NCBI GenBank assembly: GCA_022071965.1 | Contig: JAJVIQ010000001.1 | Span: forward strand, 1 to 64,000 | Direction: 5' to 3' | Origin: Gammaproteobacteria bacterium | GTDB lineage: Bacteria > Pseudomonadota > Gammaproteobacteria > JAJPIJ01 | Length of the DNA stretch: 64,000 bases | Shown: positions 1-64,000 of the stretch, one piece after another | Layout of the letters: each line of letters starts with the position of its first letter | Position numbering within the stretch: the stretch's first letter is position 1 | Notes under the pieces: generated by a model | Seen by the model: the letters and a program-made list of their open reading frames with translations, nothing else | What the model was told of the DNA's origin: nothing | The model's database searches: none | Translations under genes and position numbers: made by a program

Positions 1-941
1 TCGCCGGAGCGCGCCGCCACCGCCACCGCGCCCGGGTGCATCGTCAGGCGATGGGGCGCCGTCTCGCCGCCGCGCCGGGGCGGCAGCCAGGGCGCGGCCG
101 CCAGCACTGCGGTGGCGCCGAGCACCAGCGCCCACACGCCGGCCACCGGCCAGGCGTACACCAGCGGGTAGAGAGCGAGCAGGAACCAGTCGAAGACGAG
201 CACCGTCGGTGCCTGCGCCAGATGCGCCGGACCGCCCTGGCTCACGACCGGCTGCACCAACGCCAGCAGCACCAGCATCGCCGCCACGCTGACGGCGATC
301 GGCCGTGGCGGCTGGGTGCTGGCCTTGGGCACGCGCTGCACGTGCACCCACATCAGCAGCAGCGTGAGCAGCGGCACGCCGATGTGGATGAACACCAGCA
401 GCGAGAACAGCCGGTTGCTGACGCTGTGGTCGTAAATGAAATTGCGCACCAGTTTGCCTCCGAAGCCGGGCAGCCAGTCCAGCCACTCGAAGCTCGCCTG
501 GGTGACGAACTGCGCCAGGCGGTCCCAGGGAAGCATGAAGCCGTTGGCGCCGGCCGCGAATACCAGCCACACCAGTACGATGCCTGTCATCCACGAGAAC
601 CAGCGGAATCCGCGCATGCGATCGAAGGCCCAGTAGCGCATCAGGTGGATCAGCATCGTGACGACCATCGCGTCCGATGCGTAGCGGTGCACGCTGCGGA
701 GGATGCCGCCGGCGTAACGCTGGGCATGCGTCAGCGCCTCCACCGAGCGGTAAGCCCCTTCGACGCTCGTGTCGAAGAAGGCATAGAGGTACAGCCCGGT
801 GCCGGCGATGATCCAGAACAGATAGAACGTCAGCGCGCCCAGGTGATACAGGGGATTGAGCTTGTCGCCGAAGGCGCGGTTGAACACCGCCTCGGCATGC
901 ATGAAGCCCGCGCGCAGCAGGCGTTGCGGCCCTGGTCTCAT
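1..941 (-). CDS. Cytochrome b (b/b6 N-terminal type), partial
   Basis: Membrane cytochrome b; the 3' end runs off the left edge, so only the first 313 residues are seen, with no stop. Two His pairs spaced 14 apart (H85/H99 and H186/H200) are the classic ligands for two b hemes across four helices. The arginine-rich N-terminus, the motif SVHRYASDA and further hydrophobic helices follow the same plan as the cytochrome b part of the gene ending at 2867, so the two are paralogues. The ATG overlaps the upstream stop by four bases (ATGA), which indicates translational coupling. It is the last visible gene of the operon. Its likely role is electron transfer between a quinone pool and the redox proteins encoded upstream; that role is inferred. 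Confidence 0.85.
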   Translation of the reverse strand, partial: MRPGPQRLLRAGFMHAEAVFNRAFGDKLNPLYHLGALTFYLFWIIAGTGLYLYAFFDTSVEGAYRSVEALTHAQRYAGGILRSVHRYASDAMVVTMLIHLMRYWAFDRMRGFRWFSWMTGIVLVWLVFAAGANGFMLPWDRLAQFVTQASFEWLDWLPGFGGKLVRNFIYDHSVSNRLFSLLVFIHIGVPLLTLLLMWVHVQRVPKASTQPPRPIAVSVAAMLVLLALVQPVVSQGGPAHLAQAPTVLVFDWFLLALYPLVYAWPVAGVWALVLGATAVLAAAPWLPPRRGGETAPHRLTMHPGAVAVAARSG

Positions 942-2338
942 CGTGCCCTTCCCGCGCGCCAGACCACGATCAGGAACAGCAGTCCGCCCAGGATCGCCAC
1001 CGCGCCGCCCACCCCCATCAGCCCCATGCCGAAGACCTCGCCGGGGCTGCGCAGCACCTGTTCGGCGCCGGCGACCTTGCGCTGTACGCCATAGCCGCCG
1101 GACCACACCAGGCCGACGATGTGCATGAGCTGGCCGAGGCCGTACACATACGGCTGACTTACCGCGAGCCGCCCCTGCGGTCGCCCCCAGCCCAGCCGCG
1201 GCAGCAGGTGGTATACCAGCCCCATCAGCGCCAGCGTGACGCCGACAATGCAGCCGTGGTAGTGGGCGGGGATCTTCACGTTGCTCCCGGTAATGGTCAT
1301 GCCGATCACGCCGCCGGCCGCGAACAGCAGCATCGAGGACAGCAGTGCCGCGCGCAGCGGCCGCGCCGCATCCGTCACCTGCCGCTGCGTGGCCAGCGCG
1401 ATCGCCGCCGCCAGCACGACCGGGAAGATCGCCAGTCCGCCGCCGATGCGCATGCCCCAGGTGTGCAGCGCGCGATGCTCGACCGTCACCACGTCGTGCG
1501 CGAGGTACGCAACGGGCGTGACGAATACCGCCGCCAGGGCAATCGCGAACAGCAGCAGGGTCACGCGCGGGCTCAGCGGCACCCGCCCGCCGCAGGCCTG
1601 GGCCAGCGACAGCCAGGCCACCAGCATCAACAGCGTCCACGTGAACTGCAGCGCGTGCCCGCCGCCCCAGAACAGGACCTCCCAGTAGGCCTTGCCGTCC
1701 AGCGAGGCGGGCACCACGGCGAGTGACCAGCCGAAGGCCGTCAGCGCGACCAGCGTGGACACCGCGGCCGCGTACAGGCCGAAGCGCAGGGCCGCCGGAC
1801 CGTCGAGCACGCCGCCGGGCGGGGGTATCGCCGTCAGCGACCGGATCACGAGCAGGATCGACGCCAAGCCGAATACCGCGAGTCCACCGAGAAACAGGCG
1901 CGACTCGATGACCGGTATGTAGTTGGCCATCACCGGCGCGCCGGGGTCGAGGAAGGGCGCGAGGGCCATCATCGCCGTGCCGATGCCGGCGCCGCTGAGC
2001 GCGATCCAGCCCCAGCCCTCGCGGCGGGGACCGGCGTTCAGGCTCCAGAGCACGCCGGCGATGGCAAGGAACCACACCAGCACCGACAGGTCCACGTGCA
2101 CCACCAGCGCGGTGCGGAAGAAATCCACCCCGGGCAGCCAGGCGTTGACGCCAGGCGTGCGCGCCAGCACCAGCAGCACCGAGAACAGACCCGATCCGAG
2201 CAGCGCGAGCATGCCCAGCCACAGCCAGCCGCGCGCGAGGGCCTGCTGCGTGGCCTCGAAATGCAGCCGATATTCCGCCGGTCTCGAAGGCAGGAGCGTA
2301 CGGCCGGGGGCGAGGCTCGGGGATGCGGTGGCGTTCAT
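938..2338 (-). CDS. Heme-copper oxidase subunit I-like membrane protein with degenerate CuB site
   Basis: A 466-residue protein of about 12 membrane segments, related to subunit I of the heme-copper superfamily (cbb3/NorB-like annotations are usual). Visible ligands are H81 in helix II (VVHVDLSV), H228 in helix VI (WGGGHALQF) and H359/H361 in helix X (PAHYHG). These would hold a low-spin heme and a high-spin heme. The helix VII His-His pair that binds CuB is not present: the aligned stretch reads TPVAYLAHD. There is also no Tyr four residues after H228. CuB may therefore be absent and the chemistry unusual. It overlaps both neighbours by four bases. An assignment as NO reductase, oxidase or electron-transfer subunit cannot be made from the sequence alone. 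Confidence 0.75.
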   Translation of the reverse strand: MNATASPSLAPGRTLLPSRPAEYRLHFEATQQALARGWLWLGMLALLGSGLFSVLLVLARTPGVNAWLPGVDFFRTALVVHVDLSVLVWFLAIAGVLWSLNAGPRREGWGWIALSGAGIGTAMMALAPFLDPGAPVMANYIPVIESRLFLGGLAVFGLASILLVIRSLTAIPPPGGVLDGPAALRFGLYAAAVSTLVALTAFGWSLAVVPASLDGKAYWEVLFWGGGHALQFTWTLLMLVAWLSLAQACGGRVPLSPRVTLLLFAIALAAVFVTPVAYLAHDVVTVEHRALHTWGMRIGGGLAIFPVVLAAAIALATQRQVTDAARPLRAALLSSMLLFAAGGVIGMTITGSNVKIPAHYHGCIVGVTLALMGLVYHLLPRLGWGRPQGRLAVSQPYVYGLGQLMHIVGLVWSGGYGVQRKVAGAEQVLRSPGEVFGMGLMGVGGAVAILGGLLFLIVVWRAGRAR

Positions 2339-2874
2339 TGCAGTGTGATGCCGCCCTTCTCGGTGTCGAAGTCGATGACGAGGACCTGCGCCGGGGCGAG
2401 ATGCACGCGACGCTCGAGCCTGTAGGCGAAGCCCGCGCTGCGCACGTCGTCGCGCAGGCGCACGCTGATCAACCGCTCGCCGGCGGGCACCGGCAGCCGC
2501 CGGTAGATGGACGAGGCGCCATCGCGCGCCAGCCCTGAAGGCGCGGCCTCGGCGCGCACCGCCGGCGCCCCGTCGATGTCGAGCTCCACCGTCACCGGCG
2601 AGCGCTCACGCGGACACTGCATCGGGGCGCGCATGTTCGGCGGCAGCTTCCCCAGCTCCTCGGGCGTGAGCGGCCGGCAGTCGCCCACGGGCTTGCCGGT
2701 GTGCACGAGGCTCAGCTTGACGAGCGCGAGATCGGCGGCCAGGTGCTGGTACGGAGGCCAGTGCGAGAACACCCCGACCGCCAGCGCGAAGAGGCCGTAG
2801 AGCACGAGCTGCCCGGCCCACGCGCGCAGGCCGCGAGGTCCGGCCGGTGCCGAGGTCCTGAAAGATTCAGCCAT
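2335..2874 (-). CDS. Membrane-anchored periplasmic protein of unknown function (179 aa)
   Basis: I do not recognise this family. The protein has one N-terminal hydrophobic segment (about residues 20-40) followed by a roughly 135-residue domain, probably periplasmic. It has two cysteines about 27 residues apart (in GDCRPLTPEE and PMQCPRER) in a proline-rich stretch, and then a beta-rich C-terminal part. No CxxCH heme site is present. It overlaps the fusion cytochrome b gene by eight bases upstream if that gene starts at 4450 or 4459, and the heme-copper-like gene by four bases (ATGA) downstream, so it is translated as part of this operon. An assembly factor or accessory subunit for the neighbouring membrane complex is plausible but unproven. 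Confidence 0.75.
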   Translation of the reverse strand: MAESFRTSAPAGPRGLRAWAGQLVLYGLFALAVGVFSHWPPYQHLAADLALVKLSLVHTGKPVGDCRPLTPEELGKLPPNMRAPMQCPRERSPVTVELDIDGAPAVRAEAAPSGLARDGASSIYRRLPVPAGERLISVRLRDDVRSAGFAYRLERRVHLAPAQVLVIDFDTEKGGITLQ

Positions 2875-4450
2875 GATGCATCTTCGCTTTTGGGCGGCGA
2901 TTTTCCTTGATCTCGGGCAAGCGCGCCCGCATCGAGGCCACCGCGACCTCGAGCACGGCCTCCTCTCCGGCGTCGGCCTGGATCAACCGCACGCGTGCGC
3001 GCGGCACGCGTGTGCGCAGGCGGGGCTCGCGCGTGCCGTCCAGGCGCTCGGCGGTCCAGCGCGCGCCGAGACGGAAGGCGCAGCCGCCGTCACGGCAGCT
3101 CGCTACCAGCACGCCGGCGGCACCGTCGCGCAGCGCGTATTCGACGAACGATGGCGGCAGCTGACCGGTGCAGATGAGCGGCAGCGCGAGGACGTCGGGG
3201 GCGGTGACGCGGCGTGCGTCGGCGCCCTGCGCGCAGCCGAAGACCACGATCCCTCGCGAAGACGGCAGCCTCCCGAGCCCGCTCCGCAGCCGCTGCCGCA
3301 GATCGCCCACCGGGAGCTGCGGCATGTCGATACCCGTGACCAGGGCCGCGGTGCTGCGAAACGGGGTCGATGACGGGCAGGCGCCCGCGCAGATGCCGCA
3401 GCTCGCGCACAGCTTGGGATCCACCTGCGCCAGCTCGCGGCCGATCCGGCGGATCGGGTGCGGGACCATCGTGATGGCCGCGAATGGGCAGTCGGCGAAG
3501 CAGCGCCGGCAGCCGTTGCAGTTCACCGGGTCGACCACCGCCGCCGGAGGGCGCTCCGCGGGGCTCCCGAGCCGCGGTACCGCGGCCGGCAGGAAGGGCA
3601 GGGCGAGCAGCGCGCCGAATATCCCCAGCGTGAGAGCCCAGGTGAAGCCGGCGGAGGTCGCGTACATCAGCGGATGCACGAACAGCAGGATCCAGTCCAG
3701 ATCGAGCGGTGTCGGCACGCGTGCCAGGTCCGCCGGGCCCTGGCCCGTCACCGGCGCCGCGCAGGCCAGGACGAGCAGCGCGCCGAGCGTGCCGAGCGCC
3801 AGCGCACGCGGCGGGAATACCGTCGCCCGCGTGATCCGCTGGATGTGGAACCACAGCCCGAACAGCAGCAGCAGAGGCACCCCGACATGCACGAAGACCA
3901 GCAGCGAGAACAGCCGGTCGCTTACCGATTCGCTGCCCAGGAAGTTGCGCGCCAGCGGGTTGGCGAGCAGTGGCAGCGCGTCGAGCCACTCGGCGGTGGC
4001 GACGGCCGAGAACTGTCCGAGGCGGTCCCAGTTCAGCCAGAAGCCGCCGATGGCGCTCACCGCGGTCAGCGGCAGCAGGGCGGCGCCCGTCAGCCACGAG
4101 TAGCGGCGGAAGTGGCGCCAACGGCCGTGAAGCGCCTCGCGCAGCAGGTGCAGGACGGTGAACACGACGAAGGCATCGGCGGCGTAGCGGTGCAGGCTGC
4201 GTATCAGTCCGCCCGGGGACCACGGCGCGCGCGACAGGCGCATGATCGAGTCGTATGCGCCGCCGGCCGAGGTGTCGAACACGGCGTACAGCCAGATCCC
4301 CGACAGCGCCAGCAGCCAGATCGCGAGGAAGCCGAGGGCGCCGAGCTGCCGCAGCGGGTTCAATCGGGCGTCGAAGGCGCGGTCGAAGCCCTGTTCCAGG
4401 CGGCGCCACGCCGCCAGGGCCCTGGTACTCGGAAACTCCGACGCTTTCAT
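2867..4450 (-). CDS. Cytochrome b - diferredoxin - FlpD/MvhD fusion protein
   Basis: A three-part redox protein of 527 residues. Residues 1-290 are a b-type cytochrome with His pairs H87/H101 and H188/H202 (14 apart). Residues about 308-365 hold two [4Fe-4S] motifs (CNGCRRCFADCP and CASCGICAGACP). Residues about 400-500 match the FlpD/MvhD domain, with four Cys placed as in the [2Fe-2S] site (GCAQGAD, LICTG, ASCRDGGC). MvhD normally links hydrogenase or formate dehydrogenase to heterodisulfide reductase in the cytoplasm. Here the fusion would connect cytoplasmic low-potential carriers to membrane hemes. I chose ATG 4450; an in-frame TTG at 4459 adds three residues. Neither has a strong ribosome site. 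The electron donor is unknown. Confidence 0.85.
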   Translation of the reverse strand: MKASEFPSTRALAAWRRLEQGFDRAFDARLNPLRQLGALGFLAIWLLALSGIWLYAVFDTSAGGAYDSIMRLSRAPWSPGGLIRSLHRYAADAFVVFTVLHLLREALHGRWRHFRRYSWLTGAALLPLTAVSAIGGFWLNWDRLGQFSAVATAEWLDALPLLANPLARNFLGSESVSDRLFSLLVFVHVGVPLLLLFGLWFHIQRITRATVFPPRALALGTLGALLVLACAAPVTGQGPADLARVPTPLDLDWILLFVHPLMYATSAGFTWALTLGIFGALLALPFLPAAVPRLGSPAERPPAAVVDPVNCNGCRRCFADCPFAAITMVPHPIRRIGRELAQVDPKLCASCGICAGACPSSTPFRSTAALVTGIDMPQLPVGDLRQRLRSGLGRLPSSRGIVVFGCAQGADARRVTAPDVLALPLICTGQLPPSFVEYALRDGAAGVLVASCRDGGCAFRLGARWTAERLDGTREPRLRTRVPRARVRLIQADAGEEAVLEVAVASMRARLPEIKENRRPKAKMHHG

Positions 4451-4516
4451 GGCACGCAAACCGGCCGGCGCGTGGGAAGAACCGTTACGGCCGCGCGCCC
4501 GTGCGCCGGCGCAGGA

Positions 4517-5368
4517 TCAGTGGGCCGCGTTCGCCAGGGGCGTCGCGCAGGCGCGGCGTATCCGCCGCTGCTCCCGGCGCTCGCGCCAGAGGTACACGCC
4601 TACCGTCGTGAAGAAGGCGAGCCCGCCGAGCACCTCGAACAGCAGCCCCCAGTCGTAGCGGTACTCGCCGGTCTCCGGGTCGTAGACCGTGCACAGGATG
4701 CGCACGCGCTCCACCAGTTCCTCGAGGGAGAACGCACCCCCGGCCGGCGGTGCGCCCAGCATCAACGCGCGCAGCACCGCGCCCAGCGCCTCGGTCGTGA
4801 GGCGATCGTTGTAGACCTGGCTGTGGATGCGGCCCCCGGCGTCCAGCACGGTCACCCCGACGATATGATCGAAGCCGGCCGGGGTCTCCACCCAGCTGAA
4901 GCCGAAGGCGCGCGTCAGCGCGTCCACATGCCTGGCGTGCGGGCTGAGGAACTCCCAGTTCGGGTAATCGATGCGGTGCTGCGCGGCGAACGCGCGCATG
5001 GCCTGCGGCGTGTCGAACGGCTGGTTGAAGCCGATGGACAGCACGTTGAACTTGTCGGGGCCGAGCATGCGATCCAGTCCCTTGACGGCCTCGTGCAGGG
5101 TGCGCGTCTGCGTCGGGCAGATCGTGAAGCAGCCCGTATAGATGAAGCTCACCAGCAATGGCTTGCCGCGGTAATCCGCCAGCCGCACCGGCCGTTCGCG
5201 GCGATCGAGCAAGGTGAAGTCGGGGGGCGTGGTGCCGATCACCGCCTGGCTGGCGCGCAGCGCGGCGGTCTCGTCGAGGCGGGGAACGCCGCCGGCGCGG
5301 GTCGGTGTCGCGAACGCAATGCCCAGAGCGAGGACGGCCGCGGCGAGAAGCTCAGCGCAGCATCGCAT
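4517..5368 (-). CDS. SCO1/SenC-type copper chaperone with C-terminal membrane anchor
   Basis: A 283-residue thioredoxin-fold protein that delivers copper to the CuA site of heme-copper enzymes. The metal site is the CxxxC of TGCFTICPT plus the later His in GFDHIVGV. The N-terminus (MRCCAELLAAAVLALG) is a signal peptide. A hydrophobic segment near the C-terminus (about residues 242-262) and a basic tail form a membrane anchor, which is longer than in the minimal SCO1 fold. The start at 5368 was preferred because the longer upstream reading frame is the wrong frame of ctaB; this start overlaps ctaB by 17 bases. Its place beside a CuA subunit II fits its role. Confidence 0.9.
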   Translation of the reverse strand: MRCCAELLAAAVLALGIAFATPTRAGGVPRLDETAALRASQAVIGTTPPDFTLLDRRERPVRLADYRGKPLLVSFIYTGCFTICPTQTRTLHEAVKGLDRMLGPDKFNVLSIGFNQPFDTPQAMRAFAAQHRIDYPNWEFLSPHARHVDALTRAFGFSWVETPAGFDHIVGVTVLDAGGRIHSQVYNDRLTTEALGAVLRALMLGAPPAGGAFSLEELVERVRILCTVYDPETGEYRYDWGLLFEVLGGLAFFTTVGVYLWRERREQRRIRRACATPLANAAH

Positions 5369-6251
5369 CGATCGCCACCGCCACGATGAGCACCGACAAC
5401 TGCGCCATCGACGCGAAGAAGGCCGCCATCGCCGTTCGGCGCTGCGGATCGCGTGCCAGGGCATGCGTGCGGTGCAGGAAGTAGGCGCCGCCGGCGAGCG
5501 CGCCGGCCAGGTATACTGGCCCCGCGCCGAAGGCAAAGGGCAGCAGCGACGCGGTGACGAGGGCGACGGTGTTCAGGTGCACGATGCGCGCGGCGCGCCG
5601 GGTGCCGACCACCACCGGCAGCATCGGGATGCCGGCGGCCGCGTAGTCCTCGCGGTTGGCGATGGCCAGGCTCCAGAAGTGCGATGGCGTCCAGAGAAAA
5701 AGGACCAGGGCGAGCAGCAGCGGCAGCGGCCCGAGCGAGGGGTCCGCGGCCGCCGCGCCGGTGAGCACGGCGAAGCTGCCGGCCAGCCCCCCGATGACGA
5801 TGTTGAGCCAGGTGCGGCGCTTGAGCATCACCGTGTAGACCACCGCGTAGGTGAATGCCCCGAGGAACAGATACAGCGCCGCGACGCCGTTGAGCGTGTA
5901 CCACGTCGCCGTCACCGACAGCGCGAGCAGCCCGACGATGAGCGCCATCCATCCGGCGCCCGGATGCAGCGTGCCCGTGGCGAAGGCGCGGGCGCGGGTG
6001 CGCTTCATCAGGCGATCGCTGTCGGCCTCGATGAACTGATTGAAGGCCCCGGCGCTGGCGGAGGCCACCAGCACCGAGATCGCCATCACCAGCACCTCCC
6101 AGGGCGCCGGCATCGGTGCCGGTGCGATCGCCAGACCGCCGAGAGCGGTGACCATGATGAGCACGCCGATCCGGAGCTTGAAGACCCCGAGCACGGTGCG
6201 CCAGTCCGGCGCTGCGGTTACGGCGTCGCTTCGAACCAGGGTGCTGGTCAT
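5352..6251 (-). CDS. ctaB: Protoheme IX farnesyltransferase (heme O synthase)
   Basis: This UbiA-family membrane prenyltransferase of 299 residues attaches a farnesyl chain to heme B to give heme O, the substrate of the heme A synthases encoded at 9210-11192. The first Asp-rich motif is clear (NQFIEADSDRLMKRT, containing the N/DxxxD signature), as is the second loop (WTPSHFWSLAI, with REDYAAAGIPMLP after it). About nine membrane helices are predicted. It lies between the SCO gene (17-base overlap) and heme-copper subunit I (43-base gap). The enzyme encoded upstream therefore probably carries heme O or A rather than only heme B. Confidence 0.95.
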   Translation of the reverse strand: MTSTLVRSDAVTAAPDWRTVLGVFKLRIGVLIMVTALGGLAIAPAPMPAPWEVLVMAISVLVASASAGAFNQFIEADSDRLMKRTRARAFATGTLHPGAGWMALIVGLLALSVTATWYTLNGVAALYLFLGAFTYAVVYTVMLKRRTWLNIVIGGLAGSFAVLTGAAAADPSLGPLPLLLALVLFLWTPSHFWSLAIANREDYAAAGIPMLPVVVGTRRAARIVHLNTVALVTASLLPFAFGAGPVYLAGALAGGAYFLHRTHALARDPQRRTAMAAFFASMAQLSVLIVAVAIDAMLR

Positions 6252-6294
6252 CGGCTCACTCCTTCCCTCGGCGATCGCGCGGTGGAGCCGGCAA

Positions 6295-7995
6295 TCAGCT
6301 CAATCCCCAGACAGTCGACAGGTACTTCCAGTTGATGAAGTAATAGAGGACGAACGCCACCAGGAAGACCATCGCCAGCACGAAGGTGCCCGGCGCGGCG
6401 AAGCCCGCGGATCCGTAGGTCTGCGCCACCAGGGTGGGTGCCGCGCGCGGCACCGGCGTGAACTTCGGGCTGGTCTCCCCGCGTTCGAGGCGCCTGCCCC
6501 AGAGCAGTGAACCGACGGTGACGTAGATGTAGATGGCGCCGCCGGCGATGGCCGCCAGGCCGGAGATGCCGACCAGCCCCATCATGAGGTAGGCCGCGCC
6601 GGGCCACTCGTAGGCCAGTGCGTTGCCCTGGAAGGCCATGTCCCAATGCCGCCGGGATACCCCGAGCGTGCCCGCGCCCATCATCACCAGGGTGAAGAAG
6701 TACATCGAGAAGCCGAACAGGTACGGCTGCCACTTCGCCAGTTGCGGCGCGATCATCTCGCGCCGGAACAGCACCGGGATGAGGTAGTAGGTCAGCGCCA
6801 TGAAGGTCAGTGTGGTGCCTATCACCACGGTGGCGTGGAAATGCCCCGGCACGTAGATCGTGTTGTGGATGATCATGTTCAGCTGCTCGGTGCCCATCAT
6901 CACGCCCGAGATGCCGCCGAGGAAGCCGAAGCCGATGATGGCGATGAACACGCCCGAGAAGGTCGGATTGCCCCACGGTGCCTTGCGCAGCCACTCGAAC
7001 AGCCCCTTGGTGTAGCCCTTCTGCCGCTGCGCGACTTCCATCGCGCCCGGGATGGTCAGGCCGTGCAGCATCGACGCGAGCACCGCGAAATACATGAAGT
7101 AGCTGGTGTTGAGGACCTTCCAGCCGGTGGACAGGCCCGGGTCGGCGAGCAGGTGGTGGGCGCTCGCGAGCTGCAGGAACAGGATGTAGAGCAGGAACGC
7201 CGTGCGGCTGACGCGCTCGCTCATCGGCTTGGCGCCGAAGGCGATGGCCGCGACCAGGTACCACACCGAGATGTGCGCGGCGACGTTGATCTGCTGCGAG
7301 GAGTGGCCGAGGGCCCACCAGATGGTGCGGTACGCGAGCGGATCCACCTGGTCGATCACGCCCAACGACTTCAGCCAGGTCGGGATCAGGATGATCGCAC
7401 CGGAGACGAGGGTGAACACCGCGATGATGGCGGCGGTGATCGCGCCGAAGGTCACCAGCGGCACCGAGCCCTCGTAGGTCTTCTCGTTCTTGGCCACCAC
7501 CAGCGTGCCGAAGAACACGAAGCAGGCGATCAGCGCGCCCACCGCGAACAGGATGAGGCCGAGATAGAAGTTCGGTTCGGCCATCATGGGCACGTAGGAG
7601 GTCATCATCACGCTGGAGGCACCGCGGAACACGGCGATGTTGTTGACCACCGAGCCGATGATCATCAGCGCGAAGGCGAGCCACGCGATCCTCGGCGTGG
7701 CTATGCGACAGCGCAGCAGCGTCGAGGCGCAGAAGTAGAGCACCGCGATCTCGAAGAAGATGATCCAGAAGATCAGCATGTCGAGCCCGTGCGCGGTCAG
7801 CGCCATGTAGAACGTCTGGGCCTCGAGCCAATGCACCGCCGGCCAGCGCGTGAGCACGACCCCTATGGCGAGCAGGCCGCCGATCAGCAGCCAGACGACG
7901 GCGACGAAGGCGTTGGCCTTGATCAGCCACTCGGCCTGGGATTCGAACTGGAGCCCGGAACGCGGGCAGGTACGGTAGGTGGTCGCGATGCTCAT
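6295..7995 (-). CDS. Heme-copper subunit I, CuA-type, lacking the active-site Tyr (candidate nitric oxide reductase)
   Basis: Catalytic subunit of 566 residues, closest in plan to B-family (ba3-like) enzymes. All six metal ligands are visible: H69 and H387 (low-spin heme), H385 (high-spin heme), H231, H280 and H281 (CuB), in the motifs WALGHSSQQ, ASAHHLLADPG and VPGHFHATV. In oxygen reductases of the A and B families the residue four after the first CuB His is the cross-linked Tyr (GHPxVY); here it is Gln235. Loss of this Tyr is a known feature of nitric oxide reductases in the superfamily, and the gene shares DNR-type sites with nirS. I therefore read it as a CuA-containing NO reductase of the eNOR/sNOR kind; an oxygen reductase is less likely. 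Subunit II follows upstream after 10 bases. Confidence 0.85.
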   Translation of the reverse strand: MSIATTYRTCPRSGLQFESQAEWLIKANAFVAVVWLLIGGLLAIGVVLTRWPAVHWLEAQTFYMALTAHGLDMLIFWIIFFEIAVLYFCASTLLRCRIATPRIAWLAFALMIIGSVVNNIAVFRGASSVMMTSYVPMMAEPNFYLGLILFAVGALIACFVFFGTLVVAKNEKTYEGSVPLVTFGAITAAIIAVFTLVSGAIILIPTWLKSLGVIDQVDPLAYRTIWWALGHSSQQINVAAHISVWYLVAAIAFGAKPMSERVSRTAFLLYILFLQLASAHHLLADPGLSTGWKVLNTSYFMYFAVLASMLHGLTIPGAMEVAQRQKGYTKGLFEWLRKAPWGNPTFSGVFIAIIGFGFLGGISGVMMGTEQLNMIIHNTIYVPGHFHATVVIGTTLTFMALTYYLIPVLFRREMIAPQLAKWQPYLFGFSMYFFTLVMMGAGTLGVSRRHWDMAFQGNALAYEWPGAAYLMMGLVGISGLAAIAGGAIYIYVTVGSLLWGRRLERGETSPKFTPVPRAAPTLVAQTYGSAGFAAPGTFVLAMVFLVAFVLYYFINWKYLSTVWGLS

Positions 7996-8005
7996 CGTGT
8001 TCCCC

Positions 8006-8545
8006 TCACTTGACGTAGAGCCGGCCGACCATCTGGTGGTGGCCGATACCGCAGTACTCGTTGCAGACGATGGAATAGGTGCCCGACTGGTTCGGCGTGA
8101 CCGTCACGACGTGTTCGAAACCCGGCACGATCTGGATGTTGATATTCACGGGCTGCAGCGAGAAGCCGTGGTTGTAGTCCAGGGACGTCAGATGCAGCCG
8201 GTAGGTCTTGTCCTTCTCCAGCTCGAGGATCGGCCAGAAGCTCCACAGCCGCGCGACCAGGTAGACGTCGCTGCCCGGCGGCGGGGCGACCACCGGGATG
8301 TTCTGATCCGTCTCCGTGCGCACCGTCCACTTGTCGACCACGGCCTGGGCCTTGGTGGTGAACTGCTCGGGCGTCGTGCGGTAGGTCTCGGTGGAGAGGT
8401 TCTGCTTGCCCCAGATATGCCAGCCGATCATCATGAAGAACATGATGAGGCACCAGGTCAGCGCAATCGCGATCCAGGTGCCTTCGACGCGGTCGATCGG
8501 ATGCTTGTACCAAAGGCGCTCGGTCGGGGGAAGGATGGCGCTCAT
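8006..8545 (-). CDS. Heme-copper enzyme subunit II with intact CuA site
   Basis: A 179-residue subunit with one N-terminal helix (about residues 22-44) and a periplasmic cupredoxin domain. The CuA ligands are complete and spaced as in Thermus ba3 oxidase: H126 (DYNHGFSLQ), C161, E163 (backbone ligand position), C165, H169 and M172 (CNEYCGIGHHQM). It accepts electrons from a soluble c-type cytochrome or similar carrier and passes them to the low-spin heme of subunit I. Classical cNOR and qNOR lack CuA, so a CuA subunit paired with a Tyr-less subunit I is notable. It is translated with subunit I (10-base gap). Confidence 0.92.
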   Translation of the reverse strand: MSAILPPTERLWYKHPIDRVEGTWIAIALTWCLIMFFMMIGWHIWGKQNLSTETYRTTPEQFTTKAQAVVDKWTVRTETDQNIPVVAPPPGSDVYLVARLWSFWPILELEKDKTYRLHLTSLDYNHGFSLQPVNINIQIVPGFEHVVTVTPNQSGTYSIVCNEYCGIGHHQMVGRLYVK

Positions 8546-8582
8546 CGTCTTGCTCCTAGTAGGCTCGTGGCTGCGGCGGCGG

Positions 8583-8738
8583 TCACTTCGCCGCCGGAAT
8601 GGTCATGATGTCGATGACGCCCCAGAGGTTGTAGACGATCATCGGGATCAGGACGCCGAGAAACAGCAGCAGAAACGGATTGTCCAGCAGTTTCTGCATG
8701 AACGGGACTGGCGCGTTTTCATCCTCGTGCTGACTCAT
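8583..8738 (-). CDS. Small single-helix subunit (IIa-like) of the heme-copper enzyme
   Basis: A 51-residue protein with a polar N-terminus (MSQHEDENAPV) and one long hydrophobic helix (LLLFLGVLIPMIVYNLWGV). The size, topology and position directly ahead of subunit II match subunit IIa of ba3-type enzymes, which supplies a helix missing from the short subunit II. The ATG at 8738 is preceded by AAGGAG about seven bases upstream. This is the first gene of the minus-strand operon; 237 bases separate its start from the proximal DNR-type box. Confidence 0.75.
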   Translation of the reverse strand: MSQHEDENAPVPFMQKLLDNPFLLLFLGVLIPMIVYNLWGVIDIMTIPAAK

Positions 8739-8974
8739 GACATGCTCCTTCTCGCTGGGTTGAACTGGCGTGTGGATGGCGGCAGGCCGCGCGGCCCGTC
8801 TCGCGAAAATACGTCGTCGCCCGAGCCCGCCCGCCGCCGGCCTGCAACGCGAAGCGGAGGGGGAACGCGAAAGGCTCCGCATGCGGTCGGGCTGCTCGAT
8901 GCCGGGGTCATGGACCCTGCCTCCAGGGGGCTGATGGACGGCGGAAGTCTAGTGCGCGCACCGCGCGGACAGCC

Positions 8975-8988
8975 TTGACGAGAGTCAA
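8975..8988. promoter_or_regulatory. FNR/DNR-type operator, perfect palindrome
   Basis: The site reads TTGACGAGAGTCAA, a perfect TTGAC-N4-GTCAA dyad, and the symmetry extends one base on each side. Crp/Fnr proteins with an E-x-x-S-R recognition helix bind TTGAT-N4-ATCAA and close variants. The regulator encoded at 12740-13495 has such a helix. It probably controls the minus-strand heme-copper operon. Confidence 0.75.
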
Positions 8989-9033
8989 GTCCGCCGCGGA
9001 TCGGGCTCGAGCCGCCGGGAGACCTGAGCCTGG

Positions 9034-9047
9034 CTGACCAATGTCAA
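9034..9047. promoter_or_regulatory. FNR/DNR-type operator, imperfect
   Basis: CTGACCAATGTCAA matches TTGAC-N4-GTCAA except at the first base. Its centre is 59 bases from the box at 8975, on the side of the plus-strand heme A synthase genes, which it may control. Confidence 0.55.
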
Positions 9048-9209
9048 GGCGGGGCCGGCGCGGCCGGGCGAGGATGGCCCCGTGCCGATGCGCAGTGGAC
9101 CGGCGCCGTGACGCCGTCGCCGCGGGGCGAAGATGCGCCGTCGGCGCGAGGCCGCGCGGCGCCAGCTGCGCGTTTCGTGGCTGGACATACGACAATCCCC
9201 ACTCACTAC

Positions 9210-10139
9210 ATGGCGTCACAAATGAGCACCGCCACGGCGGCCAATTGGAATGATCGTCTGCTGGGCCTCGCGGTCGCGTTGACGCTCGCGGTGGTCGTCC
9301 TGAGCGCCTATCTGCGCATCGCGGCGGCGGACCTGGGCTGCGCCGCCTGGCCGGCCTGCTATGCGCGGCTGAGCGCCGTGCAGGAAGGGGCCCGCGGACC
9401 GGCGCGGGCCATGCATCGCGCCACCGCCTCCACGATCTCCGTCGTCGTGCTCGGCTATCTGATCGTTGCACTCCGGCGCAGGCGCGACCGGGTGGCCGCT
9501 CTGGCCATGACGGCTCTCACGGCGCTGCTCGCGTGGGTAGGCCTGCACACGCCGTCGCCGCTCGAACCCTGGGTCACGCTGGTGAACGTCGCCGGGGGCA
9601 TGGCCCTGCTCGCGCTCTGCGGGTGGCTGTGGCTGCGGCCCGGCGCCGCCGCGGCCGGCCCCTGGAGTCGGCGCCGGCTCGCGGCCGCCGTGGGCGTGGC
9701 CGTGGTCTACACCCAGGTCGCGCTCGGCGCCTGGGCCGCGGCGCATTACGCGGAGCCGGCGTGTCCAGGGCTGTGGTGCCCGGGCGAGGTGTCGGCAGGA
9801 CGTCTCGCCGATGCGTTCGATCCCACGCGGAGGCTGAGCGTCGCGGAGGGGCGCATCGCGATCGACGAGGCCTCTGTGCTCGTGCAGCGTGCGCACCGGC
9901 TGGGCGCGTTCGTCACGTTCCTGTTCTTGAGCATGCTCGTCTTGTACGCGCCGGCCCGTACGGCGGCGTCGCGCCAAGCCGGCCTCGCGCTCCTCGCGGT
10001 CCTGTCCGTCCAGGTCGCGCTCGGCATCGGGGCCAGCCTGTGGGGCTATCCCATGTGGGCCGCAGTCGGCCACAATGCGCTGGCGGCGGTTCTCCTGCTC
10101 GCCGTCGTGCGCCTGTATCACGCATACGCCCGGGACTGA
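9210..10139 (+). CDS. COX15/CtaA-family heme A synthase-like protein, one heme His replaced by Asn
   Basis: A 309-residue eight-helix protein of the heme O to heme A monooxygenase family. It carries the beta/gammaproteobacterial signature around DLGCAAWPACYARL, with C44 and C50, and a second Cys pair (C185/C190 in ACPGLWCPGE). Three of the four expected heme ligands are present: H69 (RAMHRATAS), H229 (VQRAHRLGAF) and H288 (VGHNALAA). The fourth, normally His in a LHLLGG motif, is Asn126 (TLVNVAGGM). It may have altered chemistry, or act as a partner of the full synthase encoded three bases downstream. The start is uncertain: ATG 9210 and ATG 9222 are both possible, and neither has a good ribosome site. 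Confidence 0.8.
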   Translation: MASQMSTATAANWNDRLLGLAVALTLAVVVLSAYLRIAAADLGCAAWPACYARLSAVQEGARGPARAMHRATASTISVVVLGYLIVALRRRRDRVAALAMTALTALLAWVGLHTPSPLEPWVTLVNVAGGMALLALCGWLWLRPGAAAAGPWSRRRLAAAVGVAVVYTQVALGAWAAAHYAEPACPGLWCPGEVSAGRLADAFDPTRRLSVAEGRIAIDEASVLVQRAHRLGAFVTFLFLSMLVLYAPARTAASRQAGLALLAVLSVQVALGIGASLWGYPMWAAVGHNALAAVLLLAVVRLYHAYARD

Positions 10140-10142
10140 ATC

Positions 10143-11192
10143 ATGATTTCATTTGCCCAAGCTGGTCGCCGCGGCCCCGTCGCCGCATGGCTGCTCGTGT
10201 GCTGTGCGCTCGTCTTCGCGATGATAGTCCTCGGGGGCGTCACCCGCCTGACGCGCTCGGGCCTCTCGATCGTGGAGTGGCAGCCGATCGTGGGCGCCAT
10301 CCCGCCGCTGACCGCGCAGCAATGGGAGGCGGAGTTCGAGAAGTACAAGCAGACGCCCGAATACCTCGAGGTGAACTCCGGGATGAGCCTCGCGGAGTTC
10401 AAGGAGATCTACTGGGTGGAGTACGCCCACCGCCTGCTGGGCCGGACGATCGGATTCGCCTTCCTCGTGCCGTTCCTGTACTTCCTGATACGCAGGCAGA
10501 TCGGGCGCGAGCTCGCACCGAGGCTCGCGGGCCTGTTCGTGCTGGGAGGATTGCAGGGGGCGATGGGCTGGTACATGGTCGCCAGCGGACTGGTGGACGA
10601 CCCGCACGTGAGCGCATACCGCCTCACGGCGCACCTCGGGCTCGCGGTGATCATCTATGGCTACATGCTCCTCGTGGCGCTCGATCTGCTGTATCCGCAG
10701 GCGCGGCCCGCGCCCGCGGGGGTGCGGCGCTACGCCCTGACGCTGAGCGCGATGGTGTTCGTCACCATCCTCGCCGGCGGCTTCGTCGCCGGCACGCGCG
10801 CGGGCTTCGTGTTCAATACCTGGCCGCTGATGTACGGGCGTCTCGTGCCGGAGGGCCTTTACGCCCTGAGCCCGTGGTGGGTCAATCTCTTCGAGAACGT
10901 CGCCACGGTCCAGTTCAATCACCGCTGGCTCGCCTACGCCGTCGTGGTCGCGACGGTGCTGCTGTGGGCCGCGGTGCGCCGCTCATCGACGACGCCGCGC
11001 GCGCGGACGGCGGCGCATCTGCTGCTCGCCGCCGTGACGCTGCAGTTCGCACTCGGCATCGCGACGCTGCTCGCGGTCGTTCCCCTGTCGCTCGGCGCCG
11101 CGCACCAGGCCGGCGCATTGCTGGTCCTGACCGCCGCGCTCTTTCTCAACCACGCGCTGCGCAAGGGACCGGCGTCCCGCTCCTTCGGCTAG
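10143..11192 (+). CDS. ctaA: Heme A synthase, alphaproteobacterial/mitochondrial COX15 type
   Basis: A 349-residue membrane monooxygenase converting heme O to heme A. The long first periplasmic loop (VEWQPIVGAIPPLTAQQWE onward) and the motif VEYAHRLLGR identify the COX15 type found in mitochondria and alphaproteobacteria. All four heme-binding His are present: H96, H164 (RLTAHLGLA), H260 (VQFNHRWLA) and H321 (GAAHQAGAL). It starts three bases after the preceding CtaA-like gene, so the two are co-transcribed, and together with CtaB (5352-6251) they complete a heme A pathway next to the heme-copper enzyme. Confidence 0.92.
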   Translation: MISFAQAGRRGPVAAWLLVCCALVFAMIVLGGVTRLTRSGLSIVEWQPIVGAIPPLTAQQWEAEFEKYKQTPEYLEVNSGMSLAEFKEIYWVEYAHRLLGRTIGFAFLVPFLYFLIRRQIGRELAPRLAGLFVLGGLQGAMGWYMVASGLVDDPHVSAYRLTAHLGLAVIIYGYMLLVALDLLYPQARPAPAGVRRYALTLSAMVFVTILAGGFVAGTRAGFVFNTWPLMYGRLVPEGLYALSPWWVNLFENVATVQFNHRWLAYAVVVATVLLWAAVRRSSTTPRARTAAHLLLAAVTLQFALGIATLLAVVPLSLGAAHQAGALLVLTAALFLNHALRKGPASRSFG

Positions 11193-11514
11193 CCGCCCCC
11201 GGGCGGACAGGAGGCTCCGCCGGGCGCGGAATCTTCGGATCCCCGCGCATGCCGACGGCAGACGCCGCGGGCGCGTGTGCCGCACGGCTCCGCCACCACC
11301 CCGTTGACAGCGATGACCGAGGACCCGTGCGCACCGGCCGGCGCTCATTGATTCTCGTCAAGGAGACTCGCCTGCCGCGCACGCGATAGTTCGTGGATCG
11401 GGCCTCGATCACCGCGCCAGTGCTCATCGCCCCAGCGGCGCCCAAATCGCAGGGAAGGCCTCCGTGATGGTGCCGGTGCGGCCGTCCCCCCGGAATTCGA
11501 CGAGGAGCGCCGGC
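11193..11514. other. Gene-free region upstream of the polytopic membrane protein
   Basis: This 322-base stretch contains one FNR/DNR-type box (11348-11361) and the ribosome site of the next gene (GAGGAG at 11502-11507). I see nothing else that I can support. Confidence 0.5.
11348..11361. promoter_or_regulatory. FNR/DNR-type operator
   Basis: TTGATTCTCGTCAA joins a perfect FNR left half (TTGAT) to a GTCAA right half. It lies 153 bases before the start at 11515, suggesting that the membrane protein gene belongs to the same regulon as nirS and the heme-copper operon. Confidence 0.65.
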
Positions 11515-12780
11515 ATGCGTCTCGCCTACGAACGATCGCCGTCCATCAGCCTTCCCTACCGGTTTTTCGCCTCGGGACTCCTGTTTGCGATCCTCGTCTC
11601 CGCGGCGGTCATGTTCCTGGGCGAGGAGCTCTGGGTATCGCGCTGGAACCCGGCGACGATCGCGGCCGTACACCTCTACGCGATCGGATTCATGCTGCAC
11701 ACCATGATCGGGGCGCTGTTTCAGATCCTGCCGGTGGCCACGGGCGGCGAACTGCCGATGGCGCCGCGGGTGGCGCGGCTGACGCACCCGCTGCTGATCG
11801 TGGCGGCAATCTCGCTGCCCGCCGGGATGTGGAGGCAGGCTCACGCGCTGCTCATCCTCGGCACCGTCGCCGTCGTCATCGGGCTCTCCCTGTTCCTGGG
11901 GGCGGCGGCCGTGGCCATGGGCAGGGCGCGCGCCCGCGGACCGTCCTTCATCGCCGTGGCCTGCGCGCTGTTGTCGCTGGCGGTAGGGCTCGCACTCGGT
12001 GCCTGGGCGGTGGCAGGCCTGCTGGGGGCGTCGCTGGACTTCATCTCCGCCGTGCGTCTGCACGCCGGCTGGATGCTCGGCGCGTGGGCGGGAAGCCTGC
12101 TCGCGGGCGTGGCCTTCGTCGTGGTCCCGATGTTCCAGGCGACCCCGGAGTTCCCGCGCGTCGTGGTCCGCTGGCTCGCGCCGGCGCTGGTCGCGGCCGG
12201 GCTGTGCATGACCGTGCCGCTCGCCGGCGCGCCGGCCGCCATGCTGCCGCTCGGGCTGTGGGTATTTGCGGCCGCCATACTGGTGTTCGCGATGACGGTG
12301 CTCCGGTTGCAGCGCCGCCGCCGGCGGGCGAGGACGGATGCGACCTTGTGGTACTGGCGCCTGGCCATGCTGTGCGCGGCGGCGTTCGCCCTCGGGCTGG
12401 CGTGGGCGGGCATGGCGCGGCGGGACCTGTCGCTGCCGCTCGGTGTGCTGCTGCTGCACGGCGTATTCGGATCCGCGATCGCCGGGATGTTCTACAAGAT
12501 CGTCCCCTTCCTCAACTGGCTCTATCTGCAGGAGCGCGTCAGCAACGCGCCGAAGATCGACCGGATGATCCCGGCGCGCGCGCAGGCTGCGCAGTTCACG
12601 CTGCACGTGGTGGCGCTGGCGGCCCTGCTGGGCGCGAGCCTGTGGCCTGCCCTGGGCTCCCTGGCCGGCGGCGTGATGCTGGCCGGCTACGCGGCGCTGG
12701 CGTGGAACGTGATGCGCGGGATGTGGAGGTGCCGCGAGCTCACGGCCGGTACTCGCGCAAACGCCGCACGTCGTGTATGA
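11515..12780 (+). CDS. Polytopic membrane protein of unknown function, DNR-regulon candidate
   Basis: A 421-residue protein of about 12 helices. I do not recognise a named family with certainty. Three segments share a His/Gly plus helix plus Pro pattern: FMLHTMIGALFQILP, LHAGWMLGAWAGSLLAGVAF followed by VVVP, and LLLHGVFGSAIAGMFYKIVP. This recalls helices that hold heme in heme-copper subunit I and in the NO-related membrane protein NnrS, but the NnrS signature is not present. The start at 11515 has GAGGAG seven bases upstream; a longer frame from 11464 is less likely. Its end overlaps the convergent dnr gene by 41 bases. A role in NO metabolism or heme handling is inferred from location and the upstream box only. 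Confidence 0.75.
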   Translation: MRLAYERSPSISLPYRFFASGLLFAILVSAAVMFLGEELWVSRWNPATIAAVHLYAIGFMLHTMIGALFQILPVATGGELPMAPRVARLTHPLLIVAAISLPAGMWRQAHALLILGTVAVVIGLSLFLGAAAVAMGRARARGPSFIAVACALLSLAVGLALGAWAVAGLLGASLDFISAVRLHAGWMLGAWAGSLLAGVAFVVVPMFQATPEFPRVVVRWLAPALVAAGLCMTVPLAGAPAAMLPLGLWVFAAAILVFAMTVLRLQRRRRRARTDATLWYWRLAMLCAAAFALGLAWAGMARRDLSLPLGVLLLHGVFGSAIAGMFYKIVPFLNWLYLQERVSNAPKIDRMIPARAQAAQFTLHVVALAALLGASLWPALGSLAGGVMLAGYAALAWNVMRGMWRCRELTAGTRANAARRV

Positions 12781-13495
12781 CGATGTGGCGGCCCTGCACC
12801 GAGATGAGGCCCGCCTCGATGAGGTCGTGCTGCACGCGGGACAGGGTCTCGGGCGTCACGTTCAGGCGCGAGGCGATGATGAGCTTGGAGGCGGGCAGAT
12901 CGATCTCGACTCGCCCCTCGGCGACCTCCTCGCCGGTGCCGGCGGATTGCAGCAGGAAGCCGATCAGGCGCTCGGCGCTGGAGCGCAGCGAGTAGGCCTC
13001 CACGTCCAGCACCATCGCATGCAGACGCATCGACAGGCCGGCCAGCATGCGGCGGGCGACCTCCGGATCCCGATCCAGCAACTCGAAGACCGGTTCCCGG
13101 GGGATGCGCAGCAGGCGCGACTCGGCGATTGCCTGCGTGTAAACCGGATAGGGCTTGTCCGCGAACATCACCGCCTCGCCGAAGCTCTGCTGCGGACCGC
13201 GCAGCGAGATCACCTTCTCGGCGCCGCGCGTGGCGGTGAAGGCGAGCTTGATCTGGCCCTCGATGACCAGGTAGAAGCCGGTGGGCATGTCGCCCTGGCG
13301 GAAGAGGACCGCCCCCTTCTTCAGCCGGATCATCTCCGCGCCGGCGGCGATGGCGGACAGCGACCCGGTCCCGACGTTCGAGAAGATAGGCATCGCCGCC
13401 AGCACGCCCAGGATGTCCAGCGCCGATTCCTGGCCCGTTGGTGCGTCGATGGCAGGCGTAAGCGATACCCCGCTGTGCGATGGTGTCGAAGGCAT
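12740..13495 (-). CDS. dnr: Crp/Fnr-family regulator, DNR/NnrR type
   Basis: A 251-residue regulator with a cyclic nucleotide-binding-like sensor fold (about residues 30-150), a long dimer helix (about 150-175) and a winged-helix domain. The recognition helix reads TPETLSRVQHDL: E216, S219 and R220 match the residues with which FNR-type proteins read TTGA half sites. The N-terminus has no Cys cluster, so it is not an oxygen-sensing FNR. The DNR/NnrR subgroup, which senses NO through heme, fits its position between nirS and the heme-copper island. It follows the TonB receptor gene by six bases and is probably co-transcribed with it. The gene symbol rests on subgroup and context. Confidence 0.85.
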   Translation of the reverse strand: MPSTPSHSGVSLTPAIDAPTGQESALDILGVLAAMPIFSNVGTGSLSAIAAGAEMIRLKKGAVLFRQGDMPTGFYLVIEGQIKLAFTATRGAEKVISLRGPQQSFGEAVMFADKPYPVYTQAIAESRLLRIPREPVFELLDRDPEVARRMLAGLSMRLHAMVLDVEAYSLRSSAERLIGFLLQSAGTGEEVAEGRVEIDLPASKLIIASRLNVTPETLSRVQHDLIEAGLISVQGRHIVIHDVRRLREYRP

Positions 13496-13501
13496 GCCAG
13501 T

Positions 13502-15751
13502 CTACCACCCGATGCGCAAGGTCACCGCCGCGTTGCGCCCCGGTTCCGTGAAGAACCCCGGCGACGGCACGTTCTCCTCGGTGACGCCGCGCAGGCTGGC
13601 CCATTCCCAGTAGCGCTGATCGAACACGTTGTAGATGCCCACGTCGAGAGTGGCATACCGATCGAAGCGCAGGCGCGCCCGCAGATCGAGCGTGACGTAG
13701 CCGGGCGGTTCGAAGAGATTGGCCGTGGAGCGATCCACGCGCCCTTTCTCCGAGACGGCCGTCAGCACCGCGCCCAGCTCCGGCCACCCGCCGCGGGCCT
13801 CCCGCTCGATGCCCACGACCAGGCGCGCCGGGAGCACGGTGTTCAGGGGTTCATCGCGCTCCAGGTCGTCGCCCTGCGACCAGGCGAAGGCGCCATGCAC
13901 GCTGATGCCCCGCAGGCCCGGATGCAGCGATGCCAGGGCGACGCCAGCCGCCGCCTCCACACCGAAGATCCGGGCGCGATCGCGGTTCACGGACTGGAAG
14001 ACGGCCGCGCCGCTGGCGTCCACGCCGAGGTTGGCGCGGCTCTCGATCAGGTCCTCGTAATGATTGTAGTAGCCGACCAGCCGCCACCAGGCCTGCTCGC
14101 CGGAGTGGTTCCAGCCGAGCTCCATGCCGTGGCTGCGTTCGGGTTCGAGATCGGGGTTCGCCAGCACGACGTAGTTGAACTGCGGCAGGACGAGCGCGAT
14201 GTTCACGTCGCTGAAGGGCGGCGCACGGAAGCCCTGGACGTAGGCCGCGTAGACGTGGTCAGCGTCCGTGACGGCGTAGCGCATGCCGAGCTTGGGGGTG
14301 AGGCTCGAGTCCGACAGACTCACGGGGGCGACGTCCGGGTTGTCCTCGCGGAACACGGCGTCGGCCTCCGCGTCGACACTGTAGTGATCGTAGCGCAGCC
14401 CTCCGATCACCGCCCAGCGTGCGCCCGGCAGCGCGGCTTCGTCGGTGAGGAACAGCGCCCATTCGTCCACGGTGGAGTTCGGGAAGTCGCGCACCGGCAG
14501 ATCCTCGCCGAGGATCACGTTGGTGACATCGCCGGTGACGAGGTTCCTCTGGCGGCCGTCGCGCTGCTCCTCGTAATCGGTGCGGCTCGCCTCGAATCCG
14601 TACACGAGCTGATGTTGCAGGCCCCACGCCGGGAACTCGCGGCGCAGGTCGGACTCGATGCCGAGCTGATCCGCCTGGAACCGGTAATCGCGCTCGCGCA
14701 GCAGCGGGAACGGCGCGATCGGCGGCTGCGCGCGCCGTCGCTCGGTCACATGCTGGTCCGTTCTCGCACGCTGCGTGTAGCCGCGCAGCTCGACCTCGTC
14801 GGCCAGCCAGCCGACGCGACCGAAGCGCAGGCTGGCGAGCGCGCGCTCGCGCTCGTCGCTGTCCTCGCTCAGCAGGCTCTGGGTGGCGGCGAACCGGCCG
14901 CTGCCGATGGCGGATTGCACATCCGTCTGCGCATCCGTCGCGTAGCGCTCCAGCGTCAGGGCCGCCTGGCCCGCGGGGTGATCGGCGGTCAGCTTCAGAA
15001 AGCCGCTGTCGCGCTCGACGTCGGCCGGATTGGCGGGCAGCTCGTCGTCGCGCGCATGATTCTCCGTCTCGTGGCCGTCGCGCCGGGAGTAGAGCGCCAG
15101 CGCGCCGAGGCTCCCGCCCTGCCAGGCCCCGAGCAGGCCCGTGCGCATCGCCTCATCGCGCGTGGTATAGGTCGCGAGCACGCCGCCGTAGGCGTCCCCG
15201 GGGCGGGCGAGGTCGTAGGGATCGCGCGTGGTGAAGGACACCACCCCGCCGAGCGCGTCGCTGCCGTAGAGCGTGGAGGCCGGCCCGCGCAGGATCTCCA
15301 CGCGCCGCACCAGCTCCGGATCGATGAGATCCCGGCCGGCGCTGGAGAGCAGGCCGATGGAAAACCCGTCCGGCAGCGGCACGCCGTCGATCTCGATGCC
15401 GACGCGGTTGCCCTGCAGGCCGCGGATGTTGAAGCTTTCGGCGCCGAAACGGGCGGGGTCGTTGACCACCGCGACGCCCGGTTCGTAGCGGACGAGGTCG
15501 CGCAGATCCTGCGCCTGCAGCCGCTCGACCTCGGACCGGTCGATGACGGAGACGTCGCCCACCACCTCGGCGGTGGGCTGCGGACGCCCGGCCGCGACGA
15601 CCACGAGATCGGGCAGCACCGAGAAACCGGTGGCGGCGCCGTCGACGGTCGCGGCCAGGGCAGGTACTTCGGGTTCGGCCACGGGCAAGCCGGGTTCGGC
15701 GCCGCAGACGGGGGGGAACAGCGCGGCCAACAGCAGCCGTGAGGCGTTCAA
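13502..15751 (-). CDS. TonB-dependent outer-membrane receptor, heme/hemoprotein type
   Basis: A 749-residue receptor with a signal peptide, a TonB-box-like segment (PDLVVVAAG), a plug domain (LRDLVRYEPGVAVV, LRGPASTLYGSDALGGVV) and a 22-strand-type barrel ending in a terminal aromatic residue (VTLRIGW). The pair FRAPP and NPDLEPERS corresponds to the FRAP/NPNL box of heme receptors such as HemR/HmuR, so heme is the likely cargo. I prefer the TTG at 15751 (signal peptide NASRLLLAALFPPV, GGAG upstream). The alternative GTG at 15826 would force translation through the hairpin at 15793-15820 and add 25 residues without signal character. It sits between nirS and dnr. Confidence 0.88.
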   Translation of the reverse strand: MNASRLLLAALFPPVCGAEPGLPVAEPEVPALAATVDGAATGFSVLPDLVVVAAGRPQPTAEVVGDVSVIDRSEVERLQAQDLRDLVRYEPGVAVVNDPARFGAESFNIRGLQGNRVGIEIDGVPLPDGFSIGLLSSAGRDLIDPELVRRVEILRGPASTLYGSDALGGVVSFTTRDPYDLARPGDAYGGVLATYTTRDEAMRTGLLGAWQGGSLGALALYSRRDGHETENHARDDELPANPADVERDSGFLKLTADHPAGQAALTLERYATDAQTDVQSAIGSGRFAATQSLLSEDSDERERALASLRFGRVGWLADEVELRGYTQRARTDQHVTERRRAQPPIAPFPLLRERDYRFQADQLGIESDLRREFPAWGLQHQLVYGFEASRTDYEEQRDGRQRNLVTGDVTNVILGEDLPVRDFPNSTVDEWALFLTDEAALPGARWAVIGGLRYDHYSVDAEADAVFREDNPDVAPVSLSDSSLTPKLGMRYAVTDADHVYAAYVQGFRAPPFSDVNIALVLPQFNYVVLANPDLEPERSHGMELGWNHSGEQAWWRLVGYYNHYEDLIESRANLGVDASGAAVFQSVNRDRARIFGVEAAAGVALASLHPGLRGISVHGAFAWSQGDDLERDEPLNTVLPARLVVGIEREARGGWPELGAVLTAVSEKGRVDRSTANLFEPPGYVTLDLRARLRFDRYATLDVGIYNVFDQRYWEWASLRGVTEENVPSPGFFTEPGRNAAVTLRIGW

Positions 15752-15792
15752 GATTCGGCTCCGTGCGCCGGTCACGGTGGCGCGTGCCGGGA

Positions 15793-15820
15793 GGCCCGGA
15801 CGCCGTGCGGCGTCCGGGCC
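15793..15820 (-). terminator. Hairpin downstream of nirS
   Basis: A perfect 12-base-pair stem (GGCCCGGACGCC / GGCGTCCGGGCC) with a four-base loop starts eight bases after the nirS stop. There is no T-run on the minus strand, so it may terminate imperfectly or stabilise the nirS mRNA. It separates nirS from the receptor gene. Confidence 0.6.
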
Positions 15821-15827
15821 CGCCACC

Positions 15828-18018
<2,191 letters not shown>

Positions 18019-18067
18019 GAGCTGACGCGGGGTGAGCCACCGGGCGGCGACAGTCGCAGGCCACGCG

Positions 18068-18081
18068 TTGACGCCGGTCAA
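18068..18081. promoter_or_regulatory. FNR/DNR-type operator upstream of the porin gene
   Basis: TTGACGCCGGTCAA is a perfect TTGAC-N4-GTCAA site. Its centre is about 90 bases from the porin start at 18164, mirroring the nirS site, so the two divergent genes each appear to have their own box. Confidence 0.72.
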
Positions 18082-18163
18082 GGCGGGTGCCGGCACCCCG
18101 CCCGGAGAATGGCGGGGAAGCGGCGCCTCTTGCGGGTCCAATGACATGAGAAAGGAAGACGGG

Positions 18164-19483
18164 ATGAATCGTTCGGGCAGGATTTCGTATGCGTTGATGC
18201 TGGCGGCGTGCTCGGCCGTCGTCGCCGAGGCGGCCACAGCGGGGGAGAACCTGATGGAGGCGATCACCAAGGGCAAGGTGGACTTCTACGGACGCCTGCG
18301 CTACGAGCACGTCGATGACGAGCAGGGCGGTGTCGAGGACGCCGACGCCTTCACCCTGCGCACGGCACTCGGCTATGAAACCGGCCTGTTCTACAGGTTC
18401 GGCGCATACCTGCAGTTCGAGGACGTGCGCGCGATTGTCGAGGACTACAACGACGGCGGGTCCAACGGCAAGACGCAGTACGCCACCGTCGTCGACCCCG
18501 AAGGCACCGAACTGAAGCAGGCCAACATGCGCTACGAGTTCACGCCCTCCAGCATGCTGCGGGTGGGGCGCCAGGACATCCAGCACCGCAAGGCGCCGCT
18601 GCACCGGTACATCGGCAACGTCCTCTGGCGGCAGCACTGGCAGACCTTCGATGCCGCGCGCCTCACCGCCGGGCTGATGCCCGCTGCCGATGGCGAGCCC
18701 AATCGCCTGCTGCTCGATTACACCTACGCGTGGAACGTCAATCGCATCTTCGGGGAGGATAATCCGCTCCCGGATCGCTCCGACTACCCGATGAATTCGC
18801 ACTTCTTCAAGGCCAACTGGGACGGCTTCGAGGCGGTGAAGCTCGAGGGCTACGTCTACAGCCTGGACTTCGACAACTCGGCCTCGTACCGCTTTTCCAC
18901 CAATACCGTGGGCCTGCGCGGCGAGGGCGAGAGGGCGCTCGCGGAGCGCTGGAAGATGCTGTACACGGCGGAGTTCGCGCACCAGTGGGACGCCTACGAG
19001 AACCCGAACGACGTCGACGTCAACTATTACCTCGTGGAGGGCGGGGCGAGCTACAAGGTCGGCAGGCCGTGGCTGGATGCCATCACCGTCAAGGCCTCCT
19101 ACGAGGTGCTCGAGGGCGACGGCGGGCAGGCCTCCTTCCAGACCCCGCTCGGCACCAACCATGCGTTCCAGGGCTGGGCGGATCGCTTCCTCGTCACGCC
19201 GGGCGACGGGATCGAGGACCTGTTCTTCACCCTGCGCGGCGGCGTCTTCGGCGCCAACGTCATGCTGATGTACCACGATCTCGCTGCCAACGATCGCGAC
19301 TACGACTACGGCACGGAGTGGGACGTGGTGGCCGAGAAACCGTTCCTGAAGCACTGGATGGCAGGCGCGAAGTACGCCAACTACTCCGCCTCGGACGATG
19401 CGCTGAACGTGGCGGCCAACAGCGCCACGGGCCAGGCCTTCGACAAGGAGATCTTCTGGGCCTACCTGCAGTTCAAATGGTAG
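18164..19483 (+). CDS. Outer-membrane porin of the alginate-export (AlgE-like) family
   Basis: A 439-residue beta-barrel protein with a signal peptide (about residues 1-26), many alternating aromatic/polar strands and a C-terminal aromatic strand (FWAYLQFKW). It resembles the family annotated as alginate export porins. In this context it more likely passes small anions or nitrogen oxides than alginate; no alginate genes are present. ATG 18164 is preceded by AAGGAAG. A second in-frame ATG at 18146 is less likely. A DNR-type box lies upstream, so it is a candidate member of the denitrification regulon. Confidence 0.8.
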   Translation: MNRSGRISYALMLAACSAVVAEAATAGENLMEAITKGKVDFYGRLRYEHVDDEQGGVEDADAFTLRTALGYETGLFYRFGAYLQFEDVRAIVEDYNDGGSNGKTQYATVVDPEGTELKQANMRYEFTPSSMLRVGRQDIQHRKAPLHRYIGNVLWRQHWQTFDAARLTAGLMPAADGEPNRLLLDYTYAWNVNRIFGEDNPLPDRSDYPMNSHFFKANWDGFEAVKLEGYVYSLDFDNSASYRFSTNTVGLRGEGERALAERWKMLYTAEFAHQWDAYENPNDVDVNYYLVEGGASYKVGRPWLDAITVKASYEVLEGDGGQASFQTPLGTNHAFQGWADRFLVTPGDGIEDLFFTLRGGVFGANVMLMYHDLAANDRDYDYGTEWDVVAEKPFLKHWMAGAKYANYSASDDALNVAANSATGQAFDKEIFWAYLQFKW

Positions 19484-19490
19484 GCGCGCC

Positions 19491-19532
19491 GAACCCGCCG
19501 GGCCGCGGTGCGACGCAATCCGGCGGGGTTCG
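19491..19532. terminator. Possible two-way terminator
   Basis: An inverted repeat (GAACCCGCCGG and CCGGCGGGGTTC, one bulged G) with an 18-base loop lies between the convergent porin and glutathione transferase genes. There is no T-run. Confidence 0.35.
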
Positions 19533-19543
19533 CTGCGTCCCCT

Positions 19544-20149
19544 TCAGTGTGTCTCGAGCGGGATGAACCGCGGCTGCGCCGCGACCCGTTCGATCCATGC
19601 GGTCACTGCCGGGTAGCGTTCGAGCGCGAAGCCGCCGTCCGCGGCGACGTGGGTGTAGGCGAACAGCGCGATGTCGGCAATCGAGTAGGCATCGCCGACG
19701 AAGTAGGGGTGCGCGGAGAGACGCTGCTCCATCACACCGAGCGCCTTGTAGCCGCGATCATAGAGACCGGGGACCTCGGCGCGGCGCGAATGATCGGGCG
19801 GCAGGAACTTCATGATGAACCTCGCCACGGCGATATACGGCTCGTGGCTGTACTGCTCGAAGAACATCCAGCGCAGGGTGTCGGCGCGGCCCCAGCGATC
19901 GGCCGGCCACAGCGGGCTGCCGTCGGCGAGGTAGCAGAGGATGGCGTTGGATTCCGGCAGGTATCGACCCGGCCCGACCTGTAGCAGCGGCACCTTGCCG
20001 TTGGGGTTCATGGCGAGGAACTCCGGCGTTCGTGTCGCACCCTGCAGGATGTCTGTTTCCTGCCAGGTGTGCGGTATCTGCAGCTGGCTCAGCAACAGCT
20101 TCACCTTGTAACTGTTGCCCGAATGCGACGTACCCAGGACCTTGTACAT
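19544..20149 (-). CDS. Glutathione S-transferase family protein
   Basis: A 201-residue protein with an N-terminal thioredoxin-like domain and an all-helical C-terminal domain. The stretch NPNGKVPLLQ with the cis-Pro and LPESNAILCYLA, containing the E-S pair that holds the glutathione gamma-glutamyl group, are typical. The N-terminus SHSGNSYKVKLLL places Ser where cytosolic family members have the activating residue. The substrate is unknown. ATG 20149 has a G-rich ribosome site upstream; an extra eight residues from 20173 are possible. Confidence 0.88.
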   Translation of the reverse strand: MYKVLGTSHSGNSYKVKLLLSQLQIPHTWQETDILQGATRTPEFLAMNPNGKVPLLQVGPGRYLPESNAILCYLADGSPLWPADRWGRADTLRWMFFEQYSHEPYIAVARFIMKFLPPDHSRRAEVPGLYDRGYKALGVMEQRLSAHPYFVGDAYSIADIALFAYTHVAADGGFALERYPAVTAWIERVAAQPRFIPLETH

Positions 20150-20254
20150 GTTTCCGCCCCCCCTGATATTCATCCCGGCGGCCGGCCGCGCCGGCGCGCC
20201 GCGTGCCCCGTCGTGGCGAGGCGATGCGTTCGTGAAGTGTATAGCCGGTCGCGC

Positions 20255-21244
20255 CTAGGACATCGCCTCCACGATCAGCCAGGTGGCGTGGGCGAGGAAC
20301 AGGATTGTCACCGCGATGCACACGGTCCAGTTCAGTCGCACCGCCGCCTGGCCGCGGTCGCGTTCGAGCAGCCACTCCGCGGCGATCGAGGTGATCAGCG
20401 CGACCACGATCATCAGGAAGGTGGCCGTCGCGAGCTGCGAAACCAGCAGCGAGCGCCCGGCCCGCGTCACGTGCTGTCCCAGTGTATACACGTTGCCCAC
20501 GCCCGCGAGGATGGCGGTGGTGGCCAGGGTGGCGCGTATCCCGAGCGCGGAGACGTTGACCATATACATGAGCAGGCTGATGAGGTTCGCGGCCAGCAGC
20601 CCGGTGAACTGCGTCGCGACCAGGTACTGGCTGTCGCGCGCTATCTCCAGTTCCATGACCACGCGCGAGAACTGATCCGCCCGCTCCGTGCCAAGGCCGA
20701 AGCGCGTGTCGTAGCCCTTGACGTACTCCAGCAGACGCAGCACGCCGAGATCGAAGCCCGGCAGGTCGACCAGCTCGCTCAACTTGCTGTCGACGATATC
20801 GGGGGCCAGGCGCAGCTCCGAAGCCGTGTAGGGGGTCTCGAAGATGACGCGCAGGACGTGACGATCGAAAGGATAGCGCCGCAGGTTCCAGTTGTGGTTC
20901 ACCGTGGCCGAGACGAACGCGGCGCTGTAATGCCTGCCGTCCGCCAGGGTGCGGCTGTTCACGCTGCGCACCTGCCATTGGCGCCCGTTGACGATCTGGA
21001 AGTCGGAATTCGGGTTGATGACGTACCTGTCGCTCACCCACCAGACATAGAGATCCATGTCGTAGCTGTTGTTCACCACGTCCAGGCCGTGGATGCCCGT
21101 GACGTACATCCCGAACCGCACCTCGGCGGGCGCGGCCGCGGCGGGGGCCGGCGCGGCGCAGAGCGCGCCGATCAGGACCGGGAAAAGCCACACGGCCAGG
21201 AAGTGGTGAACGTTCCTGGCATACATTTCCCGATATCGCGGCAT
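20255..21244 (-). CDS. Pentameric ligand-gated ion channel (Cys-loop receptor) homologue
   Basis: A 329-residue protein with a signal peptide (about residues 11-38), a beta-rich extracellular domain and four C-terminal membrane helices (about 207-230, 232-256, 265-293 and 303-325). The loop NWNLRRYPFDRHVLRVIFE (YPFD at 124-127) is the hallmark of the Cys-loop region, with the bridging cysteines absent as in bacterial channels such as GLIC and ELIC. NNSYDMDLYVWW matches an early strand of the same domain. Helix 2 (LGIRATLATTAILAGVGNVY) would line the pore and lacks the usual intracellular Glu. The ligand and ion selectivity are unknown. ATG 21244 and 21226 are both possible. It could be a channel-like sensor rather than a true channel. 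Confidence 0.8.
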   Translation of the reverse strand: MPRYREMYARNVHHFLAVWLFPVLIGALCAAPAPAAAAPAEVRFGMYVTGIHGLDVVNNSYDMDLYVWWVSDRYVINPNSDFQIVNGRQWQVRSVNSRTLADGRHYSAAFVSATVNHNWNLRRYPFDRHVLRVIFETPYTASELRLAPDIVDSKLSELVDLPGFDLGVLRLLEYVKGYDTRFGLGTERADQFSRVVMELEIARDSQYLVATQFTGLLAANLISLLMYMVNVSALGIRATLATTAILAGVGNVYTLGQHVTRAGRSLLVSQLATATFLMIVVALITSIAAEWLLERDRGQAAVRLNWTVCIAVTILFLAHATWLIVEAMS

Positions 21245-21297
21245 GGTATCGTCAGCATAACAAAGGGCGGCCGCGCCGGGGCGCGGGGCCGCGGCGG

Positions 21298-22272
21298 TCA
21301 TCGCCGCGTGCCTCGCCGCCGTACCGGCGCCGAGACGGGTGCAACGGTCTCCTCGCGGACGAGATCGATGATGAGATTGCGCAGCCAGACGTGGCCCGGG
21401 TCCTGGTCCGAGCGCGCGTGCCACACCATCGAGATCGTGAAGGTCTCCAGCGGTATCGGCGGGGGACTGAGGGTGAGTCCGAACACCCTGGCACAGCGCC
21501 GCGCCATCGACGTGGGCAGCGTGGCGATGGTGTCGGTCTCCTTGAGGATGAACGGCAGGGTCGAGAAGCGCGTCGTCGACAGCACGACGCGGCGCCGGCG
21601 CTGCAGGCGCCGGAGCGGCTCGTCGACCACGCCCTCGAAGTCGCCGACGAATGACATCAACAGGTGCGGGTGCTCGAGGTAGTCCGGCAGCGCGATCGGC
21701 GAGTCCAGACCCAGACGCCTGCCGTCGTAGAGACAGGAATAGGCCTCCTCGTAAAGCGCCCGCTGCCGATGCCACGCGGAGATGTCGCTGAAGCGCGAGA
21801 TCCCGAGATCGATCTCGTTGCTGTCGAGCAGCCGCGCGCCCTGCTCGCGGCCCGCGAGCTGGCTCACCAGCCGCACCCCGGGCGCCCGCTCCGCGATGCG
21901 CCGGATGAGCGTCGGCATCAGCGCCACCTCGATGCTGTCGGGCATGCCGAGCCGAAAGCTGCGCTCGGCGCTGACCGGGTCGAAGCGTTGCGTGCCGAAG
22001 AGTGCGCCGTGGATCCGCGCCAGCGCCGGGCGAAGCTGGTCGGCCAGCTCCAGCGCCCGCGCCGTCGGCTCCATGCCCCGCGCGGTGCGCAGGAACAGCT
22101 CGTCCTTGAGAAGCTCCCGCAGGCGCGCCAGCGCCGCGCTGACCGCCGGCTGCCCGAGGTAGAGCCGTTGCGCCGCGCGCGTCACGCTGCCCTCGCGCAT
22201 GAGCGCGCTGAACACCAGGAGCAGGTTCAGATCTGCCCGGCGGAAATCACGTTCGTTGATATCTGGAATCAT
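21298..22272 (-). CDS. LysR-family transcriptional regulator (NodD-like group)
   Basis: A 324-residue regulator. Residues about 14-73 form the winged helix-turn-helix (VFSALMREGSVTRAAQRLYL, then GQPAVSAALARLR). A linker helix and a two-lobe effector domain follow. The pattern of the effector domain resembles the NodD/NahR group, which senses aromatic or related small molecules. Its start codon lies inside a double ATC-N9-GAT site (22268-22291), so autoregulation is likely. The divergent EamA transporter gene is the probable target. The effector is unknown. Confidence 0.92.
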   Translation of the reverse strand: MIPDINERDFRRADLNLLLVFSALMREGSVTRAAQRLYLGQPAVSAALARLRELLKDELFLRTARGMEPTARALELADQLRPALARIHGALFGTQRFDPVSAERSFRLGMPDSIEVALMPTLIRRIAERAPGVRLVSQLAGREQGARLLDSNEIDLGISRFSDISAWHRQRALYEEAYSCLYDGRRLGLDSPIALPDYLEHPHLLMSFVGDFEGVVDEPLRRLQRRRRVVLSTTRFSTLPFILKETDTIATLPTSMARRCARVFGLTLSPPPIPLETFTISMVWHARSDQDPGHVWLRNLIIDLVREETVAPVSAPVRRRGTRR

Positions 22273-22291
22273 AACAATCGATTTGAATGAT
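22268..22291. promoter_or_regulatory. Double ATC-N9-GAT operator for the LysR regulator
   Basis: Two overlapping ATC-N9-GAT motifs (22268-22282 and 22277-22291) form a partly symmetric 24-base site. ATC-N9-GAT is the core of NodD-type boxes. It covers the first bases of the LysR gene and lies about 110 bases before the divergent transporter gene. Confidence 0.6.
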
Positions 22292-22399
22292 AAAACCGCG
22301 GAACCCAGACTTCAAAGCACGATGGCGGGGCGAGGTGCCGCGGAGGCGGCCTGGCGCCGGCCCGCGTCGTGCCGGCCCGGGGTGAAGCAGGAGGACGAA

Positions 22400-23473
22400 A
22401 TGCGTACATGGCTCATCGATGCCCATCGGCGTGGCACGTCGGCGTACGCGCTGGCCCGCCGCTCCGCGAGGCGCCCGTGCGCAGGCGCGGTGTCGCGGGG
22501 CGGGGAATCGCCCGGGAGCGTGGAGCGCGATGCCGCGGCCTCGGCACCGGCGCCGGCGCCGCAGACGGGCGGGAACCTGTACGGCTACGCCTGCGCCGCG
22601 TTGACGGTGGCGATCTGGTGTGGATTCATCCTGGTGTCGCGCTTCGGCGGCACCAGCGGCCTGAGCGCCTACGACGTGACCGCCCTGCGGCTGGGCACGG
22701 CCGCGCTGGTGCTGTTGCCGCTGTGGCTGTGGCGCCGGCCGGCCGGTGTTTTCAGCCTCCGGATGATTGTCCTCGCGTTGCTGGGCGGACTCGGCTACGC
22801 GCTGCTGGTCTATGGCGGCTTCCGGTACGTGCCGGCCGCGCATGCCGCGGTGCTGCTGCCCGGCCTGCTGCCGTTCGAGATTGCGTTGTTCGCCTGGCTT
22901 TTCACGGGCGAACGCCCCGGCCGCATGCGGGGACTGGCGCTGGGCGTGATCGCGCTGGGCGTGGCGAGCCTCGCCATCGAGAACATGGCCACGGGCACGA
23001 GCATGCTCGGGGCGATGCTGATGGTCGGAGCCTCGCTGTGCTGGGCCGTCTACACGGTGCTGGCGCGCCACTGGCGCGTGCCGCCCTGGTCGGCCACGCA
23101 GGGCGTGAGCCTCATTGCGGCGGCGATCTACCTTCCCCTCTACGTCGCGCTGCTGCCGAAGCAGGTCGGCACCGTGCCCTGGACGGTGGCGGCGGCGCAG
23201 GGGTTCTATCAGGGTGTCATGGCGATGATCGTGGCGATGATCCTCTACCTCAAGGCCGTCGAGTCGCTCGGCGCCGCGCGCACCGGCAGCCTGATGGCGC
23301 TGGTGCCGGCGATCTCCGGCTTCGCCGCCGTCCCCATCCTCGGCGAATCCGTGTCGTCGTGGATAACCGCCGGCCTGTTGCTCGTCTCCGTGGGCGCATG
23401 GCTCGGCAATCTCGATCGCCCGATCTTCGCGGGGAGAAGCCACGCCGTACGTGAACATCCGCAGCACGCGTGA
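22400..23473 (+). CDS. EamA/DMT-family transporter
   Basis: A 357-residue inner-membrane protein with ten predicted helices made of two EamA repeats (about residues 60-190 and 200-340). The long hydrophilic N-terminal tail of about 55 residues is rich in Arg and Ala and is unusual for the family. ATG 22400 has GGAGG about six bases upstream, which supports the long N-terminus. Family members export amino acids, metabolites or drugs; the substrate cannot be read from the sequence. It is divergent from the LysR gene, which probably controls it. Confidence 0.88.
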   Translation: MRTWLIDAHRRGTSAYALARRSARRPCAGAVSRGGESPGSVERDAAASAPAPAPQTGGNLYGYACAALTVAIWCGFILVSRFGGTSGLSAYDVTALRLGTAALVLLPLWLWRRPAGVFSLRMIVLALLGGLGYALLVYGGFRYVPAAHAAVLLPGLLPFEIALFAWLFTGERPGRMRGLALGVIALGVASLAIENMATGTSMLGAMLMVGASLCWAVYTVLARHWRVPPWSATQGVSLIAAAIYLPLYVALLPKQVGTVPWTVAAAQGFYQGVMAMIVAMILYLKAVESLGAARTGSLMALVPAISGFAAVPILGESVSSWITAGLLLVSVGAWLGNLDRPIFAGRSHAVREHPQHA

Positions 23474-23552
23474 GGGCGCCACCGCCGATCGAACGGCGGC
23501 CAGTGTCCTTTGCAGGCAGCCCGGGCAACGGAGCGCCGTGAGTGTTCGATGG

Positions 23553-23558
23553 TAGAAT
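23553..23558 (+). promoter_or_regulatory. Probable -10 element for the 4.5S RNA gene
   Basis: TAGAAT lies about 40 bases before the mature 4.5S RNA. No good -35 element is visible at normal spacing, so the assignment is tentative. Confidence 0.4.
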
Positions 23559-23600
23559 GCCCCGCCCACCGACACGGACGATTGGCGGGCTGTCGATGGT

Positions 23601-23704
23601 GGCCGCGTCGGTCCCCCCGCGACGCTACGTTGTGAACCCCGTCAGGCCCGGAAGGGAGCAGCGGTAACAGCCGATGCGTGCGCCGGGGTGTGGCTGGCGC
23701 GGCC
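23601..23704 (+). ncRNA. ffs: Signal recognition particle RNA, small bacterial type (4.5S)
   Basis: The conserved apical domain is clear: GTCAGGCCCGGAAGGGAGCA with its GGAA tetraloop, followed by GCGGTAACAG and the matching 3' strand (GTGCGCCGGGGTGTGGCTGG). The outer arms GGCCGCG and CGCGGCC close the hairpin, giving the ends quoted (good to a few bases). The RNA binds Ffh and guides inner-membrane proteins to SecYEG. Its place just before dnaX is common in proteobacteria. Confidence 0.93.
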
Positions 23705-23794
23705 GCCTCCATCTGTTGCCGGCCAGCGGGCCGGTCGATGGCCTTCGGCCGCGGCACCGGGCAGGCTGTCCACGACACCGACACGAGAGCGTCC

Positions 23795-25408
23795 ATGAGC
23801 TACCAGGTACTCGCCCGCAAGTGGCGGCCGCGCCGCTTCGAAGACATGGTCGGTCAGCAGCACGTGCTGCAGGCCCTGGTGCACGCCCTCGACGAGGGTC
23901 GCCTGCACCATGCCTACCTGTTCACCGGCACGCGCGGCGTCGGCAAGACCACGCTGGCGCGCATCTTCGCCAAGGCGGTGAACTGCGAGGCGGGCGTGAG
24001 CTCGAAACCGTGCGGGGAGTGTTCCGCCTGTCGCGAGATCGACGAGGGTCGCTTCGTGGACCTGATCGAGGTCGACGCGGCCTCGCGCACCAAGGTCGAC
24101 GAGACCCGCGAGCTGCTCGACAACGTGCACTACGCCCCGACGCGGGGCCGCTACAAGGTGTACCTCATCGACGAGGTGCACATGTTCTCCGGCCACAGCT
24201 TCAACGCCCTGTTGAAGACGCTGGAGGAGCCGCCGCCGCACGTGAAGTTCCTGCTGGCGACCACCGATCCGAAGAAGCTGCCGGTCACGGTCCTGTCGCG
24301 CTGCCTGCAGTTCAACCTGAAGCGGCTGACGCCGGCGCAGATCGACAAGCACCTCGAGCACATCCTCGTGCAGGAGGGGATCGAAAGCGACCGCAATTCG
24401 CGGCGCCTGGTGGCGGAGGCGGCCGACGGCAGCGTGCGCGACGCCCTGAGCCTGCTCGATCAGGCGATCGCCTTCGGCGGCGGCGCGCTGCGCGAGGCCG
24501 AGGTCGGCGCGATGCTCGGCACGATCGATCGCCAGCAGATCCACGAACTGCTGCGCCTGCTCGTCGAAGGCGACGCCGCTGGCGTCCTGCGGCAGGCGCG
24601 GCGCATCGCCGAGGCGAGTCCGGATTTCTCCGCCGTGCTCGCGGACTTGCTGGCGCTGCTGCAGCGGATCGCCGTCGTGCAGGTGCTCGGCGAGGAGGGC
24701 GAGGCCCTCGAGGACGACGCGGGGCTGCGCGCGCTGGCCGCACGACTCTCCCCGGAGGACTGCCAGCTCTACTACCAGATTGGTCTGATCGGGCGGCGCG
24801 ATCTGCCGTGGTCGCCGGACCCGGAGGGCGGCCTGGAGATGGTTCTGCTGCGCATGCTGGCCTTCCGCCCGGCGGGGGCGGAGCCGGCCACGCCGGTGGC
24901 GCCGGAGGGCGCCGGGGCAGGGACGGGCGGCGCGGCGCGCGCCGCCCGTGCCGATGCGACGCCGCACGCCCTGGCTGCACCCGCCGCGCGAGCCGCACGC
25001 GGAGATGCGCCGGTTTCCCGTGCGGAATCCACCGACTGGAACGTGATGCTGAACGAACTCGGATTGAGCGGCAGGGTGCGCGAACTCGCTGCGCAATGCG
25101 TGTATCTTGGCACCGACGGCAATCTCTTCCGGCTCGCCCTGGCGCCGGCCCATGCGAACCTGCGCAGCCCGGCGGCGGAGGCCCGCCTCGAGCAGGCCAT
25201 CCAGGCCTGCCATGGGGAGCGCCTCAGGCTGCAGTTGAGCCTGCAGGAAGTCCAGGGCGCGGAGTCGCCGGCGCAGGCGCGTACCCGTCGCGAGGTGGAG
25301 CGCGAGCAGGCGGCCCTCGCCGCGATCGAGGGCGATCCGAACGTGGCCGCGCTGCGCGAGAGCTTCGGGGCGATTATCGAGAAGGTGAGCACCAGGGGGC
25401 CGGAGTGA
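23795..25408 (+). CDS. dnaX: DNA polymerase III subunit gamma/tau
   Basis: Clamp-loader ATPase of 537 residues. AAA+ domain features are the Walker A motif GTRGVGKTTLAR, a zinc site (CEAGVSSKPCGECSAC), Walker B with DEVH and the SRC sensor motif (VLSRCLQFNLKRL). A domain III collar follows, then an Ala/Pro-rich linker (about residues 375-410) and a tau-like C-terminal domain. The protein is shorter than E. coli tau (643), and I see no A-AAA-AAG frameshift site, so a separate gamma form is not indicated. The start at 23795 matches the family N-terminus MSYQVLARKWRP. It forms an operon with ybaB and recR. Confidence 0.96.
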   Translation: MSYQVLARKWRPRRFEDMVGQQHVLQALVHALDEGRLHHAYLFTGTRGVGKTTLARIFAKAVNCEAGVSSKPCGECSACREIDEGRFVDLIEVDAASRTKVDETRELLDNVHYAPTRGRYKVYLIDEVHMFSGHSFNALLKTLEEPPPHVKFLLATTDPKKLPVTVLSRCLQFNLKRLTPAQIDKHLEHILVQEGIESDRNSRRLVAEAADGSVRDALSLLDQAIAFGGGALREAEVGAMLGTIDRQQIHELLRLLVEGDAAGVLRQARRIAEASPDFSAVLADLLALLQRIAVVQVLGEEGEALEDDAGLRALAARLSPEDCQLYYQIGLIGRRDLPWSPDPEGGLEMVLLRMLAFRPAGAEPATPVAPEGAGAGTGGAARAARADATPHALAAPAARAARGDAPVSRAESTDWNVMLNELGLSGRVRELAAQCVYLGTDGNLFRLALAPAHANLRSPAAEARLEQAIQACHGERLRLQLSLQEVQGAESPAQARTRREVEREQAALAAIEGDPNVAALRESFGAIIEKVSTRGPE

Positions 25409-25441
25409 ACGGCATTCTGATTTGATATCGAGGAACCAGTC

Positions 25442-25765
25442 ATGAAAGGCCCATTGGGCAATTTGATGAAGCAGGCCCAGCAGATGCAGGAAAGCCTGCA
25501 GCGCGCGCAGGAGCAGATCGCGGCCATGGAGGTCACGGGCGAGTCCGGCGCGGGCATGGTCAAGGTCACCATGACCGGCCGGCACGACGTGAAGCGGGTG
25601 GAGATCGACCCGAGTCTCATGCAGGACGACAAGGCCATGCTCGAAGACCTGATCGCGGCGGCCGTCAACGACGCCGTGCGCCGGGTCGAGCAGGTCAGCA
25701 AGGACAAGCTGTCCGGCCTGACCGCGGGCATGTCGTTGCCGCCGGGCATGAAGCTGCCGTTCTGA
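25442..25765 (+). CDS. ybaB: Nucleoid-associated protein YbaB/EbfC
   Basis: A 107-residue DNA-binding protein, homodimeric in this family. The N-terminal helix ([20 protein letters not shown]) and the conserved strand region ([18 protein letters not shown]) are typical. It lies between dnaX and recR, the usual order, and has a GAGGA ribosome site. Confidence 0.95.
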
Positions 25766-25796
25766 GCCGGCGCCGTACGCGGGGCGTACCAGCACG

Positions 25797-26393
25797 GTGA
25801 GCGAAGCAGCGCTGCTCGACCAGCTCATCCAGGCCTTGCGCTGCCTGCCCGGTGTCGGGCCGAAGACCGCGCAACGCATGGCGTTCCACCTGCTCGAACG
25901 CGATCGCGAGGGCGGGCGCCGGCTCTCCGAGACGCTGCTCGCCGCCATCCAGCGGGTCGGGCACTGCGAGCAGTGCCGCAATTTCAGCGAGACGCCATTG
26001 TGCACGCTGTGCGCGAGTCCGAGGCGCGACCGCGCGCTGCTGTGCGTGGTGGAGAGCCCGGCGGACGTCAGCGCCATCGAACAGTCCGCCGACTATCGCG
26101 GACTGTATTTCGTGCTGATGGGGCGCATGTCGCCGCTCGACGGCATCCGCCCGGAGGACATCGGCATCGACAGGCTTGCCGAGCGCCTCGATCGGGGAGA
26201 GGTGCAGGAGGTGATCCTGGCGACCGGAACGACCGTGGAGGGCGAGGCGACGGCGCACTACATCGCCCAGATCGCGCATCGCCGCAACCTGCGCGCCACG
26301 CGGATCGCGCATGGCGTTCCGCTCGGCGGGGAACTGGGTTATGTCGACGGCGGCACGCTGTCGCACGCCATCGCCGCGCGCAGGGAGTTGTGA
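25797..26393 (+). CDS. recR: Recombination mediator RecR
   Basis: A 198-residue protein acting with RecF and RecO to load RecA at gaps. It shows the helix-hairpin-helix ([20 protein letters not shown]), a four-Cys zinc site ([16 protein letters not shown]) and a Toprim domain beginning [14 protein letters not shown]. It starts with GTG, 31 bases after ybaB. Confidence 0.97.
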
Positions 26394-26709
26394 GGAGAGG
26401 ACTCGCGCCCTCGCCGGGCTCCCGCGACACGCGGCCCGCACGGCTCGCGCTCGCTGTCGCGGCAGCGCCCGGCGTCGCGATCGCCGCGGAGGTGGCTCCT
26501 GCGCCGACCCCGTGCACCGCTCCTTCGCCCGCGGCGCGTGACCTTCCGCCGCATGCGGCCCGTCTGCTCGCAGGTGTATCGCTCGCAGGAGTTCGAGGGG
26601 CAGGACGACCCCGGCAAATGAAATACGGATCGCCGAATTTCACCGTGGCGTACCAGGGACCCCCGGGGGCGCACGCGCCGCCGGCGATTGCCCCGGCGCC
26701 GGTCGGCCC
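26394..26709. other. Gene-free convergent region
   Basis: These 316 bases lie between recR and the convergent cytochrome c gene. I see only short, low-quality open frames and no clear terminator or RNA. Confidence 0.5.
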
Positions 26710-26997
26710 CTAGCGGGCCAGCCGGTAAAAACCCTTGTTGAGGTACTCCGTGACGTCGGCGACGTCCTGATCGCTCCAGCCCAGGCCCAGCGCCTGTTCG
26801 CCCTTGCGCACCTGGGCAGCGATCTCCGCGATGCTCCTGGCCTTGCGAGCCGGCCCGCGATAAAGGCCGTCGTCGTGACACTGCTGGCAGTTGGCCGCGT
26901 TCAACTGCCGTCCGCGCTCGGCATCGGCCGCCCGCGCGGCCGGAGCGAATGCCGCGATCGCGGCGAGCGCCAATGCCGATGCGAATGCGGCGCGCAT
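26710..26997 (-). CDS. Small monoheme cytochrome c lacking a Met ligand
   Basis: A 95-residue periplasmic protein with a signal peptide (about residues 1-24) and one heme site, C37-Q-Q-C-H41. After the heme site there is no Met, so the sixth iron ligand is not the usual one; the heme may be five-coordinate or have another ligand. The C-terminal half (AAQVRKGEQALGLGW, ending YLNKGFYRL) resembles a family of small proteobacterial cytochromes. The start is ATG 26997, two bases after the M48 peptidase gene ends, so it is probably co-transcribed with that gene. Its partner is unknown. Confidence 0.88.
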   Translation of the reverse strand: MRAAFASALALAAIAAFAPAARAADAERGRQLNAANCQQCHDDGLYRGPARKARSIAEIAAQVRKGEQALGLGWSDQDVADVTEYLNKGFYRLAR

Positions 26998-26999
26998 GG

Positions 27000-28244
27000 T
27001 CAACGCATCAACGCCTGCAGGTGCGCCACCCGGATGGGCGCAGGTGGGTGCGAGTCGTGGTAGGCCGAATACAGGGGATCAGGGGTGAGTGTGTTGGCGT
27101 TCTCCCTGTAAAGTTTTACCAGCGCCTGGATCAGCGCGCGGCCGTCGGACTGCTGCACCGCGTAGGCATCGGCCTCGAACTCGTGCCGCCGCGACCAGCC
27201 GCTCAGCAGCGGCTGCAGCACGAAGGTGAAGACCGGCGAGACCGTCAGGAACAGCATCAATGCCGTGTGCGCCGAAGGCGTGGAGATGCCGAGGCCGCTA
27301 TAGAACCACGGCTGTCCGCTGAGCCATCCCAGGGCGGCCAGCCCGATGAGGCTGATGACCGACATCGCGGCCACCCGCTTGGCGACATGCCTGCGCCTGA
27401 AGTGGCCGAGCTCGTGCGCGAGCACCGCCTCGATCTCCTCGCCGTCGAGTTCCTTCAGCAGCGTGTCGAAGAAGACGATGCGCTTGTTGGCGCCGAAACC
27501 GGTGAAGTAGGCGTTGCCGTGCGCCGAGCGGCGCGAGCCGTCCATCACGAACAGCCCGCTCGAGCGGAAGCCGGTGCGGGCGAGCAGTCGCTCGATGCGA
27601 TCGATCAGCCCGCCGTCGGTGAGGGGTTCGAACTTGTTGAACAGCGGCGCGATGAACACCGGAAACGCCCACAGCACGAGCAGGCTGAAGACGGTCCATG
27701 CGAGCCAGACGTACAGCCACCACAGTGCGCCGGAGTTCCGCATCAGCCAGATGACCAGCGCGGCGAGCGGCGCGCCCAGCACCACCAGCAGCGCCGCGCT
27801 CTTGAGCAGATCGGTGAGGAAGGTCCTGGCGGTGGTGCGATTGAAACCGAAGCGCTGCTCGATGACGAAGGTGCGGTAGACCTGCGCCGGCAGATCGATG
27901 ATCGCCAGCAGCAGGAAGCCGGCGAGCAGGAAGGCCACGCCGGTGGCGACGCCCGGCCAGCCCAGGCCGCGCACCCAGCGGTCCAGCAGGTCGAATCCGC
28001 CGCCGATCGTCCAGCCCAGCAGCACGATCGCGCCGACCGTGGTCTCGATGAGGCCAAAGCGCAGCCGGGCCGTCGTATAATCAGCCGCCTTCTGATGCGC
28101 GGCGAGCGGGATCTCGCCGGCAAAGGCATCGGGGACGGCGGATCGATGTGCGAGCACGTGCCGCAGGTGGCGGCGGTCGAGCCAGAGGTGCAGCCCGAGG
28201 TTCAGCGCCAGCACGGCAAGGAAGACGCAGGTGAAGGTGTTCAT
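27000..28244 (-). CDS. M48-family membrane metallopeptidase (Ste24/CAAX protease-like)
   Basis: A 414-residue protein with several N-terminal helices. The zinc site is [14 protein letters not shown] with a downstream Glu in [11 protein letters not shown], as in M48 peptidases. The N-terminal helices and length match the Ste24-like subgroup rather than the shorter HtpX. Its likely role is turnover of membrane proteins; prenyl-protein cleavage is not expected in bacteria. ATG 28244 was chosen; ATG 28256 adds four residues. It diverges from orn, with only 47 bases between start codons. Confidence 0.92.
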
Positions 28245-28291
28245 CGTTGGCTGCATGCATCGACGGGGCAGGCCCGGAAAGGAAAGCGCGA

Positions 28292-28834
28292 GTGACGGTC
28301 TCGGCCGACAATCTGATCTGGATCGATCTCGAGATGACCGGGCTGAATCCCGACACCGATCATATCATCGAGATCGCGACCGCCGTCACCGACCCGCAGC
28401 TCAACACCATCGCCGAGGGGCCGGCGCTGGCGATACACCAGGCCGACACAGTGCTCGCCGCCATGGACGAGTGGAACACCACCCAGCATGCCAGGTCGGG
28501 GCTCACGGCGCGGGTGCGCGCGAGCACGATCACCACGGCGCAGGCCGAGGAGCAGACCCTGGCCTTCCTCGCCCGGTTCGTGCCCCCGGGGACCTCGCCG
28601 ATGTGCGGCAACAGCATCTGCCAGGATCGCCGGTTCCTGTTCCGTCTCATGCCGCGGCTGGAGAAATTCTTCCACTATCGCAATCTCGATGTCAGCACCG
28701 TCAAGGAATTGGTCCGTCGATGGGCGCCGAATGTTCCCGTCTACGAGAAGAATTCCTCGCACCTCGCGCTCGATGACATCCGCGACTCGATCGAGGAGTT
28801 GCGCCACTATCGCGTCCAGCATTTCAGGATCTGA
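28292..28834 (+). CDS. orn: Oligoribonuclease
   Basis: A 180-residue 3'-5' exonuclease that degrades di- and short oligoribonucleotides, including pGpG. DEDDh residues are visible: D and E in [13 protein letters not shown] in the middle region, and H/D in [13 protein letters not shown]. The GTG start at 28292 has GGAAAG upstream and aligns with the E. coli N-terminus (181 residues). Confidence 0.96.
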
Positions 28835-28846
28835 GCCGGCGGCGCG

Positions 28847-30337
28847 ATGAGCGGCGTGACCACCGAACTTCCGCGTCAGCTGTACCGCGCCGAGGGCGTG
28901 AGGGCGCTGGACCGCGCCGCGATCGAGACCCACGGGATAGGCGGCGCCGTGCTGATGGAGCGCGCCGGCGGCGCCACGTTCGCGGTGCTCCGCCAGCGCT
29001 GGCCGCAGGCCGGCTCGATCGCGGTCATTGCCGGTACGGGCAACAACGGCGGCGACGGTTTCGTGGTGGCGAGGCTCGCCCGTCGCGCGGGCCTGGCCGT
29101 CGAGGTGCGCGTGGTCGGCGACGTGCAATCGGTGCGTGGCGACGCGCGCACGCACCTGCAGCAGCTCGTGGCGGAAGGGGTGCGGGCGCAGCCCTGGGAG
29201 CAGGGCGCCGCGCTGCGCGCCGAGGTGGTCGTCGATGCGCTGCTGGGTACCGGCCTGGACCGCGACGCGGCGGGTGCACACGCCGCGGCGATCGCCGCGA
29301 TGAACGCCGGCCCCGCGCCGGTGCTGGCGATCGACATCCCCTCGGGGCTGCACGCGGACACCGGGCAGCCGCTCGGCGGCGCGGTCTGCGCCCATGCCAC
29401 CGTCACCTTCATCGGCCTGAAACAGGGCCTGCTGACGGGCGCGGCGCCGGATCATACCGGGAGGTTGTATTTCAGCGACCTCGACGTTCCGCCACAGGTC
29501 TACGACGCGGTCTCGCCTTCGGCATGGCGCATCGCGCGGGCGCCGCTCATGCACCTGCTGCCACGGCGCCGGCGCACGGGCCACAAGGGTCATTTCGGGC
29601 ACCTACTGTTGATTGGCGGCGATACGGGCTACGCGGGGGCGATCCGGCTTGCCGGCGAGGCGGCGGCGCGCACCGGGGCCGGACTGGTCAGTCTCGCCAC
29701 GCGCGCGCGCCACGCGGCGAGCATTGCCGCCCAGTGCCCGGTGCTGATGAGCCACGGCGTGGAGACGCCCGCCGAGCTGGAACCGCTCCTGGCTCGCGCG
29801 GATGCGGTCGCGATCGGCCCGGGCCTGGGCCGCAGTGAGTGGGCACTCGGCCTGCTGGCCCGTGTACTGGAGGCGAGGCAGCCGCTGGTGGCGGATGCCG
29901 ATGCCCTGAACCTTCTGGCGATGGAGCCCTGCCGCCGCGACGACAACTGGGTGCTCACCCCGCACCCCGGGGAGGCCGCGCGCCTGCTCGGTGGCAGCGT
30001 CGCAGGGGTGCAGGGGGATCGCTACGCGGCCGCCAGGGAATTGCAGAGTCGTTATGGCGGTGTCTGTGTGCTGAAGGGAGCGGGCACGATCGTCTGCAGC
30101 GCCGGGGAGCTGGCGGCATGCAGCGCCGGCAATCCCGGCATGGGTTCCGGGGGGGTGGGCGACGTCCTCACCGGCGTGATCGCGGCGCTGCTGGCGCAGG
30201 GGCTCGGCCCCCGTGACGCAGCGCAACTGGGTGTCTGCCTGCACGCCGAGGCGGGGGATCGCGCCGCGGAAGGGGGTGAGCGCGGCCTGATCGCCACCGA
30301 CCTCATGCCCTGGCTGCGTGTTCTCGTCAACGGCTAG
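28847..30337 (+). CDS. nnr: Bifunctional NAD(P)H-hydrate epimerase / ADP-dependent dehydratase
   Basis: A 496-residue repair enzyme for damaged NADH/NADPH. The N-terminal YjeF epimerase domain (about 1-215) has the GTGNNGGDGF loop. The C-terminal ribokinase-like dehydratase domain (about 225-496) has TPHPGEAARLL and the catalytic-site motif GNPGMGSGGVGDVLTG. Both domains look intact. It follows orn by 12 bases and precedes tsaE, the common order in gammaproteobacteria. Confidence 0.95.
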   Translation: MSGVTTELPRQLYRAEGVRALDRAAIETHGIGGAVLMERAGGATFAVLRQRWPQAGSIAVIAGTGNNGGDGFVVARLARRAGLAVEVRVVGDVQSVRGDARTHLQQLVAEGVRAQPWEQGAALRAEVVVDALLGTGLDRDAAGAHAAAIAAMNAGPAPVLAIDIPSGLHADTGQPLGGAVCAHATVTFIGLKQGLLTGAAPDHTGRLYFSDLDVPPQVYDAVSPSAWRIARAPLMHLLPRRRRTGHKGHFGHLLLIGGDTGYAGAIRLAGEAAARTGAGLVSLATRARHAASIAAQCPVLMSHGVETPAELEPLLARADAVAIGPGLGRSEWALGLLARVLEARQPLVADADALNLLAMEPCRRDDNWVLTPHPGEAARLLGGSVAGVQGDRYAAARELQSRYGGVCVLKGAGTIVCSAGELAACSAGNPGMGSGGVGDVLTGVIAALLAQGLGPRDAAQLGVCLHAEAGDRAAEGGERGLIATDLMPWLRVLVNG

Positions 30338-30344
30338 TGCGCCG

Positions 30345-30824
30345 GTGGACACGCCGATCGGGGGCCGCACCGTCGCGCGCACGCTGCGCTCGGAGGCGGA
30401 GACCGAGGCGCTGGGCGCCAGGCTCGCCGCCCTGCTGGTCCCGGGGACGATCGTATTCCTGTACGGAGATCTCGGGACCGGAAAGACCACGCTCGTGCGC
30501 GGGCTGCTGCGCGCACTCGGGGTCACCGGTATCGTCAAGAGCCCGACCTACACCCTGGTCGAGCCTTACCGGACCGCCGATCTGGTCATCCATCATTTCG
30601 ATCTCTATCGCCTGCGCGACCCCTACGAGCTGGAGGAGATGGGGATACGCGACTACCTCCAGGGCGGCGCGATCTGTCTGGTGGAGTGGCCTGCGCGTGG
30701 TCACCCCGTGCTCAGGGACTGCGACCTCGCGGTCACGCTGAGCGTGGGCGGCTCGCCCACCGAACGCGTCGCGCATCTGCAGGCCCGCAGCGCGCATGGG
30801 ATCGCGCTCGTCGATGCCCTCTAG
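30345..30824 (+). CDS. tsaE: tRNA threonylcarbamoyladenosine biosynthesis ATPase TsaE
   Basis: A 159-residue P-loop ATPase acting with TsaB and TsaD in t6A37 synthesis. It has Walker A (LYGDLGTGKTTLVRGLL), the switch-like SPTYTLVEPY and HFDLYRLRDP. I chose the GTG at 30345, seven bases after nnr; a GTG at 30318 would overlap nnr and add nine residues. The length then agrees with E. coli (153). Confidence 0.94.
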   Translation: MDTPIGGRTVARTLRSEAETEALGARLAALLVPGTIVFLYGDLGTGKTTLVRGLLRALGVTGIVKSPTYTLVEPYRTADLVIHHFDLYRLRDPYELEEMGIRDYLQGGAICLVEWPARGHPVLRDCDLAVTLSVGGSPTERVAHLQARSAHGIALVDAL

Positions 30825-30904
30825 GCGCGGCGTCCTCACGCTCCGGTCTCGTCGAGGCAATTATCGCGAAAACATGGATATAACGCGTTTCTATCACTAA
30901 CAGG

Positions 30905-30932
30905 TTGAATTTTGGCCGGTAAGAGCTAAAAA
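30905..30932 (+). promoter_or_regulatory. Candidate sigma-70 promoter for amiC-mutL-miaA
   Basis: The region between tsaE and amiC is clearly richer in A+T than its surroundings. TTGAAT (30905-30910) and TAAAAA (30927-30932), 16 bases apart, make a plausible promoter 42 bases before the amiC start. Confidence 0.4.
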
Positions 30933-30973
30933 TATGGTGACAATCCCGAAACAAGCGGACCTGCACCCCCGAA

Positions 30974-32260
30974 ATGCGTCTCTTCACCTCCCTCGCCGCG
31001 TTGCTGATGTCGTTGCCCGTGACCGCGCTGGAGGTCCAGAACCTGCGATTGTGGCCGGCCCCGGACAACACCCGTGTGGTCTTCGACATCAGCGCCCCGG
31101 TCCAGTACGAGGTCTTCACCATCGACAACCCTCATCGCGTCGTCATCGACCTGAAGGCAACCCAGGTGACGAAACCCCTGCCGCAGCCCGATGCCGCGCA
31201 TCGCCTGCTGCGCGCCGTCCGCCACGGCCCGAAGCCGGACGGCGGCACGCGCGTCGTGTTCGACGTGACGGGTCCGGTCGTGGTGCGCAGCGCGCTGCTG
31301 AAGCCGAATGATCGCTACGGTCACCGCCTGCTCATCGAGCTGACGAACGGGCCTTCGAGGCCGTCGTCGCACACGCTCGCCGCCCTCCCGCCCGGGTCCG
31401 CAGCCGCGGCCGCGGTGCCGAAACCCGAGACCAAGGCCGAGACGCGCGAGGCCGGGCAGGTCGCCATGGCGCCCAGCCCGTCGGCCAAGCCGCCCGCGCA
31501 GGTTGCGGGTAACGGGCGCAGCCGCGACGTCATCGTCGCGGTCGATGCCGGCCATGGCGGCGAGGACCCGGGGGCCATCGGTCGCAAGGGCACGCGCGAG
31601 AAGGACGTCACCCTGGCGATCGCGCGCCGGCTGGCCGAGGAGATCAATCGCATCGAGGGCATGCGCGCGGTCCTGACGCGCGATGGCGACTATTTCATTC
31701 CGCTGCGCAGGCGCATCGAGAAGGCGCGTGAGCATCGTGCCGACATGTTCGTGTCGGTGCACGCGGATGCCTACAAGGACCCCGACGTCGCCGGATCCTC
31801 CGTCTATGTCCTCTCGCAGCGCGGGGCCAGCAGCGAGGCGGCGCGCTGGCTCGCCGATCGGGAGAACTCCTCCGACTACATCGGCGGGGTCACCTGGGAC
31901 GACAAGGACAGCGTCCTGAAATCGGTGCTCCTCGACCTCTCGCAGACCGCCTCCATGGAGGCGAGCGCCGACGTCGCCGAAGAGGTGCTGGACCGCCTCG
32001 ACCGCATCGGCAACGTGCGTAAGCCGCAGGTGCAGCACGCCGGCTTCGTGGTGCTGAAGTCCCCCGACATACCCTCCATCCTGGTGGAGACGGCCTATCT
32101 CACCAATGGCGCGGAGGAGCGCAAGCTGCGCACCGCCTCGCACCAGAAACAACTGGCGCGGGCCATCGCCGACGGCATGCGCCAGTATTTCGAGACCACG
32201 CCGCCCCCGGGCACCCTGATGGCCGAGCGGCGCGAGCGCCGCGTGGCCTCGAACCCCTGA
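30974..32260 (+). CDS. amiC: N-acetylmuramoyl-L-alanine amidase with AMIN domain
   Basis: Periplasmic cell-separation amidase of 428 residues. A signal peptide (MRLFTSLAALLMSLPVTA) is followed by an AMIN domain (about residues 19-125) for septal targeting and an Ala/Pro-rich linker. The Amidase_3 catalytic domain comes last, with zinc-site residues in VDAGHGGEDPGA, SVHADAY and LVETAYL. No C-terminal LysM domain is present, unlike AmiB of some species. The amiC/amiB choice is by layout; the reaction itself is clear. Confidence 0.94.
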   Translation: MRLFTSLAALLMSLPVTALEVQNLRLWPAPDNTRVVFDISAPVQYEVFTIDNPHRVVIDLKATQVTKPLPQPDAAHRLLRAVRHGPKPDGGTRVVFDVTGPVVVRSALLKPNDRYGHRLLIELTNGPSRPSSHTLAALPPGSAAAAAVPKPETKAETREAGQVAMAPSPSAKPPAQVAGNGRSRDVIVAVDAGHGGEDPGAIGRKGTREKDVTLAIARRLAEEINRIEGMRAVLTRDGDYFIPLRRRIEKAREHRADMFVSVHADAYKDPDVAGSSVYVLSQRGASSEAARWLADRENSSDYIGGVTWDDKDSVLKSVLLDLSQTASMEASADVAEEVLDRLDRIGNVRKPQVQHAGFVVLKSPDIPSILVETAYLTNGAEERKLRTASHQKQLARAIADGMRQYFETTPPPGTLMAERRERRVASNP

Positions 32261-32323
32261 TCCGCCGGCATCGACCGCCGCGACACTTACCCGGGGTCGC
32301 GCCGGCCTTTACCATAGCGAGGC

Positions 32324-34060
32324 ATGTTGCCGCGCATCGCATTACTGCCGGATTCCGTCATCAGCCAGATCGCCGCGGGCGAGGTGATCGAGCGCCCCTT
32401 TTCCGTCGTCAAGGAGCTGGTCGAAAACAGCATCGACGCCGGCGCCGGGCAAATTGACGTCGAGGTCGAGGTGGGCGGCGCGCGCCTCATCCGCGTGCGC
32501 GACGACGGCGGCGGAGTGAGCCGTGAGGACATGCCGCTGGCCCTGCGGCGGCACGCGACCAGCAAGCTGCGATCACTGACGGACCTGGCGGCCCTCGGCA
32601 CGCTCGGCTTCCGCGGCGAGGCGCTCGCGAGCATCGGCGCCGTCGCGCGGCTGACGCTGACCTCGCGCGAGCATGGCAGCAGCGAGGCATGGACCGTCTG
32701 CGTGCAGGGATCGGCGGACATCGAAGGACCGGTACCCGCCGCGCGCGCCACGGGCACGACCGTCGAGGTGCGGGACCTGTTTTTCGCCACGCCCGTGCGC
32801 CGACGGTTCCTGAAGAGCGAACGCACCGAGTTTCTGCACATGCAGGACTGGCTGCGGCGGGCCGCATTGGCGAGCCCCCATCTCGGTTTCAGTCTCACCC
32901 ACAATCAGCAGCGCGCGCTTGCGATCAGGCCGGCGTCGTCCGATGCGCAGTTCGCGCGCCGGCTGGAGAAGATCTGCGGCCTGGCGTTCATGCGTCATGC
33001 GCGGCCGGTCGGCGTCGCGGTGCCGGGTCTGGCCGTCCGCGGGTGGATCGCGGCGCCGGCCGGCGCCCGCAACCAGAGCGATCTGCAGTTCTGGTTCGTC
33101 AACGGCCGCCCGGTACGCGATCCGCGTCTGCAGCACGCCGCGCGCCTCGCCTACGAGGATGCGCTCGCCGCCGGCCGACACCCGGCCTACGTCCTGTATC
33201 TGGAGATCGATCCGCAGGCGCTGGACGTGAACGTCCATCCGGCCAAGATCGAGGTGCGCTTCGCGGACACCCGCCGGGTACACGATTTCGTGTTCAGCGC
33301 GCTCAGGCGAGTGCTGCGCGGCCCCGATCCCACACCGGCACGGGCGCCGCCGGCGGACGGCAGCCTCGCCGGGCCGGAGCAGGCGGCGGCCGCGGCCGAG
33401 CCGGCCCCGGAGTATTCGCCCAAGGTCGCGGCGAGGGCAGCAGTCGTCGGGGCCGGTGAGGAGCCGCCGTCTGCGGCGGGTCCGTCGCTTTTGCTGGAGA
33501 TGGACAAGGTCATGGCGCTCCCAGGCGGCCTCATCGTCGTCCGCGAGGCGAGCGGGCTGCTTTTGATCGATGCGCAGCGGGCGCGCGCCGCGCTCTGGCT
33601 GGACGCCCTGCGGGAGGCGGGCGATCCCCTGGCGATGACCCCCCGGCTGCTGCTGTTTCCGTGCGCGATGAGCGTCGATGAGGAGGCCGCGGATGCCATC
33701 GAGCGCGTGGCGGACGCGCTGCCAGCCTGCGGCGTGGAGCTCGAGCGGGTGGCGCCGGGCGCGGTGATGCTGCGCGCCGTGCCCGCCGCCCTGCGGGAGG
33801 TCCCGGCACGGGCGGTGCTGGATGGCGTGTTGCAGGCGGGCGCCGAGTCGCACCGGCAGCGTGTATCGAGGCAGGCGGCCATTCTCGAGGGCATCGCCCG
33901 CGCCGGCGGCGCCGCGCTGGCGCCGACCACCGACGCGGAGGCGGCGGCGCTGCTGCGGGAACTCGCCGGGCGCTACGACGTCGAGACCATGGTATGCCGG
34001 GGCATCGCCGGGCGGGCAGGCACCACCGATCTCCGGGGGCTGCTCGCCAAACGCGCCTAG
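32324..34060 (+). CDS. mutL: DNA mismatch repair protein MutL
   Basis: A 578-residue GHKL ATPase. Motifs are LVENSIDAGAGQI, RDDGGGV, RRHATSK and GFRGEALASIGAV. The C-terminal dimerisation domain (about 390-578) lacks the DQHAxxER endonuclease motif of MutLs that nick DNA (the spot reads DAQRARAAL), which suggests a MutH-type methyl-directed system. Confidence 0.97.
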   Translation: MLPRIALLPDSVISQIAAGEVIERPFSVVKELVENSIDAGAGQIDVEVEVGGARLIRVRDDGGGVSREDMPLALRRHATSKLRSLTDLAALGTLGFRGEALASIGAVARLTLTSREHGSSEAWTVCVQGSADIEGPVPAARATGTTVEVRDLFFATPVRRRFLKSERTEFLHMQDWLRRAALASPHLGFSLTHNQQRALAIRPASSDAQFARRLEKICGLAFMRHARPVGVAVPGLAVRGWIAAPAGARNQSDLQFWFVNGRPVRDPRLQHAARLAYEDALAAGRHPAYVLYLEIDPQALDVNVHPAKIEVRFADTRRVHDFVFSALRRVLRGPDPTPARAPPADGSLAGPEQAAAAAEPAPEYSPKVAARAAVVGAGEEPPSAAGPSLLLEMDKVMALPGGLIVVREASGLLLIDAQRARAALWLDALREAGDPLAMTPRLLLFPCAMSVDEEAADAIERVADALPACGVELERVAPGAVMLRAVPAALREVPARAVLDGVLQAGAESHRQRVSRQAAILEGIARAGGAALAPTTDAEAAALLRELAGRYDVETMVCRGIAGRAGTTDLRGLLAKRA

Positions 34061-34106
34061 CGGACGCTGATCCTCGCCGGCACGACCATTCCCGCGCTCT
34101 CGCTCC

Positions 34107-35084
34107 ATGAAGCCGCCGACGCCGACCACACCGCCGCGCCCGCCGGTCATCTTTCTGATGGGACCCACCTGCAGCGGCAAGTCCGCCGCGGCCATCGAGC
34201 TCGTGCAGCGCCTGCCCCTGGAGATCGTCAGCGTGGATTCCGCGATGGTCTATCGCGGCATGGATATCGGGACGGCCAAGCCCGCGCCCGGGATGCTGGC
34301 GCTGGCGCCCCATCGTCTCATCGACATCAGGGAGCCGAGCGAGAGCTACTCGGCCGGCGATTTTCGCACCGATGCGCTGGCCGCCATCGAGGCCATACGG
34401 CACGCCGGGCGCGTGCCACTGCTGGTGGGTGGCACGGGGCTGTACTTCCGCGCCCTGGAGCGCGGACTCTCGCCCCTGCCGCCGGCGGATGCGGTCACCC
34501 GTGCAGCCCTGAAGGCCGAGGCCGATCGGCTGGGCTGGGCGGCCCTGCACGCGCGCCTGACGGCGCTCGACCCGCAGGCCGCCGCCCGCATACACCCCAA
34601 CGACCCGCAACGGATACAGCGGGCGCTGGAAGTCCATGCCCTCACCGGCCGCAGCATGACCGAGTGGTGGGCGGCCCACGGCGGGGAGCTGCCCGGTGAG
34701 GTGTGGAAGTTCGTGCTGTGCCCGGCCGACCGTGAGGAACTGCGCCGCCGCGTCGAGGCGCGGTTTCATCAGATGTTGTCCGAGGGCTTCCTAAGCGAGG
34801 TCCGGAGACTGCGCGACCGCGGCGATCTGCATCCGGACCTGCCGGCGATGCGCGTGGTGGGCTACCGGCAGGCGTGGGCGCACCTCGATGGCCGATGCGA
34901 CCGCCCGAGCATGACCCGCGCCGCGATCACCGCCACGCGCCGGCTCGCCAAGCGCCAGCTCACGTGGCTCCGGGCGGAGCCGGGGGCGCGATGGATGGAC
35001 GCCGGCGGGCCGGATGCAATCGATGCATTGATGCGAAATGCGGAACACATTCTTCATCGGCATGTCAACATTAAGCGGGTATAA
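34107..35084 (+). CDS. miaA: tRNA dimethylallyltransferase
   Basis: A 325-residue enzyme that adds a dimethylallyl group to A37 of tRNAs reading UNN codons. It has a P-loop (GPTCSGKSAAAIEL), DSAMVYRGMDIGTAKP and GGTGLYFRALERGL. The order mutL-miaA-hfq-hflX is conserved in gammaproteobacteria. Its 3' end contains the likely hfq promoter. Confidence 0.97.
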   Translation: MKPPTPTTPPRPPVIFLMGPTCSGKSAAAIELVQRLPLEIVSVDSAMVYRGMDIGTAKPAPGMLALAPHRLIDIREPSESYSAGDFRTDALAAIEAIRHAGRVPLLVGGTGLYFRALERGLSPLPPADAVTRAALKAEADRLGWAALHARLTALDPQAAARIHPNDPQRIQRALEVHALTGRSMTEWWAAHGGELPGEVWKFVLCPADREELRRRVEARFHQMLSEGFLSEVRRLRDRGDLHPDLPAMRVVGYRQAWAHLDGRCDRPSMTRAAITATRRLAKRQLTWLRAEPGARWMDAGGPDAIDALMRNAEHILHRHVNIKRV

Positions 35085-35085
35085 T
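35080..35085 (+). promoter_or_regulatory. Probable -10 element of the hfq promoter
   Basis: A consensus TATAAT overlaps the miaA stop codon, 187 bases before hfq. No strong -35 element is visible. In E. coli, hfq also has promoters inside or just after miaA. Confidence 0.45.
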
Positions 35086-35271
35086 TTCTCAGAAGGGAAC
35101 TGATCGCCAACCCGGACCTGTTCCCGGCCAATCGGAGGTAAAGGGGCCGGATGACGCCGGCGTACCGCCAGGGAGGCTGGCGCCGCGGCGTATGCAAATC
35201 CTCGTGCGCAAACAATTCACAATCCGGATGCAATTGAAAACTAGAAGCGCAACAGAAGAAGGAGAACAACA

Positions 35272-35520
35272 ATGAGTAAAGGACAGTCATTGCAGGAGCC
35301 GTTCCTCAACGCCCTGCGCAAGGAACACGTCCCGGTGTCGATCTACCTCGTCAATGGCATCAAGTTGCAGGGGCAGATCGAATCCTTCGATCAGTTCGTC
35401 ATCCTGTTGAAGAATTCAGTCAGCCAGATGGTCTACAAGCACGCGGTCTCCACGGTCGTGCCGGCGCGCAACGTCAAGTTGCCGCGTACCGATGAGGATG
35501 CGGCGGGTGCCGGGGAATAG
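35272..35520 (+). CDS. hfq: RNA chaperone Hfq
   Basis: An 82-residue Sm-like hexameric chaperone for small RNAs. The Sm1 region ([20 protein letters not shown]) and the Sm2 YKHA motif ([13 protein letters not shown]) are intact. The C-terminal tail is short and acidic (DEDAAGAGE), shorter than in E. coli (102 residues). A strong AGAAGGAG ribosome site precedes the ATG. Confidence 0.98.
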
Positions 35521-35627
35521 GGTGGGATCAATCTGGCGCGGGCGGCGACGGGCATTGACGCGCACGGGAGCGGGCCCTGGCCGCGTCGCTGTTTGAGCGT
35601 CCCTCCCGGGGGCGGCGCGCAGTCCTG

Positions 35628-36908
35628 GTGAACATCAGCCTGCGCGGCGCACCCGTCGAGGAGTCGCTGCAGGAATTCGTGGAGCTGGCCAGCTCCGCGG
35701 GCGCCGAGGTGGTGGGCACGCTCGCCGGCTCGCGTCACAAGCCGGATCCGGCGCATTTCATCGGCCGCGGCAAGCTCCTGGAGCTGGAGGCGGCCGTCGA
35801 ATCACTCAGCGCCGAGGTGGTGCTGTTCAATCACAGCCTCACGCCAGCACAGGAACGCAACCTGGAACGGCAGCTGCGCTGCCGTGTCACCGACCGCACC
35901 GGCGTCATCCTCGACATCTTCGCCCGGCGCGCGCACACCTACGAGGGCAAGCTGCAGGTCGAGCTCGCGCAATGCCGGCACATGGCCACGCGCCTCGTGC
36001 GCGGCTGGACCCACCTCGAGCGGCAGAAAGGCGGTATCGGCGTGCGCGGTGGTCCCGGTGAGACCCAGCTGGAGATCGACCGCCGCCTCGTGGAGCGCCG
36101 CATGCGCCAGATCGAGGAGCGCCTGGCGCGGGTCCGGCGACAACGTCACGAGCGCCGCCGCGCGCGCGCCCGGGCCGACATGCCCACCATCTCCCTGGTC
36201 GGCTACACGAACGCCGGCAAGTCCACGCTGTTCAACGCACTGACCGGGGCGGGCGCCTATGTCGCAGATCAGTTGTTCGCGACCCTGGACCCGACCCTGC
36301 GCAGACTCGACCTGCCGGGCAGCGGCCACGTGGTGTTGAGCGACACCGTCGGATTCATCCGCGAACTGCCACACGAGCTGGTGGCCGCCTTTCGCGCCAC
36401 GCTCGAGGAGGCCACACGGTCCGATCTGCTCCTCGTGGTCATCGACGCGGCGGATCCGCGGCGCGAGGAACGCACCGCGGACGTGGTCGATGTCTTGCGG
36501 GAGATCGGCGCGGATGCCCTTCCCAGCCTCCTGGTCATGAACCAGATCGATCGGCTCGAAGGTGTGGCGCCGCGCATGGACCGCGATGACGAAGGTGTGC
36601 CGCGGCGCGTCTGGCTGTCGGCGCGGACCGGGCAGGGCATCGATCTGCTGCTCGACGCGATGGCCGAGCGCATGCGCCGTGGCGTCGGACCGGTCAGTGT
36701 GGACGTGCCGCCGACCGCCGCGAGACTGCGCGCGCGCCTGCACGCCATGGGCGTGGTGACCGCCGAGCGGGTTGCCGAGGACGGCGGCGGCTGGGTCATC
36801 ACTGTGCACATGGATCCCGAGTTCCTGCGGCACCTCTGCGCCGAGGCCGGCCTGCCGCGGGCGACGGAACCTGCAGCCAGGGAAAGGGCCGAGCTGCAGG
36901 AGGCCTGA
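35628..36908 (+). CDS. hflX: GTPase HflX
   Basis: A 426-residue ribosome-associated GTPase. The N-terminal HflX domain is followed by the glycine-rich GGIGVRGGPGETQLEIDRR segment and a coiled region. The G domain has G1 GYTNAGKSTLFN, G3 DTVGFIRELP and G4 NQID. It splits stalled or stressed ribosomes in this family. The start codon is GTG. The C-terminal part after about 370 is probably the accessory ribosome-binding domain. Confidence 0.96.
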   Translation: MNISLRGAPVEESLQEFVELASSAGAEVVGTLAGSRHKPDPAHFIGRGKLLELEAAVESLSAEVVLFNHSLTPAQERNLERQLRCRVTDRTGVILDIFARRAHTYEGKLQVELAQCRHMATRLVRGWTHLERQKGGIGVRGGPGETQLEIDRRLVERRMRQIEERLARVRRQRHERRRARARADMPTISLVGYTNAGKSTLFNALTGAGAYVADQLFATLDPTLRRLDLPGSGHVVLSDTVGFIRELPHELVAAFRATLEEATRSDLLLVVIDAADPRREERTADVVDVLREIGADALPSLLVMNQIDRLEGVAPRMDRDDEGVPRRVWLSARTGQGIDLLLDAMAERMRRGVGPVSVDVPPTAARLRARLHAMGVVTAERVAEDGGGWVITVHMDPEFLRHLCAEAGLPRATEPAARERAELQEA

Positions 36909-37065
36909 GCACGGTCGGTTGCAGGCCGGGCGGGCCTCCCCGTACAATCGCACTCTTGCGCATCGCGGTTGTACAACTCCTTGAAGTGCAAACACTTAGA
37001 GAATTCAATAGCGACCGCCACGGGGTATCCGGCGGGAGCAGCAGTCTGAAAGCGCGGCAGCGACA

Positions 37066-38286
37066 ATGAACGACGAGAAGACGGGCGGCGCGCCCATGGC
37101 GTGGGACGAACCCGGCGGCGGACGCGACCGCGAGCCACGCGACCCCTGGGGCGGGGGGCGCCGTCAGGACGGCCCGCCGGAACTCGACGAGGTCATCGGC
37201 AAGGTGCGTGACCGGCTGCGCGGCCTGTTCGGCGGCGGCAAGGGACCTCGCAATGGCGGCGGCGGCGGAGGCGGCGGCGGCCCGAGGCTTCCGACGACCT
37301 ATCTGCCGATCGTCGCCCTGTTCGGCGGCATCCTCGTCTTCAGCCAGATGTTCTACGCCATCCAGCCCGGGGAGCGCGGCGTCGTCACGCGCTTCGGCAA
37401 GCATGTCGATACCCTGGATCCGGGCTGGCGGATACGGCTGCCGCGTCCGATCGAGCGGGTCCAGAAGGTGAACATCGATCTGGTCCGTTCGCAGCAGGTG
37501 AAGGGCTCGATGTTCACCAAGGACGGCAACATCGCAGTGGTCGATCTCGAGGTGCAGTATCGCATCAAGAACGCGGCCCAGTACCTGTTCAACGTCAAGG
37601 GGCCCGATGAGATGCTGCGCCAGGCCACCGAGGCGGCGCTGCGAGAAACGGTCGGCGCCAATACCATCGACTTCACCCTCACCGAGGGACGCCAGCAGAT
37701 CGCGCAGGCGACGAAGGAAAGCCTGCAGCAGATACTGGACACGCACGGCACCGGCATCATCGTCAACCAGGTCAACAGCAAGGACGCCAATCCGCCGGCC
37801 GAGGTCAAGGACGCCTTCGACGACGCCATCAAGGCCGACCAGGACTACGAACGACTCGTGAACGAGGCCGAGGCCTACAAGAACGAGATCCTGCCGAAGG
37901 CCGGCGGCGCCGCCGCGCGCCAACGCGCCGAGGCCGAGGCCTACAAGCAGCAGGTGATCGCGCGGGCCGAGGGCGAGGCCAATCGCTTCCGGGAGCTGCT
38001 CACGCAATACCGCAAGAGTCCGGACGTGACGCGCGAGCGACTGTATCTCGAGACGATGGAGTCGGTCCTGGACAAGAGTTCGAAGGTGCTCGTGGACAGC
38101 GAGTCGGCCAACCAGATGCTCTATCTGCCGCTCGATCGGCTGCTGCCGCAGCGACAGGGACAGGCCGCCGCGCCGCCGGCGCGCACGCCGGATGACCTGG
38201 CCCGCGACCTGACGGAAGACGCCTCGGTGCGGGCCTCGATTGAAGAACGCGATCGCGCCACCGAGCGCGTGCGGGAGACACGCTGA
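37066..38286 (+). CDS. hflK: FtsH-modulating membrane protein HflK
   Basis: A 406-residue SPFH/stomatin-family protein. A glycine-rich cytoplasmic N-terminus (about 1-80) precedes one membrane helix (about 83-105), then the SPFH domain (from YAIQPGERGVVTRFG) and a long Ala/Glu/Arg coiled region. With HflC it forms a large cage around FtsH and limits membrane proteolysis. A 157-base gap from hflX contains a short dyad (AAGTG-CAAA-CACTT, 36984-36997) that could mark a separate promoter region. Confidence 0.96.
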   Translation: MNDEKTGGAPMAWDEPGGGRDREPRDPWGGGRRQDGPPELDEVIGKVRDRLRGLFGGGKGPRNGGGGGGGGGPRLPTTYLPIVALFGGILVFSQMFYAIQPGERGVVTRFGKHVDTLDPGWRIRLPRPIERVQKVNIDLVRSQQVKGSMFTKDGNIAVVDLEVQYRIKNAAQYLFNVKGPDEMLRQATEAALRETVGANTIDFTLTEGRQQIAQATKESLQQILDTHGTGIIVNQVNSKDANPPAEVKDAFDDAIKADQDYERLVNEAEAYKNEILPKAGGAAARQRAEAEAYKQQVIARAEGEANRFRELLTQYRKSPDVTRERLYLETMESVLDKSSKVLVDSESANQMLYLPLDRLLPQRQGQAAAPPARTPDDLARDLTEDASVRASIEERDRATERVRETR

Positions 38287-38288
38287 CC

Positions 38289-39170
38289 ATGTTCATGCCA
38301 CGTCTGTTCATAGCGCTGGTGATCATCGTCGTCGTGATCTGGTCCTCGACCTTCGTCGTGTCGGAGACCGAACGCGCCATCGTGCTCAACTTCGGCAAGA
38401 TCTACCGCTCGGACTACAAGCCGGGCCTGCATTTCAAGCTGCCGGTGGTCATGCAGGTCAGGAAATTCGACAAGCGGCTGCTGAGCCTCGATGCGGAGGC
38501 CCAGCGCTTCACCACCAAGGAGAAGAAAGCCGTGATCGTCGACTCCTATGTGCGCTGGCGGATCGACGACGTCGAGGACTACTTCCGCGCCACCCAGGGC
38601 CGTGAGGAGTACGCGGCGGCGCTGCTGTCGCAGACGATCAACTCCAAGCTCAAGGAGGAATTCGCGAAGCGCACCGTAGACGAGGTGATCTCCGGCGAGC
38701 GCGGCGTGGTCATGGGCCTGGTGACCGAGGCAGCCAGCAAGGGCGGCGAGGACATCGGCGCGAAGGTCGTCGACGTGCGCATCAAGCGTATAGACCTGCC
38801 GCCGGAGGTCAGCATGTCGGTGTACAACCGGATGCGGGCGGAGCGCGAACGCGTTGCGCGCGACCTGCGCTCGCGCGGCGGCGAGGCCGCGGAGAAGATC
38901 CGGGCCGGGGCCGACAAGGAGCGCACGGTGATCCTGGCACAGGCCTACCGCGACGCCGAAACCCTGCGCGGCGAGGGCGATGCGCGTGCGGCCGAGATCT
39001 ACGCCTCCGGATACGGCGCCGATCAGGAGTTCTACAGTTTTTATCGCAGCCTGAGCGCCTACCGTGCCGGCTTCAAGAGCAAGGAGGACATCCTCGTGCT
39101 GCAGCCGGATTCGGAGTTCTTCCGGTACTTCAGGAGTCCGTCCTCAGCGTCGGTGCCGCCGACACCGTGA
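38289..39170 (+). CDS. hflC: FtsH-modulating membrane protein HflC
   Basis: A 293-residue partner of HflK: one N-terminal membrane helix (about residues 4-22), an SPFH domain beginning VSETERAIVLNFGKIYRSDY, and a coiled C-terminal region. It starts two bases after hflK stops, so the two are translated together. Confidence 0.97.
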   Translation: MFMPRLFIALVIIVVVIWSSTFVVSETERAIVLNFGKIYRSDYKPGLHFKLPVVMQVRKFDKRLLSLDAEAQRFTTKEKKAVIVDSYVRWRIDDVEDYFRATQGREEYAAALLSQTINSKLKEEFAKRTVDEVISGERGVVMGLVTEAASKGGEDIGAKVVDVRIKRIDLPPEVSMSVYNRMRAERERVARDLRSRGGEAAEKIRAGADKERTVILAQAYRDAETLRGEGDARAAEIYASGYGADQEFYSFYRSLSAYRAGFKSKEDILVLQPDSEFFRYFRSPSSASVPPTP

Positions 39171-39195
39171 TGCATGCGGCGCCGTGGAGGGTAAC

Positions 39196-39381
39196 GTGTG
39201 GCAGGACCTCGCGGCGGCGTTCGGCCTGATGCTCGTACTTGAAGGCATCGGGCCGTTCCTGAGCCCGGCGACGATGCGGCGGGTATTCGAGCAGGCCTCG
39301 CGTCTGCACGAGCGCACGCTGCGCTACGTCGGACTCGGCTCGATGCTCATCGGGCTTCTCTTCCTGTACCTCTTTCACTGA
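39196..39381 (+). CDS. yjeT: Small membrane protein of the DUF2065 (YjeT) family
   Basis: A 61-residue protein with two predicted helices (VWQDLAAAFGLMLVLEGIGP and VGLGSMLIGLLFLYLF). It matches the YjeT family, always found between hflC and hisZ/purA in gammaproteobacteria. The GTG at 39196 has GGAGGG upstream. The function is not known; position suggests a link to HflKC. Confidence 0.88.
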   Translation: MWQDLAAAFGLMLVLEGIGPFLSPATMRRVFEQASRLHERTLRYVGLGSMLIGLLFLYLFH

Positions 39382-39392
39382 GTGCCCGGCCC

Positions 39393-41911
<2,519 letters not shown>

Positions 41912-41958
41912 GCCGCCGCGCGCTCATCGCACGCGCGCCGCCGCCGGCGAGGGATCAA

Positions 41959-42108
41959 TCAGCCTCGGGTCGTCCACAGCAGCAGGATCAGCAGCACCGC
42001 GCCCAGGACCAGGCTGCCGAGGATGAGCTTGCGCTCCACCGGCAGCAGCGGCTCGTAGGGCATGCGTTGCAGCTCGTCCCGGATGCGCCGATCGCCTTCG
42101 TTCTGCAT
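41959..42108 (-). CDS. 49-residue single-helix membrane protein
   Basis: A short frame encoding an Arg/Glu-rich N-terminus (MQNEGDRRIRDELQRMPYEP), then LLPVERKLILGSLVLG and a hydrophobic helix ending LLWTTRG. It begins 17 bases after the YeiH-type transporter gene ends, on the same strand, with a weak GAGG upstream. The protein is amphipathic then hydrophobic, so it is likely expressed, but I know no family for it. Confidence 0.55.
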   Translation of the reverse strand: MQNEGDRRIRDELQRMPYEPLLPVERKLILGSLVLGAVLLILLLWTTRG

Positions 42109-42124
42109 ACGCTCAGCCTCGATC

Positions 42125-43555
42125 TCAGCCTGACGCCAGCGGCGGCTTCACGCCCGCGAAGAACAGCCAGGAGATCAGCAGCCCGAACCAGATGATGAAG
42201 CCGAACAGGCTGACGGCGTACACGGCCGCCAGCCTGCCGATGCCTTCCTCCCGCAACCTGCGGAAGTCGCTGACCAGCCCTATGCACAGGAAGGTCATCA
42301 GGAAGAACAGCTGCCGGTAGACGTTGGCGACCTCGGTGGCCGGCTTGGCCGCGCCGATGCGGGTCTCATCACCCAGGCACCACCAGAGCATCACGGCGAA
42401 GGTCAGCACGTAGCCGATGACGAATTTCGGGAAGCGCTCCCAGATCTCCCCGATGCCCACGCGCACGCCCGGCTTCGGCTCGATGAAGCTCGTCCAGATG
42501 ATCGCGAGCACGAACGCCCACACGCCGATGAAGACGTCGATGAAGATCTTGGTGGTCGTGGTGGTCATCGAGATCCAGCCTTCCTGGTACTGGACGCCGC
42601 CCGCGGCAAGGGCCTTGGCGCGGATCAGCGAATCGGTGATCGCGCCCGCCGGGATGGCCGCGCCGTCGGTCTTCACCGCAAGCCCCATCCACGCGCCCGC
42701 GACCATCGGCTCCTCGTAGAGGAAGTGCTGCGCCAGGAAGGGCAGGACCAGCAGCTCGATCACCGCGAAGATGACCACCAGCGAGGAGACCATCACCGCC
42801 ACGATCGGCCGGGCGCGTATGGCGGCGCCGGTCGCGATCGCCGCCGAGACGCCGCAGATGGAGATCCCGGAGGCGAGCGGCGCCGCCCACTCGCGGCTGA
42901 AGCGGAAGTAGCGCCGCGCCACGTAGTAGATCACCGCCCAGTAGATGAGATAGGCCTCGACCACGGCGCACAGGCCGCGCCAGATCACCGATTGCGCGAG
43001 ACCGAAGGTCTCCGCGGACTTCACGCCCAGCGCGGCGCCCATGATGACGATGGCGATCTTCACGTACAGCTCCGGCCGCGCCGCCTCCCCGAGGCGCCCG
43101 GCAAGACGGGGCGAGAGGTTCGCGATGGCGAGGCCGGCCAGCAGGGCGATGATGTAGCCGGACTCGCCGGTGAGGTTGAGCGACCACGCGATCCCCAGCC
43201 TGTCGAACTTGTCCGGGGTGGCGGCGATGTAGGCGTAATGGCCTGCCACCGAGCAGAGCACGCTCAATGCGAACAACACCGTGAACGCCGCGGCGAAGCG
43301 GCCTGGCCGTATGCCAAGGAATTTCGCTCCGGCGCAGGTCAGCAGCAGCATGAAGAGATAGGTCCCGGCGAGCGACAGCAGCGGCGGGACGGTGGAATCC
43401 TTGGCGACCGGGGAGAGCGCCCTTGACGGATCCAGCCATACCTTGCTGGTCGCCGACCAGCCCAGCAGATCGACGCCGAACATGGCCGCGGCGGAGAGGG
43501 CGAAGACCAGCAGCCCGATCCACACCGCCAGCCAGTCTTCACTGATGCGAGTCAT
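42125..43555 (-). CDS. Putative sulfate exporter family transporter (YeiH-like)
   Basis: A 476-residue inner-membrane protein of about 12 helices. Motifs such as GESGYIIALLAGLAIANL, IVIMGAALGVK, SGISICGVSAAIATGAAI and AGGVQYQEGW (with TDSLIRAKA before it) fit the UPF0324/YeiH family. The family is named for a proposed sulfate export role after taurine breakdown; the substrate here is unknown. It is somewhat longer than YeiH (about 350 residues), with extra N-terminal helices. It is convergent with purA. Confidence 0.82.
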   Translation of the reverse strand: MTRISEDWLAVWIGLLVFALSAAAMFGVDLLGWSATSKVWLDPSRALSPVAKDSTVPPLLSLAGTYLFMLLLTCAGAKFLGIRPGRFAAAFTVLFALSVLCSVAGHYAYIAATPDKFDRLGIAWSLNLTGESGYIIALLAGLAIANLSPRLAGRLGEAARPELYVKIAIVIMGAALGVKSAETFGLAQSVIWRGLCAVVEAYLIYWAVIYYVARRYFRFSREWAAPLASGISICGVSAAIATGAAIRARPIVAVMVSSLVVIFAVIELLVLPFLAQHFLYEEPMVAGAWMGLAVKTDGAAIPAGAITDSLIRAKALAAGGVQYQEGWISMTTTTTKIFIDVFIGVWAFVLAIIWTSFIEPKPGVRVGIGEIWERFPKFVIGYVLTFAVMLWWCLGDETRIGAAKPATEVANVYRQLFFLMTFLCIGLVSDFRRLREEGIGRLAAVYAVSLFGFIIWFGLLISWLFFAGVKPPLASG

Positions 43556-44097
43556 GGCGGCTCATCTACCTCGCGGCGGGAACGCCGTGGAGGGGTGGAC
43601 GGTGGCGCGAAAGGTTCGAGCGTTGGCGCGGCGAGCAAGGAACGCACGAACGGCGCGCACCACAGGCGCGCAGCGAGGCGGCGCCGTCACGCTGGGGAGC
43701 GCGTCGGCGCCCGGGACTGGCGCAAGCGAATCGAGCTCGATCATGCCGTACCCCCGTTCGGCAGGCGAGGATGACCTAAAGTATGAACGCTTGCTACGCC
43801 GTCGGACAATCCTGCGTATGCCGCGGTGACCACAGGGCGTGATTGAGTCGGGTCTCGATGACGAAAAAGGCCTGGCGTCGTGGCGCGCGATCGGCATGGC
43901 CAGGCTGACGCGAGTTGTCGGGCAGGGATGTCGTGGAGTGCTTGCCGAGCCCGGAAGGCGAAGATCAGGTTACTGGCTGAAAAGCTGGCGGGCGGGTTGT
44001 GGCACTGGCCGGGGTTAGCGGCTAGACTGCGTGCCACGCGCGCCGCGGAGGGCGATATGCGCGACTACCAATCAACCTATTGGATGATTGGGGAGGA
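43556..44097. other. Gene-free region between the YeiH-type gene and tRNA-Leu
   Basis: This 542-base stretch is lower in G+C towards 43760-44090. It has several short open frames on both strands, none with a protein-like composition or a convincing start. It probably contains promoters for the flanking genes, which I cannot place. Confidence 0.45.
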
Positions 44098-44182
<85 letters not shown>

Positions 44183-44222
44183 GCGGAGTCGGGCAATTTA
44201 TCCAGCCAAGTACCCCTTGTCA

Positions 44223-46475
44223 ATGAGCCGAAAAAGAAGCCATCGCTGGTCCAACGATCCCTACGCCGAGCGCGAGGCAGCCCGCTACGACCGCCCCATC
44301 CCCAGTCGGGAGTTCATCCAGAAATTCCTCGAAGAAGCCGGTGTGCCGCGCGATGCCGAGCAGATCGCGCATGGGCTGGGTGTCACCGACGAGGATGACA
44401 AACTGGCCTTGTCGCGCCGCCTCGATGCCATGGAACGCGACGGGCAGCTCGTGCGCAACCGCCGCGGCGGCTACGGCCTCGTCGACAAGATGGATCTCAT
44501 TCGCGGCCGCATCGTCGGTCATCCCGAGGGGTTCGGCTTCCTCATCCGCGACGAGGGCGGTGATGACGTGTTTCTCTCGGCGCGCGAGATGCGCTGCGCG
44601 CTGCACGGTGATCGCGCCCTGGTGCGCCTGCGCGGGCACGACCGGCGCGGCCGTCCGGAAGGCTCGATCGTGGAGGTCTTCGAGCGGGCCAATCACCGCG
44701 TCGTCGGCCGCTATTTCAACGAGGGCGGCGTCGGCCTCGTCGTCCCCGACAACAAGCGCATCGCGCAGGACATCCTCATCCCCGCCGGCGAGGCGGGCAA
44801 CGCCACGCACGGCCAGATCGTCATGGCGAAGATCATCGCCCAGCCGGATCGGCGCCGGCAGCCGCTCGGCCACATCACCGAGGTGTTGGGCGAGCACATG
44901 GCGCCGGGCATGGAGGTGGACATCGCCATCCGTGCCTATGAGCTGCCGTGCGTGTGGCCGGAGGCGGTGGTGGAGGAGATCGACACCATCGTGCCGGAGG
45001 TCACCGCCGCCGACCGGCGCGGGCGGCTCGACCTGCGCGACACGCCGCTGGTGACCATCGACGGGGAGGATGCGCGCGACTTCGACGACGCGGTGTACTG
45101 CGAGCGGCACGGCCAAGGCTGGCGATTGCTGGTAGCCATCGCCGATGTCTCCCACTACGTCCGCCCGGACGCGCCGCTCGACAAGGAGGCGCACAATCGC
45201 GGCACCTCGGTGTATTTCCCCGATCGCGTGATCCCGATGCTGCCGGAGCTGTTGTCGAACGGACTCTGCTCACTGAATCCGAAGGTCGATCGCCTGTGCA
45301 TGGTGTGCGAGATGCACTTCGACGCCAGGGGCGTGAAGAAGCGGCACGTCTTCCACGATGCCGTGATGAACTCCCACGCGCGGCTCACCTACACCGAGGT
45401 GGCCGCCGCGCTGATCGACGGCGACGAGGCGGTGCGCGCCAGGCACAGGAGGCTGATGCCGCACCTGGAGAATCTCTACGCGCTGTATGAACTGCTCCGC
45501 AGGCAACGCGAGCAGCGCGGCGCGATCGATTTCGACACCAGCGAGACGCGCATCCTCTACGGCCCGGACAGGAAGATCGAACGGGTGGTGCCGCTGGTGC
45601 GCAACGAGGCCCATAAGCTCATCGAGGAATGCATGATCGCGGCCAATATCTCGGCGGCCGAGTACCTGCAGGAGCAGGAGGTGCCGACGCTGTACCGCGT
45701 GCACGAGAAACCGTCGGCCGAGAAGATGGAGGATCTGCGCACCTTCCTTGCCGAGCTCGGGCTGCAGCTGCCGGGCGGCGAGGTGCCGCGGGCGAAGGAC
45801 TTCGCGCGGCTGCTCGGAAAGATCGGCGGGCGCGAGGACGCGCACCTCATCCAGACCGTGCTGCTGCGCAGCCTGCGGCTGGCCGTGTACGGGCCGGAGA
45901 ACATCGGCCACTTCGGCCTGGCGCTGGAGTCCTACACGCACTTCACTTCGCCGATCCGGCGCTACCCGGATCTGCTCGTGCACCGCGCGATCCGCTCGCG
46001 CATCAGCAAGGGCAGGGCGCACAAATACCTGTATGACATGGCCGCGATGCAGGCCCTGGGCGAGCACTGCTCGATGACGGAGCGCCGCGCCGACGAGGCC
46101 ACGCGCGATGCGGTAGCGTGGCTGAAGTGCGAATTCATGATGGACAAGGTGGGCGAGGTCTATGACGGCATCATCTCCTCGGTGACCGGCTTCGGCGTGT
46201 TCGTCGAGCTCAAGGACATCTACGTCGAGGGCCTGGTGCACATCACGGCGCTGCCGAACGACTACTACCATTTCGATGCCGTCGGCCATCGCCTGCGCGG
46301 CGAGCGCAGCGGGCGGGTATACAGGCTCGGCAATCCCGTGCGCATCAAGGTCATGCGGGTGGATCTCGACGAACGCAAGATCGATTTCGATCTTGTCGCG
46401 GAGGCCGAGCCGCGCGCCGCCGCGCCCGCGGTCGGGAAGCGTGGTGTCGGGAAGAAGACGAAGAAGCGTCGCTGA
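44223..46475 (+). CDS. rnr: Ribonuclease R
   Basis: A 750-residue 3'-5' exoribonuclease able to degrade structured RNA. In order it has an N-terminal helix-turn-helix domain (about 20-85), cold-shock domains (about 90-240), the RNB catalytic domain with DGEDARDFDDAVYCE, an S1 domain (GEVYDGIISSVTGFGVFVEL) and a basic tail (KRGVGKKTKKRR). I start at ATG 44223 because the longer frame upstream runs antisense through the tRNA. No clear ribosome site is visible. Confidence 0.96.
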   Translation: MSRKRSHRWSNDPYAEREAARYDRPIPSREFIQKFLEEAGVPRDAEQIAHGLGVTDEDDKLALSRRLDAMERDGQLVRNRRGGYGLVDKMDLIRGRIVGHPEGFGFLIRDEGGDDVFLSAREMRCALHGDRALVRLRGHDRRGRPEGSIVEVFERANHRVVGRYFNEGGVGLVVPDNKRIAQDILIPAGEAGNATHGQIVMAKIIAQPDRRRQPLGHITEVLGEHMAPGMEVDIAIRAYELPCVWPEAVVEEIDTIVPEVTAADRRGRLDLRDTPLVTIDGEDARDFDDAVYCERHGQGWRLLVAIADVSHYVRPDAPLDKEAHNRGTSVYFPDRVIPMLPELLSNGLCSLNPKVDRLCMVCEMHFDARGVKKRHVFHDAVMNSHARLTYTEVAAALIDGDEAVRARHRRLMPHLENLYALYELLRRQREQRGAIDFDTSETRILYGPDRKIERVVPLVRNEAHKLIEECMIAANISAAEYLQEQEVPTLYRVHEKPSAEKMEDLRTFLAELGLQLPGGEVPRAKDFARLLGKIGGREDAHLIQTVLLRSLRLAVYGPENIGHFGLALESYTHFTSPIRRYPDLLVHRAIRSRISKGRAHKYLYDMAAMQALGEHCSMTERRADEATRDAVAWLKCEFMMDKVGEVYDGIISSVTGFGVFVELKDIYVEGLVHITALPNDYYHFDAVGHRLRGERSGRVYRLGNPVRIKVMRVDLDERKIDFDLVAEAEPRAAAPAVGKRGVGKKTKKRR

Positions 46476-46523
46476 CCGCGTCCCGATCCGGGACGCGTGG
46501 CCGAGGCGGGCGAAGAGATCCTC

Positions 46524-47276
46524 ATGGCACGCAGTGAACTCATCTACGGGGTCCATGCCGTGCGCGCGCTCATCGAGCGTTCGCCCGATGCCGTCCTGGA
46601 GCTCTGGGTGCTGGCCGGCGCGCACAACCCGGCGCATGCGCCCATCCTCGCCGCCGCCGCCGGCCACGATATCCGCCCACAGCCTGCGCCGCGCGCGACC
46701 CTGGACAGGCTTTCCGGCGGCGGGCGGCACCAGGGCGTCGTGGCGCGCTGCCGGCCACGCGAGGTGCAGCAGGCCGTGGAGCTGCCGCCACTGCTCGAGG
46801 GCGATCTGCGCGATGCGCTGTTTCTCGTCCTCGACGGCGTGGAGGATCCGCACAACCTCGGGGCCTGCCTGCGAGTCGCCGACGCCGCGGGCGTCCGGGC
46901 GGTCATCCGTCCACAGCACCGGGGCACCGGACTCACGGCCGCGGCCGCGAAGGTGGCCAGCGGTGCCGCCGAGACCGTGCCCCTCATCGCGGTCAACAAC
47001 CTCGCCCGGGCGCTGGCGCAGATGAAGGAGGCCGGAGTCTGGCTGATCGGCGCCGCGGCCGAGGCCGAGAAGACGCTCTACGACGTGGACCTCACCGGAC
47101 CGATCGCCTGGGTGATGGGCGGCGAGGGCGAGGGCCTGAGGCGGCTCACGCGCGAGCTCTGCGACGCGCTCGCCCGGATCCCGATGACCGGGACGGTGGC
47201 AAGCCTCAATGTCTCGGTCTCCACCGGCATCTGCCTGTTCGAGACGCGGCGACAGCGGTTGAAGCGCGGCATGTGA
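46524..47276 (+). CDS. rlmB: 23S rRNA (guanosine-2251-2'-O)-methyltransferase
   Basis: A 250-residue SPOUT methyltransferase. An N-terminal L30e-like domain (ELIYGVHAVRALIERS) precedes the knot domain with LDGVEDPHNLGACLR, VMGGEGEGLRRLTRELCD and SLNVSVSTGICLFE. The order rnr-rlmB is conserved. ATG 46524 aligns with the E. coli start; a GTG at 46497 would add nine residues. Confidence 0.95.
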   Translation: MARSELIYGVHAVRALIERSPDAVLELWVLAGAHNPAHAPILAAAAGHDIRPQPAPRATLDRLSGGGRHQGVVARCRPREVQQAVELPPLLEGDLRDALFLVLDGVEDPHNLGACLRVADAAGVRAVIRPQHRGTGLTAAAAKVASGAAETVPLIAVNNLARALAQMKEAGVWLIGAAAEAEKTLYDVDLTGPIAWVMGGEGEGLRRLTRELCDALARIPMTGTVASLNVSVSTGICLFETRRQRLKRGM

Positions 47277-47410
47277 CCTCTGCCGGCCCGTGCCCCGCGA
47301 TGCGAAAACCACGCTGACGGGCCTGACCGGCGCCGAGGCGGCGGAAGGGGCCGTGCCGAAGGGCCGGCCGGCGCGCGGATCGCGCATCGCTGTGCCGGAG
47401 TATTGACGTA

Positions 47411-47427
47411 CCGCCATTTCTTGGCGG
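47411..47427. promoter_or_regulatory. Inverted repeat in the cysK upstream region
   Basis: CCGCCA-TTTCT-TGGCGG is a perfect dyad three bases after TTGACG (47403-47408), which resembles a -35 element. It lies 53 bases before cysK and could be an operator. Confidence 0.35.
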
Positions 47428-47479
47428 CTCGATGTTGTGTCAGGATGAACGCGATCCGGTACCCGAACAGGAGGATTCC

Positions 47480-48412
47480 ATGCGCATTGCAAATAATACC
47501 GCCGAACTCATCGGCAATACGCCGCTCGTGCGACTCAACAGGATATCGGCCGGCATCGACGCCGAGATCGCCTGCAAGCTCGAGTATTTCAACCCGGCCC
47601 ACAGCGTGAAGGATCGTATCGCCGTGTCCATGATCGACGCCCTCCAGGCGGCCGGCCGCATCAAGCCGGACACGATCATCCTCGAGCCGACCAGCGGCAA
47701 CACCGGCATCGGGCTCGCGATGGTGTGCGCGGCGCGCGGCATCAGGTGCGCGTTCGCCATGCCCGATACCATGAGCCGCGAGCGCAAGCTCATCCTGAAA
47801 GCGTACGGGGCGGAGCTGATCCTCACTCCCGGTTCAGAAGGCATGCCCGGGGCGATCAAGCGCTGCGAGGACATGGCGGCAGCCGATCCGCGCTACGTCA
47901 TCGCGCAGCAGTTCGAGAACCCCGCCAACGTGCAGATCCATCGCGAAACGACCGCGGAGGAGGTCTGGCGCGACACCGACGGCAAGGTCGACATTTTCGT
48001 CTCCGGCATCGGCACCGGCGGGACGATCACCGGCGTCGGCGAGGTGCTCAAGGCGCGCAAACCCGGCGTCCAGATCGTCGCGGTGGAACCGGACGCGAGC
48101 GCCGTGCTCTCCGGCGGGCCACGCGGACCGCATCCGCTCCAGGGCATCGGCGCGGGGTTCATTCCCAAGATCCTCAACACAGCGATCTACGACGAGATCG
48201 TGCGCGTGAAGAACGACGACGCGCTCGACGTCGCGCGCCGCATGGCGACACAGGAGGGGCTGCTGGTCGGCATCTCCTCGGGGGCGGCCACCTGGGCGGC
48301 CCTGCAGATCGCCGCACGGCCGCAGAACCGGGGCAAGCTGGTGGTGGTGGTCATACCCTCCTTCGGTGAACGCTATCTCTCGACCGTGCTTTACAGTCAT
48401 CTCGAGATCTGA
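47480..48412 (+). CDS. cysK: Cysteine synthase (O-acetylserine sulfhydrylase A)
   Basis: A 310-residue PLP enzyme making cysteine from O-acetylserine and sulfide. The PLP Lys is K44 ([12 protein letters not shown]), the substrate loop is [12 protein letters not shown], and the phosphate loop is [13 protein letters not shown]. The C-terminus ends in SHLEI. ATG 47480 is preceded by GGAGG. The length and motifs favour CysK over CysM. Confidence 0.95.
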
Positions 48413-48523
48413 AGGGAGGCGGGCGGATCGAAGACGCCGGCGTCGCGCTCCAGGGGGCCGAGTGTCCAAAGACTCGCGACTGGGGCAGGCCGCTGCCGGC
48501 AGTGCGGCACCGGGGTCCAGGGC

Positions 48524-49672
48524 ATGAGGGCGGAATTCGACTTCGACCATCCACCGGATCGCCGCGGCACCGACAGCCGCAAGTGGGCGAGGTACGCGGG
48601 CCGCGACGTGCTGCCGCTGTGGGTGGCGGACATGGATTTCCCCTCGCCACCCTGCGTGATCGAGGCCCTGCACGCGCGCGTCGATCATGGCGTATTCGGC
48701 TATGGCGACCCTCCCGCCTCGCTGGTCGAGGCGGTCATCGCCACGCTCGCCGGTGATTTTCAGTGGAACATCCGCCCGGAATGGCTGGTGTGGCTGCCCG
48801 GCCTCGTGCCGGGGCTGAACGCCGCGTGCCGCGCCGTCGGCGGACCCGGCGATGCCGTGCTGACCGCGGTGCCGATCTATCCACCGTTCCTGACCGCGCC
48901 GCTGTACTCGGATCGCGCCTGCATCCGCGTCCCGCTGGTGCAGAGCGGCGGGTGCTGGCGATGGGACCCGGACGCGCTGTGCGCCGCCCTCACGCCGCGC
49001 GCGCGCCTGCTTATGCTGTCCAACCCTCACAACCCGGTTGGCCGCGCCTGGTCGCGCGAGGAGCTGCTCGAGGTGGCCGCGATTGCCGAGCGGCACGATC
49101 TCGTCGTGTGCTCGGACGAGGTCCATGCCGATCTCCTGCTTGTGCCGGGCCGCCGGCACGTCCCCTTTGCCAGCCTCGACCCGGCGGTTGCCGAGCGCAG
49201 TATTACGCTGATGGCCCCGTCGAAGACGTACAACATCCCGGGCCTGGGCTGTTCGTTCGCGATTGTGTCCAACGCGCCGCTGCGCCGCCGTCTGCGCCAC
49301 GCGCTGCGCGGCATCGTTCCGGATGTGAACGTGCTGGGGTTCGCGGCGGCGGAGGCGGCATACCGCCACGGCGCTGCATGGCGGCGCGCATTGCTCGATT
49401 ATCTGCGCGCCAGCGCCTCACTGGTCCATGACGCCATCAACGACACGCCCGGATTGTCGATGACGCCGGTGGAGGCGACCTACCTCGCCTGGATCGATGC
49501 GCGCGGCCTGGGCCGTGCCGATCCGCACGCTCACCTCGAACGCGCCGGCGTGGGCCTCTCCCGGGGAGAGGATTTCGGGGCGCCGGGATTCGTTCGCCTC
49601 AACTTCGGCTGCTCCCGGGCGCTGCTGCGCGAGGCGCTGAGCCGGATCCGGCGCGCCGCCGCCGGGTCATGA
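48524..49672 (+). CDS. patB: MalY/PatB-type PLP-dependent C-S lyase
   Basis: A 382-residue fold-type I PLP enzyme. The N-terminal signature LPLWVADMDFPSPP, the cofactor-binding LMLSNPHNPVGRAW, DEVHADLL and the Schiff-base Lys in MAPSKTYNIPGL all match PatB/MalY, which cleave cystathionine or cysteine C-S bonds. Its place after cysK suggests a role in sulfur amino acid metabolism. It overlaps the next gene by four bases. An aminotransferase role is less likely. Confidence 0.9.
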   Translation: MRAEFDFDHPPDRRGTDSRKWARYAGRDVLPLWVADMDFPSPPCVIEALHARVDHGVFGYGDPPASLVEAVIATLAGDFQWNIRPEWLVWLPGLVPGLNAACRAVGGPGDAVLTAVPIYPPFLTAPLYSDRACIRVPLVQSGGCWRWDPDALCAALTPRARLLMLSNPHNPVGRAWSREELLEVAAIAERHDLVVCSDEVHADLLLVPGRRHVPFASLDPAVAERSITLMAPSKTYNIPGLGCSFAIVSNAPLRRRLRHALRGIVPDVNVLGFAAAEAAYRHGAAWRRALLDYLRASASLVHDAINDTPGLSMTPVEATYLAWIDARGLGRADPHAHLERAGVGLSRGEDFGAPGFVRLNFGCSRALLREALSRIRRAAAGS

Positions 49673-51048
49673 CGGCGGCAGCGGTCCCGCCCCTGCCGCC
49701 GCCGGGCAGGGACTGGCGCGACCTTCTGCAGCTGGCCTGGCCGATGCTCATTGGCCAGCTTGCGCAGATCGGCATGGGCGTGGTCGACACCGTCATGGCC
49801 GGGGCCGTCGGCCCGCGAGACCTTGCAGCGGTCGCGGTCGGGTTCAGTCTGTGGATGCCCGTGTACATCATGTGCCTGGGCATGCTGAGCGCGGTGACGG
49901 CCATGGTCGCCCGCGCCGAAGGAGGGAGGGATCGCGCCGCGCTCGCGGCCTCGGTGCAGCAGGGTGTCTGGCTGGCCGGTGGCCTGGCGGCAGTCGCCCT
50001 GACGCTGATATTGCACGGCGATCGCCTGCTCGAGTTCATGGCCGTCGACCCGGCCGTGCGGCCGATGGCGGCGCGGTATCTCGCAGGCATGGCGATCGGA
50101 ACGCCGGCGATGATGCTCTTCCTCGTCCTGCGCGGCCTGACCGAGGGTGGCGGCAGCAGTCGGCCGGTCATGCTCATCCAGGTGCTGGCGTTTCTCTGCA
50201 ACATCCCGCTGAATTTTCTCTTCATTTACGGGGAGTTCGGCCTGCCTGCCCTCGGCGGGGCGGGATGCGGCTGGGCCAGCGGCTTCGTCATGTGGATCCA
50301 GCTCACCGCGCTGGCCGTGCTGACGCACCGGCGCTGGCGGCCATTGCTGAGTGGGTTCGGCCCCCTGGAGACGCGGCGCCTGTGGTCGATGCTGCGGCTG
50401 GGCTTTCCGATCGGCGCGGCGATGTTCGCCGAGACCAGCATCTTCGCGCTGGTCGCGCTGCTCATCGGCAGGCTCGGCGCTGCAACGCTGGCGGCGCACC
50501 AGATTGCGTTGAACTTCAGCGCCCTGCTGTTCATGGTGCCGACCAGCCTCGGTCTCGCGCTGACCGTGAAGGTGGGCCATGCCCTGGGTGCCGGGGCACC
50601 CGCCCGCGCCCGCCGGTACGCCCGGCAGGGGGCCTGGAGTGCGGTCATCTTCGCGAGCTGCAGCGCCTTCGCCCTGCTGGTCTTCCCCTATCAGATTGTC
50701 TCGCTCTACACCCCCGATGAGGCGGTGCGCGAGGTGGCGGTGACCATCCTGGCGTACTCGGCGGCGTTCCAGGTTTCCGACGGATTGCAGGTGACGGCCG
50801 CGGGCAGCCTGCGCGGCTACCACGACACGCGACCGACCATGGTCATCACCCTGCTTGCCTACTGGGGTGTGGGGATGCCGCTGGGCTACGCCCTCGGGCT
50901 CACCGACTGGCTGGGGCCGCCGCAGGGCGTGCTCGGCCTGTGGGCCGGTCTGGTCGCCGGGCTCACGGTGGCGGCCCTGCTCCTGAACGCGCGGCTGCTG
51001 AGGACGTCCAACCGGCAGCTCCGCACCGTCGGTCTCACCGTACCCTGA
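49669..51048 (+). CDS. MATE-family multidrug efflux transporter (NorM-like)
   Basis: A 459-residue protein with 12 predicted helices in two homologous halves. QLAWPMLIGQLAQIGMGVVDT and IAMMFAETSIF-like second-half repeats (PIGAAMFAETSIFALVALLI) are typical of the NorM branch of MATE exporters, driven by Na+ or H+. The start ATG overlaps the patB stop (ATGA), so the two genes are coupled; the exporter may remove a product of the PLP enzyme, which is inference. Confidence 0.93.
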   Translation: MTAAAVPPLPPPGRDWRDLLQLAWPMLIGQLAQIGMGVVDTVMAGAVGPRDLAAVAVGFSLWMPVYIMCLGMLSAVTAMVARAEGGRDRAALAASVQQGVWLAGGLAAVALTLILHGDRLLEFMAVDPAVRPMAARYLAGMAIGTPAMMLFLVLRGLTEGGGSSRPVMLIQVLAFLCNIPLNFLFIYGEFGLPALGGAGCGWASGFVMWIQLTALAVLTHRRWRPLLSGFGPLETRRLWSMLRLGFPIGAAMFAETSIFALVALLIGRLGAATLAAHQIALNFSALLFMVPTSLGLALTVKVGHALGAGAPARARRYARQGAWSAVIFASCSAFALLVFPYQIVSLYTPDEAVREVAVTILAYSAAFQVSDGLQVTAAGSLRGYHDTRPTMVITLLAYWGVGMPLGYALGLTDWLGPPQGVLGLWAGLVAGLTVAALLLNARLLRTSNRQLRTVGLTVP

Positions 51049-51231
51049 TACCCGTTTAACGTCATGATCCGGCGCCGGTTATCGGGGCCCGCGGCGTGTT
51101 GCCTGATTCCGGTCCCTGCACTACACTACGCGCCCCCGCGGACGTCCGGCCGCGCGCCGCGCCTCCGGGGGATCCTTGCCTCACCGCCGGATGACGCCGG
51201 TCGGGAGGCTGCCAACCCGAAAGGAAATTGC

Positions 51232-51648
51232 ATGCGTCATTATGAGATCGTGATCCTGATCCACCCGGATCAGAGCGAGCAGGTACCCGCCATGCTCGAA
51301 CGCTACAAGGGCATCGTCTCGGCCAGCGGTGGCGCAATACACCGGCTCGAGGACTGGGGACGCCGCCAGCTCGCCTATCCCATCGCCAAGGTTCACAAGG
51401 CCCACTACGTGCTGCTCAACATCGAGTGCACGCAGCAGGCCCTGACCGAGCTGTCCAACGCCTTCCGGTTCAACGACGCGGTCATCCGCAATCTCATCGT
51501 TGCGCGTGACGAGGCCGTGAGCGAGCCTTCACCGCTGGCGAAGGCGCGCGAGGCCGAGGAAGAGCGATATACGCCGCGCCGCGGCGAACCGGGCGCGGCC
51601 GAGGCGGAAGAAGTGTCTGAAGTGGAACCCAGCGAGGCTGAGGCATGA
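51232..51648 (+). CDS. rpsF: 30S ribosomal protein S6
   Basis: A 138-residue protein. The start [19 protein letters not shown] and the core [20 protein letters not shown] are typical. The C-terminal tail is acidic ([13 protein letters not shown]), as in proteobacterial S6 proteins that can be modified with glutamate. ATG 51232 has AAGGAAA upstream. It binds S18 and is co-translated with it. Confidence 0.97.
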
Positions 51649-51896
51649 GCATGAGACCGCGGGAAAGACCGACGGCGCGTTTCTTCCGTCGCAAGCGTTT
51701 CTGCAAATTCACGGCGGAGGGGGTCAAGGAGATCGACTACAAGGACATCGCCACCCTCAAGCAATATATCTCCGAGAACGGCAAGATCGTTCCGGCGCGT
51801 ATTTCAGGGACCAAGACCCGCTATCAGCGTCAGCTGGCGACGGCGATCAAGCGTGCGAGATTTCTAGCGCTGCTGCCGTACTGCGACTCGCACTAG
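51645..51896 (+). CDS. rpsR: 30S ribosomal protein S18
   Basis: An 83-residue protein with the family core [20 protein letters not shown] and [19 protein letters not shown]. It overlaps rpsF by four bases. ATG 51651 is an alternative start two codons later. Confidence 0.97.
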
Positions 51897-51923
51897 CCTC
51901 ACGCTCAACACGGCGGAACTCGC

Positions 51924-52856
51924 ATGCGCCCGCTGGCCGCGTGGATCATGCAGGGCCGCCTGCACGCGGGCGCGGCGGCCGCGCTGTTCGTCGCCATCGG
52001 TTGGCTCGTCGCGCTGCTGATGCCGTTGACGAGCTGCCTCAGCGGGGCGGCGATAGCCCTGGTGACGCTGCGTCATGGGGCGGCCGAGGGCCTGAAGGTC
52101 TCCGGCATCGCCACCGCGGCCGTCGCGGTCTTCACCGGTGTGATGTTCCGCTCCCTGCATCCCGCGCTGTGGGTGTTGTGCCTCATCTGGCTGCCGGCGC
52201 TGCTGTGCGCGCTTGCCCTGCGCGTGAGCCGCAGACAGGGCTGGGCGCTGGTGACAGCGGCGGCGATCACGGCCGCATCCGCGGTCGCCATGCGGCTGTG
52301 GACGGGTGATGTCGTTGCCTGGTGGCGGCGGCTGCTGGACAACATGATGAAGCTCGCGGGGGAGCAGGGAGCGGCATCCGGGATTACGTCGGAGCATCTC
52401 GATACCGTGGCGCGCGTGCTCAACAGTCTGGTCGCTGCCTCCATGCTGGTGACGCTGATGGCCACGGTGCTGCTGGCGCGCCACTGGCAGGCGCGGCTGT
52501 ACAACCCCGGCGGCTTCGCGCCGGAGTTCCGGGCGCTGCAACTCCCACGCGGATTGGCCGCGGGCGCGCTGCTGGCACTGCTGGTCGCGGTGACGGTCTC
52601 CCGCGCCGCCGGTGTATCGGGGGCCCCCCTGGGGTATGCTGTGGACCTGCTGGCGATCAGCGTCTGCGCCCTGGCGTTCCACGGACTGGCCTACGCGCAT
52701 CACGAGCTCTGGCGCCGGCGGCTGCCCGCGGGTTGGGTGTTCGGGCTGTACCTGGCATTGCTGCTGCTGCCGTTTTACGTGATTGCGCTGCTCGCGGCCC
52801 TGGCCCTGGCAGACCTGGTATTTGATTTTCGCGCCCGGTTCGCCGCCGGCGCGTAG
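51924..52856 (+). CDS. DUF2232-family membrane protein
   Basis: A 310-residue protein of about eight helices. It lies between rpsR and rplI, where many gamma- and betaproteobacteria have a YybS/DUF2232-like protein. LMPLTSCLSGAAIALVTLRH and FALYLALLLLPF-like C-terminal helices (VFGLYLALLLLPFYVIALLA) are seen. The function is unknown. Confidence 0.85.
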   Translation: MRPLAAWIMQGRLHAGAAAALFVAIGWLVALLMPLTSCLSGAAIALVTLRHGAAEGLKVSGIATAAVAVFTGVMFRSLHPALWVLCLIWLPALLCALALRVSRRQGWALVTAAAITAASAVAMRLWTGDVVAWWRRLLDNMMKLAGEQGAASGITSEHLDTVARVLNSLVAASMLVTLMATVLLARHWQARLYNPGGFAPEFRALQLPRGLAAGALLALLVAVTVSRAAGVSGAPLGYAVDLLAISVCALAFHGLAYAHHELWRRRLPAGWVFGLYLALLLLPFYVIALLAALALADLVFDFRARFAAGA

Positions 52857-52895
52857 ACATTGGCGAGAACAGTTGCGTCTGAAAGGTGAACGAAG

Positions 52896-53357
52896 ATGGA
52901 AGTGATCCTGCTTGAGAAGGTACACAATCTGGGCAAGCTCGGTGATCGCGTGAAGGTGCGCCCGGGCTACGCGCGCAATTTCCTCATCCCCGAGAAGATG
53001 GCCGTGCCCGCCAGCGAGGCCAACGTGCAGAAGCTCGAGACCATGCGCGCGGAACTGGAGAAGGCGCAGGCCGAGGCCCTGGCGAAGGCCGAGGCGCGCG
53101 CCGCCGCGCTGAAGGACGCGGTGGTCACCGTCGCCGCCCGCGCCGGTGAGGAGGGCAAGCTGTTCGGCTCGGTCGGCACCGCCGACATCGCCGAGGCCTT
53201 CAGCAAGGCCGGCACCGAGGTCGAGAAGCGCGAAGTGCGCATGCCGACCGGTCCGATCCGAACCCTGGGGGATCATGCGGTGGAGCTGCATCTGCACGCC
53301 GATGTGAACGTCGCGGTGACGGTGCGCGTCGTCGCCGAGAGCGAAATCAAGGCCTGA
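52896..53357 (+). CDS. rplI: 50S ribosomal protein L9
   Basis: A 153-residue protein. The N-domain MEVILLEKVHNLGKLGDRVK and YARNFLIPEKMAVPA, the connecting helix rich in Ala/Glu and the C-domain are all present. The stop overlaps the dnaB start by one base (TGATG). Confidence 0.97.
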   Translation: MEVILLEKVHNLGKLGDRVKVRPGYARNFLIPEKMAVPASEANVQKLETMRAELEKAQAEALAKAEARAAALKDAVVTVAARAGEEGKLFGSVGTADIAEAFSKAGTEVEKREVRMPTGPIRTLGDHAVELHLHADVNVAVTVRVVAESEIKA

Positions 53358-54772
53358 TGTGGCATGCGACCCCGCGCGGGCGGGGTCGTCAGATTTCCAC
53401 CTTGGCCAGCTATGCGGCAGAAGCGGTCACCGATGCGCTGAAGGTGCCGCCGCATTCCATCGAGGCCGAACAGGCGGTCCTCGGCGGGTTGATGCTGGAC
53501 AACGACGCCTGGCTGCTGGTGACCGAGCGCGTCACCGAGCAGGATTTCTATCGTAACGATCACCGGATCATCTTCGGTGCGATCGCAGGCCTGGCCGGGG
53601 CCGGCAAGCCCTGCGACGTGGTGACCGTGGCCGAGGCGCTCGAGGTCAACGGCGAGCTCGAACGGATCGGCGGACTGCCCTACATCGCCTCGCTGGCCGA
53701 GCACACCCCCAGCGCCGCCAATATATCCGCCTACTCCGACATCGTGCGCGGGCGCTCGGTGCTGCGACAGCTGATCCGCGCCGGCGCCAGTATCAGCGGT
53801 GTCGCCTTCAATCCGGAAGGACGCACGAGCGAGGAGCTGCTGGACGAGGCCGAGCGCCTGGTCTTCGAGATCGCGGAACAGAACAAACGCGGCCGTGCCG
53901 GCTACAAGTCGATCAAGGAGCTGCTCGGCAGCGCGCTGGATCGCATCGACGAGCTGTTCACCAAGCAGAGCCCCATCACGGGCGTTCCCACCGGGTGGGG
54001 CGATTTCGACGAGCTGACTTCGGGTCTGCAGCCCGCGGACCTGGTCGTGATCGCCGGCCGGCCGTCGATGGGCAAGACGAGCCTGGCCCTCAACATCGTC
54101 GAGCACGCCGCGATCAAGGATCGGCATTGCGTCGCGGTGTTCTCCATGGAAATGCCGGGCGAGCAGCTCGCCATGCGTCTGATGTCCTCGCTCGGTCACA
54201 TCGATCAGCATCGCATGCGCACCGGCAAGCTCACGGACGACGACTGGCCGCGCCTGACCTCGGCGGTGCAGATGCTGAACGACACCAGGCTGTTCATCGA
54301 CGATACGCCCGCCCTGACGCCGGGGGAGTTGCGGGCGCGCTGCCGCCGCATCGCCCGCGAGCACGGTCTGAACCTCATCGTCGTCGATTATCTGCAGCTC
54401 ATGCAGGTCGCGGGGACCAAGGAGAACCGGGCGACGGAGATCTCGGAAATCTCCCGGTCGATGAAGGCGCTGGCGAAGGAGCTGCACGTACCGGTGATCG
54501 CGCTCTCGCAGCTCAACCGCAGCCTGGAGAGCCGCAACGACAAGCGTCCTGTCATGTCCGATCTGCGCGAGTCCGGCGCCATCGAGCAGGACGCCGACGT
54601 CATCGTCTTCATCTACCGCGACGAGGTCTACAACCCGGACTCCGATCAGAAGGGGATCGCCGAGATCATCGTCGCCAAGCAGCGCAACGGACCGATCGGC
54701 ACGGTCAAGCTCGCCTTTCGCGGGCAGTTCACGCGCTTCGACAACCTGGCCTACGACGACTACCAGCGATGA
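53357..54772 (+). CDS. dnaB: Replicative DNA helicase DnaB
   Basis: A 471-residue hexameric helicase. The N-terminal domain (PPHSIEAEQAVLGGLMLD) precedes a RecA-like domain with Walker A (GRPSMGKTSLALN), Walker B (LIVVDYLQLM) and FIYRDEVYNPDS. I keep ATG 53357, which overlaps rplI by one base; an in-frame TTG at 53402 would remove about 15 atypical residues. Confidence 0.96.
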   Translation: MWHATPRGRGRQISTLASYAAEAVTDALKVPPHSIEAEQAVLGGLMLDNDAWLLVTERVTEQDFYRNDHRIIFGAIAGLAGAGKPCDVVTVAEALEVNGELERIGGLPYIASLAEHTPSAANISAYSDIVRGRSVLRQLIRAGASISGVAFNPEGRTSEELLDEAERLVFEIAEQNKRGRAGYKSIKELLGSALDRIDELFTKQSPITGVPTGWGDFDELTSGLQPADLVVIAGRPSMGKTSLALNIVEHAAIKDRHCVAVFSMEMPGEQLAMRLMSSLGHIDQHRMRTGKLTDDDWPRLTSAVQMLNDTRLFIDDTPALTPGELRARCRRIAREHGLNLIVVDYLQLMQVAGTKENRATEISEISRSMKALAKELHVPVIALSQLNRSLESRNDKRPVMSDLRESGAIEQDADVIVFIYRDEVYNPDSDQKGIAEIIVAKQRNGPIGTVKLAFRGQFTRFDNLAYDDYQR

Positions 54773-55923
54773 GCCGCCCGGCCCGAGTCGTCATCGATCT
54801 GAATGCCGCGCGCGCCAACCTCGCGCGTGTGCGCACGCTGGCACCCCGTTCCAGGGTCGTGGCGATCATCAAGGCCGATGCCTACGGCCACGGCCTGACG
54901 CGCATGGCGCGCGCGTTCGCCGACGCCGACGCCTTCGGTGTGGCCTGCCTCGAGGAGGCCGTGGCCCTGCGCCGCGCCGGCGTGGGCAAGCGCATCATCC
55001 TGCTAGAGGGCGTCTTCGACGCCGAGGAGCTGAGCCTGGTGCGCCAGCTCCGGCTGGACACCATGGTGCACTGTCCCGAGCAGGTGGCGATGCTGGAGCA
55101 GGCGCCCGCGGGCCCGCCGGTGCCCGTCTGGTTGAAGATCGACACGGGCATGCACAGGCTCGGCGTCGATCCGGCGCAGGCGTCGGCGTTGTGGCAGCGA
55201 CTCGATGAATGCCACGCCGTCGCCGATCCCATACGGCTGGTCACGCATTTCGCGAACGCCAACGCCCGCGGAGATGCCTCCGTGGAGCGCCAGCTGGCCG
55301 TGTTCGCCGATTCCACCGGCGCGATGTCCGGCGAGCGGTGCATCGCCAATTCCGCGGGAATCATCGCCGTGCCGCGCGCGCGTGCGGAATGGGTAAGGCC
55401 CGGGCTGATGCTCTACGGGGTCTCGCCGTTCGCCGACACGGTCGCCGTGCAGGAAGGGCTGCAGCCGGTGATGACCGTCCGCTCGGCGCTGATCGCGGTC
55501 AAGCCGGTACGCCGGGGCGAATCCGTCGGCTACGGCTGCACCTGGGCCTGCCCGGAGGACATGCCGATCGGCGTGGTTGCCATCGGCTACGGCGACGGCT
55601 ACCCGCGGCATTGTGAATCCGGCACCCCCATGCTGGTCAACGGCATGCGCGCCGCCCTCATCGGACGTCCGTCCATGGACATGCTGATCGTCGATCTGCG
55701 CAACGTGCCGCAGGCGCGGGTCGGCGACCCGGTCGTGTTGTGGGGCGAGGGTCTGCCGGTCGAGGAAGTGGCCCGCCATGCGGGTACCATTCCCTACGAG
55801 CTGCTCTGCAGCGTGCGAGTGCGTGCGCGTTTCGAGGTCATCGGTGAGGTGACCGCGAGCCCGGATCCCGGCACGCTCGACTGGGAGGAGCTCAGCGAAC
55901 CGGTCGACAACGGTATCGTCTGA
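54769..55923 (+). CDS. alr: Alanine racemase
   Basis: A 384-residue PLP enzyme supplying D-alanine for peptidoglycan. The PLP Lys is K35 (AIIKADAYGHG), and the catalytic Tyr lies in ESVGYGCTWACPED. GRPSMDMLIVDL is the usual C-domain motif. It overlaps dnaB by four bases (ATGA); the order dnaB-alr-radA is usual in gammaproteobacteria. An extra 20 residues at the C-terminus (DPGTLDWEELSEPVDNGIV) are not typical. Confidence 0.95.
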   Translation: MSRPARVVIDLNAARANLARVRTLAPRSRVVAIIKADAYGHGLTRMARAFADADAFGVACLEEAVALRRAGVGKRIILLEGVFDAEELSLVRQLRLDTMVHCPEQVAMLEQAPAGPPVPVWLKIDTGMHRLGVDPAQASALWQRLDECHAVADPIRLVTHFANANARGDASVERQLAVFADSTGAMSGERCIANSAGIIAVPRARAEWVRPGLMLYGVSPFADTVAVQEGLQPVMTVRSALIAVKPVRRGESVGYGCTWACPEDMPIGVVAIGYGDGYPRHCESGTPMLVNGMRAALIGRPSMDMLIVDLRNVPQARVGDPVVLWGEGLPVEEVARHAGTIPYELLCSVRVRARFEVIGEVTASPDPGTLDWEELSEPVDNGIV

Positions 55924-55988
55924 CGCCGGCTCACCACGGCCGGCAGTCGGTCCCACCGCGCCTCCGTCCGCCACGTTCGGTCTCCAGC

Positions 55989-57347
55989 ATGCGCGCTAAG
56001 AGCCAATACCAGTGCCAGGATTGCGGGGCGACGCAACCGAAATGGGCGGGGCAATGTCCCGAGTGCGGGGCGTGGAACGCGCTCGTGGAGGTCGCGGTCG
56101 AGTCCAGGCCGGCGAGGTCGAATCCACGATTCTCCGGTTACAGCGGCGACAGCGCCGAGATCTGCGACCTGCGCAGCGTGGCCGCGATCGAGGAGGAGCG
56201 CCTGGCGACCGGCATCGGCGAGCTCGACCGGGTCCTGGGCGGAGGTATCGTTCCAGGCTCGGTCGTGCTGATCGGCGGCGATCCAGGCATCGGCAAGTCC
56301 ACGCTCCTGCTGCAGATGCTGGCGGCGGTCGCCGATCGGCTCGGGACCCTGTATGTCACCGGCGAGGAATCCCCGCGGCAGATCGCGTTGCGCGCGCGCC
56401 GGCTCGACGTCGACACCCGCTCGATCCGCCTGCTCACCGAGACGCGCATCGAGCGCGTCCTCGACCTGGCGCGCCGCGAGCAGCCGCGGGTGATGGTGGT
56501 CGACTCCATCCAGACGATGTACACGGAGGTGATCACCTCCGCCCCCGGGAGCGTCAGCCAGGTGCGCGAGACGGCGGCGCAGCTCGTGCGGTTCGCCAAG
56601 CAGAGCGGCACTTCGATCTACCTCGTCGGCCATGTCACCAAGGAGGGCGCGCTTGCCGGCCCGCGCGTGCTCGAGCACATGGTCGACACGGTGCTCTATT
56701 TCGAGGGAGACAGCGGCGGGCGATTTCGCGTCATCCGCGCGGTCAAGAATCGCTATGGCGCAGTCAACGAACTGGGAGTGTTTGCGATGATCGACAAGGG
56801 ACTGCGCGAGGTCAGCAACCCCTCGGCCATCTTCCTCACCCGGCACGAACGGCAATCCCCGGGCAGCGTGGTGACGGTCACGCGCGAGGGCACGCGCCCG
56901 CTGCTCGTGGAGGTGCAGGCGCTGGTCGACGAGACCAGGCTGGCCAACCCGCGGCGCGTGACCATCGGACTGGACGGCAACCGGCTGGCGATGCTGCTGG
57001 CGATCGCCCATCGCCACGCCGGGGTCGTGACCTACGATCAGGATGTCTTCGTCAACGTCGTCGGCGGCGTGCGCGTCTCGGAGACCGGCGCCGATCTCGC
57101 CGTGCTGCTGGCCGTGCTGTCCAGTCTGCGGGGCAAACCGCTGTCACGGGACCTGATCGCCTTCGGAGAGGTCGGCCTGGCGGGGGAGATCCGGCCGGTG
57201 CCCGGCGGCCCGGAGCGGCTGCGCGAGGCCGGCAAGCACGGCTATCGCCACGCCATCGTTCCGAAGACGAACGTGCCGCGGGAGAGCATCGAAGGCATGC
57301 AGGTGATCGGTGTACTGACGCTGGACCAGGCGCTCGCGCAGGCGTGA
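55989..57347 (+). CDS. radA: DNA repair protein RadA
   Basis: A 452-residue branch-migration ATPase. It has a zinc finger (C9, C12, C23, C26), Walker A (GGDPGIGKSTLLLQ), the RadA-specific KNRYGAVNELGVF motif and a Lon-protease-like C-terminal domain. All parts appear intact. Confidence 0.96.
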   Translation: MRAKSQYQCQDCGATQPKWAGQCPECGAWNALVEVAVESRPARSNPRFSGYSGDSAEICDLRSVAAIEEERLATGIGELDRVLGGGIVPGSVVLIGGDPGIGKSTLLLQMLAAVADRLGTLYVTGEESPRQIALRARRLDVDTRSIRLLTETRIERVLDLARREQPRVMVVDSIQTMYTEVITSAPGSVSQVRETAAQLVRFAKQSGTSIYLVGHVTKEGALAGPRVLEHMVDTVLYFEGDSGGRFRVIRAVKNRYGAVNELGVFAMIDKGLREVSNPSAIFLTRHERQSPGSVVTVTREGTRPLLVEVQALVDETRLANPRRVTIGLDGNRLAMLLAIAHRHAGVVTYDQDVFVNVVGGVRVSETGADLAVLLAVLSSLRGKPLSRDLIAFGEVGLAGEIRPVPGGPERLREAGKHGYRHAIVPKTNVPRESIEGMQVIGVLTLDQALAQA

Positions 57348-57492
57348 ACGTCGGCGTGCCCACGATCACGAGGCATCATGGCGCAGCGCCTCGGCGCCGC
57401 TGTGATCGTCGACACATTCAAACGCCGACCGATCGTTCTTGCGCCTGGGCGTTTTCGGTACACTGATCGCAGAGGGGAGTGGGGGAACGGCC

Positions 57493-58680
57493 ATGTACCC
57501 GTGGGGATTGGTGGCGATCGCGTTCTTCGCGCTGCTTTGCGTAGCCGTCCATGCATGGGTTCGCGGCAGGGCCGTGGAGGTGAAGGAGAGCGACGAGAAT
57601 CGCCGCACGCGCGAGTCGCTGGCCAGGCAGGAGACGGCTTTCCGTCGCGAGTTCGACCTGCTCGCGCTCGAGCTGAAGGCCAGGGAGCGCCTGCTGGACC
57701 AGACGCGGCAGTCATTCCAGGAAGGCTACATCAACGGCCGCCGCTGGCTCACCCACCTGATCGCCGAGGCCGACAAGGCCATGGACGACGTGGTCGCGGT
57801 CCAGTTGCGAGGTCGGCGCCGGGACGTGCAGTCCGGCGACGTGGAACTGGCCCGTGTGCAGGCCGAGCGCAGGATGCTCAAGGACAGGCTCAAATACCTC
57901 GAATACCAGCTCGCCAGCTACAAGGAGTACTTTCCGTTCCTGGAGGATTACGAGAACACCATACTCAACGAGGCGGTCCAGTTGCTCCCGCACGCACCGG
58001 GGGCCGGGGATCCGGTGCTGCGGCTGCTCAGCAGCGATGAGTATCGGCAGCTTTCGAGCGTCGAGCGTGACCAGCTCGCGCTCGATCGCTTCATGCGCCA
58101 GGGCCTGACGCCGGCGGCGATCGGCATGCTGTACGACCGCTACATCGGGTATCTGTACGAGCGGGAGGGCTGGGAGGTGCGTTACCAGCCCGTCGCCGCG
58201 GGTGTGAAGGGGCTGTCGCAGGATCTCGTCTGCTGCAAGGACGATGTCATCCATGTCGTGCACGCGCGCTGCTGGGCATCGGACAAGCTGATACACGAGC
58301 GGCACATCCTCAATCTGCACGGCACCGTGCAGATGCTCAGCATCCGGCTCAGCGAGGACAAGCTGTTTCCGCCCATGATCGTGCCGCGATTCATCACCAA
58401 CACGCGCCTGAGCGAACTGGCGCGCGAGGCGGCCGCGCGACTGAAGGTGGAGGTGAAGGAGAATTTCAGGCTCAACGTGAACTTCCCCGTCATCAAGTGC
58501 CGCATCGACGAGCGCACGCGGGAGCGGCTGTACCACCTTCCATTCGACGACCAGTACGACGAAGTGCGTGTGGAGCCGCGCCGCGGCGAGTGCTATGCGC
58601 GCACGGTGCAGGAGGCCGAGAAGCTCGGCTTCCGGCGCGCGAGCCTTCTCCCGCCCGGCCGCCGCGCCAGCCTTCAATAG
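57493..58680 (+). CDS. Membrane-anchored coiled-coil protein with a degenerate restriction-endonuclease-like domain
   Basis: A 395-residue protein: one N-terminal helix (residues 2-22), a charged coiled-coil region (about 30-150) and a C-terminal domain (about 205-330) resembling Mrr-type PD-(D/E)xK nucleases. YIGYLYEREGWEVRYQPVAA and D244 (LSQDLVCCK) fit, as does the IHERHI stretch with HGT. The expected catalytic Q-x-K (VVQCKxW) reads H257-A-R259-C-W, so metal-dependent cleavage is doubtful. ATG 57493 follows a GGGGGAA ribosome site. It may be a membrane-tethered DNA-binding protein; this is inferred. Confidence 0.78.
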   Translation: MYPWGLVAIAFFALLCVAVHAWVRGRAVEVKESDENRRTRESLARQETAFRREFDLLALELKARERLLDQTRQSFQEGYINGRRWLTHLIAEADKAMDDVVAVQLRGRRRDVQSGDVELARVQAERRMLKDRLKYLEYQLASYKEYFPFLEDYENTILNEAVQLLPHAPGAGDPVLRLLSSDEYRQLSSVERDQLALDRFMRQGLTPAAIGMLYDRYIGYLYEREGWEVRYQPVAAGVKGLSQDLVCCKDDVIHVVHARCWASDKLIHERHILNLHGTVQMLSIRLSEDKLFPPMIVPRFITNTRLSELAREAAARLKVEVKENFRLNVNFPVIKCRIDERTRERLYHLPFDDQYDEVRVEPRRGECYARTVQEAEKLGFRRASLLPPGRRASLQ

Positions 58681-58683
58681 GGA

Positions 58684-58722
58684 CTCCGCTCCCGGCCGGC
58701 AGGACATCGGCCGGGAGCGGAG
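58684..58722. terminator. Strong hairpin, probable two-way terminator
   Basis: A perfect 15-base-pair stem (CTCCGCTCCCGGCCG and its complement) with a nine-base loop begins four bases after the stop at 58680, between two convergent genes. No long T-run is present on either side. Confidence 0.65.
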
Positions 58723-58729
58723 GTGAGCG

Positions 58730-60175
58730 CTACGCGAGCAGGCCCGTGAGGTTCAGGCCGGTCTCGATCGGCTTGCCGGCGAACTGCGGGAAGACCGCGC
58801 TCCTGGAACCCGCGCTCACCCAGTCGCAGGCGCGTCCGAATACGTGGTCGATTGCAGTGAGCCCCTGGATATCCGGATTGTAATAGCGGTTTGGCTGCGC
58901 GAGGACGTCGACCTCCCGCTGCGGGAACATGGTTCCGTACACGCCGCCATTGACCGGGTTGCCGATCAGGATGATGTAATTCCCCTCACCGTGGTCCGTT
59001 CCGTTGCCGCCGTTGGATCGGATCTGGCGCCCGAACTCGCCATCGAGCACGAACACCAGGTTCTGCTGCGCGCTTGCCGAGAGGTTCCGGTACAGCAGAT
59101 CCAGACCCTGGCCGGTGCCGAAGAGCGCCTCGAGCTTGTCCTCGATCTCGTTGCGCTGGTTGTCGTGGCTGTCCCACCCGTTGAACTCCATGGAGGCGAC
59201 CCGCAGGTTGACGATATCGCTGCAGGCCAGCGCATCGTGCAGATTGCGCAGCTGCATGCCCAGGTACCAGCCGTAGGGCGAGTTCTCGATCCACGTCTGC
59301 AGATCCTCCGGTTCCGGAAAGCTGGCCAGGCGGGCATCGATTTGATCGCCGAAGTTCCGCAGCTTCTCCTCGGTGTCGAAAAAGCGCGCATACGGCGAGT
59401 TGTCGGGAACCGTCGCGCGCTTGCCCGCGTAGTAGCTGCGCAGAGCGCGGGCAACGCGCTCGTTGCGGCCGACATTGCCGGTGCCGCGCGGCGCGTCGTA
59501 CAGGCCGTAGTCGCGCATGTTGCTTGCGATGATGACGTTCTGGTCGCTGTTCCTCCTGAGGTCATTGGGCGCCGCCGGGTCGGGGCCGTAGCTGAAGGCG
59601 CGCGGATAGCCGGACACCGCGAGCACGTTGCCGCGCGCCGCATAGGCGAGCCGCCCGCCCCATCCCGAACCGAAGGCGGATTTCGGGGCGGTGGTGTCGC
59701 CCAGCTCCATGACCGTGGTGGCCTGGTCGTGATCGCGCGAGTCCGATCCGAAGACATTGCTGACGAAGGCGACATTGCCCTGGTCCCACATGGTCTTCAG
59801 CCACCCGCACCTCTTCAGTATGCCGAACTGCGTGCCGCCGGAGCTGACGGGAAAGTAATCGTTCGTCCAGCGGTTGTTGAGCGAGGTGTTGTCGTTGGCG
59901 ATGGAGTGGGAAGTCGCCTTGTTCTTCCAGTATGCGTAGCCGACGCTGGTGGTGACCGTGCTGAACGGCGGCACGAAGGCGTGGCGCAGATCCGGGCCGC
60001 CGCCGAGAAAGATGTTGGCCAGCACGCGCTGGGTCACGTTCTGGTTGCCTGCCGCTAGAACGGGCCGGCTGTCGAACAGCGTTCCGGTACCGGCGATGAG
60101 GCCAAGGGCGAGACTGCGCTTGAGGAAGTCCCGGCGCGTGTTCAGGCTTGCAATGGTATCGTTCCGGCGCTTCAT
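58730..60175 (-). CDS. DUF1501-family protein with Tat signal
   Basis: A 481-residue protein with a twin-arginine signal (NTRRDFLKRSLALGLIAGTG). The DUF1501 fold is related to sulfatase/alkaline-phosphatase-like enzymes. Landmarks are NIFLGGGPDLRHAFVPPF, a GWDSH motif (FNGWDSHDNQRNEIEDK) and LDGEFGRQIRSNGG. It starts two bases after the DUF1800 gene; such pairs are widespread and thought to act on exported substrates, but the substrate is unknown. Confidence 0.88.
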   Translation of the reverse strand: MKRRNDTIASLNTRRDFLKRSLALGLIAGTGTLFDSRPVLAAGNQNVTQRVLANIFLGGGPDLRHAFVPPFSTVTTSVGYAYWKNKATSHSIANDNTSLNNRWTNDYFPVSSGGTQFGILKRCGWLKTMWDQGNVAFVSNVFGSDSRDHDQATTVMELGDTTAPKSAFGSGWGGRLAYAARGNVLAVSGYPRAFSYGPDPAAPNDLRRNSDQNVIIASNMRDYGLYDAPRGTGNVGRNERVARALRSYYAGKRATVPDNSPYARFFDTEEKLRNFGDQIDARLASFPEPEDLQTWIENSPYGWYLGMQLRNLHDALACSDIVNLRVASMEFNGWDSHDNQRNEIEDKLEALFGTGQGLDLLYRNLSASAQQNLVFVLDGEFGRQIRSNGGNGTDHGEGNYIILIGNPVNGGVYGTMFPQREVDVLAQPNRYYNPDIQGLTAIDHVFGRACDWVSAGSRSAVFPQFAGKPIETGLNLTGLLA

Positions 60176-60177
60176 GA

Positions 60178-62124
60178 TTATCGTCCCTCCTGTACAAGCA
60201 TGAACGGTGTGGCGAGTATGAAATTGATGGCTTGTCCCACGCGCCGGTTCGCCTCGGTGCGATCGGCGGTGACGTTGCTGTTGAGGTTCATCAGCCCTGC
60301 GGCATAGCCGTTCACGGCGGCGGCCAGCGCCGCGTCGGTAGTCAGGTCCGTGGCGGTTATGACGCGATCCGGGTTGGCCGTCGAGTACGCGTAGGCAAGG
60401 TCGTTGCCCGTTGCCAGCAGGGCGTAAAGATGCGCGCGCTCGAGCGGGCCCAGGTTCTTGCGGCCGTCCGAGACGTAGCGCTGCCACAGCCACTCCGCGA
60501 CGGAGCGCACGGAGTAAGTGCCATTGGTGGCCGGCACCACGGAAGCCCAATTACGAGTCAGGGTCAGGCCGTGCCGCGTCAGGGTGTAACCGGTGTTCCT
60601 GCCGCCGTTTTCGGTGGCGTTGTCGTAGTTGGACTGGAACAGGTAGGCGCTCTTTGAGGTCTCCTCCCCGGTCTGGCCGCCGAAAACTTCGTGCATGGGC
60701 TCGAACGGCCGCTGCTGATCGAAGTCGTTCAGCCAGCGGGTCCGGGGCCATTCGGCGTACTGTTCGTTGTTGTTCAGGGCCGTCTTGTTGGCGATGTTCA
60801 GGTGCCGGTCGAAGCTGTTCAGATACTTGACCCGCAGCGGGTCATGGAACAGGGTGGAGATGGCGTAGGCCTGCAGGAACAGGAGAATGTCCTTGCGTGC
60901 CATCGATCTCCACGCCTGGCGCAGGGCCGCCTTTTTCGCGTTCGACAGGTTGTCGTCCGCCAGCACCTGCACGATCATCACCGGCAGCGTGTCCAGGCTC
61001 TCCGGGTGATTGATCTGCGCGGCGGCCTGGTTGACGAATCGTTGCTGCGCGTTGGTGCCGCTATTGGCGTTGTGCAGGATGTCGAGCGTGCCGGCGGGGT
61101 GCTGATCAGACTGATACTGCACCTCCTGGCCTGCCCACGGCTCCGGGTCCGTGCCGGGCGTGAGCCCGGTGTGGTACAGGTTCATGTCCGTCAACGCCTT
61201 GGCGGTATTCTTGATCGTGGTGTTCTCGTGGTAGTCGGGCTCGTTGAGGGCAAGTATCCCGAAGAACAGCTGATGGTATTCGCGGGCGAAGTCCTCGTTG
61301 CAATAGCACTCGCCCGTCGAGCGATTGAATCGCGCATTGTCGTGACCATATTGGCGGGCAACCGCCGCGGACAGGGCGGCGGTCGTCATCACGGTCTCGT
61401 AGCCGTTCGCCGAGGACGCGGCCAGCGCGCTCAGGACGCGGTCGTAGTAGGCGAAGAGCTGCTCGCTGCTCAGATTCCGGCGGTGCACCGCCAGGTGATA
61501 GTTGGTCTCGAAGAGCCCCATCTTCTGGCGGAAGGGATTCAGGCCACGCAGCGTCGCCGCATACATCCACGTGAAGTTCGATCCGTTGTAGGCATCCTGT
61601 TCGAAATCAGCGCGGTAATCGGTGTCGGGTATCGGGCTGGAGGCGCCCGAGAGAAAGGCGCTCACGCCGGTGAGCGTGCCGTCTCCGAAGGACGTGCCTT
61701 CAGATGGTGACAGCAGGTTGTTCGTCGTGCCCAGTGTCAGCATCTGCCTGATGGCGTCGGCCGGTCTCATGTTCGCCCATGTGGTGATCTGCGAGTCGCG
61801 CGCGAGTCCGCCATAGGCGAAGATCTGCAGCACCTTGCGCACGGCGGTCTCGTCCCAGGTTGCGTCGTTGACGGAAGGCAGGCCGGTCAGCAGGCCGGGG
61901 AGCGTCGGGCGTGGCGGCGGCGGCGGCGGCGGTGCGACCACCCGCCTCGGCGGAGCGCTCTGTGCTTGCGCGAGCGCAGGGAACAGCGCAAGCGTCATGG
62001 CGAGCAGTGGCAGAACGGCGGGAGTCGCACGCCGACAGGAGGCGGCAAATCGTCGCGTCGCCGCCGGTTCGCGATTGCACGAGTATGTCCTGTATGTCTC
62101 TCGGTGGTCGTCAGTCTCTCGCAT
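60178..62124 (-). CDS. DUF1800-family exported protein
   Basis: A 648-residue protein with a long basic n-region and a signal peptide (ATPAVLPLLAMTLALFPALA), then a proline run (APPPPPPPRP) and the DUF1800 body. Conserved-looking stretches are NLSSEQLFAYYDR, ARFNRSTGECYCNEDFAREY and PLRVKYLNSFDRHLN. ATG 62124 has AAGGA eight bases upstream; ATG 62130 is the alternative. It is co-transcribed with the DUF1501 partner. The function is unknown; a polysaccharide or surface-linked role is only a guess. Confidence 0.85.
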   Translation of the reverse strand: MRETDDHRETYRTYSCNREPAATRRFAASCRRATPAVLPLLAMTLALFPALAQAQSAPPRRVVAPPPPPPPRPTLPGLLTGLPSVNDATWDETAVRKVLQIFAYGGLARDSQITTWANMRPADAIRQMLTLGTTNNLLSPSEGTSFGDGTLTGVSAFLSGASSPIPDTDYRADFEQDAYNGSNFTWMYAATLRGLNPFRQKMGLFETNYHLAVHRRNLSSEQLFAYYDRVLSALAASSANGYETVMTTAALSAAVARQYGHDNARFNRSTGECYCNEDFAREYHQLFFGILALNEPDYHENTTIKNTAKALTDMNLYHTGLTPGTDPEPWAGQEVQYQSDQHPAGTLDILHNANSGTNAQQRFVNQAAAQINHPESLDTLPVMIVQVLADDNLSNAKKAALRQAWRSMARKDILLFLQAYAISTLFHDPLRVKYLNSFDRHLNIANKTALNNNEQYAEWPRTRWLNDFDQQRPFEPMHEVFGGQTGEETSKSAYLFQSNYDNATENGGRNTGYTLTRHGLTLTRNWASVVPATNGTYSVRSVAEWLWQRYVSDGRKNLGPLERAHLYALLATGNDLAYAYSTANPDRVITATDLTTDAALAAAVNGYAAGLMNLNSNVTADRTEANRRVGQAINFILATPFMLVQEGR

Positions 62125-62706
62125 GGTCATATCCTTGTCGGTAGATCTCAGGTTCCCCCAATGAAGTGAGGACTCGTCGTCCCGGGCCGCGCCGCACATC
62201 CGGGCGCCCGCGCATCCTGCGGCTGTCTCAGGGCATCCGCGGACATGATGCACAGCCAGGTGTTCGCGGCTGCCCGTCTGCGTACCGCTGTTCACTTCGG
62301 CTAGAGAGGTTAGTGGCAGGCATCCCCGCCAATGTTGACGACGGTCTCGAATACGCGCGTCAAGAATCCGCCGTAAGAAGGTCGGTCGGGGAATCGATCT
62401 GGTCTCGCGCCTCGGACCTGCATGAGAGCGATCGGAGTTTGGTCCCGCCCGCGCCCCCTTGCGGTCGTGTCCTTCAGGAGTGGTGATCGGCGAGCCGCTG
62501 CGGCGCTTTCCTACGACCAGTTTTTGACAGCCGTTAGTGTGACGAATTGTGCATCGGCCTGCCGGACGTCGAATTACAGTTGCCCTGAAGGTCGTTTGTT
62601 ATGCCGGCCCGCGCGCAACGCTGGACGGCGGTCGCAATCGAAGCGGCACATGCGCAGTCAGGTGCCGGCAATCCACCGGGAATTCATGGCGAACTGGAGC
62701 AGAGAG
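62125..62706. other. Gene-free divergent region
   Basis: These 582 bases separate the DUF1800 gene from the sorting-signal protein. TTGACA at 62524-62529 resembles a -35 element, but no good -10 follows. I see no small gene that I would support. Confidence 0.45.
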
Positions 62707-63366
62707 ATGAGGACAGCAACGAAGCACAGAAATGCGGCTCTGGCATTGCTTGCCGGACTGGGATGGGCGAACGCCCCTGTCGTCGGCGCGGCAATGCTCA
62801 ATTTTGACGATATCCTGCCGGCAACCTCCGACCAGCCGGTGCCGGTCGGCTATGGCGGATTCGACTGGGAGTCCAGTCCGTTTATACCCGCGACGATGCA
62901 GAATGCCGACTACATGGACGCCACCACCGGGTTCGGAAACAGCTACGGGGCCCCCTCGGGCACCACTGCGATCTATACCAACGCGGAGCTCATCATCAAG
63001 CGCGCGGAGGACTTCACCTTCAACAACGTCTATCTGACGTCGTTTTCGGGGTTCGATGCGGCATACGGCTCGTCGGCCGGCGGTGTCCAGGTGAGAGGCT
63101 TCAATAACGGCGTCGAGGTGGGCTCACAGTCGGTCGTCCTCGCCAACGACAAATACTCTCCCTTCGATTTCTCCACGTTCGGGGTCGTCGACGAGCTGCG
63201 CTTCCTGCCGACCGCAGGCCTCAACAGCGGGCTGTACTTCCTGCTCGACAATCTGTCCTATGACATCCAGCCCGCGGCGGTGCCGCTGCCTGGCGCAGTC
63301 TGGTTGTTGGGCGGTGCGCTCGCAGGCTTGATGGGCAGTGCGCGTCGGCGACGTGCCGGCCGTTGA
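62707..63366 (+). CDS. Secreted protein with VPLPG/PEP-CTERM-like sorting signal
   Basis: A 219-residue protein: a signal peptide (about residues 1-29), a beta-rich body and a C-terminal signal of VPLPGAVWLLGGALAGLMGS followed by ARRRRAGR. This three-part tail is the PEP-CTERM type recognised by exosortase. The body (FTFNNVYLTSFSGF, LPTAGLNSGLYFLLDNL) resembles the all-beta secreted proteins often found with such tails. ATG 62707 is preceded by GGAG. No exosortase gene is in the window. Confidence 0.85.
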   Translation: MRTATKHRNAALALLAGLGWANAPVVGAAMLNFDDILPATSDQPVPVGYGGFDWESSPFIPATMQNADYMDATTGFGNSYGAPSGTTAIYTNAELIIKRAEDFTFNNVYLTSFSGFDAAYGSSAGGVQVRGFNNGVEVGSQSVVLANDKYSPFDFSTFGVVDELRFLPTAGLNSGLYFLLDNLSYDIQPAAVPLPGAVWLLGGALAGLMGSARRRRAGR

Positions 63367-63571
63367 GCAGAACCCGGCCTCATTTCCTTCGCAACATTCA
63401 CCAGGCTCGTCCGGGGACACGTCCCGTGCTCCCCCGGCGGACCGTCTCGCCCGTTAATCGAAGGCCGTGTCATGCGGCGTGGGTTTGCGTAGCCGCTATG
63501 CGGGCATAGCGGGCAATCGGAAAGTTCAACAAGGCAGACGAAGGTTCCGCAGGATGCCGCCTGCGCAGTGG

Positions 63572-64000
63572 CTACCGGGGTTGCCGGCCGGCGCGTCGGC
63601 GGCGAAGCAGACCCAGCACGCCCATACCGCCAAGCATGGCCAGATACGCGCCGGGCAGCGGTGTCGGGATCGGATCCCCCGAGACATTGAACTCGTAGTT
63701 GTAGTTGAAGGTGCCGAAGGCGGTGTCCTGTACCCAGAATGCATAGGTTCCGGGCCCGAGGGGACCGGTGAATCCCGTCGTGCCGGGATGCAGTATGTTG
63801 TTGCCGATATCGTCCAGTATGTTCGTGTCGACCTGATTGAGACCGTAAAGTGCATAACCCAGGAGCCCGGCAGGACTGCCTCCGGTCGGATTGACCGTGA
63901 CCTGATTGCCGGACTGCACGCCGATGAACGACACCTGGCTGCCCACCTCCGTTACCGGACGCAGAAAGATGGAGTCGAGCTGCTGCCCGGCGGAGAGCGT
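63572..64000 (-). CDS. Secreted protein with PEP-CTERM-like sorting signal, partial
   Basis: The frame is open to the right edge (143 codons including the stop), so the N-terminus lies outside the window. The C-terminus is PTPLPGAYLAMLGGMGVLGL followed by LRRRRAGRQPR, the exosortase-type tail. The visible body is Gly/Asn-rich (GTTGFTGPLGPGTYAFWVQD). It is convergent with the protein at 62707 and may share its exosortase. Confidence 0.82.
   Translation of the reverse strand, partial: TLSAGQQLDSIFLRPVTEVGSQVSFIGVQSGNQVTVNPTGGSPAGLLGYALYGLNQVDTNILDDIGNNILHPGTTGFTGPLGPGTYAFWVQDTAFGTFNYNYEFNVSGDPIPTPLPGAYLAMLGGMGVLGLLRRRRAGRQPR

Follow-up and report, generated by a model that had tools for sequence, protein, structure and literature searches.

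Gene content of the operon and architecture of the fusion protein

The window (the whole stretch of DNA that was analyzed, 64,000 nucleotides) begins with a run of genes all transcribed in one direction, in the order small TM protein, eNOR subunit II, eNOR subunit I, CtaB, SCO, fusion protein, hyp179 and COX1-like protein, an order that is conserved among related loci. The features of this region, with the evidence for each assignment, are as follows.

1–941 (−): cytb2, another cytochrome b, truncated where the contig starts; full-length relatives occur elsewhere
938–2338 (−): COX1-like protein, 466 aa (PF00115, ligand census)
2335–2874 (−): hyp179, its start overlapping the fusion stop; next to the fusion in 77 of 80 loci
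2867–4450 (−): fusion protein, 527 aa (Pfam, alignments, AlphaFold2 model)
3836–4360 (−): helices A–D of its cytochrome b, residues 31–205, with His87, His101, His188 and His202 (PF00033, invariant His)
3593–3808 (−): helices E–F of its cytochrome b (HMM and MAFFT alignment to the bc1 cytochrome b of the same genome)
3368–3541 (−): two [4Fe-4S] ferredoxin-type motifs, residues 304–361 (Fer4 families, eight invariant Cys)
2906–3250 (−): FlpD/MvhD domain, residues 401–515, with Cys406, Cys427, Cys452 and Cys457 (PF02662, NF040770, MvhD/VhuD chains)
4517–5341 (−): SCO-family copper chaperone, start uncertain (PF02630)
5352–6251 (−): CtaB, haem o synthase (TIGR01473, above cut-off)
6295–7995 (−): eNOR subunit I, haem-copper subunit of NO reductase type, Gln235 (PF00115 and ligands)
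8006–8545 (−): eNOR subunit II, CuA-type cupredoxin (CNEYCGIGHHQM) (PF00116, CoxB)
8583–8735 (−): small one-TM protein, first in the operon; kept in 68 of 80 loci

The fusion is encoded by one open frame, with an ATG start at position 4450 and a TTG at 4459 as a possible alternative. Pfam searches resolved its layout into a bc-type cytochrome b with six TM helices (Cytochrome_B domain, residues 31–205, 65.4 bits), two [4Fe-4S] motifs and an FlpD/MvhD domain (residues 409–513, 47.5 bits against a PF02662 gathering score of 22.3 bits). An earlier note, made from the sequence alone, had proposed this domain order, and both the Pfam matches and the invariant ligands bear it out. The His pairs that it had placed 14 residues apart were localized to His87/His101 and His188/His202, with a spacing of 14 in each, and its two CxxCxxCxxxC motifs and four FlpD-type Cys were recovered exactly, the former as C311xxC314xxC317xxxC321 and C348xxC351xxC354xxxC358. 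The two His pairs lie in helices B and D and supply the ligands for two predicted haems b. These His pairs, the eight Fer4 Cys and the four FlpD Cys did not vary in any of the 32 class orthologues, nor in any of the 78 aligned sequences from the GTDB locus set. The C-terminal part (residues 301–516) matched the HdrA2 C-terminus (NF040770) as well as MvhD/VhuD chains. The four FlpD Cys could bind a putative [2Fe-2S] cluster; C427, C452 and C457 aligned with Cys of MvhD, and C406 did not in the alignment obtained.

An AlphaFold2 model built from 39 sequences (pLDDT 84, pTM 0.85) placed residues 15–294 in a fold resembling helices A–F of complex III cytochrome b (Z ~20–24, rmsd 3–4 Å over ~260 residues). 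The chain following helix F would be cytoplasmic by homology with the bc1 fold, hence the Fe-S domains probably face the cytoplasm in the vicinity of haem bH. In the ef region, HMM and MAFFT alignment paired the segment 'PADLARVPTPLDLDW' of the fusion with 'PADPFKTPSHIAPVW' of the bc1 cytochrome b from the same genome, such that Asp252-Trp253 (nt 3692–3697) falls on the Val-Trp of PVWY in the latter, which corresponds to the Glu-Trp of canonical PEWY. The ef loop of the fusion consequently reads x-D252-W253-x; Pro and Tyr are lost, the acid and Trp are retained, and D252 and W253 were each present in 78 of 78 sequences. Since Asp252 occupies the position of the PEWY Glu, an acid is retained at the catalytic Qo position.

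Substitution of Gln for the cross-linked Tyr four residues after the His is the mark of eNOR (PMC8756737 Table A4). The active site of subunit I contains His231-x-x-x-Gln235, and this Gln was found in 69 of 69 aligned copies; the neighboring "cytochrome oxidase" is therefore an NO reductase of the eNOR type, with Gln where oxygen reductases have Tyr. H69, H231, H280, H281, H385 and H387, the ligands of the low-spin haem, the high-spin haem and CuB, were likewise invariant (69/69), and the CuA ligands C161, C165, H169 and M172 of subunit II were present in 67 of 67 sequences. The operon is of the eNOR type by all sequence tests applied, and encodes a predicted NO reductase. Haloarcula plasmid sequences that matched subunit I carry the Tyr and were rejected as eNOR. 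A second NO-reductase-like haem-copper subunit (FGHQYINATIYM; G000, contig C2:281520–282845, plus strand, locus L196) has Asn at the His+4 position, which fits the rule for sNOR (PMC8756737 Table A4).

The earlier note had described the surroundings as a denitrification island. This holds for eNOR and for NirS (15828–18005, minus strand); the sampled genes past ~19 kb, however, are GST, LysR, MutL, HflK, DnaB and RadA. The NirS carries two cytochrome c domains (residues 62–146 and 218–291) ahead of its d1 domain, and C1-containing Nir genes have been described as restricted to Chloroflexi (PMC8756737). On the strand opposite to the eNOR operon are a divergent COX15/CtaA-like paralogue (9216–10139, plus strand), located just before the canonical CtaA (10143–11192), and a 438-aa membrane protein (11464–12780, plus strand), which gave no Pfam or NCBIfam match and has relatives in some other eNOR loci.

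The protein hyp179 consists of an N-terminal TM helix and a periplasmic-type beta-sandwich (model pLDDT 95) containing the invariant residues Cys66 and Cys87. Fold searches found no informative relative; the best Foldseek match had an E value of 0.02, and the best VIA match was human HGSNAT (Z 9.3, rmsd 2.7 Å, 93 residues aligned). In 62 aligned copies of the COX1-like protein, the haem ligands His81, His228, His359 and His361 were retained and the His-His pair of CuB was lost, with Tyr at position 278 and His, Tyr or Trp at 281. This protein was dismissed as an eNOR-specific partner, being present in 46 of 369 genomes as compared with 33 that have eNOR.

Conservation of the fusion and its co-occurrence with eNOR

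From at least 490 confirmed relatives of the fusion, a GTDB set of 80 loci was assembled, spanning Burkholderiales, Rhodocyclales, Lysobacterales, Acidiferrobacterales, Rhodospirillales and others. Cultured carriers of the fusion include Comamonas granuli and Ramlibacter lithotrophicus. Full-length orthologues, ~40–84% identical, were found in independent genomes across Gamma-, Beta- and Alphaproteobacteria and rule out a frameshift or an assembly join as the origin of the fusion; the earlier note had raised this objection against itself, and the confident AlphaFold2 model also answers it. Among the 80 loci, the fusion was accompanied by SCO in 79, hyp179 in 77, eNOR subunit I in 73 and CtaB in 69. 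Seven loci lack eNOR; in six of them this fits truncation at a contig edge, and the seventh is L146, described below.

Two genome samples were used to quantify the association. In the class sample (369 genomes), the fusion occurred in 34 genomes, eNOR subunit I in 33 and both in 32; in the phylum sample (398 genomes), the corresponding values were 34, 30 and 29. Fisher p values were 1e-42 and 8e-38, respectively, for genomes that are not independent of one another. The exceptions were examined individually: (i) of the fusion-only genomes in the class sample, G259 has an eNOR subunit I cut by the contig end and in G215 the contig ends within SCO, (ii) the fusion-only genomes in the phylum sample (G473, G489, G497, G577 and G628) are incomplete or more than 5% contaminated, and (iii) in both eNOR-only genomes (G264 and G426) the contig ends where the fusion would come next. 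The fusion is a real and widely conserved companion of eNOR in Proteobacteria, and a specific genomic marker of proteobacterial eNOR. Beyond this phylum, plasmids of Thermus and Thermomicrobium carry eNOR-like genes (GHGAQQ) with no fusion in the 20 kb examined, so eNOR chemistry can perhaps do without the fusion. Mirror-tree comparison of the operon genes gave r values of 0.61–0.81 (0.69 for fusion–eNOR and 0.81 for fusion–SCO) and singled out no partner. In four loci from one family (L203–L206, in G552, G488, G577 and G628), two full-length fusions are arranged in tandem with all cofactor residues retained; in G552 they adjoin a divergent eNOR (49% identity, HSTQQ).

At L146 (420–9282), the fusion is found with a Tyr-type (O2) cox1 (HPAVY), COX3, CoxB, SCO, CtaB and a COX1-like protein; neither eNOR nor hyp179 is present. 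An occurrence in a Tyr-type oxidase operon that lacks eNOR is a counterpoint to a function dedicated to eNOR, and would be expected if the fusion were a general module at the membrane through which electrons enter CuA-type haem-copper reductases, an O2 reductase included, its link with NO being secondary. We regard such a general role as improbable, in that L146 is one locus among 80 and eNOR was present in all 16 re-tested high-quality fusion genomes of the phylum sample and in the genome of the window.

In G394, G404, G407 and G430, the pairing persists with the fusion and eNOR on different contigs; SCO goes with eNOR, and the fusion goes with hyp179, often near NirS. In L060, hyp179 and the fusion are joined in one chain. 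The two proteins therefore appear to form a unit, as evidenced by their staying together where they are apart from eNOR and by this single chain. These arrangements bear on another explanation, namely that the fusion sends cytoplasmic electrons to Cu(II) or Cys pairs during SCO-assisted loading of CuA and CuB in eNOR, with the Cys pair of hyp179 as a periplasmic relay. CcoG is thought to play such a reductase part for cbb3 oxidase. The adjacency of SCO (79/80 loci) and CtaB (69/80), the invariant Cys66 and Cys87 of hyp179, and the occurrence of the fusion in the CuA oxidase operon of L146 would all suit a function in biogenesis. Where the operon is split, however, SCO and CtaB remain with eNOR and the fusion and hyp179 do not; ordinary CuA oxidases need SCO but no such protein, and the CX20C pair of hyp179, given its beta-sandwich setting, might form a structural disulfide. 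On balance, a biogenesis reductase seems unlikely.

Cytoplasmic tails and the direction of electron flow

The cytochrome b of the fusion has relatives with other cytoplasmic domains. One is cytb2, present in 58 of the 80 loci; its related cytochrome b bears a tail of [2Fe-2S], FAD and NAD(P)H domains, which in the intact copies of relatives resembles the benzoate dioxygenase reductase BenC. At L045 (2171–4711, minus strand, G156), a cytochrome b is fused to a CysJ-like flavodoxin–FAD–NADPH reductase; the tail scored 548 bits with TIGR01931, below the equivalog cut-off of 668 bits, and the cytochrome b is sister to that of the fusion from the same locus (support 1.0). With FlpD, BenC-like and CysJ-like versions, one cytochrome b platform takes at least three cytoplasmic redox tails. 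NAD(P)H is the electron source in the BenC-like and CysJ-like families, which is the main reason for preferring flow from the cytoplasm to the membrane. The proposed direction draws on analogy with these tails, though, and they are reversible in principle.

We propose that the eNOR branch of respiration has in the fusion a dedicated electron-transfer subunit, fed from a cytoplasmic reductant, a reading to which we give an even chance. Electrons from this reductant would enter at the [2Fe-2S] cluster of FlpD and run via both [4Fe-4S] clusters to haem bH on the cytoplasmic side (His101/His202), and from there to haem bL on the periplasmic side (His87/His188). Haem bL would then pass them to quinone, at a retained site where Asp252-Trp253 replaces PEWY, or to a periplasmic carrier, and either of these would deliver electrons to the CuA subunit of eNOR. 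The sister proteins with cytochrome b–[2Fe-2S]–FAD and cytochrome b–CysJ architecture may play the same part with NAD(P)H as the electron source. The Chloroflexi protein RME88945.1, which adds a cytochrome c domain to cytb6–Fer4–FlpD, has the make-up expected if electrons cross the membrane. Against this reading, subunit II of eNOR has a CuA site, so that bc1, acting through a cytochrome c or a cupredoxin, could supply eNOR unaided.

With respect to the donor, searches of the genome for FlpD, HdrA2 and NiFe-hydrogenase identified none for FlpD: the FlpD of the fusion is the single one, PF00374 gave no match to a NiFe-hydrogenase, and no HdrA was found, the matches to the HdrA2 profile being the fusion tail and weak unrelated stretches. 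CCG-domain matches occurred in three ORFs and are no proof of HdrB. These results mean that partners of the methanogen type are absent, and a complex linked to hydrogenase or Hdr, as in Mvh, was ruled out. The earlier note had invoked the hydrogenase and heterodisulfide reductase link of MvhD/FlpD and had suggested a search for hdr and hydrogenase genes; the link does not transfer to this genome. A better parallel is offered by the sister proteins from these operons, with NAD(P)H-flavin modules on a related cytochrome b. Its suggestion of a low-potential electron input survives in part, as entry from the cytoplasm via the FlpD end is preferred, with the eNOR operon specifically, and not denitrification in general, as the partner.

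The same chain of cofactors could also operate in reverse. Quinol would be oxidized at Asp252-Trp253 on the periplasmic side, one electron entering the high-potential branch of eNOR and the other passing through bL, bH and the Fe-S/FlpD tail to a low-potential cytoplasmic acceptor, which would amount to a quinol-based bifurcation driven by NO. The bc-type fold with helices A–F and the acid that all copies have in place of the PEWY Glu are compatible with this scheme, and in methanogens FlpD/MvhD lies beside the bifurcating flavin (PMC12350162). However, no Rieske protein was recognized among the conserved operon genes: in the window, the operon genes with a family assignment include neither a Rieske protein nor a cytochrome c1/f, the gene order shared by the 80 loci contains neither, and the sequences of hyp179 and the COX1-like protein are not those of Rieske proteins. 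The genome moreover contains no HdrA-type flavoprotein, and NAD(P)H is the usual electron source in the families to which the swapped tails belong. We consider reverse flow quite unlikely.

Returning to input from the cytoplasm, the question posed is which cytoplasmic reductant drives NO reduction via a Rieske-less cytochrome b. If NAD(P)H or ferredoxin were the source, N2O formation would be coupled to the redox state of the cytoplasm and not to the quinone pool alone. In its broadest and rather doubtful form, the proposal is that proteobacterial eNOR reaches beyond bc1 and cytochrome c by means of its own Rieske-less cytochrome b, whose interchangeable tails (Fe-S/FlpD, NAD(P)H-[2Fe-2S]-FAD and NADPH-diflavin) would connect it directly to low-potential carriers in the cytoplasm. 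The result would be a transmembrane redox complex of a new class, in which NO might drive quinone-based bifurcation.

Comparison with known systems

The fusion shares with the cytochrome b of bc1 and b6f complexes the fold of helices A–F, the four haem His, and Trp plus an acid at the PEWY position; it differs in having no helices G and H, in the change of PEWY to x-Asp-Trp-x, and in the fused cytoplasmic Fe-S tail. Its C-terminal part resembles the C-terminus of HdrA2 and MvhD/FlpD in that two [4Fe-4S] sites are likewise followed by FlpD (NF040770 positions 569–773). Unlike these proteins, it lacks an FAD/HdrA domain, the genome encodes no hydrogenase partner for it, and a membrane cytochrome b is attached; the match to HdrA2 covered positions 569–773 only and reached 72 bits, compared with more than 1100 bits for a whole protein, which does not make it a member of that family. 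Among models of selenite/tellurite operon proteins, ExtP was the best NCBIfam match of the cytochrome b core and ExtQ matched the E–F region, but both scores were far below the cut-offs (92 versus 290 bits and 25 versus 150 bits), and the models lack the Fe-S tail. The Qmo complex of sulfate reducers (QmoC, and QmoB with its FlpD tail) similarly combines a membrane cytochrome b with Fe-S and FlpD domains and connects quinones to cytoplasmic Hdr-like modules; in contrast to the fusion, its cytochrome b belongs to another family (narG-gamma-like QmoC), the parts are separate subunits, and FAD is present in the flavoproteins QmoA and QmoB.

A similar architecture is that of the Chloroflexi ORF RME88945.1, with cytb6, Fer4 (DMSOR_beta-like), FlpD and cytochrome c (C1) domains, for which no role was proposed (PMC8756737 Table A3). 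Known from that table listing, it has cytb6–Fer4–FlpD in common with the fusion and the cytochrome c domain as an extra. The earlier note had named a clear role of the same fusion elsewhere as a ground for refutation; the domain set, with a cytochrome c domain added, is on record in Chloroflexi, with no role attached to it (PMC8756737). In literature joining FlpD, cytochrome b and denitrification (PMC8756737; PMC5736913), this architecture is given no role that we could find, and the literature on NO-reductase diversity may already describe the operon genes. As read from sequence, what appears to be new is a bc-type cytochrome b that carries an HdrA2-like tail and is tied to eNOR.
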